Assembly: GCA_024742875.1 (NCBI GenBank)
Contig: JANSXP010000007.1
Location: forward strand, 1 to 64,000
Length of the DNA stretch: 64,000 bases
Reading direction: 5' to 3'
DNA from: Planctomycetaceae bacterium
GTDB taxonomy: Bacteria; Planctomycetota; Planctomycetia; Planctomycetales; Planctomycetaceae
Below the pieces are notes generated by a model that worked only from the letters and a program-made list of their open reading frames with translations, did not search any database and was not told where the DNA came from. Of the stretch, positions 1-64,000 are shown in pieces. The stretch's first letter is position 1. Every line of letters begins with the position of its first letter. A program made the translations under genes and the position numbers.

Positions 1-744
1 AAGGTGCCTGCTGTCCGCGGGGATGTTTCACTGGACGTGAGGGGACTGACGCGTGGTGGTGTCGTGCGGGATGTCAGTTTTGCGATTCGCCGGGGTGAGG
101 TCCTGGGGATCACCGGGCTGGTTGGTTCGGGCCGTACCGAACTGGTGCGCCTGATCTTTGGAGCTGATGCGGCGGACGCAGGTGAGATCTGGCTCAATGG
201 ACGGCGACTGAACGTCAGCCGTCCGGCTGACGCGATCGCGGCCGGCATCTGTCTGCTCACGGAAGATCGCAAACATCAGGGACTGGTGCTGGCCCACAGC
301 GTGCGTGAGAACTTTGGCCTGCCCAATCTGGCCCGGTTTTCACGCGGCGGTTTTGTTGATCAGCAGCAGGAGCGGCGGGCGTTTGCGGATTACGTGGATC
401 GTCTGCGGATTCGCATTCCCCATCAGGAACAGGCAGCCGGCAACCTTTCCGGCGGCAATCAGCAGAAAGTGGTCCTCGCCAAATGGCTGCAGCAGAACGC
501 GGATGTGCTCATCTTTGATGAACCCACGCGGGGAATTGACGTGGGGGCCAAACAGGAAATCTATCAGTTGATGAATGAACTGGCTGCCGATGGCAGGTCA
601 ATCATCATGATCAGTTCTGAACTGCCCGAGGTGATTGGGATGAGTGATCGGATTCTGGTGATGCACGAAGGACGCGTGTCGGGTGAAATCGTGGACGTCG
701 GCAGCACGTCACAGCAGCAGATCATGGAGCTGGCGATCGCATAA
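1..744 (+). CDS. Sugar ABC transporter ATP-binding protein, C-terminal part (RbsA/XylG/MglA type), 5' partial
   Basis: This is the ATP-hydrolysing subunit of a carbohydrate ABC importer on the cytoplasmic face of the membrane. The reading frame is open from the first base, so the N-terminus lies outside the window. What remains is the second nucleotide-binding domain of the two-domain RbsA/XylG class. It has a degenerate Walker A (TGLVGSGRTELV), the ABC signature LSGGNQQK, Walker B VLIFDEPTRGIDVGAK (the DEPTRGIDVGAK form is typical of sugar ABC ATPases) and a switch region ending near SSELPEV. A permease follows 25 bp downstream on the same strand, which fits a sugar-import operon. The substrate cannot be read from the sequence; ribose, xylose, galactose and autoinducer-2 importers share this architecture. 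The family call is secure. Confidence 0.95.
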   Translation, partial: KVPAVRGDVSLDVRGLTRGGVVRDVSFAIRRGEVLGITGLVGSGRTELVRLIFGADAADAGEIWLNGRRLNVSRPADAIAAGICLLTEDRKHQGLVLAHSVRENFGLPNLARFSRGGFVDQQQERRAFADYVDRLRIRIPHQEQAAGNLSGGNQQKVVLAKWLQQNADVLIFDEPTRGIDVGAKQEIYQLMNELAADGRSIIMISSELPEVIGMSDRILVMHEGRVSGEIVDVGSTSQQQIMELAIA

Positions 745-769
745 GCATCCCCACAGGACGCAACGATAC

Positions 770-2155
770 ATGGCACACACGTCGACAACAGAGAATTCGG
801 GTCCCGGCGGGCGGGACAGCACCACATCTGACGGTCGCCCCGACAGAGTATTCGGCAGGCTGTTGAATGACTATGGCATGCTGCTGGTGCTGGGAATCCT
901 CGTGGCCATCCTGAGCCTGCTGACGCTGGAGCAGCAGGTGCCGGCCGGTGCGGAAGCCGGCCGCCGTGTGGCTGCTGCCATCACGGCGTCGCGCGAATCC
1001 GTGGGAACCGCCCTGGTGATTGCCGAAACCACGAGTATCGATCAGGAATTTGTCAAAGCGGCCACGGAATCGCTCGATGCCGCGGGCTGGAAAGTGTCGG
1101 CCTCCGTCACCGGCACGCCGGCTGACGGCCGCCGTGCCATCGAGGCCGAACTTGACGGCGGCGGTGTGATCGACGCGATCGCTGTGACCGGTGATGCGGC
1201 CGGCTGGACCATTTATGAACGCTTTAAGCAGGTGGGTCGCGAGAAGTGCTTCAGTCCTGTGCCGTACACGTGGCCCACATTCGCCAAACTGGAGAATTTG
1301 CTGAGTGTGGCCAATCAGACAGCCATCTATGCGATCCTCGCCATTGGCATGACCATGGTGATTGTGACGGCCGGTATCGATTTGAGCGTGGGATCACTGG
1401 TGGCTCTGTCGTCAGTGGTGGCAGCGATGGTCATTCGCGGCAGTGGCGGGCAGGAGGCGTCTGCCATCATGGTGGTGGTTGGCTCGCTGGGCGGCATTCT
1501 CGTCTGCGGCGGCGCGGGACTGTTCAACGGAGTGATGGTGACTCGTTTTGGCATTCCTCCTTTCATCATCACGCTCTCGATGATGATGATCGCCCGCGGG
1601 CTGGCGCGGCGTCTGTCCGGTGAACTGTCCATTCAGGAGCTGCCGCCGGCATGGTCCACGCTGGGTTCCGGGACCATGCTGGGCGTGCCCAATCCGGTGA
1701 TTTTGATGATTGTGCTGTACCTGCTGGCACACGCGCTGATGACCCGCACGATGTTTGGTCGTTATGTGTACGCGGTGGGAGGCAATGAAGAGGCCGCGCG
1801 TCTGTCCGGTGTCCCCGTCACGAAGGTGAAGCTGCTCGTGTACACGCTGTGCGGCGTACTGGCGGGTTTGGGGGGTATTGTTCAGTCTTCCAAACTGGCG
1901 ACCGGTGACCCCAAACTGGGCGTGATGTTTGAGCTGGATGTGATTGCCGCGGTGGTTGTCGGTGGCACCTCGCTGATGGGCGGCGAAGGTCGCATCTTCG
2001 GCACACTGATCGGCGCGTTTATTATTGCCGTGATGAAGAACGGCCTGAACCTGATGAACGTGGGGGCGCCCGATCAGCAGATTGTGCTGGGTCTGGTGGT
2101 GACGGCCGCCGTTCTGGTCGACACGATCAAGCGGCGACGGCAGTCTTCCCGCTAG
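770..2155 (+). CDS. Sugar ABC transporter permease (RbsC type) with extracytoplasmic insertion
   Basis: This is the membrane-spanning subunit of the importer whose ATPase ends 25 bp upstream. The ATG at 770 (461 aa) is chosen because the longer frame would overlap the ATPase; a weak AGGA lies about 11 bp upstream. Residues 35-53 form the first membrane helix. The standard BPD_transp_2 core starts near residue 168, with AGIDLSVGS near 201-209 and later VVVGGTSLMGGEG, both hallmarks of RbsC/XylH permeases. Residues about 54-165 are an extra soluble segment absent from ordinary RbsC. Its alternating strands and helices (GTALVIAE, FVKAATESLDAAGWKV, IDAIAVTGDAAGW) look like one lobe of a type I periplasmic binding protein. 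No separate binding-protein gene is visible downstream; one could lie upstream of the window. Confidence 0.93.
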   Translation: MAHTSTTENSGPGGRDSTTSDGRPDRVFGRLLNDYGMLLVLGILVAILSLLTLEQQVPAGAEAGRRVAAAITASRESVGTALVIAETTSIDQEFVKAATESLDAAGWKVSASVTGTPADGRRAIEAELDGGGVIDAIAVTGDAAGWTIYERFKQVGREKCFSPVPYTWPTFAKLENLLSVANQTAIYAILAIGMTMVIVTAGIDLSVGSLVALSSVVAAMVIRGSGGQEASAIMVVVGSLGGILVCGGAGLFNGVMVTRFGIPPFIITLSMMMIARGLARRLSGELSIQELPPAWSTLGSGTMLGVPNPVILMIVLYLLAHALMTRTMFGRYVYAVGGNEEAARLSGVPVTKVKLLVYTLCGVLAGLGGIVQSSKLATGDPKLGVMFELDVIAAVVVGGTSLMGGEGRIFGTLIGAFIIAVMKNGLNLMNVGAPDQQIVLGLVVTAAVLVDTIKRRRQSSR

Positions 2156-2184
2156 CGCAGTGATGTCTGCGTTTGACGGGGGCG

Positions 2185-4011
2185 TCACCGCTCCTGTGGC
2201 AGTTGCAGGCAGACAATTTCCTGATCGTTACGGATCAGCAGACGGTCGCCGATGAGGATCGGATGGTTCCATGTCTTACGATCCAGTGCGGGCCGTGATC
2301 CGCGTTCGTTGTGGCCGTTGGCATCCGGCTCGAGAATGTGCAGGGTGCCTTTCTCGGCAACCACCAGCAGGCAGTTTTCTGCCTGCAGCAGCTGTCCGTG
2401 ACCGTAACGTCCTTTCTTCCACAGCTGCCGTCCTGTGTCGATATCCACGCCGCACAAAATGCCGTTGTCCAGACCGACGACCACCGAATCAAAAACCGCC
2501 ATATTGCAGAATTTGGTACGCATCGTGCGGCGCGTTTCCCATTGCGCCACTGGTTTCCAGGGTTCGGAGCCTGTGTCAAAACTCAGCCGCACCGCGCCGC
2601 CGCGATAGCCGGTGGCGATCAGCAACTCGTCGTTCTCCACGACCACTGGCTGCGTGGCATTGTTGTCCCACTCGTTGCTCCACTCAAACTGCCACAGTGT
2701 GGTCCCGTCAGCCGGGGCCACAGACAGCACACCACGGCCGGCGTGAACGACGATCTGGTCACGCCCGGCGAGTGTGAGCAATTCCGGTGACGCGTAGCTG
2801 GCCCGCCACCGGCTGTCTGTTCTCCACACCAGCTGACCGTCCTGCAGTGCGAACGCCGCCAGACAGGGGCCCTGTTCGGAAGGCGGACAGACGATCACCA
2901 GGTCACCGACGATCAGTGGGGAGCCGCACACGCCGTGCACCAGATTTTCCCCGGGAAACAGGGTTGTCGTATCGACCTCCCACAGCACTCGGCCTGTCGC
3001 CGCGTCCAGCCTGCGCAGCACACCCGTGGGGCCTATAGCCAGCACACTTATCTTTGATGGATCGTCCGTGTGTGCGATGAGCGCCGGCGTGGCGCGAGGG
3101 CCGTCGCCACCCAGACCGCTGCGAAAACCACCGCCTGATTCAGCGGCCGACCAGATCAGTTCCCCACTGGACAGTCGCCGTGCGGTGACGCAGTCTTCAC
3201 CGCTGATTTGCTCCTGGGTAAAGAACGTCTGTTCTGTCGCCGCGAAGGAACTCCAGCCGCTTCCACAGTCCGTCCGCCACAGCTCTTTCGGGGGCTGCTG
3301 ATCCCAGATGGTGGCGAGCGGCGTCGTGGTGGCCGCCAGCCGATCGGTCCCCAGATAGCCACCCCAGGTAATGGCTCCCAGTTCGGCCGGCTGCGAATTG
3401 ACCGTGTCTTTGGGAATCACGCGGGCCGCTCGTTTCCGCCAGGCCACCTCCACCGCCGCATCGCCGGTGAGTCCCGTGATATCAATCAGCGACCAGAAAA
3501 CAATAGCGGCCGCCGCCACGATGACCGTTCCTGCGGCGATGGCTTTGCCGCGGAAAAAACTCCACGCCCAGACGAACCACGCCACCCAGATGGTGCCCGA
3601 ACCCCACAGCACGGCCAGCAGGGGGCGGGGGATGGTGGAGTCCACGGCAATCGACAGCTGCACAACGGCCATCACATACCACAGGATGACGAGTGTGAGA
3701 AAATACAGTTGGCGGCGATCTTTGGGTTGGTCGACAAACTGCCGCAGTGCCAGCAGTCCGCCCACTGCGATCGCCAGCAGGGAAGCAGCACCAAACAGAA
3801 ACTCGGGCGTGCCGTCGAGCACCAGCCGAATCGTAAATCGGGCCGTGGCATACGGCGCGATCGCGTGGCTGCAAATCAGTGCCAGCAGGGCCCGGAGGAC
3901 CGTTTTTCCCGTGAGTTTCTCCACGGTATCGGGAGTGTCTGCTGTGGCAGCTTCGGCCGGCGGGTTCGGCCGGGCGGGCTGGCTGTCCTGTTCCGGTGAC
4001 GAGTCATTCAT
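2185..4011 (-). CDS. Membrane-anchored PQQ-like beta-propeller protein
   Basis: The product (608 aa from the ATG at 4011) has about four to five hydrophobic helices in its first ~200 residues. A large soluble domain of repeated strands follows, with PQQ/BamB-type signatures such as RLDAATGRVLWEV, AFALQDGQLVWRTD and VDIDTGRQLWKKG. This predicts a propeller exposed outside the cytoplasm and held by the N-terminal membrane region. The frame extends upstream to 4197, but that extension is basic and low-complexity, overlaps the divergent gene and is probably not translated. Planctomycetes carry many such proteins of unknown function, and there is no dehydrogenase catalytic signature. It converges on the sugar permease with a 29-bp gap. 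The role could be scaffold, sensor or enzyme; I cannot tell which. Confidence 0.8.
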   Translation of the reverse strand: MNDSSPEQDSQPARPNPPAEAATADTPDTVEKLTGKTVLRALLALICSHAIAPYATARFTIRLVLDGTPEFLFGAASLLAIAVGGLLALRQFVDQPKDRRQLYFLTLVILWYVMAVVQLSIAVDSTIPRPLLAVLWGSGTIWVAWFVWAWSFFRGKAIAAGTVIVAAAAIVFWSLIDITGLTGDAAVEVAWRKRAARVIPKDTVNSQPAELGAITWGGYLGTDRLAATTTPLATIWDQQPPKELWRTDCGSGWSSFAATEQTFFTQEQISGEDCVTARRLSSGELIWSAAESGGGFRSGLGGDGPRATPALIAHTDDPSKISVLAIGPTGVLRRLDAATGRVLWEVDTTTLFPGENLVHGVCGSPLIVGDLVIVCPPSEQGPCLAAFALQDGQLVWRTDSRWRASYASPELLTLAGRDQIVVHAGRGVLSVAPADGTTLWQFEWSNEWDNNATQPVVVENDELLIATGYRGGAVRLSFDTGSEPWKPVAQWETRRTMRTKFCNMAVFDSVVVGLDNGILCGVDIDTGRQLWKKGRYGHGQLLQAENCLLVVAEKGTLHILEPDANGHNERGSRPALDRKTWNHPILIGDRLLIRNDQEIVCLQLPQER

Positions 4012-4195
4012 AGCAAAAATTCCGGTCCGACTGGCAGAAGAAGGCGTCCATTGTCGCACAGTCTGCCGAACCCAGCGAGCCTGATCGTGCTGTCGGCTCA
4101 GCCGAGTTCCGCTGGACGTCGTCGCCTGCGGTCTGCTAGAACGCCGCTGGTGACGATTCTGACTGGCGGCGGGAACTGGCAACACAGGTTCATTC

Positions 4196-5056
4196 ATGGT
4201 GCATTCGGTTGTCCTGATTGGAAACTCGAAACGACGCGAGTTTGTCGGCTTCGCGTGTTGGCTTTGTGATCAGCCACAGTTGCGGATTGACGCCCACTTT
4301 GCCACTGCGGCTGATGCGCTGGCGGCTGACGATCAGATTCTGGCTCAGGCCGAGCTGACGATTGTGCTGCAGTCGTGGTCAGATCAATTCACCACCGAGG
4401 AGGCCGGGGCGCTGGTGGGAGCCACCCTTTTTCGTCGGCTGCTGTGCTGTTACGGACCCTGGTGCGAATCAGACGGCCGCAATCGTGCCGTTTGGCCGGA
4501 CGCTCATCGCGTTCCGCTGCGAATCGCGCGTCGCATAGTGGAGTGGGAAGTCCTGCGGCTGCAGCGCGGCGAGCCGGCCGTCCCGCCCACGTCGGCCAGA
4601 GATGAGATCTTTGCTTACCGACTGGGAGAGCCCGAGGAGTGGGCCCCCCTGCCCGATTATCTCAACCAGACCGCACTGGTGGTCGGTCCCGATCGCGTGC
4701 TGCGTCAGACGGTCGCCGATTTGCTGGAGGAATTTGGACTGCACGCACGTGCCACGCCATTGCTGGATGACCACGTGGATCTGACCGACACGCTGGAAGA
4801 GCTGTCACAAGCGCAGGTTTCGCTCATCGTCCACGACCTGGATCCCTGGGGCGAGCATCTGGCCGCTTCGCTGGATCGGGTTCGCTATCGGTTTCCACAG
4901 GCGGAAATTGTGGGAACAGCCAGCATGCCTGATGCGGGTTTGAGCTGCGAAACGGCCGATGTGGATTTGCCGTACATCGTGCCCAAACTTGATCTGGACG
5001 ACAGTCTGCGATGGATGCTGCACGAACTGTCCCAGCCGCGACGACTGCCCGCCTGA
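4196..5056 (+). CDS. Protein with two degenerate receiver-like domains
   Basis: A 286-aa soluble protein with no signal peptide or membrane helix. The C-terminal half (about residues 165-280) has the order of a response-regulator receiver: an initial hydrophobic strand (TALVVGPD), a strand ending in an acidic pair (SLIVHDLDPWG) and a lysine after a hydrophobic strand (YIVPKLDLDD), like the conserved K of receivers. The first half starts similarly (SVVLIGNSK) but lacks the acidic residues (TIVLQSWSDQ). I read it as a tandem of one degenerate and one plausible receiver without an output domain. No kinase is adjacent. The start at 4196 lies in the intergenic region of the divergent PQQ gene, so the two may share a control region. 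The fold assignment is inference from pattern only. Confidence 0.6.
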   Translation: MVHSVVLIGNSKRREFVGFACWLCDQPQLRIDAHFATAADALAADDQILAQAELTIVLQSWSDQFTTEEAGALVGATLFRRLLCCYGPWCESDGRNRAVWPDAHRVPLRIARRIVEWEVLRLQRGEPAVPPTSARDEIFAYRLGEPEEWAPLPDYLNQTALVVGPDRVLRQTVADLLEEFGLHARATPLLDDHVDLTDTLEELSQAQVSLIVHDLDPWGEHLAASLDRVRYRFPQAEIVGTASMPDAGLSCETADVDLPYIVPKLDLDDSLRWMLHELSQPRRLPA

Positions 5057-5098
5057 CGGCAGCGGACCTCGTTCGTCCATCACGGTCGCCGTCGTCGT

Positions 5099-5992
5099 TT
5101 ACAGAATCAGTTTTTCCGCGGGAAACACGGGGCCCTCCACACATGTGCGGCGGTAATCCCACGAACCATCATCCTCGCGGACTCTGGCCACGCAGCTGAA
5201 ACAGGCGCCAAAACCGCACGCCATGGGCGTTTCCAGACTCAGCCAGCAAGGCACGCCCGCTGTTTCGCAAATGTCAGCGACGGCCTTCATCATGGGCTCC
5301 GGACCACAGCAGTAAACGTGGGTGTCGTCTTTGCCGGCGTCCAGTTGCTGCTGCAGCAGTTCGGTCACATAGCCGTGATGCCCGGCACTGCCGTCGTCGG
5401 TGGCAATATGTACGTGGAGTCCGGGAATGTCGAAATCATCCAGCCCCGCCAGGTAAGTCTCTGATCGTACGCCGTAGCACAGCGTGACTTTCTCCGGCGA
5501 TGTCACACCTCGCGCTGGCTGACCATACTGCTGCAAACCCAATGCTTCCCGCGCGACCCCAAGGAAAGGCGTTTGACCGATTCCGCCAGCCACGCAGATC
5601 AGGTGTTTGGCGGCCGGCGGAGGAAACCCGTTGCCCAGCGGGCCCCACAATTCCACTTCATCGCCCGTCTTCCAGCCGCTCATCAGGCCGGTCAGTTTTC
5701 CCACAACGACAAAACCGAATTCCACGCCCACCGGCAGCGACCCTTTGCAGGGTCGGCCGTCTTCACTGTAGATGTCGTACAGCGCGAACGGACGACCCAG
5801 CAGGGGATCGCTGCCGGACTGAGGGCGAATCATGAAGAACTGACCGGGTGTGATCGCTGCTGCCAGTTCCGGCTGACGGATACGTACTGCCCAGGTGTCC
5901 CGGGCCATCTGCCGCACGCCGTCCACCGTTGCACGGTGCTGGGACGCTCCAAACATCATTCCGGGAAGGCAGGCCGATTCAGAATCAGACAT
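5099..5992 (-). CDS. pyrK: Dihydroorotate dehydrogenase electron-transfer subunit-like flavoprotein (PyrK type)
   Basis: An iron-sulfur flavoprotein that would pass electrons between NAD(H) and a partner, in pyrimidine synthesis the class 1B dihydroorotate dehydrogenase PyrD. The order is a ferredoxin-reductase FAD domain with GRPFALYDI, a nucleotide-binding domain with [10 protein letters not shown], then a C-terminal [2Fe-2S] cluster motif, CGFGACFSC, completed by a later Cys (YRRTCVEG). About 297 aa from the ATG at 5992; a GTG 21 bp upstream is an alternative and neither has a clear ribosome site. No pyrD gene is adjacent, so the partner must be elsewhere or this is a related NAD(P)H-linked reductase of the same family. 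Confidence 0.85.
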
Positions 5993-6090
5993 CGCGGTTT
6001 CTATCGCTGACACAGAGGGGACAGTTCATCAATGCGCAGTTTACTTGCGCGGTCGCACAATAGCGACACAGCAGCCCGATGGTGGTGCGG

Positions 6091-7146
6091 CTAGCGACGT
6101 CCGGGGCGTCGTTTGCCGGCCTTCTTTTTGACTTTGCGTTTCACCGTTCGTTTGGCGGGCCGCTTTTTGCCAGCGGCAGCTGAACCGCTTTTCACGTTGC
6201 GGGCAGCCCCTCGACGCCCAGCCGCCTGAGGTCGCTCGGCGGCGGCCGCCTTCTTTTCGCGGGCTTCCCGAGCGGCTTTGGCAATCTTCTTGGTGTTGCC
6301 TCGAGGCCGCTGAGCGCGTTTTTGCGGCGTATTGTCGACAAAGTCGTACAGCTCCTTCAGTTCAGCGGAACGCAGTTCCCGAGCGGCGCCCAGCTCCAGC
6401 CGGCCCAGACGCAGTGGGCCAAAGGCGACCCGCTGCAGGTTCATCACCTTGTGACCCGCGCGGGCCATCAGGCGGCGGATTTCCCGGTTCTTGCCTTCCT
6501 GCATCTCCAGTTCCAAAAAGGCACTGCGGCCCTTCCGCTTCAGGATGCGAATTTTCTGGAAGCGGAAAAATCCGTCTGAGAAGTACATGCCGTGACGCAG
6601 CTCGCCCAGTGTTTCCGGCGTGGGCAGACCGGCCACCTGCACGCGGTACTTTCGGGTCACTTCGTAGCGGGGATGAGCCAGATGTTCGGCCAGGGCGCCA
6701 TCATTGGTGACCAGCAGCAGTCCCTCTGTGTTTTCGTCCAGACGTCCCACCGTAAACAGCCGCTGGTCGCCGGCGGGCACCAGATCCACCGCGCGGGGAC
6801 GACCGGCCGGATCGCGATTGGTGCAGACAACGCCTTTGGGTTTGTTCAGCAGGAAATACTGGTAGCGAGGTGGCAGCAGCCGTTCTCCGTCCAGGCTCAC
6901 GTCCTGTTCTTCGGGGCGGACGATGGTCGCCGGATTGCGCACCGTTTCTCCGTCCACCGTCACGCGGCCGGCACGAATAAACTCTTCTGTGTTGCGACGA
7001 GAGTCCACGCCGGCAGTGGCCAGAAATTTCTGCAGTCGCGTGCCTTTTCCGGCGTCTGACAGACACTCCGGCCGAGGCAACTGGCGTCCCGCCGCGCGAG
7101 AGCGGCGGGTGCTGCGGGATTCAGAATTGCCCTGAGAAGACGCCAT
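6091..7146 (-). CDS. RsuA/RluB-family pseudouridine synthase with basic C-terminal tail
   Basis: Converts a specific uridine in ribosomal RNA (23S for RluB, 16S for RsuA) to pseudouridine. An S4 RNA-binding domain comes first ([16 protein letters not shown]), then the catalytic domain with [17 protein letters not shown], where the Asp of GRLD is the expected catalytic residue. A later segment, [18 protein letters not shown], is typical of the RsuA/RluB group. The ATG at 7146 gives 351 aa; the longer frame to 7203 is unsupported. The last ~80 residues are rich in Lys, Arg and Ala, a common extension in GC-rich lineages that may add RNA affinity. It resembles RluB more than RsuA, but the target is not proven. 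Confidence 0.9.
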
Positions 7147-7654
7147 GGTGAAAGACCATTGAGTGGGACGAACTGGCCGAATGCCGGAAAACCGCGAAGA
7201 CAACGCGATGGGGCGTGTGGATCATACAGCGGGGAGAGTTCCCGGGCCGCACACCGGCATCGGGGCGAATTGTATAGACGATCCGAGCAAAGCGATCGGG
7301 GAACTGGGTTATTCCGCAGATTTGGTGAAGGAGATGACCGTCAGGGCGAACGACCGTCCAGGGTGCCAGCGCAGGGATGGTTACCTCTGCCGAATGCCTG
7401 CAATCGGTACAGACAGCAGAGTTTTCGATGGTCGAACGATCGAAAGATCTGCGAAGTCCGCGTGCTGTCTGTAGGGGCTGCATGCCTCGTAGCAACGCAG
7501 TGGCAGACTTCGCCACTGCTGCACACAGTTTCCCGCAATTTTGCCGCTGTCCGATTGCGATACAAAGGGTATCGAATTGCCGGGCCCGCCTCGGTACGAT
7601 GGAGTCATTCGATCGCCTGCATTCTGACTTTCAGGCCAATCCAAAGGATGGATC
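7147..7654. other. Intergenic region between divergent genes
   Basis: About 500 bases separate the pseudouridine synthase and the BON protein. I find no supportable gene here. A short inverted repeat, CGATAC/GTATCG with a 5-nt spacer, lies at 7558-7574, about 80 bp before the BON start, and could be an operator; this is only a pattern. Confidence 0.5.
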
Positions 7655-8332
7655 ATGAACCGCTTGTTCTTGCTGCGAATTTGCTGCGCCGGGGCTTTGG
7701 CCCTGACTTCTTCCAACGTCTTCGGCCAGGTGGGCAACCTTGGGGGTGGTAATGCGGGCGGCGGTAACGCGGGCACCACGCAGGGTGGCCAGCAGGCCGG
7801 TAATACGACCGAAAGTCTGGGGGGCCGCACAACTCAGGGCATTGGAGCGGCTGCCGACCAGGGCAATCAATTCACAGGTGGCAGCATCGCTGACCTGTTT
7901 GTGGGCGGTGCCGCAGACGGTCTGTTTGCCGGTGGCGGCATCACCACCGACCGCAATAGCAATCGTCAGTTTCAGTCGCTCAATTCACAGAGCGTACCCA
8001 CCGGAGGCACCCGCAACACCAGTGGGACTCCCCGGTCGGTGCGAACCCGGCTGAAGGTGGCCTTTGCCGTACCCGCCTCGCGAAGTGCCGTGCGACCGGC
8101 CAGCCCCGCCTGGCCAACCATGCAGCGTATGGCCTCGTATCGAAACGATCTGAAAGACGTGCGTGTCTCTATTGACGCTCAGGGCGTTGCCACGCTGACA
8201 GGACAGGTGGCCGATGACGCCACCAGACGACTGGCCGCCAATCTGCTGCGTCTGCGTCCCGGCGTGCGACGCTTGAACAATCAGATCATCACTCAGCAAG
8301 CCGAGCTGGTGCCCATGCTGCCGGTGCGATAA
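7655..8332 (+). CDS. Secreted Gly-rich protein with C-terminal BON domain
   Basis: A 225-aa exported protein. The ATG at 7655 has a good AAGGA site about 8 bp upstream. Residues 1-24 form a signal peptide ending around NVFGQ. A Gly/Asn/Thr/Gln-rich low-complexity stretch follows (to about residue 110), then a short basic linker. The last ~65 residues match a BON domain, with the core VSIDAQGVATLTGQV and a following helix and strand (LRPGVRRLNNQII). BON domains are periplasmic or outer-membrane modules that bind phospholipid or partner proteins (OsmY, secretins, mechanosensitive channels). It stands alone in a monocistronic setting, so the partner is unknown. Confidence 0.85.
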   Translation: MNRLFLLRICCAGALALTSSNVFGQVGNLGGGNAGGGNAGTTQGGQQAGNTTESLGGRTTQGIGAAADQGNQFTGGSIADLFVGGAADGLFAGGGITTDRNSNRQFQSLNSQSVPTGGTRNTSGTPRSVRTRLKVAFAVPASRSAVRPASPAWPTMQRMASYRNDLKDVRVSIDAQGVATLTGQVADDATRRLAANLLRLRPGVRRLNNQIITQQAELVPMLPVR

Positions 8333-8391
8333 ATCGGCGCGACAGGCCGGGGTCCGATCAGGCCCGATTCAGCTTCCGAGTCAGCGCACGA

Positions 8392-9135
8392 TCAGGCCAG
8401 AATCAGATCGGTCACCCGCTGACCGCCCAGCTGGCTGGGAGAGATGACTTCGTCTATGCCCGCCTTACGCATGCGGTTGCTGATGGCCGAGTTGTTGGAG
8501 CGGGCGATGACCGCGATGCCGTCGCCCATGTCCTTGCAGGTGATGCCGATCAGCAGATTGTCCAGCTCGGAGTCCATCGCGGCCACGACGTGTTTTGCCG
8601 TGAGGATGTTGGCCTTCGCCAGATTCAGTTCACTGGTGGCGTCGCCTTCGATGGTCTGCACACGACGAAACTTCTTTTTGAATTCCGCCAGCTGTTTGGC
8701 GTTGGTGTCGATGACCACGACATCCGTGCGTTTGCGGGCCAGTCGTTCCACAACCGCCTGAGCCATCAGTCCGCTGCCACAAACGATGGTGTGATCTTTG
8801 AAGGAGGCAATCATGCGAGCCGTCTTTCTGCGTTGAAAATGTCCGCCGAGATCACACTCGACAATGAAACTGGTGAGAATGGCCGTCCAGCCCGTCATGC
8901 TGATCAGGCTCAGAAAAATCAGGCCCGAGGTGAACCAGCGTCCCGCCTCGGTCAGCGTGTTGGTCTCCCCGTAACCCACGGTGGAAATGGTGATCACGGT
9001 CATGAAAAAGCTGTCGGCAATGCTCCAGCCCTCCACCACGCCATAGCCCAGCGTGCCGAACGCCACAACGCCCAGCAGCCAGTACATCCCCTTCCACAGC
9101 CGCCGCAAAGGGAGTTGTTCTTTCTGCGGGATCAT
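8392..9135 (-). CDS. Potassium channel with RCK/TrkA-N regulatory domain
   Basis: A two-helix K+ channel subunit (247 aa) expected to form a tetramer in the inner membrane. The N-terminal third has a first helix, a pore loop with the filter motif TISTVGYGE, and a second helix. A Rossmann-type RCK domain follows (TIVCGSGLMAQAVVERLA with VVVID at the end of the next strand), which would bind NAD(H), a nucleotide or Ca2+ and gate the pore. The RCK_C domain is missing, so the protein is shorter than MthK. Its start overlaps the stop of the HDOD gene upstream by 4 bp, indicating translational coupling. Confidence 0.92.
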   Translation of the reverse strand: MIPQKEQLPLRRLWKGMYWLLGVVAFGTLGYGVVEGWSIADSFFMTVITISTVGYGETNTLTEAGRWFTSGLIFLSLISMTGWTAILTSFIVECDLGGHFQRRKTARMIASFKDHTIVCGSGLMAQAVVERLARKRTDVVVIDTNAKQLAEFKKKFRRVQTIEGDATSELNLAKANILTAKHVVAAMDSELDNLLIGITCKDMGDGIAVIARSNNSAISNRMRKAGIDEVISPSQLGGQRVTDLILA

Positions 9136-9977
9136 TGGGCATACGCCTCGCAGATTTTTTCCACTTCCTCCATCGCGTTCTCCTGCAGGACATCAATTTC
9201 GGCAGAGTTCAGTTCGATTCCGCTGGACTGCAGAATCTCGGTGGTGGCCGCGATGTCGTCGACGGTTGCCAGCCACAGGTGACTGAGCCGATTGGCGGCC
9301 GAAACCACGTCAATCAGATCACCACCAAAATCGGCCTCATCCGGCGCGTGGTGAAAGCAGATCACATCGTTGATTTCGTCTGGCAGACCCCAGTTCTGAC
9401 CGCATCGCTGTCCGACGGATGTATGCGCGATGCCAAAAGCGTCTGTTTCGATGTCGACGATATTGGTATGCGGCCCGTTGCTGGTGGCCTGCATGTATTG
9501 ATGTGGTTCGTGATCAAAAAAGAACAGCTTGCCCACATCGTGGACGATGCCCGCCAGAAAGGCCTCATCGGGAGCCGCCATGTTGAGGGTGCTGGACAGG
9601 GTGCGTGCGATTGCACCACATGACAGGGAGTGCACCCACAACTGTCGTCGCGCGGTGGCGGATTCGCCGTCGCCACTGGCAAACGCATCACTGACGGCCG
9701 TGGAGATGGCCAGATCACGCAGCGCCCGCATTCCCAAAACCACGGTGGCGTGATCGACGGACCGGATTTCGCCCGCGAAACCGTAGATGGGGCTGTTGGC
9801 GATCTGCAGCAGTTTCAGCGACAGCGCCGGATCGTGCTTGATGATTTCGCTCAGCTGTCTGGCTGTCGCATCCTCACGATCACAGGCCGTGATCAGCTGA
9901 GAGGCAGCTGCCGGGAAGGGACGCAGCTCCAGCGCTTCGTCCAGACAGTCGGCCAAAGACAGAGAATTGGTTGCCAT
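9132..9977 (-). CDS. HDOD-domain protein
   Basis: A 281-aa cytoplasmic protein with an HDOD domain over most of its length. HDOD is an HD-like fold, usually without hydrolase activity, common in bacterial signalling. Diagnostic stretches are LPxxP-like LRPFPAAASQLI near the start, ISEIIKHDPALSLKLLQIANSP-type sequence near residues 43-63, and AFLAGIVHDVGKL in the middle. An HD pair in VHDVGK and a CFHHAP segment keep some metal-ligand-like residues, so phosphohydrolase activity is not excluded. It overlaps the downstream K+ channel gene by 4 bp. The pairing suggests it could be a regulatory partner, but no direct mechanism can be read. Confidence 0.9.
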   Translation of the reverse strand: MATNSLSLADCLDEALELRPFPAAASQLITACDREDATARQLSEIIKHDPALSLKLLQIANSPIYGFAGEIRSVDHATVVLGMRALRDLAISTAVSDAFASGDGESATARRQLWVHSLSCGAIARTLSSTLNMAAPDEAFLAGIVHDVGKLFFFDHEPHQYMQATSNGPHTNIVDIETDAFGIAHTSVGQRCGQNWGLPDEINDVICFHHAPDEADFGGDLIDVVSAANRLSHLWLATVDDIAATTEILQSSGIELNSAEIDVLQENAMEEVEKICEAYAQ

Positions 9978-10228
9978 TTGAAGACTCCGGGCACGGTCGC
10001 CACCGACCGATCACACGCATATCACCACCGATACAACGGTGGCGTCTTCGGAGAGATCGAACGGATGGTGGGCGACTTGCGTCTGCGCCATCAGGGAATC
10101 TTCGGCCCAGGGGCTTCGGGTTTTGTTGTATGGGCGGTGTCGGAAAATTGCGGGAAACTGCCGGGGATCCCTATAGAAACCGCTGGCTCTCAGGGAAAAC
10201 GTCAAACGCTGAACGGTCGGTCGACGGG

Positions 10229-11422
10229 TTAGGCGTCCAGCTTCTGCAGCGCGGCGGTGACCAGTGCCAGGTGGCTGGGCAGCCATTCTCTGACGGTAGC
10301 CACGCCGTGACCCAGCAAAACCTGTTCAATCGGCAAAACCAGCTGAGCCTTGCGACCACTGGGCTCATAGTCCACCAGCAGGTTCCATCCATCCGCATGA
10401 CAGCGTGTGCCCGTCTTCCAGCGAGCGCACGCATCGCGAACCCGGCGAACCGGGATAAACCTGGTGTCCAGTCCGTGCTGCGGTGGCTGCAGACCGGTTT
10501 CCAATAGCCGGCCCATCGCCGTGTTGTCTTTGGTCATGGTGGGCGGCACCAGATCGGTGCCTGCGATTCCAAATGCCTGAATCCAGTCCCCATATTTGGC
10601 TGTCGTGATGTTCACCATGCTCTGTGGCGGAAACAGAGCCTGCGTGCGACAGGGCTCGTCGGGATCGTAGTTGCGGTGGTGCAGCACATGCACCAGGTGA
10701 CGACAGCCCAGTGTGTCCCAGCCATACCGCACCGGCGTGCCAAAGGCGACGATGTCTGTGTACTGAGCGTAGGGGTGCGGCCCTTTGACGGCGGCGAGAA
10801 TCTGACGGGCGCGTCGCCAGTGGGGCTGTTCACTGCGGGAGGATGCGTCAAAAAAAGCGCTGACCGATTGCCTCTCATTAGCGAGCAGGTTGGTCAGCAG
10901 CGCGAACCCGTTGCCCGCATGCGAGTGGCCCCACAGCAGGACGCGTTCAAATTCGCCCGGCCGGACGTCATCCAGCAGGCAGATCAGACGCACGGCCAGA
11001 TCGGCGCGGGCTATGTGATGATTCTGCCCCGACCATGTCGGGTCCATGAGTGAAACGGACGGATTGTCGCCCACCAAACGCTGAAATTCGCTGGCAAACT
11101 CCTGTGTATAGTTGCCGTATTCTCCGGCCAGTTTGTCGGAAAACGCTTTGCCCCGCGACTGAAACTCGCTGGCCAGCGCTTCCAGTTTTGCTCTGAGAAA
11201 ATCAGACTCGCCCGCCATGTCCCTCAGCGTTGCGGCGATGGCAAAGGAGTCATCCCCCATGAATGTGCCGTGTACCAGAACAACCTGGCCATACCCCAGC
11301 TGGGTGTGCAGCAGTCCAAAGTCTGTTGACTGCCCCTTCTCCACAGACAGGGTCCGCAGGACAGGTTCAATGGCGGGAACGGTCGGATACGACTGATGGT
11401 GAAAACGATTTCGACGCGGCAT
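10229..11422 (-). CDS. Alpha/beta-hydrolase-like protein at the end of the Bat operon
   Basis: A 397-aa soluble protein with no signal peptide. It has hydrolase features in the right order: an early strand with VVLVHGTFMGDD (HG oxyanion-type motif) and a nucleophile elbow LLWGHSHAGNG (G-H-S-H-A-G, nucleophile Ser) near residues 168-178. A late GHG (VLLGHGVATV) could supply the catalytic His. I cannot place the acid residue. Substrate unknown. The start lies 7 bp after the stop of the preceding VWA gene, so it is almost certainly the last gene of the operon. Hydrolases are not a standard member of Bat operons, so its link may be lineage specific. Confidence 0.7.
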   Translation of the reverse strand: MPRRNRFHHQSYPTVPAIEPVLRTLSVEKGQSTDFGLLHTQLGYGQVVLVHGTFMGDDSFAIAATLRDMAGESDFLRAKLEALASEFQSRGKAFSDKLAGEYGNYTQEFASEFQRLVGDNPSVSLMDPTWSGQNHHIARADLAVRLICLLDDVRPGEFERVLLWGHSHAGNGFALLTNLLANERQSVSAFFDASSRSEQPHWRRARQILAAVKGPHPYAQYTDIVAFGTPVRYGWDTLGCRHLVHVLHHRNYDPDEPCRTQALFPPQSMVNITTAKYGDWIQAFGIAGTDLVPPTMTKDNTAMGRLLETGLQPPQHGLDTRFIPVRRVRDACARWKTGTRCHADGWNLLVDYEPSGRKAQLVLPIEQVLLGHGVATVREWLPSHLALVTAALQKLDA

Positions 11423-11428
11423 CGCCGT

Positions 11429-12514
11429 CTACCCCTGCGCTGTCGAGGGGCTTGCTGAAGAGGACAGGTCTGCGGAACGCGTGCGTGCAGTCGCAAAGTC
11501 ATCGGGCGACGCGCGTCGACGAACGCCGGGCTGCCAGGTCGTGCCTGCATAGTGCAGAACAAACGGGATGGCGGCCAAAAAGGCAATGCAGATACCCAGG
11601 ACGATCAGGGCCGCTTCACGTGCGGTCAGCTGGATTTTCGACTCACCCTCCATCTGCGTCGTCAGCTTTTCAATCAGCGCTGTGCTGAGGTGTTTCTCGT
11701 TGCCGTTGTGATAGGTGCCCCCCAGTCGTGCGGCAATCTGTCGCAGGGTGGAGACGTCCTGCCGGGAATTTTTGCCGTTAATGAAGGACCCTTTTTGGGG
11801 GTCCCCAATGCCGACAATCAGCACGTCCGCAATCGAGGCCGGCAAACGCGGCATGCCGGTGGCCGGAACCGTATCGCCGTCAGTTACCATCACCATGGTA
11901 GCACTGCGGGGCCGCCAGCCTTTGGCCACTTCCGCCGCCTTTTCGATGCCGGCAAACAGGTTGGTTTCACCCGGCACGAAGGCGAAGTGCATGGGCAGAT
12001 CGTTGAGGATATTGCGGACTACGGCCGCGTCTTTGGTGTCTTCCACCACCGGAAAGGCGTCCGTATAAACGGCGATCACCGTCACACGAAACTCACTCAT
12101 GGGAATGCGCTGAAAGTATGATTCCATCACGTCGCGGGCACGTTTCATGCGACTGACATCGTTTTTCTGCCCGGCATCCTCCAGTCGCATACTGGGCGAG
12201 ACGTCCAGCACAATCAAAACGTGCTTCAGCTTCTCAAACGAGACCGTGCCTCCGTCTTTGCGATGTGACATGGGCTCGGCCATGGCGAGCACCAGCAGCG
12301 AGCCGGCCAGACCAGCGACGGCCAGCACTCGAATCGCGGGCACTGCGCGGGCCGCCACGGAGGGTTGCTGTGAGGGGCCAAATGCCAGGCCACTGATGCG
12401 ACGAACACGACGAGCGTGCAGCAGTTCCGCCAGCAGTGTGACCACCGCAGCCAGGCCGGCGGCTGCGGCCACCAAATCCCAGCGAATGACGGATTCTGTC
12501 AGTTCGGTTACCAT
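11429..12514 (-). CDS. BatB-like VWA-domain membrane protein
   Basis: About 361 aa from the ATG at 12514, which overlaps the TAA of the preceding gene by 7 bp (coupling). There are two N-terminal helices (about residues 10-30 and 55-75), then a von Willebrand A domain with the metal-ion-dependent adhesion motif LDVSPSMRLED (DxSxS) and VTDGDTVPATG later, and a C-terminal helix (IVLGICIAFLAAIPFVL). This is the layout of BatB/BatA proteins, inner-membrane proteins with the VWA domain in the periplasm. The role is inferred from the operon: MoxR ATPase, DUF58 protein and VWA proteins together form a chaperone-like module linked to oxidative or envelope stress. Confidence 0.87.
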   Translation of the reverse strand: MVTELTESVIRWDLVAAAAGLAAVVTLLAELLHARRVRRISGLAFGPSQQPSVAARAVPAIRVLAVAGLAGSLLVLAMAEPMSHRKDGGTVSFEKLKHVLIVLDVSPSMRLEDAGQKNDVSRMKRARDVMESYFQRIPMSEFRVTVIAVYTDAFPVVEDTKDAAVVRNILNDLPMHFAFVPGETNLFAGIEKAAEVAKGWRPRSATMVMVTDGDTVPATGMPRLPASIADVLIVGIGDPQKGSFINGKNSRQDVSTLRQIAARLGGTYHNGNEKHLSTALIEKLTTQMEGESKIQLTAREAALIVLGICIAFLAAIPFVLHYAGTTWQPGVRRRASPDDFATARTRSADLSSSASPSTAQG

Positions 12515-13476
12515 GGTGTGTACCTCAGTCCAAACAGGGACAGGCACCACACGCCAAGCACGCTCAGAGCCGAATAGCACCAGGGGCGGAAGTTGTCGAT
12601 CTTTTCCGACTCCACGATCTCAATCTTTGCCGGCCGCATCTTATCGATTTTGCGAAAGCACGATTCAAAGGCATCCACGTCGCCGGGAAGAAATGCGTCC
12701 CCGCCCGTGCCGCCGGTGATGGTCAGAATGTCGGGGGGCACACTGCCGCCACCGATGTGGATGCAGTACACGGTGATGTCATCGGCCACAAACTGTTTGG
12801 CAATCTGTTCGGCCGTGCCGCCCATCAGATCGCCGCTGGCACCGTCTGACACGAGGATGATCATCTTGTCGCCGTCCTCTCGTTCGTTCAGCACTTCTCG
12901 GCACGACCGCAGGGCCATCGCGATTCGCGTGCCACCCCCAATGGCTCGCTGCTGATCGGGTTTCATGAAGGGGATGGCACAGCGGAAAGCGCTGCTGTCG
13001 GTGGTCAGTGGGCACCAGTGAACCACCCCGGAGGCGAAGAACGTCAGGCCAAACGCATCACCTTCCCGATAATTCAGAAACTCGTTGATGGCCGCCATGG
13101 AGGCGTCATAACGATTCCCGTCGCCAAACCGGGCCGTCATGCTGCCGGACGAGTCCACACAGAACTGAATATTGCTGACACTCCGTTTCTCCACCGGCGA
13201 ACCACTGGACAGCGGCACGCACAAAATCAGCAGCACGATGCCCGTCAGAACGGGCAGCAGGGTTTCGGCGGACGTGATCAGAAACCACCGCCCTTTGCCC
13301 GAGCGAGCCGTACTGCCGTCGTAGGGCACAGCGATGCGGCGTCCGCGGCGTTTCCAGACCCAGTACCCAAACAGCAGAGTGCCCGCCAGACAGGCGGCCA
13401 CCACCGGCAGCCTGGCGGAGAAGTCCAGTCCGAAGCCGCGGAGGTTGTCAATGACGGCATCCTGTGTGGAGTTCAT
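12508..13476 (-). CDS. BatA-like VWA-domain membrane protein
   Basis: A 322-aa membrane protein with helices near residues 24-40 and 70-90, a VWA domain whose MIDAS motif reads CVDSSGSMTARF, a second metal-ligand region IILVSDGASG, and a C-terminal helix (WCYSALSVLGVWCLSLFGL). It is paralogous to the next gene, which is why the two are called BatA-like and BatB-like here; which is which is a guess. It overlaps the upstream gene by 4 bp (ATGA) and the downstream one by 7 bp, so all are co-translated. Confidence 0.87.
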   Translation of the reverse strand: MNSTQDAVIDNLRGFGLDFSARLPVVAACLAGTLLFGYWVWKRRGRRIAVPYDGSTARSGKGRWFLITSAETLLPVLTGIVLLILCVPLSSGSPVEKRSVSNIQFCVDSSGSMTARFGDGNRYDASMAAINEFLNYREGDAFGLTFFASGVVHWCPLTTDSSAFRCAIPFMKPDQQRAIGGGTRIAMALRSCREVLNEREDGDKMIILVSDGASGDLMGGTAEQIAKQFVADDITVYCIHIGGGSVPPDILTITGGTGGDAFLPGDVDAFESCFRKIDKMRPAKIEIVESEKIDNFRPWCYSALSVLGVWCLSLFGLRYTPW

Positions 13477-14348
13477 GAGACGCCTCCCGTCGCTGGCTGT
13501 TCACTGAGGCTGTGCTGTTTCATCTGGTCCAGCATCTGCCGAATTTCAGCGGCTGACGGTGCATTGCGACTGTAGAACCAACGCTCCAGACCAGCCAGCA
13601 GTGGCCCCGCCTGTTCGTCTTCGCGCAGCTGCTCCAGAGCGTCACTCACGGACGCGTCTTCAATGTGGCGGCGGCTGCGCCAGAAGTTGAGGACCTTCAT
13701 GTCCAGCTGCGCTTTTCTGTCGGCCGACAGTTCTTCGGCCTCCATTGCTTCGTTGATCAGTCGCCGGATCTGCTCCACTTCAGACACCTCGGCGACGGCC
13801 GTGGTCTCTGCAGACGGATCCTGTTTGCCGCGGCCCAGAAACAAAATGGCAAACAGCCCGAGCAACCAGATGACGCCCGCCAGGATCATGGCCGTCTGAT
13901 AGCCGCCGATCCGGGTCAGGAATCCCTGGGGCGGAGCCGAAGGACGTACGTCATCTGCGGGCAGCAGGGACTTGATGGTGACCGGCAGCGCGGGAAGATC
14001 GTCCGTTGCGCTGCCGTCTTTACGAACCAGATAATCTGTGATGTTGTGACTGCCCGGTTCCAGCCCGAAAAACGTCAGGTCATAGCGCAGCTCATCGCCA
14101 TGCGGAAACACGGCGTCAATTCGCAAAGCCACGGGCGTGCGCCGCGGGTCGACTTCCCGGACGGTCAGTTCCGAACCTGGCAACACCACCTGTTTCATGA
14201 AGCCTTCCATGCCAACGGTAACTGTCACGCGACTGTCGCCCTCGATGGCGGCGGCGGGGCCATCCTCCTGCGGGGTGGTCGCAGCGGGCGCCGCCGACTG
14301 GCAGAACAACAGGCCGACGGTCAGGCAGAGCGAAGAAAAACGGTTCAT
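13473..14348 (-). CDS. Bat-operon secreted/membrane protein (DUF4381-like position)
   Basis: A 291-aa protein with a signal peptide (residues 1-23, ending AAPAAT). A periplasmic beta-rich region follows (about 35-130, with VTVTVGMEGFMKQVVLPGSE), then one membrane helix (about 150-172, MILAGVIWLLGLFAILFLG) and a cytoplasmic helical tail. In other MoxR/DUF58/VWA operons this slot holds a one-helix protein such as DUF4381; the arrangement fits but the sequence match is not certain. It has 4-bp overlaps with both neighbours. Cytoplasmic contact with MoxR or DUF58 is an inference from topology. Confidence 0.7.
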   Translation of the reverse strand: MNRFSSLCLTVGLLFCQSAAPAATTPQEDGPAAAIEGDSRVTVTVGMEGFMKQVVLPGSELTVREVDPRRTPVALRIDAVFPHGDELRYDLTFFGLEPGSHNITDYLVRKDGSATDDLPALPVTIKSLLPADDVRPSAPPQGFLTRIGGYQTAMILAGVIWLLGLFAILFLGRGKQDPSAETTAVAEVSEVEQIRRLINEAMEAEELSADRKAQLDMKVLNFWRSRRHIEDASVSDALEQLREDEQAGPLLAGLERWFYSRNAPSAAEIRQMLDQMKQHSLSEQPATGGVS

Positions 14349-15205
14349 CGGGCCCCTTTGCTGAAGATGCCGCGTGAGCCGAAAAAGTGTCGCAGCAGAT
14401 GCACGTATGTCTGATCGGTTCGCAGCAGCAGGTGATCGACACCACCGCGTCGCATGTCACGTTCGATCTGTTCCTGACTGACACGCGGCTGGCCGGCGGC
14501 CGCCACAAACTCGACGCCGGTTTCCGCTTCCTGACCGCGAATGACGCCGGCGTGAGCGAGGCCGTCTTCGGCCGGATCCCGCAGCTGCACCACCACGCAT
14601 TCGTGTCGCTGATTGAGCTGCCGAATCAGTGGCAGCGCCTCCGGTTCGTGCAGATCGCTGATGATGATCAGCAGTGTGCGATTGAGCAGCCCCGGCTGCA
14701 GTTCCCGCAATCGTTCTGAAAGCGTGGTGCGTTCGTTCATGCGGTAACGCCGCAGCTTCAGCAGCCACTGCAGGACCTGATCACGACCCAGTGTGGGCCG
14801 TACGTGCAGATCCGTTTCACCCACGCCCAGCACGCCCACCGGGCTGACTCGATCGAGGCAGGCGAGTGCCAGGCCGCCGGCGATAAACAGGGCCGTCTCG
14901 TACTTGGACTTTTTCGCTGCGCCGATCATCATCGAGGCCGACGTATCCAGCAGCAGATAGCAGGGCAGCCGCTTGGGGGTCTCGAATTCCTTGATGTGAG
15001 GCTTGCGGGTGCGGGCCGTGACTTTCCAGTCCAGCTGTCGGACCGGATCGCCCAGCTGGTAGGGGCGTGACTGAACATACTCGACACCGCTGCCCAGAAA
15101 CGGCGAACGATCTGTTCCGTAGCTCAGGCTGTCTGCCAGCCGCCGCACGGCGATGGCGAACAGCCGAGTGTCCATGGTTTCCAGTTGTTCAATGTATCCC
15201 TGCAA
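14345..15205 (-). CDS. DUF58 domain protein of the MoxR/Bat operon
   Basis: 286 aa, soluble. The diagnostic DUF58 stretch is SRPYQLGDPVRQLDWKVTAR near residues 46-65, followed by a VWA-like strand with LLLDTSASM (DxSxS). The start is a TTG at 15205: the perfect-spaced site AGGAAAG (15213-15219) lies 7 bp upstream, whereas the first ATG (15175) has none as good. DUF58 proteins work with MoxR AAA+ ATPases, probably presenting a client. It overlaps the next gene by 4 bp and follows moxR after 63 bp. Confidence 0.9.
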   Translation of the reverse strand: MQGYIEQLETMDTRLFAIAVRRLADSLSYGTDRSPFLGSGVEYVQSRPYQLGDPVRQLDWKVTARTRKPHIKEFETPKRLPCYLLLDTSASMMIGAAKKSKYETALFIAGGLALACLDRVSPVGVLGVGETDLHVRPTLGRDQVLQWLLKLRRYRMNERTTLSERLRELQPGLLNRTLLIIISDLHEPEALPLIRQLNQRHECVVVQLRDPAEDGLAHAGVIRGQEAETGVEFVAAAGQPRVSQEQIERDMRRGGVDHLLLRTDQTYVHLLRHFFGSRGIFSKGAR

Positions 15206-15268
15206 GTGACGTCTTTCCTGAGCGGGCGAAGGAATCCGGATTCGGCAGGTGTCCCTGCCACAAATCGG

Positions 15269-16267
15269 TTAGCGTCCCAGTTGCTCAAGAATGGACTGCA
15301 GCACACCAGGCCCGGTAAAGCCGTCGGCCACTGCCTCGTAGCTGAGTCGGATGCGGTGCAGAATGACGTCTTCGGCGAGGGCAAACAGGTCTTCAGGAAT
15401 GACGTAATCACGACCATGAATCACGGCGCGAGCGCGAGAGGCACGAATGATGGAGATGCCGGCTCGCGGACTGCAGCCCAACTCCAGCTGCGGATGGTTG
15501 CGGGTCAGGTTCACCAGATTGACAACGTGTTCCACAAACGTGTCGCTGACGTGCACGCCGTGCACGGCTTCCATCGCGGCAATCAGATCTTCTGAATCGC
15601 CAACGGGCTGTTTGTCGAGCACGTCAAATTCGGTTTCCACCACAGCGCCACCGTCACGCCGCTGGATGCCCAGTCCGGCGTTGCGTTTGAGAATGCCGCG
15701 TTCATCTTCCGGTGTGGGATACTCCAGACGATGGCACATCATGAAGCGGTCCAGCTGCGCTTCCGGCAGTTCGAAGGTGCCCGCCTGTTCCACGGGGTTC
15801 TGAGTGGCGATCACCAGAAACGGGGCGGGCAGCGAGTACGTTGCGTCACCAATGGTGACACGTTTTTCCTGCATGGCTTCCAGCAGGGCCCCCTGCACTT
15901 TGGGAGCCGCACGGTTGATTTCGTCAGCCAGCAGCAGGTTGGTAAAAATTGGCCCCTTGCGGGTTTTGAATTCACTGGTCTGCTGGTCCAGAATCTCGGA
16001 GCCCAGAATATCGGACGGCAGCAGGTCGATGGTGAACTGAATGCGGGCGAAGTCCAGATCAATGGTCTTGGACAACACGGACACCAGCAGTGTTTTGGCC
16101 AGACCGGGAACACCCTGCAGCAGCAGATGACCGCCGGTGAACAGAGCGATCAGCGTGCGTTCCACGACCACGTCCTGGCCCACCACCACCTGTCCGACGC
16201 GTTCGCGGATGGAGCTGATGAATTCGTGGACGCGTGGGTTCAGGGTCGAGGGAGTGGCCTGATCCAT
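15269..16267 (-). CDS. MoxR-family AAA+ ATPase
   Basis: First gene of the Bat-type operon. 332 aa from the ATG at 16267; the frame extends to 16429 but the extension lacks MoxR character. Visible motifs are an N-terminal VGQVVVGQDVVVERTLIA, Walker A LLQGVPGLAKTLL, Walker B NLLLADEINRAAPKVQ, sensor 1 VIATQNPVEQAGTFELPEAQ and the helical lid with SPRAGISIIRASRARA. The first Gly of the usual GxxGxGKT is followed by VPGLAKT, which is normal for MoxR. The family acts as a chaperone or metal-insertion ATPase with VWA/DUF58 partners, which are all encoded directly downstream. Confidence 0.93.
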   Translation of the reverse strand: MDQATPSTLNPRVHEFISSIRERVGQVVVGQDVVVERTLIALFTGGHLLLQGVPGLAKTLLVSVLSKTIDLDFARIQFTIDLLPSDILGSEILDQQTSEFKTRKGPIFTNLLLADEINRAAPKVQGALLEAMQEKRVTIGDATYSLPAPFLVIATQNPVEQAGTFELPEAQLDRFMMCHRLEYPTPEDERGILKRNAGLGIQRRDGGAVVETEFDVLDKQPVGDSEDLIAAMEAVHGVHVSDTFVEHVVNLVNLTRNHPQLELGCSPRAGISIIRASRARAVIHGRDYVIPEDLFALAEDVILHRIRLSYEAVADGFTGPGVLQSILEQLGR

Positions 16268-16429
16268 GAGGTTGCCTTGGTCGTGGAAGGAGTGATGGGC
16301 GGTGAGTCCGCGATGCACCGCGTTGGTCACGATGGCTTTCACCGTGTCTGTTTTCTGGTCGCAGCTCTCGCTTCCCTGCCAGCCACGCCACGTCGCAGAC
16401 AGTCTACGACCGCCGGTATGCAAAGACAA

Positions 16430-17302
16430 TCATTTGGTGAGTTGTCTGACGACAGTGGTGGGCAGGATGGTAACTCTGGTGATTAGTTCTGTGCGAAGTT
16501 TTGGCGGCTGAACGGGTGGCCGCCTGCGTTTGTGCCATCCTGCCGCTTCTCCACGAGGAGCATGACACAGCGGTGCGGCAGACATGAGTTGCTCCAGACC
16601 GCGATGATCTGAGGTGTGCTTAGTCTGTGTGACGAAAGCGATCAGTCTGTTGAGCAGGCCACGGCGCTGCCAGGAGACCTCCCGGTTGGCTTTGACGCCG
16701 TCAGGAAGCGTGTCTGTTTCGATACGTACGATTCCGGACGGGTCGAACGTGATGAAGTGCTCGAATGTGCACGAGACGTCCAGCCTGAACCCGTCGTCCG
16801 ATTTTGCCCACCGTTCGCTGGTGATGTGCAGCCCGTTTTTTGACGGCTGCTGGACAAAGCGAGCCAGCACGGCGTTCGCATCGATGTGGAGTTGAGCGGG
16901 GCCGCCATTTGACAGGGGCCGTTTTCTGAGTCGAATGCGGGACACAGCGCCCGACAGGTTGTATTCAAGAATTTCGGTGTCTCGGTAATCCCAGATCAGT
17001 GGCGAGCCGCCCTCTTGCAGAATTTGTCGCCCCTGCTCGTCAAAGCCCACCTGGCAATAGCAGCGGTTGGTGGCCTTCGATTTCCCCGTTGTCGCTGGCC
17101 GCACAAATTCGTCCGTCATGTGCAGGTCAAAGTCGATCGCCTCCAGCACGCCGGGCGGGCTGATGGGGTCCGGCGGCAGATTGGCGAACTTCCACTGGGT
17201 GACACGGTCTCACGTCTGCTCGAGCAGTTCGTCGCGAACCTCAAAGCCATCGAGCAGTTCACTGTGCAGGTCGGCTGCCTGGGCGGCGTCAAAGTGTGGC
17301 AT
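16430..17302 (-). pseudogene. Unknown protein, reading frame broken by in-frame TGA at codon 31
   Basis: An ATG at 17302 with the site AGGA 8 bp upstream (17311-17314) opens a frame MPHFDAAQAADLHSELLDGF... that meets TGA at 17210-17212. It then continues without shift for another 259 codons to 16430. The part after the stop starts DRVTQWKFANLPPDPI and reads as soluble protein to about residue 240. The final 60 residues look less protein-like, so the true C-terminus may also be disturbed. I recognise no family. A single change from TGG (Trp) or CGA (Arg) would explain the stop. There is no CxxC context and I see no convincing SECIS hairpin, so selenocysteine is less likely here. It may be a pseudogene, a sequencing error or a recoded gene. 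Confidence 0.55.
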
Positions 17303-17430
17303 GAAAATCATCCTGATGGCAGGCGGAGCACCGTCCGCCCCAATCGTCGTCCGCCGGCCGGTGAGCGTCCAGTCCAGCTGCGCCTCACGGCCCCTGCTGG
17401 CGGCGACGCACGGGCGACCGATTTATTATC

Positions 17431-17458
17431 TTGAAATATCGTGATGTCACGATATGTT
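17431..17458 (+). promoter_or_regulatory. Promoter and palindromic operator of the arsR-type gene
   Basis: ATATCGTGATGTCACGATAT at 17436-17455 is a perfect inverted repeat with 9-bp arms and a 2-bp centre. It sits between a possible -35 box TTGAAA (17431-17436) and -10 box TATGTT (17453-17458) with a 16-bp spacer. ArsR-family repressors bind such AT-rich palindromes over their own promoter, so autorepression relieved by ligand or thiol modification is the likely mode. Confidence 0.75.
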
Positions 17459-17479
17459 GGTGTAAGGAAAGGGCGTGTG

Positions 17480-17797
17480 ATGACGACCAGAAAACAGAAG
17501 AGGCCGGCTGGCAGTCCGCAGGCATTTGCCGAGGCGGCCGAGTGTCTGCGAATCCTCGCTCATCCCGTGCGACTGCGGATGGTCCAGCTGTTGCTGCACG
17601 GCCGCTATACGGTTGGTGAACTGGCGGAAGACGCCGGTGTGGCGGACAACGTGGCGTCGGAGCACCTGCGGTTGATGCAGCGTTGCGGCTTTTTCACCAG
17701 TGAGCGCCAGGGGCGTCGTGTTTACTACGAGGTGGCCGAACCTCACCTGGCACAAATCATGGGCTGTGTGGAGAGCCGGTTTCTCGCCGGCAGGTAG
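17480..17797 (+). CDS. ArsR/SmtB-family transcriptional regulator
   Basis: A 105-aa winged-helix repressor. The ATG at 17480 is preferred over the GTG/ATG at 17441/17444: AAGGAAAGGG (17464-17473) is the ribosome site, and the earlier starts lie inside the operator and upstream of the predicted transcript start. The order is helix FAEAAECLRILAHPVRLRMVQLL, recognition helix region DNVASEHLRLMQRCGFF and wing ERQGRRVYYEVAEP. Cysteines are C22, C69 and C96; the alpha-3 metal motif (CxC) is absent. Its partner gene is a rhodanese, as in BigR/SqrR persulfide-sensing operons, so reactive sulfur sensing is plausible, but the Cys positions do not obviously match those proteins. Confidence 0.92.
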   Translation: MTTRKQKRPAGSPQAFAEAAECLRILAHPVRLRMVQLLLHGRYTVGELAEDAGVADNVASEHLRLMQRCGFFTSERQGRRVYYEVAEPHLAQIMGCVESRFLAGR

Positions 17798-17851
17798 CCG
17801 TTCACAGGCCCGCACAGTGTGGTAAACAGCAGGCCAAACAGGAGAGCCAAC

Positions 17852-18385
17852 ATGAGTTCCACCATCACCGTTTCCGAACTGATCGCACTGGCGGATGTGA
17901 GGCTGATCGATGTCCGCACACCGCTCGAGTATCGGCAGGTGCATGCGACCGGCGCGGTCAGTGTTCCTCTGGATACACTTTCGGCCGACGTCATCGCCGA
18001 TCAGATGCAGCGCGCTGGTGACCAGCCACTTTACGTCATCTGCAAGATGGGCGGGCGGGCCGCGAAGGCCATTGAGAAGTTTCAGCAGGCCGGATTCCAG
18101 AATCTTGTCAATGTGACGGGGGGAACGGACGCATGGGTCGAAGCGGGGTTGCCGGTGATCCGGGGGCGAAAGGCGGTGTCCCTGGAGCGTCAGGTGCGGA
18201 TCGCGGCCGGGGCCATGGTCTTCAGCGGTGCTGCGGCCGCCATGCTGACGAACAACGTTTATCTGGCCGGAATTCCCGCTTTTGTGGGGGCAGGGCTGAT
18301 GTTTGCCGGAATCACAGACACCTGTGCAATGGGCCTGCTGATCGCCCGGATGCCATGGAACCAGGTGCGTGCGCCCGGTTCTTAA
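17852..18385 (+). CDS. Rhodanese-like protein with DUF2892 membrane tail
   Basis: A 177-aa protein that would carry sulfane sulfur on a cysteine at the membrane. Rhodanese domain, residues about 5-110: LIDVRTPLEYRQVH, then the active-site loop VICKMGGRAAKA with the catalytic Cys at C-K-M-G-G-R. A DUF2892 segment follows (RQVRIAAGAMVFSGAAAA onward) with two membrane helices, ending at ITDTCAMGLLIARMPWN. The start at 17852 has AGGAGA 7 bp upstream. It lies 54 bp after the ArsR gene and is probably co-transcribed under the same operator. Roles in the family are sulfide or thiosulfate detoxification and persulfide transfer. Confidence 0.9.
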   Translation: MSSTITVSELIALADVRLIDVRTPLEYRQVHATGAVSVPLDTLSADVIADQMQRAGDQPLYVICKMGGRAAKAIEKFQQAGFQNLVNVTGGTDAWVEAGLPVIRGRKAVSLERQVRIAAGAMVFSGAAAAMLTNNVYLAGIPAFVGAGLMFAGITDTCAMGLLIARMPWNQVRAPGS

Positions 18386-18394
18386 CGACGTGGT

Positions 18395-18415
18395 CGCCCT
18401 TCGCCCTTCGCCCTT
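18395..18415. repeat. Three tandem copies of CGCCCTT
   Basis: A 7-bp unit repeated three times just after the rhodanese stop codon, in non-coding sequence. No function can be assigned. Confidence 0.7.
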
Positions 18416-18559
18416 CGGCCGTGTGACGTGCGGCCTAACGTGCCACGCCACTGCACTCCTCGCGCAGGTGCGTGACGGCCTGACGATACCATGGAGCTTC
18501 CGGTGTGGCCGCGGTACACTGGCGGGTCGGTTTTCCTGCCCTGTTCCGATCGAGGCGCC

Positions 18560-21001
18560 ATGCCGCGTGCATTGCTCACACTGACGGCCGTCTGGCTGTC
18601 GATTGCCGTATCATCCGTCTGCCCGGCAGACGACGGTGACATCATGGAAGTGTTTCTCAAGCGACACTGTCTGCGGTGCCACGGTCCGCAGACGGTGGAG
18701 CGCGATCTGCGGGTCGACACGCTGTCCCGCGATTTTTCCAGCGGAGCCGATGGTCACCTGTGGGCCGAGATTCTCGAACGCATCAACGCAGGAGAGATGC
18801 CCCCGGCAGACGAGCGGCAGCCCACAGAGGATGAAATCGCCGGCATTGTTGCGGCATTGAATGGCAAAATTCGTCAGGGCCGCGCTGCGCGGCTGGCCGC
18901 CCGACCAGCGGTAGCCCACTATCGGCTCAGCCGGCAGGAATATCAAAACACGGTCTATGATCTGCTCGGGGTGCGCTACGATGCGGATCGACCGGGCGAA
19001 CTCAATGCGGATCCATTGTGGCAGGGCTATGAGCGGATTGGTTCCCAGCTGTCTTTGTCTCCGTCTCACGTTCAGCGATACTACCAGGCGGCCGAAACGG
19101 TTGTGTCCCGCGCCTTTCCCGTTCAGCCAGTGGAGACACGAAGTATTCGTCGCTCGGCGGCCGAAATTCGTTACGGGGGTGGTCGGCAGCAGCAGCAGTA
19201 CCTCGAGCGATTTGACATCCAGCGGCCGCTGCGTGCACTGATCTTCCCGGGGCGGCTGCAGCCGGCGCTGCGGTCAAACTGGTTTGGTCAACTGGGGCCG
19301 CAGCACAGTGGACTGTATCGAGCCCGTATGCAGGTCAGCGGACTGCGTCCGGTATCGGGCCAAACGCCCCATTTGAGAATTGGCCCACGTCTGGCGGAGG
19401 CCTCCAACGAGGGGCTGGTGGAGGTTGACGTGCTGGCGACCGAAGACGAGCCACAGGTGGTCGAGTTTGACGTCTTTCTCGAGATGCCCGTGAACCTGGA
19501 TTTTAACGTGGTCGTCTCGGACATCATCTCGCGCGAAAAGGGGGGCCATCATCGCAACATTCTCGGTGGCCCGTCGTATATCTTCACGCATACCAGTGAG
19601 ACCCGACTGCTCAATCCGACCGGCCCGCAGCTGTTCGACGATCAGGGTCGCGGTCTGTTTTCCTGCGTCATTCTGGACTGGATTGAGTGGGAAGGCCCCC
19701 TGGAGACCGATGCTGAGCGTGCCACCCGCGACGCTCTGCTGCCGCCCGCAACAGCGACGGACGACGACGTGGCTGACCGGCTGCAGACACTGGCCCGCCG
19801 CGCGTGGCGACGTCCGGTGGGACGCGGAGAACTGCAGCCTTATCTGAACGCCTACTCTCAGGAACGCCGCCTGGGCGAAGACGTGCGGTCTGCGTGGCAG
19901 GTGGCCGTGCTGGGCCTGCTGACCTCGCGACACTTCACTTATCTGGTGGAAGGTGACACCGAGCCCCGAGATCGTCTGAACGATTACGAACTCGCTTCGC
20001 GGCTGTCCTACTTCCTGTGGAGTTCACTGCCCGACGAACGTCTGTTTCAGGCGGCCGCTCAGGGCCAGCTGACGGGCGGACAACTGACCGCCCATGTGAC
20101 GCGGATGCTGTCTGATCCCAAAGCGGACCGTTTTGTGACAGACTTTCCCCGACAGTGGCTGCAGCTGCATCGACTGGGCATGTTTCCGCCGGACGAAAAG
20201 CTGTATCCCGATTATGACGTCTGGCTGGAGACCAGTTTGCGTGAGGAAGTGGTCGCCTATTTCCGCCAGATGTTTGCCGGCAATCTGCCTGTGCGGCAGT
20301 TTCTGGCTTCGGACTGGACGATGGCCAACCCACGACTGTGCGAGTTCTACGGACTGCCGACTCCCGAGCGTTCCGGCTTTCAGCGAGTTGCCCTGCAGCC
20401 CAAACATCATCGCGGGGGACTGCTGACGATGGGCGCTGTGCTGGGTCTGACGTCCGACGGCACACGTCACCGCCCCGTGCATCGTGGTGTGTGGGTCAGT
20501 GAGGCAATTTTTGGTCGCACGCCCCCTCCTCCGCCGGCCAACGTGGATGCCATTGAACCCAACCCCGTTGATGAGCCCAAAGCCACCATTCGCCGGAAGC
20601 TGCAGGCTCATGCTCAGCAGGCCAGTTGCGCGGCCTGTCATCGCAGTATTGATCCACTGGGTCTGGCCTTTGATGAATACGATGCCGTCGGACAGTGGCG
20701 CACACATGAGCGGGTGGAAAACGGCATCGGCCGCGACCCGGCGGTCGACGCCAGCGGCCAGTTGTCGGATGGCCGTCGCTTTGCCAATGCGGAGCAGTTC
20801 AAACAGCGGCTGCTGGAAGATGAGGAGGAGTTTCTGCAGGCGCTGGTGGAGCATCTGTGTACGTATGGCCTGCGACGAGTGCTGACTGTGGATGATCGTG
20901 AGGACGTCCGCCTTATTGTCGACCGCGCTCGCGAAAGCGGTGGTGGTCTGCGGGATGTGGTCCTGGCTGTGGCCACATCGGAGTTATTTCAAAAACGCTG
21001 A
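18560..21001 (+). CDS. DUF1592/DUF1588-type secreted cytochrome c protein
   Basis: 813 aa from the ATG at 18560 (GAGG site 4-5 bp upstream). A signal peptide covers residues 1-23. A heme-binding site CLRCH follows near residue 38, then [15 protein letters not shown] typical of the PSD-type cytochrome region. Next come the DUF1587, DUF1595, DUF1592 (e.g. [16 protein letters not shown]), DUF1588 ([19 protein letters not shown]) and DUF1585 segments in the usual order. A second CAACH sits in [21 protein letters not shown]. Such proteins are abundant in Planctomycetes, paired with a DUF1552 protein; a link to polysaccharide breakdown is often suggested but unproven. The DUF1552 gene follows 54 bp later. 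Confidence 0.93.
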
Positions 21002-21055
21002 ACGGGCCGGATGGTGGCCGACCAACGCCGCGACGGCGGCACAGAAAGAGTGACC

Positions 21056-22393
21056 ATGAAAACCGCATGGCGAATTGATCGACGACATCTGCTGCGGGGG
21101 CTGGGGACCTGTATGGGGCTGCCGCTGCTCAACTGCATGGCGGAAGACGGACAGGCGACCCCGCCACGCCGCGCCGCGTTTGTGTACCTGCCCAATGGCG
21201 TGAACACGCTCGATTATCAGATCACCACCTCGGGGGCAGAGTTTGAGTTTTCCCGCACGCTGCGGCCTCTGCATAACCTGCGTTCGGTGGTGACGCCTTT
21301 GAGCGGGCTGCACCATCCCGGTGGACTGGGCCATCATCACAACTGCCAGAAGATCTGGCTGACGGGCGGGCAACTGGGGCCATCGGCCCGCAACACGATT
21401 TCCGTCGATCAGCAGATGGCGACCGTCACCTCGCCTCACACTCGATTTCATTCGCTGGAGATCGCCAACAAGGGCGAATCGCTGGCCTGGACGGCTGACG
21501 GCATTCGCCTGCCGGGCATGAGTCGCTGTCGCCAGATTTTCACCTGGCTGTTTGAAGAGCCCAAAAACGGAACGGACGCCCAGCGGCGCGCGCTGCGGCG
21601 CAAGGGCAGCGTGCTGGACGCCAACCTGGAAGAAGTGCGATCGCTGCAGCGCCGTATGGGCACCGCTGACAAAGGTCGCATGGAGCAGTACCTCAGCTCG
21701 GTGCGCGAGACAGAATTGCGGACACGCCGTGCTGATGCCTGGCTGGACGTACCCCGCCCCGCCATTGCCTCGGCCGATCGGCGACGCGCTGACCGCGACG
21801 TGCCGCAGACGCAGGCGGGAGACTATTTTCGCACCATTTATGATTTGATCGTGCTCGCTTTTCAGACGGACGCGACCCGTGTGGCGACCTTCAGCAGCGG
21901 CATGGAAGGTCAGGGTCTCGCGATCCCCGAACTGGGCATCTCTCAGTCGCGACACGAACTGAGTCATCACAACGGCGATGTGGGGCACATGGAAAAGCTG
22001 ACCCAGAGCGACACGTTCAGTGTGCAGCAGTTCGCCTACTACCTCAAACGGCTGGCCGACACGCCCGATCTGGACGGGCGGCCCCTGCTGGATTCGACCA
22101 TGTCACTGTTTGGCAGCGGAATGGCCTATGGACACAGTCATGGCAATGCCAACCTGCCGCTGGTTCTGGCCGGTGGCAAAGCGTGCGGCCTGCGGCACGG
22201 CCAGCATCGCGACTTCAACGAAGGACATTTTGACGGCTATCAACTGAAGGATCCGGGACAGCATTATCGATTGTGCAGTCGACCGGCCAACGAACGGGCG
22301 CATATGAGCAACCTGCTGCTGACGATGGCTCAGAAGATGGGCGTGGAATCTGCTTCCTTTGCTGACAGCAACAGCGAACTGGAGCTGGGATGA
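21056..22393 (+). CDS. DUF1552 protein with Tat-like signal
   Basis: 445 aa from the ATG at 21056. The N-terminus has a twin-arginine pattern, [11 protein letters not shown], followed by a modest hydrophobic stretch, suggesting folded export. The body has DUF1552 landmarks: [43 protein letters not shown] and later [24 protein letters not shown]. His-rich positions suggest a metal site of alkaline-phosphatase-like type, as in the related DUF1501 family. It is the second gene of a three-gene operon and overlaps the next start by 4 bp. Confidence 0.92.
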
Positions 22394-23586
22394 GAGAGTT
22401 GCTGACAATCCTGTTGACGGCCACGATCGCCCCGCTGTCGTTTGCCGAGGAACCGTATCGGCCGAGCGTCGGACATTTTCCGGCCCCCGAACACGCCAAA
22501 GTGTTTCGCGGCGAACTGGTGTTCGTTGATCATGTCAATCGGCGCGGCAGTTTGCGGCTGCACATCGACGATTATTTTCGTGAAGGCAAACTGCATCATT
22601 TTGCCATGCTGCCCTGCGGCGAAATTTACTATCGGGGTGCGCCAGCAAGCCTCGCCGATATTCCGCTGGGTACCGTGCTGTACGGTCGCTTCTATCTGCC
22701 GCCCGATCCGAAGACCTCGGCTGTGCCAGCGGTCAGTGGCAAAGATCCCTCCGCGCCGGCAGAAAACCACTGTGTGCTGCTGCAGGATGATGTCAGCCTG
22801 TCGCACCGTCAGCGGTTGCCGTGGAATCTCACTCAGGTCATCGTGAAAGATGGTCAGGCAGAACTGGTCGCCCAAATCGACCGTGGTCAGGGCGGAGTCA
22901 CAAACGAAGCGGGGCTGGACGGCCGGCACACGTTCACGGTCGATCGATCCACTCGAGTGTGGCGGGGCCGAGAACTCCTGGGAATCGACGATCTGATGGC
23001 AGAAGACGTCTGGCCGGCGGGTGGCGAGAAAACGCTGCAGCAACAGGCCTGGCTGTCTTTAACGTGGCATCCGCGCTATCTGTACCAGCAGTTTCACGTG
23101 TCGGATATCTGGCTGGATGAGCGATCCCTCAAAGTGGCGGCCGAACGACAGCGGCAGCGGCATATCCGCCACATCCGCACGCGCTGGATGCCGGCCGCTG
23201 TGGACAGCGTGGACTACGGAAAATTTGGCGCGGCCGTTGTGACGGTAACGCTGTTTGGGGGAAAAGAGGAATCACTGTACGCCGACTTCCAGCCGGGTGG
23301 CCGCGGAAAAATGGCGGCTGCAGAAAACACGCTCCGCACCTGGTGGCCCGATCACGACGGCATGGATGGCACCATCCTGACGGTGGAGCGCCGCCGAAAG
23401 CGAGTGCCCACAGGCAGCAGTGGCATTCGACTGCGGTTTCAGGTGCCGCTGGTGCTGGAGGGCTTTCGACCCGGCCGCATTGTGCGACTGCGCCCGGCCG
23501 GGTGGCCCAATGTGAAGCCCCCGTTTGAAGAACGAGTCCGCGGGCTCGACGAACGGTGGCCATCACCGGACATCTTTCGCCGCTGA
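22390..23586 (+). CDS. Unknown secreted protein coupled to the DUF1592/DUF1552 pair
   Basis: 398 aa with a signal peptide (residues 1-19, ending PLSFAE). No family recognised. The body is beta-rich: residues about 35-110 contain [20 protein letters not shown] and [16 protein letters not shown], which could be an OB-like fold. The last part returns to [19 protein letters not shown]. Basic and aromatic residues are frequent. The start codon overlaps the DUF1552 stop (ATGA), so the three products are made together. A role next to the cytochrome/DUF1552 pair is the only functional hint. Confidence 0.75.
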
Positions 23587-23627
23587 CGCGAACGGTTGAA
23601 CGCTGCCGTATCGCTTCTGGCCGGGCC

Positions 23628-24638
23628 TCAAAACTCGCCCAGCACTTCCCCTCCGGCGCGGGTGCCCAGCGCCCGCCAGACGCCCAGATCGATGTTTTCG
23701 GAAATGGACCGCGCCGAGCCGTCCATCAGTGTCACCTGGACGATCCCCGTGTGATAGCTGCGGGAAGTGATGATGGCGTAACTGGGTGGTCCGTTCACGC
23801 CATCTTTGCCTTCCTGCCAGGAGTTGTAATCGCAGTCCCAGGTCGTGGTGCCATCGGTGCACTGCACCACGGCGTTGGGTGGCATTGTGGTGGTGATGCC
23901 CTGATGGTGCACTCGCCCGTCCGGCCATTCGGTGTGGCCGGTGCCTTTGAACTGCACACCGGAAGCCACGGCCGCTTCGGCATCGGCAATTGTCTGGGGG
24001 ATGTCTGTGGTAGGCGGTCCGGCATTGCGGCGGTACTTTGTCCAGGCTTTGACTTCACCCACCATCAGCGTGTTGCTGGTGCCATCCGTGACGGCCGCCA
24101 GCGTATGGCGGGAGTTGGGAAAGAACGATCCGTCGCCCCCCTGGTTGGTGGTGGGGTCATAGATGAACCACGTGCCGAAGTTGAAACCATAAGTGGTGGG
24201 GAACAGTGTAGGCCGTCCGTTGCCGGGATCGCGGGAGACATCACTGCCGGGATCGCTGGGGCAGGAATAACCGGGGATCTTCAGGCCATCGATCACTGGC
24301 TGAAAATCCCAGGCAATGGTCAGATCGACGGCGGAGTACAGGTTGCCCTGCTCCAGATAAGGCAGCAGTCGGCCATGTATTCCCCAGGAACCATTGTTGC
24401 CGGTGGAGGTGGCGGTCAGATCGACGCAGGCGCTGGGTGGCAGTTTGGAGTACACGTCCACGTAGTTGTGCATGGCCAGGCCCAGTTGCTTGAGATTGTT
24501 TTTGCACTGCGTTCTTCGCGCGGCTTCGCGGGCCTGCTGCACGGCCGGCAGCAACAGGGCAATGAGAATCGCGATGATGGCAATCACAACCAGAAGTTCG
24601 ATCAGTGTGAAGGCACGCTGGCGTTTGGTTCTGTTCAT
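23628..24638 (-). CDS. DUF1559 protein with prepilin-type N-terminus
   Basis: 336 aa. The N-terminus carries the type IV prepilin/pseudopilin cleavage and methylation motif, [20 protein letters not shown], followed by [17 protein letters not shown], the standard opening of planctomycete DUF1559 proteins. The globular part has the family's [12 protein letters not shown] and ends with the H-X9-DG region ([15 protein letters not shown]). These proteins occur in tens to hundreds of copies per planctomycete genome and are probably envelope or pseudopilus components; function unproven. It converges with the upstream operon. Confidence 0.95.
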
Positions 24639-24968
24639 CTTTGAGTATCTGCAGCAAGATCGGGCTGATGGCGAGTGGGCGTTTGCCGGGAGGACGGGGC
24701 GATCTGATCATCTGACCGGCGAATCGCGGCCACCACAACGAGCGAAGAGACTGCAGACAGCAAACGGCGCGCCATCAGACGCTGTTCGCATTCTGCCGCT
24801 CACTGCGAATGCGGGGTGTCGAGACTGTGTGAAATGGAATCCTGATCCGGCGGAAAGTCCGACACTGTGGCGGAAAATCCGGCAGTCACTGTCCCGCGTC
24901 CTCCGGGAAATTGGGGCGATTGACCGAAAGGCTCGGACGTCGCCCGCCTTCCCCGTTACTCTATCATC
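24639..24968. other. Intergenic region upstream of the signalling island
   Basis: 330 bases between divergent genes. Two direct 13-bp repeats, GGCGGAAAGTCCG (24849-24861) and GGCGGAAAATCCG (24869-24881), have a 20-bp period, two helical turns. An inverted repeat CGCATTC/GAATGCG lies at 24787-24813. Both are about 90-180 bp before the histidine kinase start and could be regulator sites. No gene found. Confidence 0.5.
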
Positions 24969-26342
24969 ATGCAATGGCCGATCCGCAATCAGATCTTTGT
25001 CCCCTTTGCGATCCTGCTGATTCTCTCGGTGTCGCTGGTGGCGGTCGTGGCCGTATGGACGTCGGCGGAACAGTCCGGGGAGCAGAAGCTGGATCACATG
25101 CAGGCGGTTGCCGATGCGCTTGGTGAGGCACAGTTTCCGCTCACGGTCGATATTGCCGAACGCATCAGTGCGATGGTGGATGGCGAAGTGATTGTGTCGG
25201 ATCCTGCCGGTCAGATTACGGCCACCACGCTGCCACTGACCAGCCTGCCTGATCGGCTGCGTGGGCTGGCCGGCTCACTGGAGAAAGCGACGGCCGAAGT
25301 TCGTCTGATGGACAAAAACTGGATCGTGACCGTCATTCCCCGACGACGTGTGCCGCGGCCCGGCCCTTTGTTTGTGCTCATGCCCCAACAGGACCTCACG
25401 GCGCTCAGTCGTGCGGCCATCATGCCCGTGATTTGGGTGGCCGTTCCTACCCTGCTGCTCGCTCTGTTGCTGGCGCTGCTGATTGCCGGTGGTCTGGCGG
25501 GACGCGTTGAGCGTCTGCGTCAGCTGTTTGGTCGCCTGTCTCTTGGGGAGTACCAGCGAGTTGATGTGAGTGGCCGCGATGACGAGCTGCGGGACCTGCT
25601 GTGTTCCGCCAATGATCTTTCGCGGCAGCTGAATGTGCTGCAGCAGCAGGTTCGCAAGTCGGACCGGCTGCAGCTGCTCGGGCAGTTGTCGGGCGGGCTG
25701 GCTCATCAGCTGCGTAATTCCATTGCCGGAGCACGGATGGCCGTGCAGCTGCACACGCAGTCTCGTCCGCAGGACGATTCCGACATGCTGAAAACCGCGC
25801 TGGCGCAATTGCGACTGACTGAGGAACAGGTGGAGGCCGTGCTGTCACTGCGCGAAGGCGGCGGGCGTTCGGCTGAGCCGGTTGTGATCGGGCTGAGTGA
25901 AATGCTGGAAGGGGTGCGTGATCTGCTGCGACCACAGAGTGTTCACTGGAACACGGGCATTCAGATGGTCCTGCCGGAAACGGCCGTTTATGCCCGGCTC
26001 ATTTCCCCTTCGTCTTTGCGGGGCGCCCTGCTGAACATCGTTCTGAATGCGATGGAGGCGGCGGGTGTGGACGGCTGTGTGCGGCTGCGGCTGACGGTGG
26101 TCGGTGATGATGTGCAGATAGACGTCACGGACAACGGCCCCGGGTTTTCGTTTGCCACCGATGATCTGACGGACGTCTTTCGCACGACGAAACCGGAAGG
26201 GATCGGGCTGGGATTGACGATTGCGCGTCATGCCGTCTCTCAGGAACACGGCACGTTTCAGATTGTCCGAGATGAAGGCTGGACGACGGTCCGGATTCGG
26301 CTGGTGAATGTGGTGGTGGCGGCTGCGGAGATGAAGGCATGA
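24969..26342 (+). CDS. Membrane sensor histidine kinase (NtrB/AtoS-like)
   Basis: 457 aa. Membrane helices at about 8-30 and 151-173 flank a ~120-residue periplasmic sensor. A HAMP-like region (about 174-225) and coiled coil follow, then the dimerisation domain with LSGGLAHQLRNSIAGAR (phospho-acceptor H246). The ATPase domain shows an N-box LLNIVLNAMEAAG, G1 DVTDNGPGFS and G2 GIGLGLTIARHAV. Its stop overlaps the start of the sigma-54 response regulator (ATGA), so they form a cognate pair. The sensed signal is not evident. Confidence 0.93.
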   Translation: MQWPIRNQIFVPFAILLILSVSLVAVVAVWTSAEQSGEQKLDHMQAVADALGEAQFPLTVDIAERISAMVDGEVIVSDPAGQITATTLPLTSLPDRLRGLAGSLEKATAEVRLMDKNWIVTVIPRRRVPRPGPLFVLMPQQDLTALSRAAIMPVIWVAVPTLLLALLLALLIAGGLAGRVERLRQLFGRLSLGEYQRVDVSGRDDELRDLLCSANDLSRQLNVLQQQVRKSDRLQLLGQLSGGLAHQLRNSIAGARMAVQLHTQSRPQDDSDMLKTALAQLRLTEEQVEAVLSLREGGGRSAEPVVIGLSEMLEGVRDLLRPQSVHWNTGIQMVLPETAVYARLISPSSLRGALLNIVLNAMEAAGVDGCVRLRLTVVGDDVQIDVTDNGPGFSFATDDLTDVFRTTKPEGIGLGLTIARHAVSQEHGTFQIVRDEGWTTVRIRLVNVVVAAAEMKA

Positions 26343-27718
26343 CCAGCGCTTTGGTGATTGATGACGAAGCGGCCATCTGCCGCTGTTTTGAAACGCTGCT
26401 GTCGCAGATGGATTGTGATGTGCGGGTGGCCGCCTCCGCGGAAGATGGTCTGCAGTACGCAGCCGCCCATGACGTCGATCTGGTGGTGCTCGATATTCGT
26501 CTGCCGGGTATGGATGGGTTGTCTGCGCTGCCTCGGTTTCGGGAGCACACGACGGCCCCGATTGTGGTGATGACGGCGCACGGCGACCTGTCCACGGCAG
26601 TGTCCGCCGTGCAGCAGGGCGCGTTTGAGTATCTGCCCAAGCCGTTTGATCTGGATCACGTGAAATCAGTCGTGACGCGGGCCCTGGCTGAACGCCCGAT
26701 GGACCAGTCGCTGCCGTCCGGCGTCGAGACGGCGGAGATGGTGGGGCAGTCACCCGCCATGCAGCAGTTGTTTCGGCAGATCGCGCTAGCCGCGCAACAC
26801 GATGCCCCCGTACTGATCACCGGGGAAAGTGGCACCGGCAAGGAACTGGTGGCTCACGCCATACATCGTCACAGTCGGCGATCCGGGCAGGCCATTGTTC
26901 CCGTGCATCTGGCGTCCGTCAGCGAAGGGCTGATGGAGCGGGAGCTGTTTGGTCATGTGACGGGTGCGTTTACTGGCGCTGATCAGGCCCAGGACGGCCT
27001 GATGACTCGCGCTGATGGCGGCAGTCTGTTTCTGGATGAAATTGGTGAGGCATCGCCGGCCGTGCAGGTCAAGCTGCTGCGGACGATTGAAACGGGACAG
27101 TTTTATCCGGTCGGTTCGGCGAATGCGCGGCGGTCTGATTTCCGACTGCTGGCTGCCACGAATCGCTCTGTGGAATATTTGAAGTCAGCCGACGTATTTC
27201 GCTCGGATTTCTTTTACCGCCTGTCGACCATCCACATTCATGTGCCCCCGCTGCGAGAGCGCCCGGAAGACATTCCCCTGCTGGCTGATCATTTTCTGGG
27301 AGGCGGTCGTACGCTCAGTGAGGCGGCCATAATGGCACTGCAGGGCCGCTGCCTGGCAGGCAACGTGCGCGAACTTCGCAACCTGGTTCTCAGTGCCGCC
27401 GCCCAGTCGCCGGCCACTGTGATCGCGGCTGATCAGCTGCCGTCGGAAGAGGGGCCGGTGGAGACGACAGATCGGCCTGCCGATCTGCGAACAGCAACCC
27501 GACAGTGGGCCCGTCAGGCGCTGGCAGCCGAAACTCCCAGTCTGCTGTCGGCCGCCATGGACATCGTTCAGGCCGAGGTGATTGCCGAAGCTCTTGAGCA
27601 CACGGGGAACAATCGCACGGCGGCGGCCGCAAAGCTGGGAATTCATCGGGAAACCCTGCGGGAACGCATGCGAGAGCAGGCCCGGCACAGCGAGTCTGAG
27701 ATTCCGGAGGGCGGTTGA
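26339..27718 (+). CDS. Sigma-54-dependent response regulator (NtrC type)
   Basis: 459 aa. Receiver domain with D52 in VVLDIRLPGMDG and K in LPKPFD. A central AAA+ domain follows with Walker [11 protein letters not shown], the sigma-54 contact loop GAFTGA (HVTGAFTGADQ), Walker B SLFLDEIGEA and the arginine-finger region. The C-terminal Fis-type helix-turn-helix is NNRTAAAAKLGIHRETLRERM. It activates RpoN promoters when phosphorylated, presumably by the kinase encoded just upstream (4-bp overlap). The next gene is a second, unrelated histidine kinase whose start overlaps this stop, so one transcript could encode two signalling pairs. Confidence 0.95.
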   Translation: MTSALVIDDEAAICRCFETLLSQMDCDVRVAASAEDGLQYAAAHDVDLVVLDIRLPGMDGLSALPRFREHTTAPIVVMTAHGDLSTAVSAVQQGAFEYLPKPFDLDHVKSVVTRALAERPMDQSLPSGVETAEMVGQSPAMQQLFRQIALAAQHDAPVLITGESGTGKELVAHAIHRHSRRSGQAIVPVHLASVSEGLMERELFGHVTGAFTGADQAQDGLMTRADGGSLFLDEIGEASPAVQVKLLRTIETGQFYPVGSANARRSDFRLLAATNRSVEYLKSADVFRSDFFYRLSTIHIHVPPLRERPEDIPLLADHFLGGGRTLSEAAIMALQGRCLAGNVRELRNLVLSAAAQSPATVIAADQLPSEEGPVETTDRPADLRTATRQWARQALAAETPSLLSAAMDIVQAEVIAEALEHTGNNRTAAAAKLGIHRETLRERMREQARHSESEIPEGG

Positions 27719-27801
27719 TGGCTGCTGCCCCGCACTTACGAATTCGCGTAAGGCGGCAGGTCTCGCGTTTTCTGCTGCAGTGTGGCTGGTATGGTGGGGC
27801 C

Positions 27802-29769
27802 ATGATTCGCGGGCTGGTCATTGGTGTGATTCTGTGGAGCGATGCGGCAGCGCACGCTGATCTGTGGGAACTGCTGAACCCGCAGCTGACGGCCACGCGC
27901 GAGCAGCAGGCGGTTGCCCGTCGCCAGCTGGAGGAGCTTGGTCGCATGGAAATGGGGGTCGCGTCTGAGCGGATTGGAGCGCAGTACCACATGGCCCCCA
28001 CACCTCCCGCGGTGCCCCCCTTTGTGCAGGTTGATCTGGGACGTGTCTGCCGATTTGATACGGTGGTTGTGGTTCCGGCGGTGTCTCAGTTTGGCGGACA
28101 GGGGACGTCTGCCTATGCGTTTCCCGCCGCCTTTCGTGTGGATGCGTCTGATGATGCGAACTTTGATACGTTCACACCGCTGGGACTGATCACTGAGACA
28201 GGTCTGGAGAGCCGTCGCAGTCTGCCGATTGTGGTCCGCTGTGCGGGCACTCAGGCACGCTACCTGCGTGTGACGATTGTCCAGCTCGCTCAGGTGGCTG
28301 ACCGCTGGACGTTTGCTCTGGGCGAGATCATGGTGCTGGACGGAAACTACAACGTGGCTGTCGATGCCAGCGTCCGCATGCGAAAAGCGCCCCGCATTCC
28401 TCGCCGCTGGCACTCAGACTATCTGGTGGATGGCCGCACCACGCTGGGGCCACCCATTGTTGAAGAGCTGCCCGAGTTTGATGGCGCTTATGCGACCGAT
28501 GATGCCAGTGGTGACCGCTGGATGAAACTGGATCTGGGGCAGGCGTGCAGCATCCGGGAAGTCCGCCTGCATCCGATTCACGCTCGCCAGGGCAACTCGC
28601 TGCCCGGTTACAGCTTTCCGCAGCGGTTTCGTGTGGAACTGCGAGAGTCCGAAGCCGGACAGCCTCTGGCCGTGTTTGATTCTCTGTCGACGGAGTTCAG
28701 CAACCCGGGCAACAATCCGGTGGTCTGCCGCTTTGAGGACGTGACCGCGCGCTATGTTGATATTGTGTGCGTCGAGCCGTCTGTGGAAGACCCACGTCGC
28801 TTTGGGCTTTCTGAAGTGCAGGTGTATTCTGCCGGTCGCAACGTGGCGATCGATGGATCGGCGCGGCTGAGCGGGCCGCCGACTGAGCGCGGACCTCAAA
28901 TGCTGATTGACCAGTTCACCAGTTATGGTCGCGTGCTGGAACTGCCCGCCTGGATTGACCGCTGGGATCGTTATCGCCACGCCAGTCGAACGCTGGAACA
29001 GGCCGCAGCCGCGCAGCGGAAACAAATGGAAACCGCCGAGGCGCGAGCTGTGTGGCTGGGTGGAACGGGACTGCTGCTGGTCGGTCTTGCGACCGGCGGC
29101 GCGTCACTGATACGGCGTCGGCGTGAGGCGGCTGAAAAGCGTCGATTCCGGATGCGGCTGGCGCGGGACCTGCACGATGAGATCGGCAGCAATCTGGCCG
29201 CCATTGCGAGACTGGGTGAGGTGGTGACGCTGGAATCCAGCGACTCACAGGCACAGGAGGACTGGCAGGCCGTCCGTCAGCTGGCCCTGGAATGCACGGA
29301 CTCCATGCGGGACACCCTGTGGCTGCTGGGTGGGTCCCGCTACGATGGAGGCACGCTGTATGAGCGGCTGCAGACAACAGCCCGCAGGATGCTGCCGCAC
29401 ATCGCGCTCACGTGGGAAGCTTCCGCATCTTTGCCACCGGTTGCCCACGATTCTGAGTTGAGTCGCGATTTGTATCTGATCTTCAAGGAAATGATGGCCA
29501 ACGTGACGCGGCATGCCAGGGCGACAGAAGTGACCGTGCGATTGCAGGCGGGCCGCGAGACGCCGGTGGCCGGCGACCGTGGCGGCGATGGCTGGCTGAC
29601 GATTCAGGTCTGTGACAATGGAGTCGGCATGGAGGCTGGGCAGTCGTCCGGCATGGGGCTGGGCAACATTCGCCAGCGAACGCGCCGCCTGAACGGTCAC
29701 TTTTCGCTCCACTCGGTGCCCGGTGAGGGCACCCACCTTTCCCTCCAGGTTCCCGTCAGGACATCGTGA
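27802..29769 (+). CDS. NarL-type histidine kinase with two periplasmic discoidin-like domains
   Basis: About 655 aa from the ATG at 27802, which opens a clean signal peptide (MIRGLVIGVILW, cleavage after AHA). An ATG at 27718 overlapping the previous stop is the alternative start and would mask it. Two F5/8 type C (discoidin, galactose-binding-like) repeats follow, with PPFVQVDLGRVCRFDTVVVVP and RWMKLDLGQACSIREVRLHP. A membrane helix comes next (WLGGTGLLLVGLATGGASLI), then a HisKA_3 domain with the phospho-acceptor in RLARDLHDEIGSNLAAIARL. The ATPase domain has EMMANVTRHARA and VCDNGVGME and ends GMGLGNIRQRTRRL. It probably senses a glycan. Its stop overlaps the start of the NarL regulator. 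Confidence 0.9.
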   Translation: MIRGLVIGVILWSDAAAHADLWELLNPQLTATREQQAVARRQLEELGRMEMGVASERIGAQYHMAPTPPAVPPFVQVDLGRVCRFDTVVVVPAVSQFGGQGTSAYAFPAAFRVDASDDANFDTFTPLGLITETGLESRRSLPIVVRCAGTQARYLRVTIVQLAQVADRWTFALGEIMVLDGNYNVAVDASVRMRKAPRIPRRWHSDYLVDGRTTLGPPIVEELPEFDGAYATDDASGDRWMKLDLGQACSIREVRLHPIHARQGNSLPGYSFPQRFRVELRESEAGQPLAVFDSLSTEFSNPGNNPVVCRFEDVTARYVDIVCVEPSVEDPRRFGLSEVQVYSAGRNVAIDGSARLSGPPTERGPQMLIDQFTSYGRVLELPAWIDRWDRYRHASRTLEQAAAAQRKQMETAEARAVWLGGTGLLLVGLATGGASLIRRRREAAEKRRFRMRLARDLHDEIGSNLAAIARLGEVVTLESSDSQAQEDWQAVRQLALECTDSMRDTLWLLGGSRYDGGTLYERLQTTARRMLPHIALTWEASASLPPVAHDSELSRDLYLIFKEMMANVTRHARATEVTVRLQAGRETPVAGDRGGDGWLTIQVCDNGVGMEAGQSSGMGLGNIRQRTRRLNGHFSLHSVPGEGTHLSLQVPVRTS

Positions 29770-30422
29770 TGAGTGGTCTGTGGATTATTGAAGACAACGT
29801 CAGCTATCGGCAGGCCACAGCGCGCGGCATTCAGCGGGTCAGCCCGGACTGGGTGGCGGCCCAGTTTTCGTGCTGCGAGGATGCCCTGGCTGCCATTGAG
29901 GGGGGCGATCAGCCGGATGTGGTGCTGATGGATATTGGGCTGCCCGGTATTGACGGCATTGCCGGCATTGGTGAGATCAAACAGCGCGTTCCGCAGGCAT
30001 CGATCCTGATTCTGACGGTGTTTGAGGACGACGACAAAATCTTCCGCGCGCTGAAGGCTGGTGCCTCGGGCTATCTGCTCAAGTCCGCCTCCATGGAACG
30101 TGTGGTGGAAGCTGTGGAACTGGTACGTCAGGGCGGTGCGCCGATCAATCCCCGTATCGCTACCCGTGTGCTGGCCATGTTTGCCGAACTGGCACCCAGT
30201 CGTCAGGACTACAACCTGAATGATCGGGAACGGGCGGTGCTCGGCTGCATGGTGCAGGGACTGGTCCGCAAGCAGACAGCCGCGGAGCTGAATCTGAATG
30301 TGCACACCGTGGATTACGTCATGCGCCGCATTTACCGCAAGCTGCATGTCAACGGTGCCACGCAGGCGGTTGCCCTGGCCGTGCGGGATCGCCTAGTGGA
30401 CACACCGCCGGAAGACGCCTGA
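29769..30422 (+). CDS. NarL/FixJ-family response regulator
   Basis: 217 aa from the ATG at 29769 (TGATG overlap with the kinase). Receiver domain with D55 in VVLMDIGLPGIDG and K in YLLKSASME. The C-terminal LuxR-type helix-turn-helix begins LNDRERAVLGCMVQGLVRKQ and has the recognition region LNVHTVDYVMRRIYRKLHV. It would be the DNA-binding output of the discoidin-type kinase encoded just upstream. Targets are unknown; no clear site can be recognised nearby. Confidence 0.94.
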   Translation: MSGLWIIEDNVSYRQATARGIQRVSPDWVAAQFSCCEDALAAIEGGDQPDVVLMDIGLPGIDGIAGIGEIKQRVPQASILILTVFEDDDKIFRALKAGASGYLLKSASMERVVEAVELVRQGGAPINPRIATRVLAMFAELAPSRQDYNLNDRERAVLGCMVQGLVRKQTAAELNLNVHTVDYVMRRIYRKLHVNGATQAVALAVRDRLVDTPPEDA

Positions 30423-30444
30423 ACAGGGCTTCACCGGGAGCCTG

Positions 30445-31452
30445 TTATTTTCTGGCATCTCCGGCACTGTGCGCCACGCAGTTTGGACAGGTGCCTGACG
30501 ATTCCAGGTCGGTAAGATTTTGCAGTGTCGTGCTGGCGATCTGTTCCAGCGCGTCTGCGGTAAAGAAGCCCTGATGGCCGGTGATCAGCACGTTGGGAAA
30601 CGTCAGCAGCCGCGCAAACACATCATCGCGAATGACTTCGCCGGAGAGATCTTCAAAAAACAGGTCCGCTTCTTCTTCATAAACGTCGATGCCCAGTCCG
30701 CCCAAGTGACCGGACTTCAAGCCTCGGATCACGGCCTGCGTCTCGACAATACCCCCGCGACTGGTGTTGATGAGCATGACGCCCGGCTTCATTTGCGCAA
30801 TGGCCTCGTCATTGATCAGGTAGTGTGTTTCGGGCACCAGTGGACAGTGAAGTGTGACGATGTCTGATTCAGCAAGCAGAGTCGGCTGATCCACATAGGT
30901 GACGCCTGCCGCCGTGCATTCTGTGCTGGGATTCAGATCGTGTGCCAGCACGCGGCAGCCAAATCCCCGAGCGATGCGGCACACGCACGCGCCGATGGTG
31001 CCGGTGCCAATGACGCCAATCGTGCGCTCGAACAGGTCAAATCCCAGCAGGCCATTCAGTCGGAAATCTCCCTCGCGAACTCGCGCATAGGCTTTGTGGA
31101 GTCGGCGATTGAGGGAGAGAATCAGGGCAAACGTATGCTCGGCCACGGCATGAGGCGAGTAGGCGGGGACGCGGGCCACCACAATGCCCCGGTCGGCGGC
31201 TGCTTCCAGGTCCACGTTGTTGAATCCCGCACATCGCAGTACGACCACCTTCAGGCCGTGATCTGCCAGCTGCGACAGAACGTCCCGATCCAGCACGTCA
31301 TTGACAAACACGCAAACGGCCGGGAAACCGCAGGCCAAAGAGGCGGTGGCCTTCGTCAGACGAGTTTCGTGAAACGTAATTTCGTGAGCGGAATCCGCTG
31401 ACTCAAACGATTGTCTGTCATAAGCTTTGGTGCTGAAGAAGGCTGTTTTCAT
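30445..31452 (-). CDS. ldhA: D-lactate dehydrogenase-like 2-hydroxyacid dehydrogenase
   Basis: 335 aa from the ATG at 31452; the frame runs further upstream but without homology. NAD-dependent reduction of pyruvate to D-lactate is the likely reaction. The Rossmann motif is [20 protein letters not shown], followed by LAHDLNP (acidic residue for NAD preference). The catalytic Arg is in [11 protein letters not shown], the Glu in [14 protein letters not shown] and the catalytic His in [15 protein letters not shown], the last two in forms typical of LdhA rather than phosphoglycerate or formate dehydrogenases. Divergent from a sensor kinase gene, with a 444-bp gap. Confidence 0.9.
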
Positions 31453-31896
31453 GGTCACTTTCTGGACAGGAGGATCGGCCATCCGGCAGGGATAATGTGG
31501 GAGAGACAATGCGGCAAAGACGCAAATGGTCGCACGGACGATGGTCGAATGATCTGTTCGAAGCATGTACCGTGCCAGCGTGGATGCAGACGGCGTTTTC
31601 GTCGCCTCAGAAAGGTTTCCGCCCTGTCCCTCCCCCATTCGCCTGGCTTGTGGGCTGTATTGCTGTCGTCGTGGTGTGCGAATCGGCGCACTTTGGAATC
31701 GCCGCAGCTGTCGCACGGGGTTGAGGCTGGGATTGTCAATGTCGATTGGGATACTGAACGGATGGAATGAAAACTGCATGCGTCATGTTGGCCACAAGTC
31801 AGCACGGGCGAGTCTTGACGCACCCCCACCGCCACCGCGCGATATCGTCCGTGATTCTCGCTCCGTGATTTTCCGCCCAGCAAGGAATAACAACAG
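31453..31896. other. Intergenic region between ldhA-like gene and PAS kinase
   Basis: 444 bases between divergent genes. I find no supportable gene, RNA or clear promoter. It presumably holds both promoters. Confidence 0.5.
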
Positions 31897-33729
31897 GTGA
31901 CTGGTTCTGAGCCGATTCCCTCCCGACAGACGGCGGATGATGCCACGCGACTGCGGACGATCATGGAGGCCGCGGTCGATGGTGTGATTACTATTGGAGA
32001 ACGCGGGTTAATCGAAGATGTGAATTCCGCCGCCGAGCGGCTGTTTGGTTATACGGCGTCGGAAATGGTGGGTCAGAACGTCAACATGCTGATGCCCGCA
32101 CCGTTTCAGCAGGAGCATGACGGCTATCTGCGCAACTATGTGGAAGGTGGTCCCGCCAGAATCATTGGCATCGGCCGGGAAGTGGAGGGCCTGCGGAAAG
32201 ATGGCTCCACGTTTCCGCTGTACCTGGCGGTGAGTGAGGCCCGGGTGGCCGGTCGCCGTCTGTTTACGGGGTTTGTCCACGACCTGACGGATGTCAAGCA
32301 GGCCCAGCAGCAGGCCACCCATCTGGGTCGCATTCTTGAGGACTCACTCAACGAGATCTTTGTGTTTGATGTGGATACGCTGGAGTTTGTCTTTGCCAAT
32401 CGCGGCGCGCTGGAGAATCTGGGTTACCGATTCGATGAATTGACGATCCGGACACCTGTCGACATCAAGCCGCATTACTCCCGTGATGACTTTGAATCGC
32501 TGGTTGCCGGACTGCGTTCCGGCGAAGAGTCCGTCCTTGAGTTTGAAACCGTCCATGAACGGAAAGACGGCAGTCATTACCACGTGCTGGTTCGATTGCA
32601 GATTGCCGAGTGGGAAGAACGCTCGGTGTTTGTCGCGATCGTTCTTGATATCACCGACCGTCAGCGGCAGGAAACGGAGCTGAAAATTCGCGACCGCGCG
32701 ATCCAGTCTGCCAGCGAGGGGATTGTGATTGCCGACGCCAGGCAGCCCGGCAATCCCATTGTGTTTGTCAATGAAGCATTCACAAAGATCAGCGGGTATG
32801 ACTGGGAAGAATCGGTCGGCCGTTCGTGCGAAATCCTGTGTGGTGACGGAGCCGATGCGGTCAGCCTCGAGGGCCTGAAATCGGCAGTCACCCAGGGGCT
32901 GGAGTTTCGCGATACGGTGCAGTGCCGTCGTAAAAACGGCACGGCATTCTGGAACAAACTGTCGGTGGCTCCCATTGCCAACAGCCGCGGAAACGTCACC
33001 CATCTGGTGGCTGTGATGGAGGATGTGTCTTTGCGGCGTCAGGCGGAAGAGCAACTGCTGCAGTCCGAACGACTGGCCGCCATTGGGCAGATGGTGACCG
33101 GCCTGGCGCATGAAAGTCGAAACGCGTTACAGCGGGCCCAGGCGTGTCTGGATATGCTGACACTTGATCTGGAGGATCAGCCTGAACAGCTTGAGCTCAC
33201 TGAAAAGACCCGCCGCGCGCTCACAGATCTGTACCGTCACTACGAAGAAGTTCGCAACTACGCCGCGCCCATTGTGCTGGAGAAACGCCCAATTGATGTC
33301 GTGCGGCTGATTCGTCAAACGTGGGCCGACATGGAGGCTGTGCGGGGCCGGCGGGCATTTGAATTCCAAATTGTGGACCACGGTGTACCGCTGACAGTCC
33401 CCGCCGACGATCATCGTCTGCGTCAGGTCTTTCTGAATATCATGGAAAATTCGGTGTCCGCCTGCGGAGACAGTGGGCGGATTGATGTGGAGTGTGCCCT
33501 GCAGTCCGGCGGTGATCAGACGCACTGTTGCCTGACCTTTCAGGACAGCGGTCCCGGGTTTGATGCCACAACCACAGAAGCCGCGTTTCAGCCGTTTTTT
33601 ACGACCAAACAGAAGGGTACGGGGCTGGGCATGGCCATCTCCAAACGCATTATCGAGGCTCATGGCGGACACATCACCATTGTTCCCTGTGAGCGGGGCG
33701 CTCGAATCGAAGTACAGATTCCCTGCTGA
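31897..33729 (+). CDS. Cytoplasmic sensor kinase with FixL-like, generic and LOV-like PAS domains
   Basis: 610 aa, GTG start at 31897 with AAGGA about 10 bp upstream; no membrane helix. PAS1 (about 15-130) closely follows FixL (NVNMLMPAPFQQEHDGYL, then RIIGIGREVEGLRKDG), but the residue before IIGIGR, where FixL has its heme-ligand His, is Arg88. PAS2 covers about 140-255. PAS3 (about 262-380) reads like a LOV domain: DARQPGNPIVFVNEAF, then VGRSCEILCG with a Cys (C311) at the flavin-adduct position, then KNGTAFWN. Several FMN-contacting Asn/Gln positions differ. The kinase core has TGLAHESRNALQ (H405), DSGPGFD and GTGLGMAIS. The sigma-54 regulator 364 bp downstream is its likely partner. Confidence 0.9.
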   Translation: MTGSEPIPSRQTADDATRLRTIMEAAVDGVITIGERGLIEDVNSAAERLFGYTASEMVGQNVNMLMPAPFQQEHDGYLRNYVEGGPARIIGIGREVEGLRKDGSTFPLYLAVSEARVAGRRLFTGFVHDLTDVKQAQQQATHLGRILEDSLNEIFVFDVDTLEFVFANRGALENLGYRFDELTIRTPVDIKPHYSRDDFESLVAGLRSGEESVLEFETVHERKDGSHYHVLVRLQIAEWEERSVFVAIVLDITDRQRQETELKIRDRAIQSASEGIVIADARQPGNPIVFVNEAFTKISGYDWEESVGRSCEILCGDGADAVSLEGLKSAVTQGLEFRDTVQCRRKNGTAFWNKLSVAPIANSRGNVTHLVAVMEDVSLRRQAEEQLLQSERLAAIGQMVTGLAHESRNALQRAQACLDMLTLDLEDQPEQLELTEKTRRALTDLYRHYEEVRNYAAPIVLEKRPIDVVRLIRQTWADMEAVRGRRAFEFQIVDHGVPLTVPADDHRLRQVFLNIMENSVSACGDSGRIDVECALQSGGDQTHCCLTFQDSGPGFDATTTEAAFQPFFTTKQKGTGLGMAISKRIIEAHGGHITIVPCERGARIEVQIPC

Positions 33730-34093
33730 ATCCTCGCCGAGTGCCCATCGATGTGACTGACACTGTATTTCCCGTGACGCAGTGGCACACTTTTCGGTAT
33801 TGTGTGCGTTACAGCGCGCTTTGGTGCTCACTGATCGATGGGCTGGTGGGTCATTGGGTGTCCGCAAAAAAAAAATCTGGCGCGGTGGAAGGGCTGCCGC
33901 TGGTCGTCTGAGCCAATTGTGAACAGTCAAGACACCCGTTCCGGCATGATCCGTGCAGAGAGTGACTGGCTCCGCTTTGGCGACAGCACCACTGTCTGCA
34001 GGGCGTGTGTTTGAACCCGGCGAGCTGTGCGGCTGGTTCCTGCCAGGATCGACCTGCTGTCGGGTGAGGCCCGCGACCAATTCTGATTGAGAA
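33730..34093. other. Intergenic region between sensor kinase and sigma-54 regulator
   Basis: 364 bases, unusually long for a kinase/regulator pair. It contains a run of ten A at 33866-33875. A TGGCAC stands near 33781 but lacks a proper -12 partner, so I do not call a sigma-54 promoter. No gene found. Confidence 0.5.
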
Positions 34094-35461
34094 ATGACTG
34101 TGCCCGAAGAACCACCCATCGCACTGCTGCTTGTTGAAGACGAGGACGATTTTCGTGAAACCACGGCGCGGTGGATGTCGCGAAAAGGGCATCAGGTGAG
34201 CGAAGCGGCCAATGCCCAGCAGGCACTCGCCCTGCTCGACCGTCAGCATTTTGAAGTGGCAGTTGTCGATATGAACATGCCAGGCATATCGGGCGTCGAA
34301 CTGCTGCAGCGGATGAAGTCCGACGACATTGAAACGGAAGTCATCATTCTGACCGGTCAGGGGACCATTGAGTCGGCCGTCCAGGCCATGAAAATCGGGG
34401 CGTCCGATTATCTGACCAAGCCGTTTCCGCTGGGCGACCTCGAACAGCGTTGTCGTCTCGCATGGCGTCGCGGACAGCTGACGAAGGAAAATCGTCAGCT
34501 GAAAGCCGTCATTCGTCGGCAGCAGCCCAGGACCCGTATGATCGGGCAGTCACCCGCGATGTGTGAGGTGGAGCGGCTGATCGAGCGTGTGGCGCCCACG
34601 GACAAAGCCGTGCTGATCCAGGGAGAAAGCGGCACCGGCAAAGAGCTGGTGGCTCGCGCGGTTCAGCAAAACAGCCAGCGAGCCGACCGGCCCTTTGTGA
34701 CCATCAACTGCGCTGCATTGCCCGAGAGCCTGGTCGAAAGTGAACTGTTCGGGCATCAAAAAGGGGCCTTCACCGGGGCGACCAGTGACAAGCCGGGACT
34801 GTTTGAAGTGGCCGACGGAGGCACACTGTTTATCGACGAGCTGGGAGAGCTGCCACTGGCCCTGCAGCCCAAACTGCTGCGGGTCCTGGAAGACGGTTCG
34901 TTACGGCGGGTGGGGTCCCACAAGGAGCGAAAAATTGACGTGCGAATTGTTGCGGCCACCAATCGGGATCTGGCGGAAGATGTGAAGGCGGGCCTGTTTC
35001 GCGAAGATTTGTTTTATCGCCTGAACGTGCTGTCCATCAAGCTGGCCCCGCTGCGGGAGCGCGGCGACGATCTGGATCTGCTGATCGATCACCGACTGGG
35101 GGCGGACTGGAAACTGGAGGCCGATGCTCGCGCCCTGCTGCATCGCTGTCGCTGGCCTGGTAACGTGCGGCAACTGATCAATGTGATCGATCGCGCCACG
35201 ATTCTGGCCGACGGGCAGACGGTGACGGTCGATGATCTGCCCGGCGATCTGCTGGATGATGACAGCAGCGCGACACCACAGATTATGGTTGCCCAGGATA
35301 CGTCCCGCCTGGACGACATCGAAAAAGCGCACATCGTGGAAGTCCTCGAACGGGAAAAAGGCAACAAAGCCAGAGCCGCAAGGGCTTTGGGCATCCATCG
35401 TCGAAAGCTGTACCGCCTGCTGGAGCGCTACGAACTGCATAAGCCCGAAACAGCCTCATGA
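34094..35461 (+). CDS. Sigma-54-dependent response regulator (NtrC type)
   Basis: 455 aa. Receiver with D59 in [13 protein letters not shown] and K in [11 protein letters not shown]+ domain with Walker [20 protein letters not shown] ([11 protein letters not shown]), Walker [11 protein letters not shown] and sensor region [10 protein letters not shown]. The C-terminal Fis-type helix-turn-helix is [21 protein letters not shown]. It is the likely partner of the PAS kinase upstream. Its stop overlaps the start of the VIT1/CCC1 transporter by 4 bp, so transporter and regulator are co-expressed. Confidence 0.95.
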
Positions 35462-36225
35462 CACACGACGCGCACAGCCAGTCGCATTTGGATGCCGAGC
35501 ACACACCGGCGGCTGTCTCAAAGCGACTGGCGCGTTCGCGGCGACACAGCTATCTGAGAGATTTCGTTTACGGCGGAATTGACGGAGCGGTGACGACATT
35601 TGCCGTGGTTTCCGGTGTGGCCGGGGCGGGACTGTCGTCCGGCGTGGTGATTGTGCTGGGCTTTGCCAACCTCATTGGGGACGGCTTCAGCATGGCGGCC
35701 GGTAACTACCTGGGCGCACGCGCTGATCTGCAACTGCTCGAGCGGGCGCGGCAGACCGAAAAGATGCACGTCGAAAGGTTTCCGGACAAAGAGCGTGAGG
35801 AGATCCGACAGATTCTCTCTGCCAAGGGGTTTTCTGGTGACACGCTCCAGCGGGCCGTCGAGACAATCACGTCCGATCCTGAGCTGTGGGTCAACACAAT
35901 GCTGCAGGAAGAGTACGGCCTGTCACTGTCTCGCCCCAGTCCGGTCACAGCGGCTCTGGTCACTCTTGCCGCGTTTGTGCTGATCGGCGTCCTGCCTCTT
36001 CTGGCTTCTGTGGTGGACTGGATGGGGGCAACAGACAGTCGACCGTTTGTCGTTAGTTCGGTGCTGACCGGCCTGGCGTTCTTTGGCGTGGGAGCTGTCA
36101 AGGCGCGGTTCGTGTCTGATCGCTGGTACCGCGCCGGACTGGAGACGCTGCTGGTCGGAGGAGCCGCTGCCCTGCTCGCTTATGGCATCGGTGTGCTGCT
36201 CGCCGGTGTGGTGCACACCGGGTGA
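35458..36225 (+). CDS. VIT1/CCC1-family transporter
   Basis: A 255-aa membrane protein of the family that exports Fe2+ or Mn2+ out of the cytosol. Helices lie at about 35-55, 58-80, 160-180, 195-215 and 225-250. The family hallmarks are YGGIDGAVTTFAVVSGVAGAG and FANLIGDGFSMAAGNYLGARA, the conserved glycine-rich first helices. The hydrophilic middle segment (about 85-150) holds Glu-rich helices like the metal-binding domain of plant VIT1 (KEREEIRQIL, MLQEEYGL). It starts within the stop codon of the sigma-54 regulator, so redox or metal sensing could control its level; that is inference. Confidence 0.9.
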   Translation: MTHDAHSQSHLDAEHTPAAVSKRLARSRRHSYLRDFVYGGIDGAVTTFAVVSGVAGAGLSSGVVIVLGFANLIGDGFSMAAGNYLGARADLQLLERARQTEKMHVERFPDKEREEIRQILSAKGFSGDTLQRAVETITSDPELWVNTMLQEEYGLSLSRPSPVTAALVTLAAFVLIGVLPLLASVVDWMGATDSRPFVVSSVLTGLAFFGVGAVKARFVSDRWYRAGLETLLVGGAAALLAYGIGVLLAGVVHTG

Positions 36226-36503
36226 TCCGCGTGTGACACACACGCTCAGCTGTGTGGGCACCGCACAGCCAGTGTGCGGGTGTGACTGTCATTTTCTGTG
36301 GGACACGCAGGAACACGATTCCGGTTGGGCGATGCCGGCGACGCGGATTTGGAATGCGTTTTGCATTGGCATGTGGAGGCTGGCTGAGGCTGGCAGACGC
36401 GAACTCTCGCACGTTTTCTCGGGTTACAGAACGCGTCTATGTCGTGCGTCAGCTGGCTGCCGCAACCCGTTTTCTGTCTTCGCTCTGTGTGGAAAGGTTC
36501 ATC

Positions 36504-36962
36504 ATGATCAACATCAATCGAATCCTTGTGGCGACGGACTTCAGCGACTCGGGGAGAACGGCCCTGCAGTATGCGGTGGCGTTCGCCGATCAGTTTGGAG
36601 CGTCTGTCGACCTGATGCACGTGGTGGAACCGGTTCCGTCCGGCGCACTGCTGAGTTATGTGCCCAAAGAAGAACTGCGGCAGAACATGCTGACGCACGC
36701 CAAAGAACAGATGCAGCAGCTGCACAGTGAATGGGACGAATATGCGTTCCCCGTGAACCAGGTGGTCACCGAAGGGCACCCGTTTGTGGAAATCATTCGT
36801 CACGCCCGGCAGATACAGGCCGATCTGATTGTGATGGGCACGCACGGTCGTGGGGCGATCGCTCATATGCTGATCGGCAGCGTGGCCGAAAAAGTGGTTC
36901 GCAAGGCCCCCTGTCCGGTACTCACCGTGCGCCATCCTGAACACGAGTTCCTGCATCCGTGA
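36504..36962 (+). CDS. Universal stress protein (UspA family)
   Basis: 152 aa from the ATG at 36504 with GAAAGG about 8 bp upstream; the frame extends upstream but with unrelated sequence. It starts with NRILVATDFSDSGRTALQYA. It ends with the ATP-binding pattern G-2x-G-9x-G-S, seen as GTHGRGAIAHMLIGSVAEKVV, followed by PCPVLTVR. This marks the nucleotide-binding UspFG/MJ0577 subgroup. Usp proteins protect cells under stress; the specific role is unknown. Confidence 0.95.
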   Translation: MININRILVATDFSDSGRTALQYAVAFADQFGASVDLMHVVEPVPSGALLSYVPKEELRQNMLTHAKEQMQQLHSEWDEYAFPVNQVVTEGHPFVEIIRHARQIQADLIVMGTHGRGAIAHMLIGSVAEKVVRKAPCPVLTVRHPEHEFLHP

Positions 36963-36977
36963 ATGGGGTGAGATTTG

Positions 36978-37865
36978 TCAGCCGGCGTTTGCCGCTTCGG
37001 TGGCGGCGTCACCGTGCTGACTGCGAAACTCACGTGGTGTGCAGTTGCGGAGTCGGCGGAACGTGCGGTTGAAAAAAGACGGACTTTCAAATCCGCACCG
37101 GTGACAGATGTCGAGGATGGCACGATCTGTTTCGATCAGCTGTCGGCAGGCGTACCCAATACGAAGTTCGTTGATATAGCGCGTGGGCGTGCGACTGGTC
37201 GACAGTTTGAAGAACCGGCTGAACGCAGACGGATTCATGTACAGCAGGTCCGCCAGGTCGGCAACGGAAAGTTCGGGTTCTGTAAAGTGCTGCTGGATGT
37301 GATCGCACACCAGTTGAATTCTGGTTTCGGCCGTTTTGGAGACGGGCCCCGTGTATCCGGCAGACGCCAGTGGCGCTGGCTGGCAGAGCGTGAGCTGTTC
37401 CAGAATCTGCAGCAGCAGGATCAGCCGTGATGCGCCCTTCCGAGTCAGCAGTCGTGTCATCTGACGGCCGATTTCTGCCGCGCTGTCAGGAGGGTACCAG
37501 AGCCCTCGGTCTGCCAGGGTCAGCAGTTCGCGAATGCGATTCAGCTCCGCGGTCTCAAAGAAACGAGCGCCCAGAAAATCGGGGTGGAACTGAATCACGG
37601 TGGCCGCATGGAGGTCGTATTTTTGGCCGCGGTATTCGTCCGAATTCCAGGTATGCGGCAGATTGGAGCCCAGCAGCACGAGGTCATGATTCGTGTAGGC
37701 GCCAATGTGATCACCCACGAGGCGGGCACCCGAGCCGTGCTCGACATACGTCAGTTCGATTTCCGGGTGTCGGTGCCATTTGACGGGCGTTTCCAGTGTC
37801 GACCTGTCCAGACACCGAAACGACTGCCCCTGATCGGGCGCCAGTTTTTCGAAGGAGGGTTTCAT
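36978..37865 (-). CDS. AraC-family transcriptional regulator
   Basis: 295 aa. An N-terminal cupin-like sensor domain (about 25-110, with WHRHPEIELTYVEHGSG) resembles sugar- and stress-responsive AraC regulators. A C-terminal domain has two helix-turn-helix motifs: ELSVADLADLLYMNPSAFSR and AILDICHRCGFESPSFFNRTFR, ending RNCTPREFR. It is divergent from the amino-sugar operon that starts 176 bp away and may control it; no inducer can be read from the sequence. Confidence 0.92.
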   Translation of the reverse strand: MKPSFEKLAPDQGQSFRCLDRSTLETPVKWHRHPEIELTYVEHGSGARLVGDHIGAYTNHDLVLLGSNLPHTWNSDEYRGQKYDLHAATVIQFHPDFLGARFFETAELNRIRELLTLADRGLWYPPDSAAEIGRQMTRLLTRKGASRLILLLQILEQLTLCQPAPLASAGYTGPVSKTAETRIQLVCDHIQQHFTEPELSVADLADLLYMNPSAFSRFFKLSTSRTPTRYINELRIGYACRQLIETDRAILDICHRCGFESPSFFNRTFRRLRNCTPREFRSQHGDAATEAANAG

Positions 37866-38041
37866 GGGGCATTGTGGCGAATCTGAACTTAGATGTGCAG
37901 AGGGTACACTGAAACATCCGGATTGCGCACAAAACCGTCACATTTCTGCAAAGCGCGTCGGAGAGCTGGCGACACAGAGCGCGTAGTATTCGCTCGCACT
38001 GACGCCTGACCTATTGCCCTGCCTTCTGCTGGTGACGATCC

Positions 38042-39079
38042 GTGAGTCCTGTTGCTGACCAATCTGCCATGCCGGCATCTTCCCGCAGGGACGGTCTGCA
38101 GGCCGCCTTTGCGGGCATTGATGTGGGAGGCACAGCAATCAAGATCGGCATCGTGGACGAGCGGCAGAATGTGGTGGGCCATCAGCGCGTGCGGACGGCC
38201 GATTATCCGACGCCTGCCGCTGCCGTCGAGCAGGTTCATCGACTGGTGGAGCAGTCGCTGAACACACTCGGTGGCCTTTCACTTCAGGCGGTGGGTCTCG
38301 CCTCTCCCGGTTTGATGGCGGATCACTGTCTCCAGGAGACGTCGAACCTGGGAGGCTGGGAAGGCGTGCGGCTCCGAGAGCTGATTGAACGCACGTTTGG
38401 CAGACCGGTGGCAGTGGTCAATGACGCCGTGGCGGCGGCCGTGGCCGAACATCACGTGCGACGCATTCCCTCCCTGTGTTTGATCACGCTGGGCACCGGT
38501 GTGGGCTGCGGATTGATCATTGATGACAGACCGTTCACGGGCCACTCGGGATTTGGCGGCGAACTGGGGCACGTCGTTGTGGATGCCAGGCCGGATGCGC
38601 GCCTTTGTCCGTGTGGTCGGCCAGGACATCTGGAAGCATACGCGGGTGCCGGGGGCGTCGTTCAAACGGCACAGGAACGTCTGCAGGGGGCAGCAAGTCG
38701 GCTGGCCACTTTGCCGGTCCACGAACTGACGCCCGAAATTCTGTTTCACGCGGCCGAAGGGGGAGACGCGGTCGCGCTGGATGTGGTTGCTGCGACCGCT
38801 GAAAAGCTGGCCATCGCCATCGCCGGGGTGGCCCATGTTCTGGGCCCGCTGACTTTTCTCCTGGGCGGAGCGATGACCTTTGGGGGCGCTCGGTCTGCGG
38901 TGGGCCGAGGGTTCATGCGTTCGATCCGGCAGCAGGTGGAGCGATTGTCGCTGCGTGAAATTCACCGACACCTTTCGATAGATTTTTCTTCGCTGGGAAA
39001 TGATGCGGGCGTGATTGGCGCGGCGCTGATCGCCCGACGGTCTGCGCTCGGTCCGGACAGCCTCCGAACGTCCCCATGA
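38042..39079 (+). CDS. ROK-family sugar kinase
   Basis: 345 aa from the GTG at 38042, or 336 from the ATG at 38069; the N-terminal choice is open. It phosphorylates a hexose or N-acetylhexosamine with ATP. Motifs are the phosphate-binding loop FAGIDVGGTAIKIGIVD, catalytic Asp region VVNDAVAAAVAEHH, LGTGVGCGLIID, and SGFGGELGHVVVD. The zinc motif CPCGRPGHLEAYAG has His where the canonical form has its third Cys. Ends in GNDAGVIGAALIA. First gene of an operon with NagB/PIG-L and two oxidoreductases, so an amino sugar is a likely substrate. Confidence 0.9.
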   Translation: MSPVADQSAMPASSRRDGLQAAFAGIDVGGTAIKIGIVDERQNVVGHQRVRTADYPTPAAAVEQVHRLVEQSLNTLGGLSLQAVGLASPGLMADHCLQETSNLGGWEGVRLRELIERTFGRPVAVVNDAVAAAVAEHHVRRIPSLCLITLGTGVGCGLIIDDRPFTGHSGFGGELGHVVVDARPDARLCPCGRPGHLEAYAGAGGVVQTAQERLQGAASRLATLPVHELTPEILFHAAEGGDAVALDVVAATAEKLAIAIAGVAHVLGPLTFLLGGAMTFGGARSAVGRGFMRSIRQQVERLSLREIHRHLSIDFSSLGNDAGVIGAALIARRSALGPDSLRTSP

Positions 39080-39118
39080 TTCCATTTCTGAGCCGAACCT
39101 CACACAGGAAAATGAACA

Positions 39119-41092
39119 ATGACAACATCCTGCACCGAACCTCTGATGGTGTCTGATGGCGACCGCTGCGGTGAGTCTTCAGGGCCCATTGCCTATCGCG
39201 TCTATGAGCACTCCGCTGAAGTCAGCCTTGCCGTTGCGGGCGAAATGGCCGACCTGATTCGCCAGCGTGCGGCGGTCGGCCAGCCATGTGTGCTGGGCCT
39301 GGCCACCGGCTCCACCCCCATCGCCGTGTATGCGGAACTGGTCCGGCAGCATCGGGAAGATGGACTCAGTTTTGCGGGGGTGACGACTTTTAACCTCGAT
39401 GAATATTTGCCCATGCAGCCGGACGAACTGCAAAGCTATGTGCGTTTCATGAACGAACATCTGTTCGATCACATCGACATTGATCCGCGCAACGTACATA
39501 TCCCCGATGGCACGGTCACGCTGGAAGACGTGGCCGGTTACTGTCGGGAATATGAGCAAAAGATTGCAGCGGCCGGCGGCATCGATCTGCAGCTTCTGGG
39601 AATCGGCCGCACGGGGCATATTGGTTTTAACGAACCGGGTTCCCGCATCAATTCCCGCACCCGCGCGATCACACTGGACAAAGTCACCAGAACGGATGCT
39701 GCCAGTGATTTTTTTGGCATCGAGAATGTGCCCCGACGGGCCATCACGATGGGAGTGGGCACCATCATGGCGGCCCGGCGGGTGATTCTGATGGCCTTTG
39801 GTGAAGGCAAGTCAGGCATCGTGGCCCGCACGATTGAAGGTGACGTCAGTCCTTCCATTCCTGCCACATTTTTGCAGGAGCACGCCAACGTGGAATTCCT
39901 GCTCGACGAGGCGGCCGCGGGGAAGCTGGCCCCTGCCGTCACACCGTGGCTGACAGGGGATGTCACCTGGCACGACGACATGATTCGACGCGCCGTCATC
40001 GCGCTGTCGCGGGATGCCGGCAAGCCCGTGCTGATGCTGACGGATGAAGACTACAACGAATTCGGGCTGCAGGGGCTGCTGGCCGAATATGGATCCGCCT
40101 ATGAGATCAACCTGCGGATCTTTCGGCAGCTGCAGTCCACCATCACCGGCTGGCCGGCCGGTAAGCCACCCCACGAGCGACGACCAGGTGATGTGCAGCG
40201 TCCTCAGGACGACGTGTTTCCCAAACGGGTCATTGTCTTCTCTCCGCACCCGGATGACGATGTGATTTCGATGGGCGGGACCCTCATCCGGCTGGCCGAT
40301 CAGGGACACGATGTTCGGGTGGCCTATCAGACGTCCGGTAATATCGCCGTATTTGATGATGATGCGCAGCGATTCGCCGAATTTGTTGAGTTGTTCTGCG
40401 ACGAGTTCGATGTGCAGTCAGAGCAAATCGACGAGCTGTGTCGCCAGATGTCACAGTTTCTGGGCACCAAAGAATCCGGCCAGGTCGACAGCGATCAGGT
40501 GCGACGGATCAAGGGCGTCATCCGCCGCAGCGAAGCCATTGCCGGTGTTCGCTGCTGTGGTGTTCCGTCCGACCGCACTCACTTTCAGAATCTGCCGTTT
40601 TACGAGACGGGGCGGGTGAAGAAAGCGGGCATTTCAGAGGCCGACATTGCGCAGACCGTGGAGTTGCTGAGGGACGTGCGACCCCATCAGATCTACGCGG
40701 CCGGTGATCTGTCCGATCCGCACGGCACACATCGCACGTGTCTGGAAATCGTATTTGCCGCCTGCCGTCGCTGCGAACATGACGAGTGGATGCAGGCATG
40801 TGACGTCTGGCTGTACCGCGGGGCGTGGCAGGAATGGGAGCCGCATGAGATTGAAATGGCGGTGCCCCTGAGCCCGGACGAAGTGAGCCGCAAACGGAAT
40901 GCGATCTTCAAACACGAATCACAGAAAGACCGGGCCCTGTTTCCGGGCCCCGACATGCGGGAGTTCTGGCAGCGAGCCGAAGCCCGCAACGCGGACACCG
41001 CCCGCCTGTATGACCAGTTGGGACTGGCTCAGTATCAGGCGATTGAGGGATTCGTCCGCTGGAAAAAGGACTTTGGACTGGGAGAACACTGA
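39119..41092 (+). CDS. NagB-like glucosamine-6-phosphate deaminase fused to PIG-L/LmbE deacetylase
   Basis: 657 aa in two parts. Residues about 25-290 are a glucosamine-6-phosphate isomerase/deaminase: GLATGSTPIAVYAELV, TTFNLDEYLPM, QLLGIGRTGHIGFNEPGS. These include the catalytic Asp and His of the family. Residues about 370-650 are a PIG-L (LmbE) metal-dependent deacetylase with FSPHPDDDVISMGG, whose PHPDD motif binds zinc, and a late GTHRTC. One polypeptide could thus deacetylate and then deaminate an amino sugar. AGGAAAA precedes the ATG by 7 bp. The next gene overlaps its stop. Confidence 0.93.
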   Translation: MTTSCTEPLMVSDGDRCGESSGPIAYRVYEHSAEVSLAVAGEMADLIRQRAAVGQPCVLGLATGSTPIAVYAELVRQHREDGLSFAGVTTFNLDEYLPMQPDELQSYVRFMNEHLFDHIDIDPRNVHIPDGTVTLEDVAGYCREYEQKIAAAGGIDLQLLGIGRTGHIGFNEPGSRINSRTRAITLDKVTRTDAASDFFGIENVPRRAITMGVGTIMAARRVILMAFGEGKSGIVARTIEGDVSPSIPATFLQEHANVEFLLDEAAAGKLAPAVTPWLTGDVTWHDDMIRRAVIALSRDAGKPVLMLTDEDYNEFGLQGLLAEYGSAYEINLRIFRQLQSTITGWPAGKPPHERRPGDVQRPQDDVFPKRVIVFSPHPDDDVISMGGTLIRLADQGHDVRVAYQTSGNIAVFDDDAQRFAEFVELFCDEFDVQSEQIDELCRQMSQFLGTKESGQVDSDQVRRIKGVIRRSEAIAGVRCCGVPSDRTHFQNLPFYETGRVKKAGISEADIAQTVELLRDVRPHQIYAAGDLSDPHGTHRTCLEIVFAACRRCEHDEWMQACDVWLYRGAWQEWEPHEIEMAVPLSPDEVSRKRNAIFKHESQKDRALFPGPDMREFWQRAEARNADTARLYDQLGLAQYQAIEGFVRWKKDFGLGEH

Positions 41093-42171
41093 TGACACCG
41101 CCCGTCAAAGTCCTGTGCATCGGCGCAGGCAACATGGGGCGTTCTCACGCAAAGGCATACCACGAGAACTGCGAGTTCGAAATCGTGGGGCTGTGCACCC
41201 GCTCTGCTTCGTCGGCCGCCGCCCTCAACGATACGCTGGACGCGGATTATCCCGCGTTCAACAGTGTGCCAGCAGCACTGTCTGCGACGCAGCCGGACGC
41301 CGTGTGCGTGGCCAGTTACCCTGACACCCATACGGAATTTACAGAGCTGGCACTTCAGGCTGGCTGCCACGTTTTTGTGGAAAAACCGCTGGCCACCACG
41401 GTGGACGCCGCCGAGCGAACCGTGCAGCTGGCTAAGGACAGCGGTCGAAAGGTGGTCGTGGGCTACATTCTCCGGCACCATCCCAGCTGGCAGAAGTTTA
41501 TCGAGCTGACCGGCACCCTCGGCAAACCGCTGGTGATGAGGATGAACCTCAACCAGCAGTCGTCAGGCGCCGCCTGGCAGACACACCGCAGTCTGATGAA
41601 CACTGTCTCGCCGCTGGTCGACTGTGGCGTGCACTATGTGGACGTGATGTGCCAGATGACGCAGTCCCGCCCGGTTCGTGTGTCCGGTATCTGCGCGCGA
41701 CTGTCCGATCAGGTGGCAGCCGGCATTCCGAATTATGGCCAGCTGCAGGTGACGTTCGCCGATGGATCGGTTGGCTGGTATGAGGCCGGCTGGGGGCCGA
41801 TGATGAGTGAAACGGCCTTTTTTGTGAAAGACGCCGTTGGTCCCCGCGGCAGTGTGTCCATTGTGGCTGACAAAGCGTCAGGCACAGGCCAAAGCGCGAG
41901 CGTGGACGCTCATACGCAGACAGAATCACTCCGCGTGCATCATGCCGCTCTGGATGCCAGCGGCGAGTTTCAGAAAGCCGATGAACTGCTGCGGCTCGAT
42001 GACGAGCCCGATCATGACGACCTGTGCGCCCGCGAGCAGGCTTACTTTCTGCAGGCCATTCGCGACGACATCGACCTGACCAATCACCTGGCTGATGCTG
42101 TCAATTCCATGCGGATTGTGCTGGCAGCCGATGAATCGTTTCGCACCGGCAAAACCATCGAACTACAATAG
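41092..42171 (+). CDS. Gfo/Idh/MocA-family oxidoreductase
   Basis: 359 aa. Start overlaps the previous stop (TGATG). The Rossmann fold opens VKVLCIGAGNMGRSHAKAY. The family's catalytic loop is HVFVEKPLATTVDAAERTV (EKP motif), followed by VVVGYILRHHPSW, and a C-terminal Gfo_Idh_MocA_C part. Predicted NAD(P)-dependent oxidation or reduction of a sugar or sugar derivative. No signal peptide, so cytoplasmic, unlike the next paralog. Confidence 0.92.
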   Translation: MTPPVKVLCIGAGNMGRSHAKAYHENCEFEIVGLCTRSASSAAALNDTLDADYPAFNSVPAALSATQPDAVCVASYPDTHTEFTELALQAGCHVFVEKPLATTVDAAERTVQLAKDSGRKVVVGYILRHHPSWQKFIELTGTLGKPLVMRMNLNQQSSGAAWQTHRSLMNTVSPLVDCGVHYVDVMCQMTQSRPVRVSGICARLSDQVAAGIPNYGQLQVTFADGSVGWYEAGWGPMMSETAFFVKDAVGPRGSVSIVADKASGTGQSASVDAHTQTESLRVHHAALDASGEFQKADELLRLDDEPDHDDLCAREQAYFLQAIRDDIDLTNHLADAVNSMRIVLAADESFRTGKTIELQ

Positions 42172-42223
42172 GCCGCCTTCCCGCACTCTTCCTCTGACCC
42201 GCCATTGCAAAGGATCCCTCCAG

Positions 42224-43525
42224 ATGAACACTCACCATGACTCTCAGCCTGGTCGTCGCACATTTTTGAAAACCACCGCTGCAGCCTCTGCACCATTGCT
42301 GGCCGGCCGTGTCGTCCGCGGGCAGGAAGCCGCACAGGACACGTCTGAAGTTCGCATTGGCATTGTGGGGGCCGGTGGCCGTGGCACAGGCGCACTGAAT
42401 GACTCATTGACGATCAACGACAATGTCAAAGTAGTGGCGGTGGCTGACCTGACGGAGCAAAAGGGCCAGCGACTGCGTGACATTCTGGGACGCAAACACG
42501 AAGGCAAAGTGGCCATTGACGATACCGCCATTCACACGGGACTGGATGGCTATCAGAAAGTGCTGGAGGATCCCAATGTGGATCTGGTGATCTTTGCCAC
42601 GCCCCCCGGCTTTCGTCCGCGACACATTGCCGAAGCCGTCGAGGCCGGCAAACATGTGTTTGCGGAAAAGCCCACCTGCGTCGATCCGGCCGGATACCGC
42701 ATCTGCCTGGCGGCTCACGAAGAGGCTGAAAAACGTGGCACGGCCATTGTGACGGGCACGCAGTACCGCCGTCAGATCAACTACATCGAAGCGGTGAAGC
42801 AGATTCGCGATGGCGCGATTGGCGACATCATCAGCGCGACCAGTCGTTACTGCAGCACGGGGATCTGGTTTAAGAATCGCCAGGAAGACATGAGCGATAC
42901 GGAGTATCAGATCTTCAACTGGATGCACTATGTGTGGCTCTCGGGTGATCAGATTGCCGAGCAGGCCGTCCATAACATTGACGCCATGAACTGGGTGATG
43001 GGCGGTGCGCCCGAGTCGGCCTATGGTTCCGGTGGGCGCTTCACACGTCCGGAAACCAGCGAGATGTGGGACAGCATGTCCATCGATTATGTGTACCCTG
43101 GCAACCGCACGCTGTCGTTCATGTGCCGACAGATTCCCGGATCCACGGGTGACAACAGCAATACGATTTACGGCACTGAAGGGATCGCTCACATTGGCGC
43201 TATGAGCCAGGGCTCAAAAATCACCGATCGCGATGGCAAAGAAATCTGGCCAAAAAAGGGACGGATCTCAGATGCCTACAAGCAGGAGCACAAAGATTTG
43301 GTCGATTCCATCCGTGCCGGTCAACCCATTGTGGAACTGAAACAGACGGCCGACAGTTCACTGACGGCCGTGCTGGGTCGCGTAGCCGCGTACACGGGCC
43401 GCCGAGTGACCTGGGAGTTTCTGACTGAGCAGTCGCAGCTGGATCTGTATCCGGAAGCCCTCGACTGGACGGCCCCCCGTCCGGAGTCCCAACACGCGGT
43501 TCCCGGACAGACGAAACTGGTTTAA
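42224..43525 (+). CDS. Tat-exported Gfo/Idh/MocA-family oxidoreductase
   Basis: 433 aa from the ATG at 42224 (AAGGA 10 bp upstream). The N-terminus has a Tat signal, PGRRTFLKTTAAASAPLLAG. The Rossmann motif is IGIVGAGGRGTGALNDS and the active-site loop HVFAEKPTCVDPAGY (EKP). The C-terminal half has the planctomycete form with FNWMHYVWLSGDQIAEQAVHN. Exported glucose-fructose-oxidoreductase-like enzymes of this kind are numerous in Planctomycetes. Last gene of the amino-sugar operon, closed by a strong hairpin 31 bp downstream. Confidence 0.93.
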   Translation: MNTHHDSQPGRRTFLKTTAAASAPLLAGRVVRGQEAAQDTSEVRIGIVGAGGRGTGALNDSLTINDNVKVVAVADLTEQKGQRLRDILGRKHEGKVAIDDTAIHTGLDGYQKVLEDPNVDLVIFATPPGFRPRHIAEAVEAGKHVFAEKPTCVDPAGYRICLAAHEEAEKRGTAIVTGTQYRRQINYIEAVKQIRDGAIGDIISATSRYCSTGIWFKNRQEDMSDTEYQIFNWMHYVWLSGDQIAEQAVHNIDAMNWVMGGAPESAYGSGGRFTRPETSEMWDSMSIDYVYPGNRTLSFMCRQIPGSTGDNSNTIYGTEGIAHIGAMSQGSKITDRDGKEIWPKKGRISDAYKQEHKDLVDSIRAGQPIVELKQTADSSLTAVLGRVAAYTGRRVTWEFLTEQSQLDLYPEALDWTAPRPESQHAVPGQTKLV

Positions 43526-43555
43526 GCAGTCCTGCGAAGGGGCCGGCGACGAACG

Positions 43556-43593
43556 CAACAGCGGGTGCGAAGTCATCCTCGCACCCGCTGTTG
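43556..43593. terminator. Strong hairpin between convergent genes
   Basis: A 15-bp perfect stem with an 8-nt loop: CAACAGCGGGTGCGA at 43556-43570 pairs with 43579-43593. It lies between the stop of the oxidoreductase and the end of the convergent protease gene. Its symmetry and lack of a T tract suggest a bidirectional, possibly Rho-independent-like terminator or an RNA-stabilising end. Confidence 0.75.
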
Positions 43594-43637
43594 GCAGTTG
43601 TTGGGGCCGTCTGGCCGTCGATCAACCCCGTGGGTCG

Positions 43638-45572
43638 CTATTCGGACTTTTCTTCGGTTTCGGTTTCCGCCAGAAACGCCTTCAGGGCGGCGGCTGGCAG
43701 TGTGTAACTGCGAACGCGGCTGTTGCGGGCGATATTCAGACCGGCGAAACGACCCTGCAGATCAAACACGGGGCTGCCGCAGTCGGCCGGTTTCAGGTCG
43801 GCGTCATGAGACAGGACCTGACGGAAGCCATCCCGCCGTGTGCTCTTGGCCATCTGATCGGCCGCGTGACGCGAGGTTGAGGGCAGCGAACCCAGAGTGA
43901 TCGACTTGGTGAGTTCGTCTTCGTCCCGCTTCAGTGTGGCCGTGATGACGGCGTTGGGATCTGCTTTCGAGAGGAAGTTGCGCATGTCACTGTGCGTGCG
44001 AATGATTGTGTCGTTGAGCTTGGTAATGACGTCGCCCACGAGGACACCCGCTTTTTTGGCCGCGCCGTTTTCCGTCACCTCATTGATGATGGCCCCCTTG
44101 TTGTCTTCAAACGTAGCCGGCACGACTCCCAGAAAACCGCGGCTGCGAAGCTTGGCAGAGGCGAACGACGGAGTGCCAATCACACTGACGATTCCGTCCC
44201 CGTCGCTTTCGGGTGTGAGGATAAAGACGCCCGGTGCCAGTTCCGCTTCCGAGGACTCCAGATCGATCCCGGCCGTGCACACGTCGGCTGTTTTCAGCAG
44301 GACCAGGTCATTTTCAGAATCACGTCGTACGATCGTCAGTTCTGTCTCCTGATCATCTGATTTTGTCACTGGATCGCTGCCGATCAGGCTGCTCTTGCTG
44401 ATGATCCACGGTGTGCCTTTGACCATTGTGCCCACGCAGGTGGCCTGCTTCTCGCCGACCAGACTCTCAATTTCCACGCACATGTCGTCCAGTGTCGTTT
44501 CCAGCTCCGCCAGTTCGCGGGCCAGTCGGCTCAGTTCACCGTAGCCCTCGGCCTCGACCTTTGGGTGATCGATGTCGGGCAGCGCGACTTCCGGCGCCCC
44601 TTCGCGTTCCACTTCAAACTCCATTTCGATATCCAGCGTTTCTTCACCACGCTGCACTTTCGCGGTGATGGTTTCCACACCTTCATCCCGCGCGGCAATC
44701 AGGGCTGCACGCAGGTCTTCAATATTGCTCATGTCGCGGTCATAAACATTGACGATGGCGTCATCCACTTTGATGCCGCCTTTGGCCGCGCGGCTGTCAT
44801 CCACCACAGCGACAATTTTCAGGCCGGCAGATTCTTCAGTATTGCCTCGTCGTCCGCGGGCAATCTGTACGCCCAGTTTCGGAGTGGGCGGGCCGGACTG
44901 CGTGAACGTCTGTTCGCGATTGAGTTCGTTCCAGAAGTTTCGAAATGTATCGACGGGCACTTCATAGTTGCGTTCCATGTCCCGACCGATCCGCGAGTGA
45001 ATGCCGATGACATAGCCATTTAAATCAAACAGTGGCCCGCCGGAATCGCCCGGTTCCATGAGGGCTGACGACTGCAGCATGCCGCGATTGCGACTGGAGC
45101 GAACCACACGTCCAAACCGTACGATCGGTTCGCGTCCTGCTCGCTGTCCTCCGGGGAAGCTCAGGCCCAGACAGGGCTGGTTGGTCACCAGTGAAGATGA
45201 GTCACCCATGGGAACGAACGGCAGGTCGTCACCCGGTTCCGTGATCATAATTAAAGCGCTGTCCGTGCGAGGGTTGGAGCCCTTGCCAACGCCGCGAAAC
45301 CGTCGGCCGTCCGGCAGGCTGATTCGATAGGTCGCACCCGGGGTGACCGCATGCGCGGCGGACAGCACGTGTCCTTCAGGGCTGACGATCACTCCGCTGA
45401 ACCCAGTGCCACGCCCCGTAATATTCACCACCGCAGGCCGCACGTTCCTGACGGTCTCGAGAATCGAGTCCTGCAGTGACTCAATGTCAAAGTCGCTGGC
45501 CCGCGTGACGGGGGTGGTCAACGACACAGCCAGCAGGGACAGACATAACACAACAGTGTGACGGCGCAGCAT
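43638..45572 (-). CDS. Secreted tandem trypsin-like/PDZ protease (HtrA-like) with degenerate second protease domain
   Basis: 644 aa with a signal peptide (about 1-25). The first trypsin-like domain keeps a full triad: H74 (LSAAHAV), D104 (RTDSALIM) and S177 (GDSGGPLFD). A PDZ domain follows (about 230-330, KGGIKVDDAIVNV), then a helical linker. The second unit resembles another trypsin domain with a PDZ inserted: the expected His region reads ISKSSLIG, an Asp remains in ENDLVLLK, then a PDZ (AAKKAGVLVGDVITKLND), then the C-terminal piece where the nucleophile motif is ADCGSPVFDL, with Cys (C598) for Ser. One active site is therefore expected, in the periplasm. Confidence 0.87.
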   Translation of the reverse strand: MLRRHTVVLCLSLLAVSLTTPVTRASDFDIESLQDSILETVRNVRPAVVNITGRGTGFSGVIVSPEGHVLSAAHAVTPGATYRISLPDGRRFRGVGKGSNPRTDSALIMITEPGDDLPFVPMGDSSSLVTNQPCLGLSFPGGQRAGREPIVRFGRVVRSSRNRGMLQSSALMEPGDSGGPLFDLNGYVIGIHSRIGRDMERNYEVPVDTFRNFWNELNREQTFTQSGPPTPKLGVQIARGRRGNTEESAGLKIVAVVDDSRAAKGGIKVDDAIVNVYDRDMSNIEDLRAALIAARDEGVETITAKVQRGEETLDIEMEFEVEREGAPEVALPDIDHPKVEAEGYGELSRLARELAELETTLDDMCVEIESLVGEKQATCVGTMVKGTPWIISKSSLIGSDPVTKSDDQETELTIVRRDSENDLVLLKTADVCTAGIDLESSEAELAPGVFILTPESDGDGIVSVIGTPSFASAKLRSRGFLGVVPATFEDNKGAIINEVTENGAAKKAGVLVGDVITKLNDTIIRTHSDMRNFLSKADPNAVITATLKRDEDELTKSITLGSLPSTSRHAADQMAKSTRRDGFRQVLSHDADLKPADCGSPVFDLQGRFAGLNIARNSRVRSYTLPAAALKAFLAETETEEKSE

Positions 45573-45850
45573 AACAGACCCTTTATGATGAACGACGACT
45601 GCAGGCGTGTAGCGTCCGTGCGCGGTATCGCTACATTTCTATTATGTCCATGCAATCTGCTTTCTGGCTACGCACTGACGACCGACTCGACCATTTTTTA
45701 CCGCTGGACCTGAAGGGATTTGGCGAAAAACCGGGTCGGCGTGTGAGCGGTCGTACAGTTTGTCTGCAGCGTTGACGTTTTTTGTGGCAGACGCGTTTGT
45801 CGCACCGAGCCGTCGGAAAATCGCACGTCCAGGCCGGTTCGCACGCTGTT

Positions 45851-46717
45851 TCAGGCCACATGCCTGTCGTCGTGGTTGGCGCTGGAAGGGGGCGTGCCAC
45901 CGGCCGGAACGATGCGGAAAACGCCCGTGTCATTCAGCTCGTGCCAGAACGAAAGCTGACAGTAGCGTTCAAACAGATCGGGCGGCAGAATGGTCGCGCG
46001 TGAGCGTGGGGCCACTTGCGGGTGAACGCGATGCAGTCCGTCCAGGCCCAGTTGGCTGTCAAATTCCGGGCAGTCGAACTGCACGGCTGTCAGATCGTGT
46101 TCAAATACCCGTTCTTCCAGAAACTCGTAGATCAGGTGGAGCACACGTTCTGGCTGCTGCACCAGGATGTCATAGTCGACCAGCAGCAGGTGGTCTGCGA
46201 ATTCGCTGTAGCACGCTTCCCGCAGTGCGTGCCACGGCAGACCCACGAGGCGATCTGCCTGGCCCAGCGCTTCCACACGTGAGTAGACCGTGGCACGTTC
46301 TGACGCATTGTGAAACAGCTGCGTGTCTTCAAACTCATTCTGGCGAAACTGGCGTTCGAGGGAATCCATGATCCACGCCACGTTGCGGACCATGCAGACG
46401 ATTCGAACGCGAGGGAACAACCGGACCAGCGGCGGCAGGCAGGCTGTCCAGCGGCGGTTCGTGTCAAAAACGACAGGCCGCTGCTGTGCTCGGTAAAAGC
46501 TGTCGAACAGACCGCGGAGAATGTCGGCCCGCTGCCTGCGGCTGACCATGGAAGAAAGTTCCGTACCGGCTGAGACCTGCGAAATAAACCCCTGAAAAAG
46601 GGGGGCTACGGGACTGGACATGTCCGCGTGAAAACGGGGGTTTTGTCGCAGAATTGCTGACAATAGCGTGGAGCCTGATCGTGGCAGGCCAGAGATGAAA
46701 TGATGAGTTCGCGTCAT
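45851..46717 (-). CDS. Sulfotransferase-family protein
   Basis: 288 aa, no signal peptide. The N-terminus carries the 5'-phosphosulfate loop of PAPS-dependent sulfotransferases, FISGLPRSGSTLLSAIL, and a later 3'-phosphate region, IVCMVRNVAWIMDSLER. The ribosome site GGAAGGAA is well spaced before the ATG at 46717. It would transfer sulfate from PAPS to an unknown acceptor (glycan, lipid or protein). No sulfate-activation genes are nearby; a sulfatase lies 800 bp away beyond the tRNA on the other strand, probably unrelated. Confidence 0.88.
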   Translation of the reverse strand: MTRTHHFISGLPRSGSTLLSAILRQNPRFHADMSSPVAPLFQGFISQVSAGTELSSMVSRRQRADILRGLFDSFYRAQQRPVVFDTNRRWTACLPPLVRLFPRVRIVCMVRNVAWIMDSLERQFRQNEFEDTQLFHNASERATVYSRVEALGQADRLVGLPWHALREACYSEFADHLLLVDYDILVQQPERVLHLIYEFLEERVFEHDLTAVQFDCPEFDSQLGLDGLHRVHPQVAPRSRATILPPDLFERYCQLSFWHELNDTGVFRIVPAGGTPPSSANHDDRHVA

Positions 46718-47054
46718 AATTACCGTTCCTTCCGCTGACCGGTTGAACGGAAATGACCGGCCACAGGGCCATGCACGGCAAACGTGACAGCAGGCTCACC
46801 CATTTTGTGAGCTCGGCGTGAGTGGCCAGAAACGGTTTCGCGGGTTGCTGCGGAATCTGCAAAATCGGCAGCCCCCTCCAGAGGAACGCGTGCTCGTGAC
46901 TCCGCACGTTGCGCGCTTTGTGGTCCGTTTTGATCATCTCCTCTCGACGGGATGAGCTCGGCTTTGCGCTGTTATGTCGTCTTTGCTTTGTTCGCTCTGT
47001 TCCGTCGATTCGCACGTTGCTCACGTTGCGATCTGCGCGTGAAATCTGCGCATG
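46718..47054. other. Intergenic region between sulfotransferase and tRNA terminator
   Basis: 337 bases with no gene or RNA that I can support. It presumably contains the sulfotransferase promoter. Confidence 0.5.
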
Positions 47055-47164
<110 letters not shown>

Positions 47165-47535
47165 ACAGTGTACTGAGAGTCGAAAATGAAAACCTGGGAA
47201 GTCTTCCGTTCGACAGATCAACGCTGACCGCTGATTTGTTGGGTGTTCGATCGCACGACATCTCATTCGTGCGAGGGTGAGGGAGTCTATCGGCATTTTT
47301 CGCAATTGCCAGTGAGTTTTTCTCAGGTTTTTTCATTTCCTGGCTCTCCCGGAAGCGATAGCCCCCAGACGAGCACTCTGCCGAACAGACGCCCTGCCCA
47401 GGTCACGTGACACGAAGCGACCGGCTTCACCTGACAGCCACCCGTTTTCACGGTAGAACGGGAGTCGCGTGGCTGTCGTTCGCGATGCGGACTGATCCTG
47501 CGCTAAATCTGAAATCTCTGACAGGCGAGGATCCC
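47165..47535. other. Intergenic region between tRNA and sulfatase
   Basis: 371 bases between divergent transcripts. The sulfatase frame stays open back to 47407 (GTG), but that extension has no signal peptide and is unlikely to be translated. No other gene seen. Confidence 0.5.
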
Positions 47536-49098
47536 ATGAGAAACGTGTGTGTCTTTCTTCTGGCCCTGCTTTCCGCAGGCGCTCGGGCGGCCGATCGCCC
47601 CAACATCGTCTTCATTTTCTCCGATGACCACGCTTATCAGTCCATTGGCGCGTACGGCTCAAAGATCAACCAGACACCCAACATCGATCGTATCGCGACA
47701 GGTGGCATGCGGTTCAACCGTTGTTATGTGACCAACAGCATCTGTGGCCCCTGCCGCGCTGTGATCCAGACAGGCAAGTACTCCCACCTGAACGGCTTTC
47801 TGGTCAATGGCAACAAGTTTGATGGGACGCAGCAGACCTTTCCGAAACTGCTGCAGCAGGCGGGCTACCAGACAGCGGTGATCGGCAAATGGCATCTGGG
47901 AGAGCACATGGCTCCGGCTGGGTTTGATTACAGCGAAGTGCTGATTGGACAGGGGCCCTACTACAACCCGCCAATGCTGAAGAACGGAAAGCGGACTCAG
48001 CACACAGGATACACAACCGACATCATCACGGATCTGGCTTTGGACTGGCTGAAGCAGCGAGACACTGACCGGCCTTTCCTGCTCATGTTTCAGCACAAAG
48101 CGCCGCATCGCAACTGGCAGCCGGGACCCGATCACCTGACCATGTACGATGATGTCACAATCGCCGAACCGACGACGCTGTTCGACAACTACTCGGGCCG
48201 GGGAACGCCCGCTCGCACGCAGGACATGACAATCTCCGAAACTATGACGGAGTATGACCTGAAGCTGGCACCACAGCGGGGGCTGAACAAACAGCAGCTG
48301 GCCGCCTGGAATGCGGCCTACGAGCCCAAGAACCGCGCCTTTCGCGATGCCGAACTCACGGGTGAAGCGCTCGTGCGGTGGAAGTACCAGCGCTACATCA
48401 AAGACTATCTGCGGTGCGTGGCGTCGGTGGATGACAATGTGGGCCGCATGCTGGACTATCTGGAGGATGCCGGACTGACCGAAAACACGGTCGTGATCTA
48501 CTGCTCAGACCAGGGGTTTTATCTGGGAGAGCACGGCTGGTTTGATAAACGCTGGATGTACGAGCAGTCGCTGCGAACCCCTCTGCTGGTGAAATGGCCG
48601 GGTGTGACGAAGCCAGGAACGGTCAACGATGACATTGTGTCTGTGCTGGATTTGGCAGAGACGTTTCTGGACATCGCACAAACGGACATCCCCGCCGATA
48701 TGCAGGGACGCAGCCTGATCCCCGTGCTGCATGGCCACACACCTGAAGATTGGCGCAAGACGTTTTATTACCACTACTACGAGTTCCCTGGCTGGCACGA
48801 TGTCCGCCGTCACTACGGCGTCACAGACGGTCGTTACAAGCTGATCCGTTTTTATGAACCGGATGTTGATGAGTGGGAGCTGTTTGACCTGCAGTCCGAT
48901 CCGTCGGAAATGCAGAGCGTCTATGGTGCTGCAGAAATGGCGGCCGTGCAGACACGGCTGATGGCCGAACTGGCACGGCAGCGACGCGTTCTCAAAGTCC
49001 CCGAAGTGGATCCGCCAGCGTCCCTTGGAGGCGGCAAAGACAACGCCACTTCCCGCGTGATTCGGGCGCGGCAGCAGCAGTCGTCGTCCGACAAGTGA
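47536..49098 (+). CDS. Secreted type I sulfatase
   Basis: 520 aa from the ATG at 47536, which has GAGG 5 bp upstream and gives a clean signal peptide ([18 protein letters not shown]). Metal ligands open the domain in [13 protein letters not shown]. The maturation site reads [16 protein letters not shown]: the first Cys of C-x-P-x-R is the one converted to formylglycine. GKWHLG and [16 protein letters not shown] are further family motifs. It hydrolyses sulfate esters, likely of polysaccharides, in the periplasm. Cytosolic-type maturation (FGE or AtsB) must be encoded elsewhere. Confidence 0.95.
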
Positions 49099-49140
49099 TC
49101 AGATTCTGCCCTTTCGTTTCTGCATGCTTACGGTGGCCGG

Positions 49141-50013
49141 ATGCCTCTGGACAATGAACCTCTGCAACATCCCGATCAGTGGGATGATGATGTGCGACGG
49201 CGATACGCCAAACGGCAGTCTTCCGCAAGGGAGTCCGCCGGAACGAAGGCCGCGTTTCGCGACTACGACACACCGGCGCGTCACAGCGTGCGGGAATTCT
49301 ACCGTCAGAACCATGAACGTCAGACAGTGGCCTTCAACCGCCGGATGCGTCAGCAGTGGCTGCCTTTGCAGACTCGACGGATGAGTGTCTGGGAGGCCAT
49401 GGAGTTTCTCAATGAGCTGGTGGATGACAGCGACCCGGACACGGCTTTGCCGCAGATCGCCCACGCTATGCAGACAGCAGAGGCCATTCGGGCAGACGGA
49501 CATCCTGACTGGTTTGTGCTGACCGGGTTGATCCACGATATGGGCAAGGTGCTGTGCCTGTTTGGCGAGCCTCAATGGGCGGTTGTGGGCGACACGTTTC
49601 CTGTGGGCTGTCGCTGGTCGGACAGGATTGTCTATCCGGAGTTGTTTGCCGGGAACCCTGATCGCCATGTGGAACGTTATCAGACTCGATGCGGCATTTA
49701 CCAGGAGCATTGCGGACTGGATCAGGTGATGCTTTCCTGGGGCCACGATGAGTATCTGTACCATGTGGTTCGCGATCATCTGCCACCCGAAGCACTGGCC
49801 ATGATTCGCTACCACTCTTTTTACTCCGCACATCGTGAGCAAGAGTACGACTGGCTAATGAACGATGTGGATCGCAGGATGCTCGATCACGTCCGCGCGT
49901 TCAATCAGTACGACCTGTACACCAAAACGGACGAACCGCCAGACGTTCAGCGACTCACGCCGTACTATCGGGAACTGGTCGATCGCTATTTTCCTGGCCC
50001 GCTGGCGTGGTAG
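49141..50013 (+). CDS. Myo-inositol oxygenase
   Basis: 290 aa. It would oxidise myo-inositol to D-glucuronate with O2 at a di-iron centre. The family's conserved blocks are all present: FRDYD near residue 40, HAMQTAEAIR, GLIHDMGKVLCLFGEPQWAV, VVGDTFPVGC, CGLDQVMLSWGHDEYLYHV and MIRYHSFYSAH. These contain the expected His and Asp iron ligands. MIOX is best known from animals, plants and fungi and is patchy in bacteria. No inositol or uronate catabolic genes are in the window. The end overlaps the convergent gene by 28 bp. Confidence 0.95.
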   Translation: MPLDNEPLQHPDQWDDDVRRRYAKRQSSARESAGTKAAFRDYDTPARHSVREFYRQNHERQTVAFNRRMRQQWLPLQTRRMSVWEAMEFLNELVDDSDPDTALPQIAHAMQTAEAIRADGHPDWFVLTGLIHDMGKVLCLFGEPQWAVVGDTFPVGCRWSDRIVYPELFAGNPDRHVERYQTRCGIYQEHCGLDQVMLSWGHDEYLYHVVRDHLPPEALAMIRYHSFYSAHREQEYDWLMNDVDRRMLDHVRAFNQYDLYTKTDEPPDVQRLTPYYRELVDRYFPGPLAW

Positions 50014-50687
50014 TGATCGCCGACACCGCAGAGGTTGCCGGTCGCTGATTCAAACACGCAGCGATCCAGAATGCGACGCACATAAGGTCGCTCGGACAGT
50101 TTCTGCAGTCTCTGCAATCGCGTGCCCGGGAGGTCAATTGCCAAGGACCAGTCGACAGGCTGCGCGGTCGATTGGTGGGTCACGCCGGCATACTGCAGGC
50201 AGATCTCGCGTACGGGTGCCAGACCGAGGCTGTCGATGTAGAGACGTCGCAACAGCTGGTTCCGAGTGGGATACACGGCCGCGGCCAGCGCCTGCGGCTG
50301 CGTATTCGCCAGCCATTGAGCGGCCAGCATGGCCAGCGTGATGCTGTATCCCGGCTGAGCAGCCCACAGGCCGCTGTATTCGACAGAGATTTGCCGGGCG
50401 GCTGTGAGGTCCGAATTTGACTCACCTATTTCGAAGGGCAGCGGATTATGAGGATGCTGTGAGTGGCGCGTGATGATGCGAATGCCTCCAACCAGCCGCT
50501 CTTCGCTGGTGAGTGTCAGAAATGTCGCACGCTCGTCAAAATGCCTGTCAATGGCCGTGCTCCAGCCGGTGTACGATCGCTCGAACGCCCGGGCCAGTTC
50601 CGTTCTGACTCCCTCATACTCTGTGGAAGACGACGACACACGGACCGCAACGGCAGACGCGTTCTGAATGGTTTTCTCTGAATTCAT
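49986..50687 (-). CDS. GNAT-fold protein resembling LuxI/FeeM acyl-amino-acid synthases
   Basis: 233 aa from the ATG at 50687. The central part follows the autoinducer-synthase/FeeM pattern: DRHFDERATFLTL (like the ExDxFD region), RLVGGIRIITRH (core acyltransferase strand with Arg) and ARQISVEYSGLWA (like the E-x-S-R-F strand). It then has a long helix LAMLAAQWLANTQPQAL and the strand LAAAVYPTRNQLLRRL. If correct, it could make an N-acyl amino acid or a related signal. The match is by pattern only. It follows the kinase-WD40 gene by 14 bp and is almost certainly in its operon. Confidence 0.5.
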   Translation of the reverse strand: MNSEKTIQNASAVAVRVSSSSTEYEGVRTELARAFERSYTGWSTAIDRHFDERATFLTLTSEERLVGGIRIITRHSQHPHNPLPFEIGESNSDLTAARQISVEYSGLWAAQPGYSITLAMLAAQWLANTQPQALAAAVYPTRNQLLRRLYIDSLGLAPVREICLQYAGVTHQSTAQPVDWSLAIDLPGTRLQRLQKLSERPYVRRILDRCVFESATGNLCGVGDHYHASGPGK

Positions 50688-50701
50688 GGGGCACCTGCGG
50701 C

Positions 50702-53700
50702 TCATGGCTCGCTGGATGTCACGGATGCGACTTCCTGATAATGACGCAGCCGGACTTTTTTCGGCGGTCGCACGTCTGACGGGGCGGCCGATGGAAGGCC
50801 GGCGGAATCCAGAGGAAACGCATCCCATGGAATGGGCCACTCAACTGACGACTGATTCTTCAGCTTCGCCTGGAGATGGCCGGTTGTGGGCTCGTATGTC
50901 AGGTCGTCAATCGGACCGGGAGCAAAACAGTAGTACGCCCGACTGCGGGGCCGTGTGAGATCCCACGTGGAGAGCGATCCATCCATGCATCCGACAGCAA
51001 TGTGCTGCCCATCGGGATGAATGCAGACAGTCCGCGCCGAATCATCAAACTGCTTCAGGGTCAGCAGGGCACGAGGTTCGTCGGTCGACCACAGTTTGAC
51101 GGTTCGATCCCAGCTGCCGGTGAGAAATCGTCTGCGGTCCGGAAAGACGGCGATCGCCTCGATGCCCTTTTCGTGGCCCTCGAATCGCTGCAGGATCTCT
51201 CCCGTTTTTACTGACCACCGACAAACGTGGCCGCGTCTGTCACCCGAGATGACGGTGCCATCCTGAAGCACCTCAGCAGCCTGCACCTTATCGCCGTGTG
51301 GCCGGACCGTTCTTTGTGGTGACAGGTCATGCGCGCTGAGAATGGCAAATTCGCCATCGTCGCCGCCGACGATGACTCTGCTGTCAGGGGTAAAGCGAAC
51401 GCAGCGCCCTGACTGTTGTGACAGAGCCAGCCGGCGGCATGTGGCCAGGTCCCAGAGAATGATGTGCCCCTGTCGATCCAGGGAAACAGCACGATTGGCG
51501 GCATGAACGTCACAGTCAACGATCGCCACGGACTCTGTGGATGGTTCTGCCTGCTGACAGGCCGGCAGACGTGTGTACTCAAACAGGCCATCGGCGATCA
51601 GGCCATCCTTCGCCAGCGACCAGCGGTGGATGCAGCCGTCATCGTCTGCCACAAGGAGCAGATTCTCAGTGCACTGCACTCGGCGTTTTCCCGCCTTGCC
51701 CGGGGGAAGCAGTCTTTTCTGAAACCCATCCTCCCAGTGCCACAGTCCAATCGCGCCGTCAAAGCCGGTTGTCACAAACAACTCCGTCTGCGGGACGTGG
51801 CAGATACTCTCAACAGAAGCCGAATGGTGACGTTCCTGCCGTTCGCCAAATCGTGACTGCCGATGCCACACGCGGACTGTGCCGTCCTCGCCTGCAGAGA
51901 TGATCTGCTGCCGGGATTCGTCGATGATCAGATTGTTGGCGAAAGCAAGGTGTCCACACCACCGCTCTGGAGGGCGTTCCTCTGCCAGTGAGTGGATAAG
52001 GATGCTGTTGTCGAAGTGCGTCGTGCACAGCGTTGCACCGTCGTTGGCAAAAGCCACACCAAAGACTGTGCTGCCGGACGATCGCAAAGTGGAGATCACT
52101 TCAGGTCGCTGCAGGTCACGAATCTGTATGACTCCCGCGACGCCTGCGATGGCGATTTTCTGACTGTTTTCATGAACTGCCAGACAGCGAGCCTGAAGAG
52201 GATCCAGAGCGATACGATGGACTTCCCCTGTGTGCGGACGAACGACCAGCGTGTTGTCGGCTCCAATCGAAAGCACGGATGTGGACGTGCACCGGCACTT
52301 CAGGACAGCATCCTGATGAGCCGCCTCCTGCGATTTCAATCGACCGGACTGCGTCTCGTAGTGCAGCAGTCGACCGTCCTCGGTTCCCAGGTAGACCGTT
52401 TGACCATCCTTGGAGAAACAGCAGCACTGCAGACGAGGCATGTCTGCCGGTGTCTCGAATTCGCGCACGCATCGACCTGATTCTGAGTCCCAAAGCAGCC
52501 CGCCATTTCCCGGGCAGGTGAGCAGCCACGTGCCGTCCGGTGAAAAGTCCAGGTCTCGCACCTCCCCATCATGGGAGAGGCGGTGCAGTGTCTTGTATGG
52601 CTTCTGCGCCGCGCGACACTCAACGATGCCATCCCAGCCGCCCGAGGCAAACATTCGTCCGTCTGCACGCAGACCGAGGCAGGTAACACCGGAGTGGTGG
52701 CCGTAGAGCAGTGTCGTGTGGCCCTGATAGCGCTGATTCAGCAAACCCCATTCGATATTCCGACAGCCGGGAGGGATGCTCCAAAGTGACCGTAGTGCGG
52801 CTTTGGCATCTCCGTCTTCCCATTGGGCGTGTGACACAGAAATGGTGATGCGTGCTCGGAGCTGTTCAGATTCCGCCAGTGCCGCGGTCGCGCGAATCAC
52901 TTCGGCCGACTTCTGCGCGGCAAGGGAAGCGTTCTGTTGATTGAGCTCAGAGACGTGCAGCCACAGACTGCCAAAGGTCAGCAGACCCAGCACGATGGCG
53001 AGCGACATCAACCCCACACCCGTCATGATCAGTGTGTGTCTTTGGAAAACCTTCCAAAGTCGATCTCCCGGACCGGCAGGCCGCGCGGAGATGACTTCGT
53101 GCTGCAGGTGCCGCTGCAAATCGTCGAACAACGAAGCGGGGCTGTCGTAGCGTTCGCTGCGTTCTTTCTGCAGCGCTTTGCCAACAACGCTGTCGAGGTC
53201 ACCCTGCAGGCGTCGCTGCAGCTGGCGATTGTTCAGTCCACGACGAGCGGCCACTTCTGAGGACTGTCGGACCGAAGTGGTGACGCTGGGCGGTGTGTGC
53301 TCTTCTTCCACGATGGCCATGAGGATCTCATGAATGCCTGATGTCCGAATCCTTGCTCGTCCAAGTGGAGTTCGCCCTGTCAGAAGTTCGTACAGCAGGA
53401 CGCCCAGTGAATAGACGTCCGTTCGGGTGTCAATCTCTGACGAAGACAGCCGCACCTGATCGGGGCTCATGTATTCCGGCGTGCCCAGCACCTGACCCGC
53501 CTCGGTCTGACTTTCTGCCGCTTCATGCAATGGGGCGTCTGTGGATTTGGCCAGGCCAAAATCAATGACTTTCACCAGTGGACCATCCGGTTTTGATGTG
53601 ACCAGGATGTTCGAAGGCTTCAGGTCACGATGGATGATGCCTCTGTGGTGAGCGTGCTGAACGGCTCGGCAGGCCTGCAGAAACAGGTTCAGCCGCTGCT

Positions 53701-54352
53701 CAATCGTGAGCTGCTGCTGATCTGAGAACCGTGTGATGCTGGTGGCATTTTCGGCCAGTTCCATCGAAAACCACGGAGAGCCGTCGGATGTGAGTCCGGC
53801 GTCAAACACGTGGGCGATATTCTCGTGATCCATCAGAGCCATCGCCTGACGCTCAGCGAGAAATCGAGCAACCGCCTCACACGACGGGTCGCGCGTCCGG
53901 ATCACCTTCAGTGCGACCTGCCGGCGTACGGGATGCTGCTGTATGGCTCGAAACACGTGCCCCATTCCTCCACGTCCTAACAGCGCAACGATGTTGAAGC
54001 CCGGGATGACGGGAAAGTCACCGCCGGCGTCTGCAGGATCTCGCTGTTCTGTCGGTAGGTTGTCCGCAGAGGACGCGGACAGGCGGGTGGGGGGGCAGGT
54101 GGCTTCGCTTTCCTCTGCTGGTGCGCCGTCCGGTTCCCACTCCCTGTCGGTGATATCTGTGGTACCTGCGGACAGGATGAGCGTTTTGTTTTCGCGGTCG
54201 GTTGAGTCCTGTGGACGCGTGCTATCGGCGTGCGGGGCCGCTGTCTGCTGACAACTCTCCCGCTCCGCGGACTGCCCACACTCGCACCGATTGCTCCCAC
54301 CTGAATCCTCGTGAGAGTCGTCATCAATCGTGTTGAAAGGGGCCTTGGTCAC
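50702..54352 (-). CDS. Membrane Ser/Thr protein kinase with C-terminal WD40 repeats
   Basis: 1216 aa, GTG start at 54352. An N-terminal acidic low-complexity segment comes first. A protein kinase domain follows (about 115-400): GRGGMGHVF loop, catalytic Lys149 in VALKVI, HRDLKPSNILV and DFGLAKS. A linker with QGDLDSVVGKALQKERSERY and one membrane helix (about 450-470, TGVGLMSLAIVLGLLTFG) come next. The rest is a series of WD40-like repeats (e.g. LDFSPDGTWLL, RCVRFTPDSRVIVGG, RFLTGSWDRTVKLWST). The kinase faces the cytoplasm and the propeller the other side. Substrates unknown. A 14-bp gap separates it from the downstream acyltransferase-like gene. Confidence 0.93.
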   Translation of the reverse strand: MTKAPFNTIDDDSHEDSGGSNRCECGQSAERESCQQTAAPHADSTRPQDSTDRENKTLILSAGTTDITDREWEPDGAPAEESEATCPPTRLSASSADNLPTEQRDPADAGGDFPVIPGFNIVALLGRGGMGHVFRAIQQHPVRRQVALKVIRTRDPSCEAVARFLAERQAMALMDHENIAHVFDAGLTSDGSPWFSMELAENATSITRFSDQQQLTIEQRLNLFLQACRAVQHAHHRGIIHRDLKPSNILVTSKPDGPLVKVIDFGLAKSTDAPLHEAAESQTEAGQVLGTPEYMSPDQVRLSSSEIDTRTDVYSLGVLLYELLTGRTPLGRARIRTSGIHEILMAIVEEEHTPPSVTTSVRQSSEVAARRGLNNRQLQRRLQGDLDSVVGKALQKERSERYDSPASLFDDLQRHLQHEVISARPAGPGDRLWKVFQRHTLIMTGVGLMSLAIVLGLLTFGSLWLHVSELNQQNASLAAQKSAEVIRATAALAESEQLRARITISVSHAQWEDGDAKAALRSLWSIPPGCRNIEWGLLNQRYQGHTTLLYGHHSGVTCLGLRADGRMFASGGWDGIVECRAAQKPYKTLHRLSHDGEVRDLDFSPDGTWLLTCPGNGGLLWDSESGRCVREFETPADMPRLQCCCFSKDGQTVYLGTEDGRLLHYETQSGRLKSQEAAHQDAVLKCRCTSTSVLSIGADNTLVVRPHTGEVHRIALDPLQARCLAVHENSQKIAIAGVAGVIQIRDLQRPEVISTLRSSGSTVFGVAFANDGATLCTTHFDNSILIHSLAEERPPERWCGHLAFANNLIIDESRQQIISAGEDGTVRVWHRQSRFGERQERHHSASVESICHVPQTELFVTTGFDGAIGLWHWEDGFQKRLLPPGKAGKRRVQCTENLLLVADDDGCIHRWSLAKDGLIADGLFEYTRLPACQQAEPSTESVAIVDCDVHAANRAVSLDRQGHIILWDLATCRRLALSQQSGRCVRFTPDSRVIVGGDDGEFAILSAHDLSPQRTVRPHGDKVQAAEVLQDGTVISGDRRGHVCRWSVKTGEILQRFEGHEKGIEAIAVFPDRRRFLTGSWDRTVKLWSTDEPRALLTLKQFDDSARTVCIHPDGQHIAVGCMDGSLSTWDLTRPRSRAYYCFAPGPIDDLTYEPTTGHLQAKLKNQSSVEWPIPWDAFPLDSAGLPSAAPSDVRPPKKVRLRHYQEVASVTSSEP

Positions 54353-54647
54353 GGCGCGAAAGCATAGAGAGCTGTGATCTGCGATGGCCCGCGGTGCAGA
54401 GTATTCACAGGTGGCGTCGTGTTTCTATGCCCTCGCTTCAGAAAGCCGAACGCTTGCAGGGAATCCTTAGTCCTGATTTGTTCACGTCTGAACGATTCCT
54501 CCTGTAGAGGTACACGATCTGTCCCAAAATGGCGCGGGTGCATCGCCCCCATGCCAATGCGGCCAGTGATCCAGCCCAACGGCTGGAGGGATCCAGCATC
54601 AGGCTCTGTGGTGACTGCCCGTCGTCCACCTGCCGTCCGTTCGCACG

Positions 54648-57284
54648 CTACTCATCAGAGCCGGATACGGTGGCGTTGTAGTCCACGCCATCGGGAACTT
54701 CGGTTGGCACTTTGACCGTGCGACCCGGTTTGCCGTCTGTTTTGGTCAGAGAGTCGACAGCGATGAACGCGGTGAAGTTGCTCATCAGGCTGTGGTTGAG
54801 CGCCGTTTGCAGCACCGACTGCCGGATTTCTTCGGCCGCCTCGGGAGACGTTCGCAGGGTATTCATCATGTCCTTGATCTTCAGGCGGGCCCAGACGGCT
54901 CCCACTCCGGAGTGCTTCTGTTTGTCGGCCGCACTCACGTCAAAAGAGGCAGGCTGCATGCCCGCACGACCGTTGACTGATACCGTGTCGACTTCTCCTT
55001 TGAAGCGACCGCTAATGATCACCGGGCGCCCCACGATCAGGTCGGGAATGCGTTTGGGGTAGACGTCCGCCACGTCCATTTTGCCCCAGTCGATCTGCAG
55101 GTCGGTCATGGCCGGATGAGAAATACGCTCGTTAAAGCGATCCATCACTTCCACGGCGTCATCGTTGAGGCTCAGGTAGGCCACCGCCCCTTTGCCCAGA
55201 ATGGCCATGCGGTCCATCAGCATTCGATTGGGCGAACTGCCGACACCAAAACTGAAGATGCGGGATGCCCCCAGCTTGTCGTTCACTGCCTTGAGGATGT
55301 CGTTTTCATTGCCGATGAATCCGTCCGTCATGAATGACACAATGCGAAAACGGCCTTCGTCATGCGGGAAATCGAGCGCCGCTTTGACGCCTTCCACAGC
55401 ATGTGTGGGGCCCGTTCCGGTAAGTCCACTCAGGTAATCCAGTCCCTTCCTGATGTTTTCTTCCGTGGCGATCACGGGCGCCGGTCCGAGTGTCGACGAA
55501 GTGCTCGAAAACTGAATGATCTGGAACGTGTCTCGTGGTGTCAGATTTTGCACGCAGTGGGCAATCGCGTTTTTGGCCTGCTGAATGGGCTTGCCCCGCA
55601 TGCTGCCCGAGCAGTCCAGCACAAACACCATTTCCATGGGCGCCCGTTCGATCTTCTGCAGATCAGCGGGAGGGTACAGCATCATGGTGAAGTACTGACC
55701 GTGGCTGTCAGACTGCGTCATCAGGGCCGTCTTGATCTCCTGCCCGGCCACAGCGTAGCGAAACACGAAGTCCTTGTTGGGAATGCTGTCGCCGGCTGCC
55801 AGGCGGATGGTCCGCTGCCCAGTCTGCTGCTGCTCCACGTCAATCGCGTGATTGACACTGTGCATGTCTTCAATGGTGACCCCCGCATTTAACTCCAGCG
55901 TGAGCGAGACATCCCGCCCACTGCGTTCGCCAGGAGCCAGATATTCGATCTCTGTCGTCTGACCGCTGGTGCCTGCTTTGCCACGGGCCACCGCGCCGAT
56001 TCCATCACTGCCGCCAGGATTGAACCGAGGCCCAACCACCATGGGGAAGACAAACTCGTAAGCCCCGTCGTCGTACTGCAGCGTGCTGAAGTAGCGGATG
56101 TCGATGTCGATCTGATGGCCGGGTTCAATATTGGCCACCTTTTGCGTGAAGATGTTGGCCCGCTGCTGCGTCATTAGTGAAGCCACATGGCCCTGGGCTT
56201 TGGCGGCTTCGTAAATCTGTTCGGCCTTTTCTTTTTCGCGAATGATGCCTCGGATCTTTCGCTCACCGACAGTCATTACAAATTCGCTGACAGCCGCGCT
56301 GTCGGGCAGCGGGAACGTGTAGACGGCTTCGATCCTGTCCTCAAATGGATTTTCAAACTGCTGCGTCACGTTCACCGTGGCGATGTAACCGGCGATGCGG
56401 CCCTTCACGTCCGTGTGCTTCAGTGGGCAGGGAACCTGGCTGTCATCCGGCAGCGTGGCCAGCAGCGATCCGGTGCCTGCGATCTGATTGTCGCGGGTTC
56501 CCGCTGGCGGTTTGGCGATCACCCAAAGTTCCTCGCCAGGCTGCAGTTCGCTGAGGGCACTCAACTTTTTCAGCTCCGCGATTTTCTGAGCAGTGGGAGC
56601 CCCGCCGCCGCCACCGCCGAGGCCACCACCACCTCCTGCGCCACCAAATCCACCAGCACCTGCTCCAGAACCTGCTCCTCTCAGACCACCACGAACCGGG
56701 CTGTCACCCGGCATGTTCAGAGCGCGACGACGCATGTCAGTGCCACCATCGGATCCAAAACTCGGCAGGCTGCCACCGGAAATTGCGTTGCTGGCTGCCT
56801 GCCCGGCTGCCGGGGATGCGCCTTCTCCACTGGTTTTCGCGGGTGATTCGCCGCCACGCTGGGCGAGCCCCATTCCCTGTTTGGAGGCTGCTGACTCCGG
56901 CGGGCGCTGCCCCTCGCCACTGCCGGCAGGAGATGGCGGGGCCACCCCCTGCTTTTCGACCCGCGCCTGATCGGATTCGATATTCTCAAACGGCGTCTGC
57001 ATGTGGTCGGCAGGTTCCGCGGAGGGCTCGATGGCCGCCTTCTCTTCTTCTCCGGCCGCGATCTGCATCAGTGAGTCTTCGGCATCCGCTACGGAATCGG
57101 CCAGTGCGCCGGCCTCAGGAGCTGCCTCAGATTCCATCGGCGCCGGCGTTTCCGATGCCATATCGGCGGCCGGAGCGTCGGTGGTCTGAGACTGATCAGC
57201 CTGCTGAGATTCGCCACAACCCCACAGAGCCAGACACAGGAGGGCGGGCAGCACAAGTTGCAGGCGGGAGGGAATGCTGTTCAT
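54648..57284 (-). CDS. VIT- and VWA-domain lipoprotein
   Basis: About 878 aa from the ATG at 57284; an ATG at 57296 is possible. A lipoprotein-type signal ends LCLALWGCGES. A long Ala/Glu/Gly-rich region, including a poly-glycine tract (about residues 205-235), leads into a VIT domain (VTQQFENPFEDRIEAVYTFPL, then EKEKAEQIYEAAKAQGHVASL). A von Willebrand A domain follows with MIDAS motif FVLDCSGSMRGKP and SFMTDGFIGNE. The C-terminus is helical, with NHSLMSNFTAFIAVD. Predicted outer-membrane or periplasmic adhesion/scaffold protein. Last gene of an operon with cohesin-like and dockerin-like proteins. Confidence 0.92.
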   Translation of the reverse strand: MNSIPSRLQLVLPALLCLALWGCGESQQADQSQTTDAPAADMASETPAPMESEAAPEAGALADSVADAEDSLMQIAAGEEEKAAIEPSAEPADHMQTPFENIESDQARVEKQGVAPPSPAGSGEGQRPPESAASKQGMGLAQRGGESPAKTSGEGASPAAGQAASNAISGGSLPSFGSDGGTDMRRRALNMPGDSPVRGGLRGAGSGAGAGGFGGAGGGGGLGGGGGGAPTAQKIAELKKLSALSELQPGEELWVIAKPPAGTRDNQIAGTGSLLATLPDDSQVPCPLKHTDVKGRIAGYIATVNVTQQFENPFEDRIEAVYTFPLPDSAAVSEFVMTVGERKIRGIIREKEKAEQIYEAAKAQGHVASLMTQQRANIFTQKVANIEPGHQIDIDIRYFSTLQYDDGAYEFVFPMVVGPRFNPGGSDGIGAVARGKAGTSGQTTEIEYLAPGERSGRDVSLTLELNAGVTIEDMHSVNHAIDVEQQQTGQRTIRLAAGDSIPNKDFVFRYAVAGQEIKTALMTQSDSHGQYFTMMLYPPADLQKIERAPMEMVFVLDCSGSMRGKPIQQAKNAIAHCVQNLTPRDTFQIIQFSSTSSTLGPAPVIATEENIRKGLDYLSGLTGTGPTHAVEGVKAALDFPHDEGRFRIVSFMTDGFIGNENDILKAVNDKLGASRIFSFGVGSSPNRMLMDRMAILGKGAVAYLSLNDDAVEVMDRFNERISHPAMTDLQIDWGKMDVADVYPKRIPDLIVGRPVIISGRFKGEVDTVSVNGRAGMQPASFDVSAADKQKHSGVGAVWARLKIKDMMNTLRTSPEAAEEIRQSVLQTALNHSLMSNFTAFIAVDSLTKTDGKPGRTVKVPTEVPDGVDYNATVSGSDE

Positions 57285-57346
57285 GACAGAGCTCATTGCT
57301 AAATGACAAATGCGAATGTGACGGGCGGTGAGACGGGGCGGACGAC

Positions 57347-57880
57347 TTAGACTTTGATCTTTGCGATCTCGACTTCTGCGGAAATGTCTTCGCCCTGATC
57401 ATTGGCTGTGGCCGTGAGTTTGAAGCGATAGGCTTTGGGCGCTTCGCCTTCCAGCTGCACGTGAATGCGGGCGACCCGCGAACGGCCGGTGGGCAGTTCG
57501 GCATCGGTGCTGAAGGCCGCCAGAATCACGCGATTGCCATTCATCGCCTGTGGGTCGTAATACGGCGGATCGGCATAGGCCGCATGTTCGCCGCCCTCAA
57601 TGCCCACGATTTCGACACCGTCAGAAACACTGTCCAGCTCAAACTGATAGGCGCCCAAAGACTCGTCGCCGCTGTCGACAATCACGTCGATGGCTTCAAA
57701 CCGCAGGCCATCCTGGTCGCCGGCTGCTCCCAGAACGGTCGTTTGAGCGGCTTCTCCGTTGTTCCGGTCTTCCTGGGCACACGCCATGGCAAACACGCCC
57801 ACGTGCAGCAACAGCAGCGTCAGCGCAAGGGCCGCTTTTCTGCCGACAAAAATCTGAGTGAGGGGTGAGTGGGCGTTCAT
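57347..57880 (-). CDS. Exported protein with cohesin-like domain
   Basis: 177 aa with an N-terminal signal/anchor (about residues 15-36, LALTLLLLHVGVFAMACA). The remainder looks like one cohesin/CBM-fold beta-sandwich: RFEAIDVIVDSGDESLGAYQ opening strands, GVEIVGIEGGEHA, then NRVILAAFSTDAELPTG and RVARIHVQLEG, typical of cohesin type I/II segments. The adjoining upstream gene encodes a dockerin-like tail, the natural ligand of cohesins, 54 bp away. Family call by pattern; moderate certainty. Confidence 0.65.
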   Translation of the reverse strand: MNAHSPLTQIFVGRKAALALTLLLLHVGVFAMACAQEDRNNGEAAQTTVLGAAGDQDGLRFEAIDVIVDSGDESLGAYQFELDSVSDGVEIVGIEGGEHAAYADPPYYDPQAMNGNRVILAAFSTDAELPTGRSRVARIHVQLEGEAPKAYRFKLTATANDQGEDISAEVEIAKIKV

Positions 57881-57934
57881 GGTGTCGCCTTTGCAGCGAA
57901 GGAAGCCAGCAGGTCGCTGGCAAAATCTGGTGGG

Positions 57935-58435
57935 TTAAAGTGTGACGGCCGTCTGAGCAATCAGGTCGACGTCCTGGCGGTCCGTTTTGCCATCTCTGTT
58001 CTGATCCCATTGGGGCAGCGCCTGTCCGGTTTTGAGATCTCGCGCCATGGCATAGGCATCGAGAATATCGACCTTGCCGTTCTGATCTATGTCCCCTCGC
58101 AGCAGCGATTCCATGTCGCGGCCGGCGTCCGTGCGGACCGAGGACGCCACGTTCGGACTTTGTGGCTCCTGCGGATTCCACGGCACAATCGCCACCAGCA
58201 GTGCGGCGGCAATGAGCGTGCCGGTGGACCAGGCCACCCACCGTCGCGAAGACCGCGAGGGTGGAACGGTTGTCGGTTGAGAAATCTGGCTCAGATGAGC
58301 GGCGGCATCCTGCAAGACGGTCTCGTCCCGATCCGTCGGGATGCCACCGGACGGGCCGTACCGTTTGCGAAGAGCTGCCACAACGTCTTGTGGCAGCTGA
58401 TCTTCCGGCAATTCCGGTGTGTCAGAATGATTCAT
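57935..58435 (-). CDS. Membrane protein with C-terminal dockerin-like repeats
   Basis: 166 aa from the ATG at 58435, with a strong GGAGGT site 7 bp upstream. The N-terminus is cytoplasmic, with anti-sigma-factor-like size, then one membrane helix (about 70-90, WVAWSTGTLIAAALLVAIV). The last ~55 residues are a type I dockerin pair: GDIDQNGKVDILDAYAMA and WDQNRDGKTDRQDVDLIAQ, each with the EF-hand-like Ca2+ loop (D-x-N/D-x-N/D-G). It would be exposed outside the cytoplasm, ready to bind the cohesin-like product of the next gene. First gene of the three-gene operon. Confidence 0.8.
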   Translation of the reverse strand: MNHSDTPELPEDQLPQDVVAALRKRYGPSGGIPTDRDETVLQDAAAHLSQISQPTTVPPSRSSRRWVAWSTGTLIAAALLVAIVPWNPQEPQSPNVASSVRTDAGRDMESLLRGDIDQNGKVDILDAYAMARDLKTGQALPQWDQNRDGKTDRQDVDLIAQTAVTL

Positions 58436-58584
58436 GGGGGTACCTCCAAAGACTTCAGTGTTCCAGACGAAGCATTGGTTCAAGCGATTTTCACAATTGC
58501 CGGGTGGACGCGGTGCACACCTGTTCCGATGCCACGAATGCACGTTCCGACGAAACGCGGCGGTCGGTCATCCGGGCGGACGCG

Positions 58585-58628
58585 GATGACACGATGACAC
58601 GATGACACGATGACACGATGACACGATG
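58585..58628. repeat. Tandem repeat, 8-bp unit GATGACAC, 5.5 copies
   Basis: Five exact copies of GATGACAC followed by GATG, in the intergenic region upstream of the dockerin-like gene. Such a microsatellite can change length by slippage and could alter spacing in the operon's control region. Confidence 0.9.
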
Positions 58629-58697
58629 GCGCGGATGGCGCGGCGGCGTTGCGCCTGCCGCCGGACGTCCACGGGATTACCTCTCCGGCGAGCCGTG

Positions 58698-59794
58698 TTA
58701 CGAAACACGTTCCAGGCGGGTCACGCGGCCGGTGCCCACCCACTCGGCCACAAAGATGTTGCCCTGGGCGTCGAAACAGGCGTCATGAGGATGACAAACT
58801 GCCCAGCCAGCCACTGGTCCGGTTTGCCCCGCAAATCTTTCACTTTGTTGAGGCGATCAATGGCCGTTCCCAGCTGCGCCACCACTTCATTTTTTTCGTT
58901 CAGCAGGGTGACGCGGGCTTTCAGTTCCGGAACCAGCATCAGGTTCTGCCAGGTGTCGACGTTGGCCGGCAGCCCGAAGCCTGACAGTGTTTCCTGATAG
59001 TTGCCGTCCATGTCAAAAATCTGCAGCGTGTTGTGAGCACGATCAGTGACCACAATGCTGGGTGTGCGGCCCGGACGTTTGTCGACCCACAGTCCGTGGG
59101 CCGTTTTGAAGGTCCCTTTGCCGTCGCCCGCTCCGCCAAAACTGCTGACCCAGTTGACATCTTTGTCAAAGCGATGGATGTGGAACGAGCCATAGCCGTC
59201 GGCCAGCAGAAATCCGCCGTCATCCAGAAAGGCAAAGTTGGTGGGTAGAAAGCCCTTGCGATTCCACGAAGGCTTTGTGCTGGTGTCCTCACCGGGCGCA
59301 TAAACGCCGGATTCCATGGGCGCTTTACGATACCAGACCGTCTCCCCAGTGAGCGTCAGTTTGGCAAAACATTTCACCTGCTGATAAGCGGCTACGTACA
59401 GAAACTCTTCACCACCCTCCTCACGCACTTCGATGCCATGACCGCCCCCCTGAAACTGACTGCCGAAGGCCCGCAGAAATTTGCCTTCACTGTCAAAGAC
59501 AAAAATCGACGGATGATCCTTCATGTTGCGGCGACCCTCGTGGATCACGTACACGTGACCCGATTTGTCGACCGCCACGTTGTGGGTGGTCTGCCAGGAA
59601 AATTTGTCCGGCAGCTGCGGCCAGTTGTGCACCACGCGGAACCGATGTTCGCCTTCCCCGGTGATGATTTCGTCACTCGTGCGACTGCGGGTGAAGACCA
59701 TGGGTGCCGCGGACAGTGTCGACCCGGCGGCGACAGCAGCCGTGGCCGAGATTTGAGAAAGAAACGAACGTCGGGACGTGGAATGGTGCTTCAC
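58698..59794 (-). pseudogene. Tat-exported NHL-repeat protein, frameshifted near the C-terminus
   Basis: The frame opens with a Tat signal (TSRRSFLSQISATAAVAAG) and NHL-type propeller repeats such as NVAVDKSGHVYVIHEG and GTFKTAHGLWVDKRPG. It then degenerates after DQWLAGQF, ending at 58721. In the neighbouring frame the sequence HPHDACFDAQGNIFVAEWVG then TGRVTRLERVS runs to a stop at 58698-58700; this is exactly the last repeat expected. A one-base indel around 58794-58810 therefore explains the break. It may be a sequencing error or a recent mutation, since the remaining sequence is intact. Confidence 0.82.
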
Positions 59795-59942
59795 AGACTC
59801 GCCTTTACAAAGATCAGAGCAAACATGGGCTGACTCACACCAGTGAGGCGCCCGCTGGCAGAATTCATCGTATTGTGACAGCCCGCGCGAGCAAAGCGAT
59901 TGGCAAAAACACGCGGTGCCCCGCCCCTCAAGGAACGATCAA

Positions 59943-60641
59943 TTGGCAAAACGACGCCCAGCTGCCTGGGACAGGCTGAACCGAAAGATCGTCCGCTGTG
60001 ATCGCTGTCCGCGTTTGCTGTCTCACTGTCAGGCCATTGCGGAAAACAAACGGGCCGCCTATCGTGACCAGACTTACTGGGGGCGTCCGGTGCCCAATTT
60101 CGGTGATGAACGCGCACGACTGCTGATTGTGGGGCTCGCGCCGGCGGCACACGGGGCCAATCGCACGGGGCGGATGTTTACCGGAGACCGCAGCGGGGAC
60201 TGGCTGTTTCGCGCTCTGCATAAAGCGGGTTTTGCCAGTCAGAAAGAGGCCACCTCTGCTGACGACGGGCTTGTGCTGACCGACTGCGCCATCACGGCTG
60301 CCTGTCACTGCGCCCCACCGGACAACAAGCCGACCACCGAAGAGCTGCAAAACTGCAGCGAGTGGCTGACGGCCACGTTTGCCGCCCTGCCCGTCCAGGT
60401 CATCGTCGCCCTCGGCGGCATCGGCTGGAACACGGTGTGGAAGTATTTCAAAAGCTGCGCGGCGGACCTGCTGCTGCCCACCCGCAAGCCAAAGTTTGGC
60501 CATGGTGAACGTGTGCAGCTGACTGCCGACATCGTGCTCATCGGCAGTTACCATCCCAGTCAGCAGAACACGTTTACGGGGCGACTGACTGAGCCTATGC
60601 TGGATGCCGTGTTTCGGCAGGCCAAACGACAACTGCAGTAA
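59943..60641 (+). CDS. Family 5 uracil-DNA glycosylase (UdgB type)
   Basis: 232 aa. It removes uracil, and often hypoxanthine, from DNA. An N-terminal iron-sulfur Cys pair RCDRCPRLL comes first. The family 5 motif [19 protein letters not shown] follows; the active-site loop lacks the catalytic Asp seen in family 1. The leucine-loop region is [14 protein letters not shown], and further Cys ([16 protein letters not shown]) complete the cluster. The start is a TTG at 59943 with AAGGAA 7 bp upstream (59930-59935); a GTG at 59916 would be an alternative with no such site. Confidence 0.9.
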
Positions 60642-60661
60642 GGTGCCGGCAACACGGCACC

Positions 60662-61681
60662 TTAATTCCCAAACTCCACGTCCATCGAATCCGGATGGAA
60701 GTTCTGCCAGGCCTGACGAAACGACATGATGCCCACCCGCTGCACCAGGGCCTCACCTTTCAGCCGCCCTTCGAGGCACGTGCCATTGCGGACCGACCAG
60801 AGGGATTCGGTTTGTTCGTCACGCATGGTCAGTTCGTCGACGGAGCGAAATGACAGCATGCGATCCTTCAGGCGGGCTTCATACAGGTGCGTGCCGGCCC
60901 CCTGTTTGTCAAAGGTGGCCAGCAATGGGTGATCGTTGATTTCAAAATGGTGCACCGGGTGTTTGAGCATCTGCGTCATCGGCAGCGCCATCGCCCGGCC
61001 ATCCACCTCAAAGCCAAAGACAAACTTCTGTGGCGCGCGATAGTAGCTGCGGGTGAAGCGGGGCGTCACGGACGCCATATTCAGAACCGTCGTCTCGGGA
61101 TGTTGCTGTTTCCAGGCTTTCCATGTCACCATGTCGGTGATCAGCGGTTTGAGTTTTCGGCCCTTGAATTGCCCCGCCATTCCCCGACCCAGAAGGTGGG
61201 CCCATTCGGTCCCCGTTTCGGCGTCACTCATCACCAGGCTGCGCATCCATAGTTTGCCGGAAACCTGCAGGGTCAGCGTTTGCTCATCAATCTGTCGGAC
61301 GTACACGACGCCGTTGTGACAGAGGTGTCACCAGGTGGCCGCGATGGGTGTGCCACCCAGTTCGTCGTTGATGATTTCGCGATAGGGGCCGGTCAGCTGG
61401 TTGATGGGGTAGGCGCGAGACTCTCCGCTGACCTCGACGCCGATAACCAGCGCGTTGTCGGCCAGCTGTGTTTTATCGGCCGTCACGAACGGGGCATCAA
61501 CAATTGCGCGAATCGGCTTGTCAAGCACGGTGACCGGCTTGTAGTCCGCCACGTCACCGGTGGGTGGTCCGATCTCTATCGGTTTTTCATCCGGTTCCCG
61601 ACCTTCCGGCACCGTTGACCAGACGGCCACCGCGGTGGACAGTCCCAGGCAGGCTCCAAAGATTCCCATCCAGCGCAGCAT
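60662..61681 (-). CDS. DUF3179 protein with in-frame TGA: candidate selenoprotein
   Basis: One DUF3179 protein (339 aa) is split by a single TGA at 61328-61330, codon 118, with no frameshift. An N-terminal signal/anchor covers residues 1-22. Before the stop: REIINDELGGTPIAATW. After it: HLCHNGVVYVRQ, then VSGKLWMRSLVM and TEWAHLLGRG, the known DUF3179 order. Family members have CxxC here (TYCPLCG-type), so TGA replaces the first Cys: U118-H-L-C121. The downstream half is intact to 60662. With Sec it would be a UxxC redox centre in the periplasm. A nonsense mutation or sequence error remains possible. Confidence 0.7.
61292..61322 (-). promoter_or_regulatory. SECIS-like hairpin downstream of the in-frame TGA
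   Basis: In the mRNA, CTGTC (61318-61322) pairs with GACAG (61292-61296). Inside this, GGCGT (61308-61312) pairs with ACGTCC (61297-61302) with one bulge, leaving apical loop CGUGU. The loop starts 20 nt after the TGA and has G as its second base, fitting the bacterial SECIS consensus of a loop G among the first two bases, 16-37 nt away. Confidence 0.5.
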
Positions 61682-61736
61682 GTGATCGATCCTGTGTGGT
61701 CAGTCAGAGTTTTTGAATCGAAGCGGACACTGCAGT

Positions 61737-62222
61737 CTAACAGACGCCCGTGCCTGCGGCTGATGAATCTGCCGATCGACGCATGGTCACATGCAGAATT
61801 CCGTCCACCATGTGTGGTTGCGAACAAACGGCGAACTGATGCTGCTCGTAGAACGCCTGCAGGTGTGCCTGAGCGTCGATGCGGATGTCCACGTTGCCGT
61901 ACTCACGCTGACAAATGGCGACCGACCGGGTCATCAGCTCATGGCCGGTGCCCGTGCCGCGGCCCCTTTCGGCGACGATCACCCGACCGATGGAGGCTTC
62001 TGGAAATCGCACGCCGGGAGCAAACAGACGCGCACAGGCAATCAGCCGTCCCGTGTCATCGCTCGCCAGCAGATGCGCAGCCTGCTGGTCATAGTCGTCC
62101 ATGTCCGGGTAAGCGCACTGCTGCTCGACGACAAACACGTCCTGCCGCAGTTTGAGCACCGCGTACAGCTGATGGCTGGTGAGCCGTTCGAACGTGGTCA
62201 GATTCCACTGCAGGTCAGACAT
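61737..62222 (-). CDS. ElaA-like GNAT acetyltransferase
   Basis: 161 aa from the ATG at 62222; the longer frame overlaps the upstream gene. The GNAT core is present: LRQDVFVVEQQCAYPDMDDYD, the opening of ElaA proteins; RLIACARLFAPG; the acetyl-CoA loop IGRVIVAERGRGTGTGHELM; and FYEQHQFAV near the end. Acetyl acceptor unknown. It follows the KAS III-like gene by 32 bp and is probably co-transcribed with it. Confidence 0.9.
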   Translation of the reverse strand: MSDLQWNLTTFERLTSHQLYAVLKLRQDVFVVEQQCAYPDMDDYDQQAAHLLASDDTGRLIACARLFAPGVRFPEASIGRVIVAERGRGTGTGHELMTRSVAICQREYGNVDIRIDAQAHLQAFYEQHQFAVCSQPHMVDGILHVTMRRSADSSAAGTGVC

Positions 62223-62254
62223 TATGCCAGGCGATCCGCGGTGCGCTGGGGCGG

Positions 62255-63442
62255 TCACTGAACGTGGACAGGAACGGGCCTGGTCACACTGGCAGGAGTG
62301 TTCAGCAGCTGCGGCTGCCATGTCAGGCAGGCGTGACCGGCGGACATGTGGTTGCAGATTTCCTTCATACAGATGCCGGCCGCCAGCAGCACCAGTTGAT
62401 CGCCCGCTTCAATGGGTGCCAGCTCGTTGGCCGCCAGAACCTCGTCCAGACGCGACACCAGAGTGGGCACAGTTGAAGAAATGGTATTGCCGTACGAGGC
62501 GAGGTTGTTGAGAAACTCCAGTTCTGGAAACTCGGTCCGCGCGGCGGCCGTCAGCGCCTTGAGCAGTTTGGCGCTCGGCTGATGGGGGGCCACAATGACC
62601 CGCTGCCCGGGCTGGTAATCCATGCTCAGCAGCGCCGCCCGCAGATTGTCCAGCATCAGTTCGATGCCGTTCAGGAAGACGGGTTCGGGGTTCATCCGCA
62701 TGACGGTCCGCTCGCACGGGGCGCCGCGGAAGTCGTGCACTGGCTGTGTGTCTTTGGAAAACAGCGGGTCCGGGTTGGGACGTCGGGATTCGGGGATGCG
62801 AAAATCGTCCGCCTGAATAAAGTGCACGGGAAGTCCGTGGCCAATTTCCAGCACAGAGGCCGTGGCGCCGGCTGATACAATCCCGCAGAACAGCCGGTCC
62901 GCCGCATCGTGCCAGAACTCGGGCGTTTCCACAGACAGCAGCAGGGCCCGCTGGCCCGGCTGGCCACCTTCCAGCAGATCGGCGCCTTCCTGCATGAGTT
63001 TCAGGTAGCCCGCGCAGCCATGGTTGAAGGCCTGGATTCGCCCAGGTTGCAGATCAAAATGCGATTCGAGCTGTCGGGCGACGGTCTGGCACTGTGTGTC
63101 ATTGATGAAGCTGTGACACAGCAGAATGTGATCGAAATCTTCGATATTGGATCGCGTCTGCTCCTGCAGGCGGTGAATCAGCCGTACGCCCAGATCGGCG
63201 GCCGACTGGTCCTGCTGCAGCAGGCGACGCACGTGAATGCCGGTCGACTTGGCAATGGCCTTCGTGCTGGAAAACCCAGATCGATTGCCCAGTCGGGACA
63301 GCTCCAGCACCCGGTCGTTGTCGATTGTTTCAAACAGATTTCGCTCGCCGAACACATCAATCACCGCAGACAGGCCCAGCTGACTGTCTGGATGTGCATT
63401 CAGTGCACGATTGTTAAGAGTCTGATTCACCTGGCATCCCAC
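62255..63442 (-). CDS. 3-oxoacyl-ACP synthase III-like protein
   Basis: 395 aa, GTG start at 63442 (GTG at 63430 possible). A thiolase-fold condensing enzyme of the FabH class. The full triad is visible: Cys in AFNHGCAGYLKLM (about residue 143), His in VIVAPHQPSAKLLKAL and Asn in NNLASYGNTISSTVP. It would join an acyl-CoA or acyl-ACP to malonyl-ACP or a similar acceptor. No other fatty-acid synthesis genes are adjacent, and the divergent sequence suggests a specialised lipid or polyketide role rather than the main FabH. Confidence 0.85.
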   Translation of the reverse strand: MGCQVNQTLNNRALNAHPDSQLGLSAVIDVFGERNLFETIDNDRVLELSRLGNRSGFSSTKAIAKSTGIHVRRLLQQDQSAADLGVRLIHRLQEQTRSNIEDFDHILLCHSFINDTQCQTVARQLESHFDLQPGRIQAFNHGCAGYLKLMQEGADLLEGGQPGQRALLLSVETPEFWHDAADRLFCGIVSAGATASVLEIGHGLPVHFIQADDFRIPESRRPNPDPLFSKDTQPVHDFRGAPCERTVMRMNPEPVFLNGIELMLDNLRAALLSMDYQPGQRVIVAPHQPSAKLLKALTAAARTEFPELEFLNNLASYGNTISSTVPTLVSRLDEVLAANELAPIEAGDQLVLLAAGICMKEICNHMSAGHACLTWQPQLLNTPASVTRPVPVHVQ

Positions 63443-63719
63443 TGCCCGTCTTGGGCTTTGGCGCGAAAGTGCGCATCGATATCGAGCGGCCCGCTCGCTA
63501 TGGCAGGTTCCCCTCCCGCCATGTGTTCAGATTAACAAGTCCGGTCGATTTACACACACGAAAATACGGGCGTTTGGCAGGCCGGCTTTGATTCCACCAG
63601 GGAATTGGCTGTTTCCCAGGCTTCCAGCACTGCGCAGGTTGTGTAAGCGGACCTGCGGGCAGCCAGGTCATCCTTCTGTTGCCGCCTTAGGGGCAAACTC
63701 CTGAAGCGGCGGCCGTTTG

Positions 63720-64000
63720 TCAGTCAGTCGTTCCACTGGCCAGACGGGCGGCTTCCAGCGTATTGTTCAGCAGCATGGCAATGGTCATTGGACCCACACC
63801 GCCGGGAACAGGCGTGATTGCGGAGGCGGTCTGTGAGGCGGCCTCAAAGTCCACGTCACCCACCAGCCGGTCGTTCACCCGATTGATACCCACATCAATC
63901 ACGACCGCCCCTGGTTTGACCATATCGCCCTTAACGAATTCCGGAATGCCGACAGCAGCGACCAGAATGTCGGCCTGCCGCGTGATCGCCCCGATATCCG
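63720..64000 (-). CDS. folD: Methylenetetrahydrofolate dehydrogenase/cyclohydrolase, C-terminal part
   Basis: Only the end of the gene is in the window; the frame runs off the right edge. The NADP-binding half is clear: [34 protein letters not shown] and the family's signature [18 protein letters not shown]. FolD interconverts methylene-, methenyl- and formyl-tetrahydrofolate in one-carbon metabolism. Confidence 0.95.

Follow-up and report, generated by a model that had tools for sequence, protein, structure and literature searches.

The DUF3179 domain-containing proteins (PF11376) are tabulated as a selenoprotein family with the motif UxxC/T in one review (PMC9312934), and the same entry, with the same Pfam accession and motif, stands in the selenoprotein table of a second, from 2026 (PMC13188914, its reference 60). 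For DUF3179 the table entry of the first review refers to Zhang and Gladyshev 2007, a paper that deals with the symbiotic deltaproteobacterium living in Olavius algarvensis. The word Planctomycet is absent from the main text of both reviews. The passages drawn on here from PMC9230427 name a DUF3179 protein just as an entry of a gene table, and those from the 2008 ocean survey (PMC2398784) do not mention the family. Three planctomycete genomes are described in the relevant passages of PMC4807772, and two of them have the Sec machinery together with other selenoproteins. A DUF3179 selenoprotein from Planctomycetota was not found in the literature searched; the supplementary candidate table of PMC4807772 may list one.

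Here we describe a DUF3179 gene from a planctomycete, located on the minus strand of the window (the whole stretch of 64,000 nucleotides that was analysed). Similarly to the published DUF3179 selenoproteins, its product belongs to PF11376 and would carry Sec as the first residue of a UxxC motif, and its U118-H-L-C121 fits the UxxC/T motif published for the family. The published case cited is a deltaproteobacterial symbiont whereas the window member is from a planctomycete, and this comparison was made with the family as tabulated in the reviews. Cys-containing DUF3179 proteins of the phylum (TYCPLCDSA and TWCHLC types) have the domain and the motif column in common with the window protein, but they carry TGC or TGT in place of TGA and as a group have no hairpin above the synonymous null. 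An earlier note on this DNA knew of no account of DUF3179 as a selenoprotein family, and the tables of PMC9312934 and PMC13188914 show that it had been listed as one. As far as can be judged from sequence, the window gene is a new member of a known family and not a new selenoprotein family. What we add, and did not find in the literature searched, is the wide spread of the family in Planctomycetota, repeated switching between Sec and Cys, Sec forms without the second Cys, and an internal duplication of the domain.

A UGA codon at the Sec/Cys column of DUF3179

The minus-strand frame starts with ATG at 61681 and runs for 117 aa to TGA at 61330-61328; past this codon the frame stays unchanged as far as TAA at 60664-60662. 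This TGA is the only interruption of the 339-aa DUF3179 frame in the window; the earlier note, which had joined two same-frame ORFs into one DUF3179 protein split only at this codon, was right in its coordinates. The second half is open from 61327, and 61306 is the first mechanical start (GTG) past the TGA. The read-through protein of 339 aa matched one Pfam family only, PF11376 DUF3179, at 192.7 bits (gathering score 27 bits), and an NCBIfam search with the window protein (P0001) gave no family at E 1. Codon 118 lies in the context PIAATW-U-HLCHNGVVY. The source assembly is a draft of 8.18 Mb in 168 contigs and is 98.1% complete.

Table 1. Features of the DUF3179 locus, in positions of the window
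Feature	Position	Strand	Details and basis
Predicted DUF3179 selenoprotein gene	60662..61681	(-)	339 codons, TGA as Sec; frame, Pfam, A4 alignment with 18 relatives
Probable signal or membrane anchor (N-terminal hydrophobic stretch)	61616..61681	(-)	By eye from translation
First DUF3179 repeat	61073..61465	(-)	About residues 73-203, holds U118; hhalign, approximate boundaries
Putative Sec-UGA (TGA codon 118)	61328..61330	(-)	Cys (or TGA) aligned there in close relatives
SECIS-like hairpin	61291..61323	(-)	Fold of bases past UGA; upper-stem covariation; published bSECIS limits
TGT codon 121 (second Cys of UxxC)	61319..61321	(-)	Possible resolving Cys; from sequence
Second DUF3179 repeat	60671..61039	(-)	About residues 215-337, Asp at the place of U118; approximate boundaries

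A PF11376 search of 150 genomes of the same bacterial family gave a match in 69, and an HMM built from 19 sequences (A4) matched at least 117 of 392 genomes of the phylum at E <= 1e-20, with up to five candidates scored per genome. Loci with in-frame stops were fetched for the column analysis together with part of the remaining matches. The column HMM was run on 155 loci (the window and 154 fetched) and returned 192 rows, and the U118 column is covered by 160 of these. The column count and the hairpin count both exclude L001 and L002 (the window itself). The codon at this column was TGA in 84 rows, TGC or TGT in 63, GAC/GAT in 7, TAC in 3, and GGC, AAC and TTC in 1 each, and the 32 rows that fall short of the column contain no in-frame stop. 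The 84 TGA rows represent 83 distinct loci (window included) in 67 genomes, namely the window's own genome, 12 further genomes of its family and 54 from the rest of the phylum. At least 55 of the 392 sampled genomes of the phylum, the window's own included, carry a Sec form. Other in-frame stops in the matched ranges of the 192 rows numbered just three (L089, TGA at +85; L111, TAA at +238; L140, TAG at -25), and L111 and L140 are Cys members. In the Pfam search of 150 genomes, TGA likewise fell at the U118 column in 17 of the 18 matches that contain one. In the eighteenth (G085), a Cys member, the TGA is located close to the C-terminus, and the genome concerned gave no SelA match. One TAA was seen in the same search at the end of a Cys member (G133).

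Within the genus, the WUHLC form occurs in five of eight genomes (G000, which is the window's own, G077, G120, G127 and G137). These same-genus Sec copies are otherwise intact, save for that of G127, which is apparently split over two contigs. An in-frame UGA where relatives have Cys is one of the marks of a bacterial selenoprotein, and the window gene shows it. The proposal that the TGA takes the place of the first motif Cys of the family was confirmed by the HMM column, with Cys or TGA in relatives. Gene annotation in which every UGA counts as a stop will split or truncate the Sec genes of DUF3179, a family that looks widespread.

The history of the column was followed in a quick tree for which the Sec column was masked and rows of fewer than 90 filled columns were dropped, leaving 153 rows (82 Sec, 58 Cys and 13 with another residue). 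Parsimony gave a minimum of 14 Sec/Cys changes on this tree, which is poorly resolved, with 63 of 150 branches open and starred branches forcing only 5 Sec-label changes. Sec and Cys forms adjoin more than once (e.g., L032, Cys, by L066, Sec), and the window groups with its genus in a clade of five rows that are all Sec (SH-aLRT 98).

Several loci depart from the common form. Four tandem same-strand DUF3179 copies are present at L141 (G307:C23:155805-161240), with TGA at the U118 column in three and GGC (Gly) in one. Two loci, L070 (G051:C4) and L071 (G127:C60), belong to a second, divergent DUF3179 subfamily (SFUVVCNSS / TFUAVCNTG) that also has TGA at the U118 column, and in the SECIS search their TGA codons were followed by stems of 6 and 8 bp, respectively; the L071 frame stops at a further TGA after 162 residues. 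L072 (G014:C1165:2000-3500), which is short and gapped, resembles the L067 gene found in the same genome, and it looks like a decaying duplicate in which the TGA and hairpin are kept in a 75-residue frame. Some paralogues have another residue at the Sec/Cys column, either Asp (L082, L083, L086, L087 and L089) or Tyr (L088, L090 and L091), and the DUF3179 family includes members without the redox residue.

The hairpin downstream of the UGA

The bases past the UGA fold into a hairpin with a 6-bp lower stem (61323-61318 with 61296-61291) and a 5-bp upper stem (61312-61308 with 61302-61298) closed by the apical loop CGUGU (61307-61303). The spacing from UGA to loop is 20 nt, and the fold of the 49 bases after the UGA has an energy of -10.0 kcal/mol. 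Folded without the UGA, the hairpin lies within all of the bSECIS limits given in the relevant section of PMC13188914, i.e., a loop of 3-9 nt with a G within its first two positions, an upper stem of 4-16 bp, a distance of 16-37 nt from the UGA and an MFE <= -7.5. Taken by itself, the 5-bp upper hairpin is weak, with an energy of -2.9 kcal/mol and pair probabilities of 0.49-0.76, and inclusion of the UGA in the fold leads to competing structures. When RNAalifold was given the 14 closest Sec loci from the UGA onwards, it preferred another structure, one without two-sided changes. An Rfam search of the gene returned no SECIS family and three weak matches to unrelated families.

To compare Sec and Cys loci, a hairpin scan was run in which the loop, stem and spacing limits were applied and the energy limit was not. 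The 84 TGA and 63 Cys rows were reduced to 83 and 58 by dropping loci fetched twice (L051, L056, L077, L081 and L092) and a Cys row (L041) whose 60 bases are identical to those of another, and the 13 rows with another residue were left out. A SECIS-type hairpin was found in 81 of 83 Sec loci, the other two having no model hairpin; of the Cys loci, 23 of 58 had one (Fisher p 2e-15, a value that ignores relatedness). The mean hairpin score of the Sec loci was 16.3 as against 6.6 +- 0.6 after synonymous recoding (200 draws, maximum 8.8), whereas that of the Cys loci equalled their own synonymous null (4.5 vs 4.6); this null pools codon use over all rows and positions and ignores shared ancestry.

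A stricter null, which also ignores shared ancestry, permuted codons among rows that have the same amino acid at a position. Pairing in a 7-bp stem reached 78.1% in all 83 Sec loci as against 67.2 +- 1.0% under this null (500 draws, maximum 69.9%), and 88.5% as against 74.5 +- 1.1% in the 66 Sec loci with typical loops. Both values are reported because picking loci by their loop letters favours pairing. In the Cys loci the pairing was 50.7%, close to the 51.3% of the null. The covariation tests addressed the upper stem, which in the 14 closest Sec loci was 98.6% paired, with compensatory changes on both sides in 7 cells. None of 500 shuffles was as high in pairing, two-sided cells or covariation score; the number of pairs with a two-sided change was matched by 27 of 500 shuffles and that of further pair types by 500 of 500, and thus two of the five covariation measures did not stand out. 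The same stem was 48.9% paired in nine Cys relatives, as in shuffles.

Two Cys members (L052 and L053) have a hairpin after the codon that falls within the SECIS limits for loop, stem and spacing. This hairpin is possibly a remnant of a Sec ancestor, and it may equally have arisen by chance, because 23 of 58 Cys loci have one.

Selenocysteine machinery and other readings of the UGA

The complete set of Sec factors for which the earlier note had proposed a search is present in the window's own genome. SelA (485.5 bits) and SelD (256.3 bits) lie about 1.2 kb apart on contig C22, SelB (334.8 bits) is on contig C157, and tRNA-Sec (77.8 bits) is on contig C46, with the anticodon tca (UCA) according to ARAGORN. 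In the family sample, machinery was tested in 70 genomes (the 69 with a DUF3179 match and G132), and SelA was over the cut-off in 13 of 13 Sec-form genomes, whereas 27 of the 57 others had such a match (p 3e-4). Across the wider phylum, SelA was found at E <= 1e-40 in 49 of the 54 genomes with a Sec form, and 21 of 26 others had it too (p 0.28), these being the first 26 of the 53 matching genomes for which no Sec form was listed. There, SelA is simply common and does not tell the two groups apart. Five Sec-form genomes had no SelA match, and SelB was over the cut-off in three of them. The SelB match of a fourth (G208, 90% complete) was below the cut-off at 175.8 bits, and the fifth (G352, 77% complete) gave no SelB match.

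We consider it very probable that the gene encodes a full-length planctomycete DUF3179 selenoprotein in which UGA 118 is decoded as Sec by way of SelB and the hairpin. SelB together with Sec-tRNA(UCA) would decode the in-frame UGA 118 as selenocysteine, and the hairpin, where pairing begins five bases past the UGA, would direct Sec insertion. The earlier note had also proposed a selenoprotein, and this reading is now backed by the machinery, the TGA/Cys column and purifying selection, with strong added support from the SECIS hairpin, which that note did not contain.

Were the TGA a nonsense mutation in a dying gene, a single in-frame stop would be in keeping, as would the solitary position of the gene (tblastn of eight window genes against eight other Sec-form loci of 10-16 kb each gave DUF3179 as the sole match) and the existence of truncated or gapped copies elsewhere (L071 and L072). 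Such a pseudogene is hardly credible in view of the identical TGA column in 83 loci across the phylum, the hairpin, and the selection acting on the gene. In six pairs of Sec loci that share members, dN/dS (NG86) was 0.08-0.18 after the TGA and 0.19-0.28 before it, ratios that are rough because dS was above 1 in several pairs. Purifying selection was thus found on both sides of the TGA, in agreement with the observation in the earlier note that the half past the stop is undamaged.

The draft state of the assembly, with its many contigs, leaves some room for a sequencing or assembly error at what would be a TGC or TGT codon. This is scarcely conceivable given that four other assemblies of the genus have TGA at the same codon and that a hairpin comes after it. 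Decoding of the TGA as Trp or another standard amino acid without selenium, either in a recoded genome or by leaky read-through, would likewise yield a 339-aa product. We regard this as very unlikely, since close relatives have Cys at the U118 column and none of the 160 rows reaching it has Trp, and since both the Sec machinery and the hairpin are present; in addition, two of the seven other window genes checked use TGA as a stop.

Protein architecture and proposed chemistry

The two DUF3179 repeats of the protein aligned with each other in hhalign at E 4.5e-36, which identifies an internal duplication of the domain. An AlphaFold2 model of the 339-aa protein, made from 4 sequences, was mostly beta (pLDDT 79.7, pTM 0.77), and U118, modelled as Cys, ends strand 111-118. 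Judging from the translation and the model, the product is probably exported or membrane-anchored, mostly beta and internally duplicated.

A sequence search of solved structures gave no match, either with the window protein at E 1 or with the A4 profile at E 10, and Foldseek with the 339-aa model found nothing in the PDB at E <= 0.001. Many Rieske domains, with probabilities up to 1.00, were among the 50 Foldseek matches listed for this model, and its likeness to the Rieske ferredoxin fold (2qpz) had a probability of 0.99, a target TM-score of 0.62 and E 0.067. A 157-aa model of the first repeat reached a pLDDT of 73.5, with its other four models below 46; the best Rieske-type protein among its listed matches was NirD (2jo6), at a probability of just 0.51 and with nothing at E <= 0.001. 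Rieske [2Fe-2S] proteins bind their cluster through the ligand motif CxH...CxxH and, unlike them, the window protein has neither CxH nor CxxH. Profile comparison with the eight Rieske proteins of its own genome gave 0.1% probability and no similarity. Rieske homology was thus not clearly reproduced with the lower-quality first-repeat model and found no support in the profile comparison, and it is kept here only as a lead.

The second Cys of the motif is kept in 69 of 82 readable Sec loci, the remainder having Ala (6), Thr (3), Glu (2), Leu (1) or Val (1), and in 46 of 58 Cys loci. Among these loci the first position is more constant than the second, which fits a catalytic selenolate with a usual, but not constant, nearby resolving Cys. 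The earlier note had placed the gene in the pattern of Cys-to-Sec exchange in CxxC motifs; the TGA does stand in place of the first Cys, but the pattern is too narrow, as 13 of 82 readable Sec loci have no second Cys. The redox-active selenolate is most likely Sec118, the residue with which a beta strand in the first repeat ends, and Cys121 would be the probable resolving thiol. DUF3179 offers many natural Sec/Cys pairs, as well as Sec forms without the second Cys, in which to ask why Sec is kept.

A broader proposal, which we put forward as a speculation and think rather unlikely, is that DUF3179 in Planctomycetota could be a large, old selenoenzyme family with a single catalytic Sec (or Cys) in place of a CxxC pair, the second Cys being dispensable (UPLA, UPLT, USSE) and the Sec column retained. 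Its duplicated, perhaps Rieske-like domain would then have traded metal-centred for selenium-based redox chemistry.

The viral contigs searched contained no relative. In the window, the DUF3179 gene is flanked by a uracil-DNA glycosylase-like gene and a GNAT acetyltransferase gene, and the neighbourhood was dropped as a clue to function as no neighbour was common to the eight other Sec-form loci. Elsewhere on the minus strand of the window, positions 54648-57296 encode an 882-aa protein with VIT and VWA domains and a Gly/Ala-rich stretch, and positions 57935-58543 encode a 202-aa protein with a dockerin type I match of 27.6 bits.
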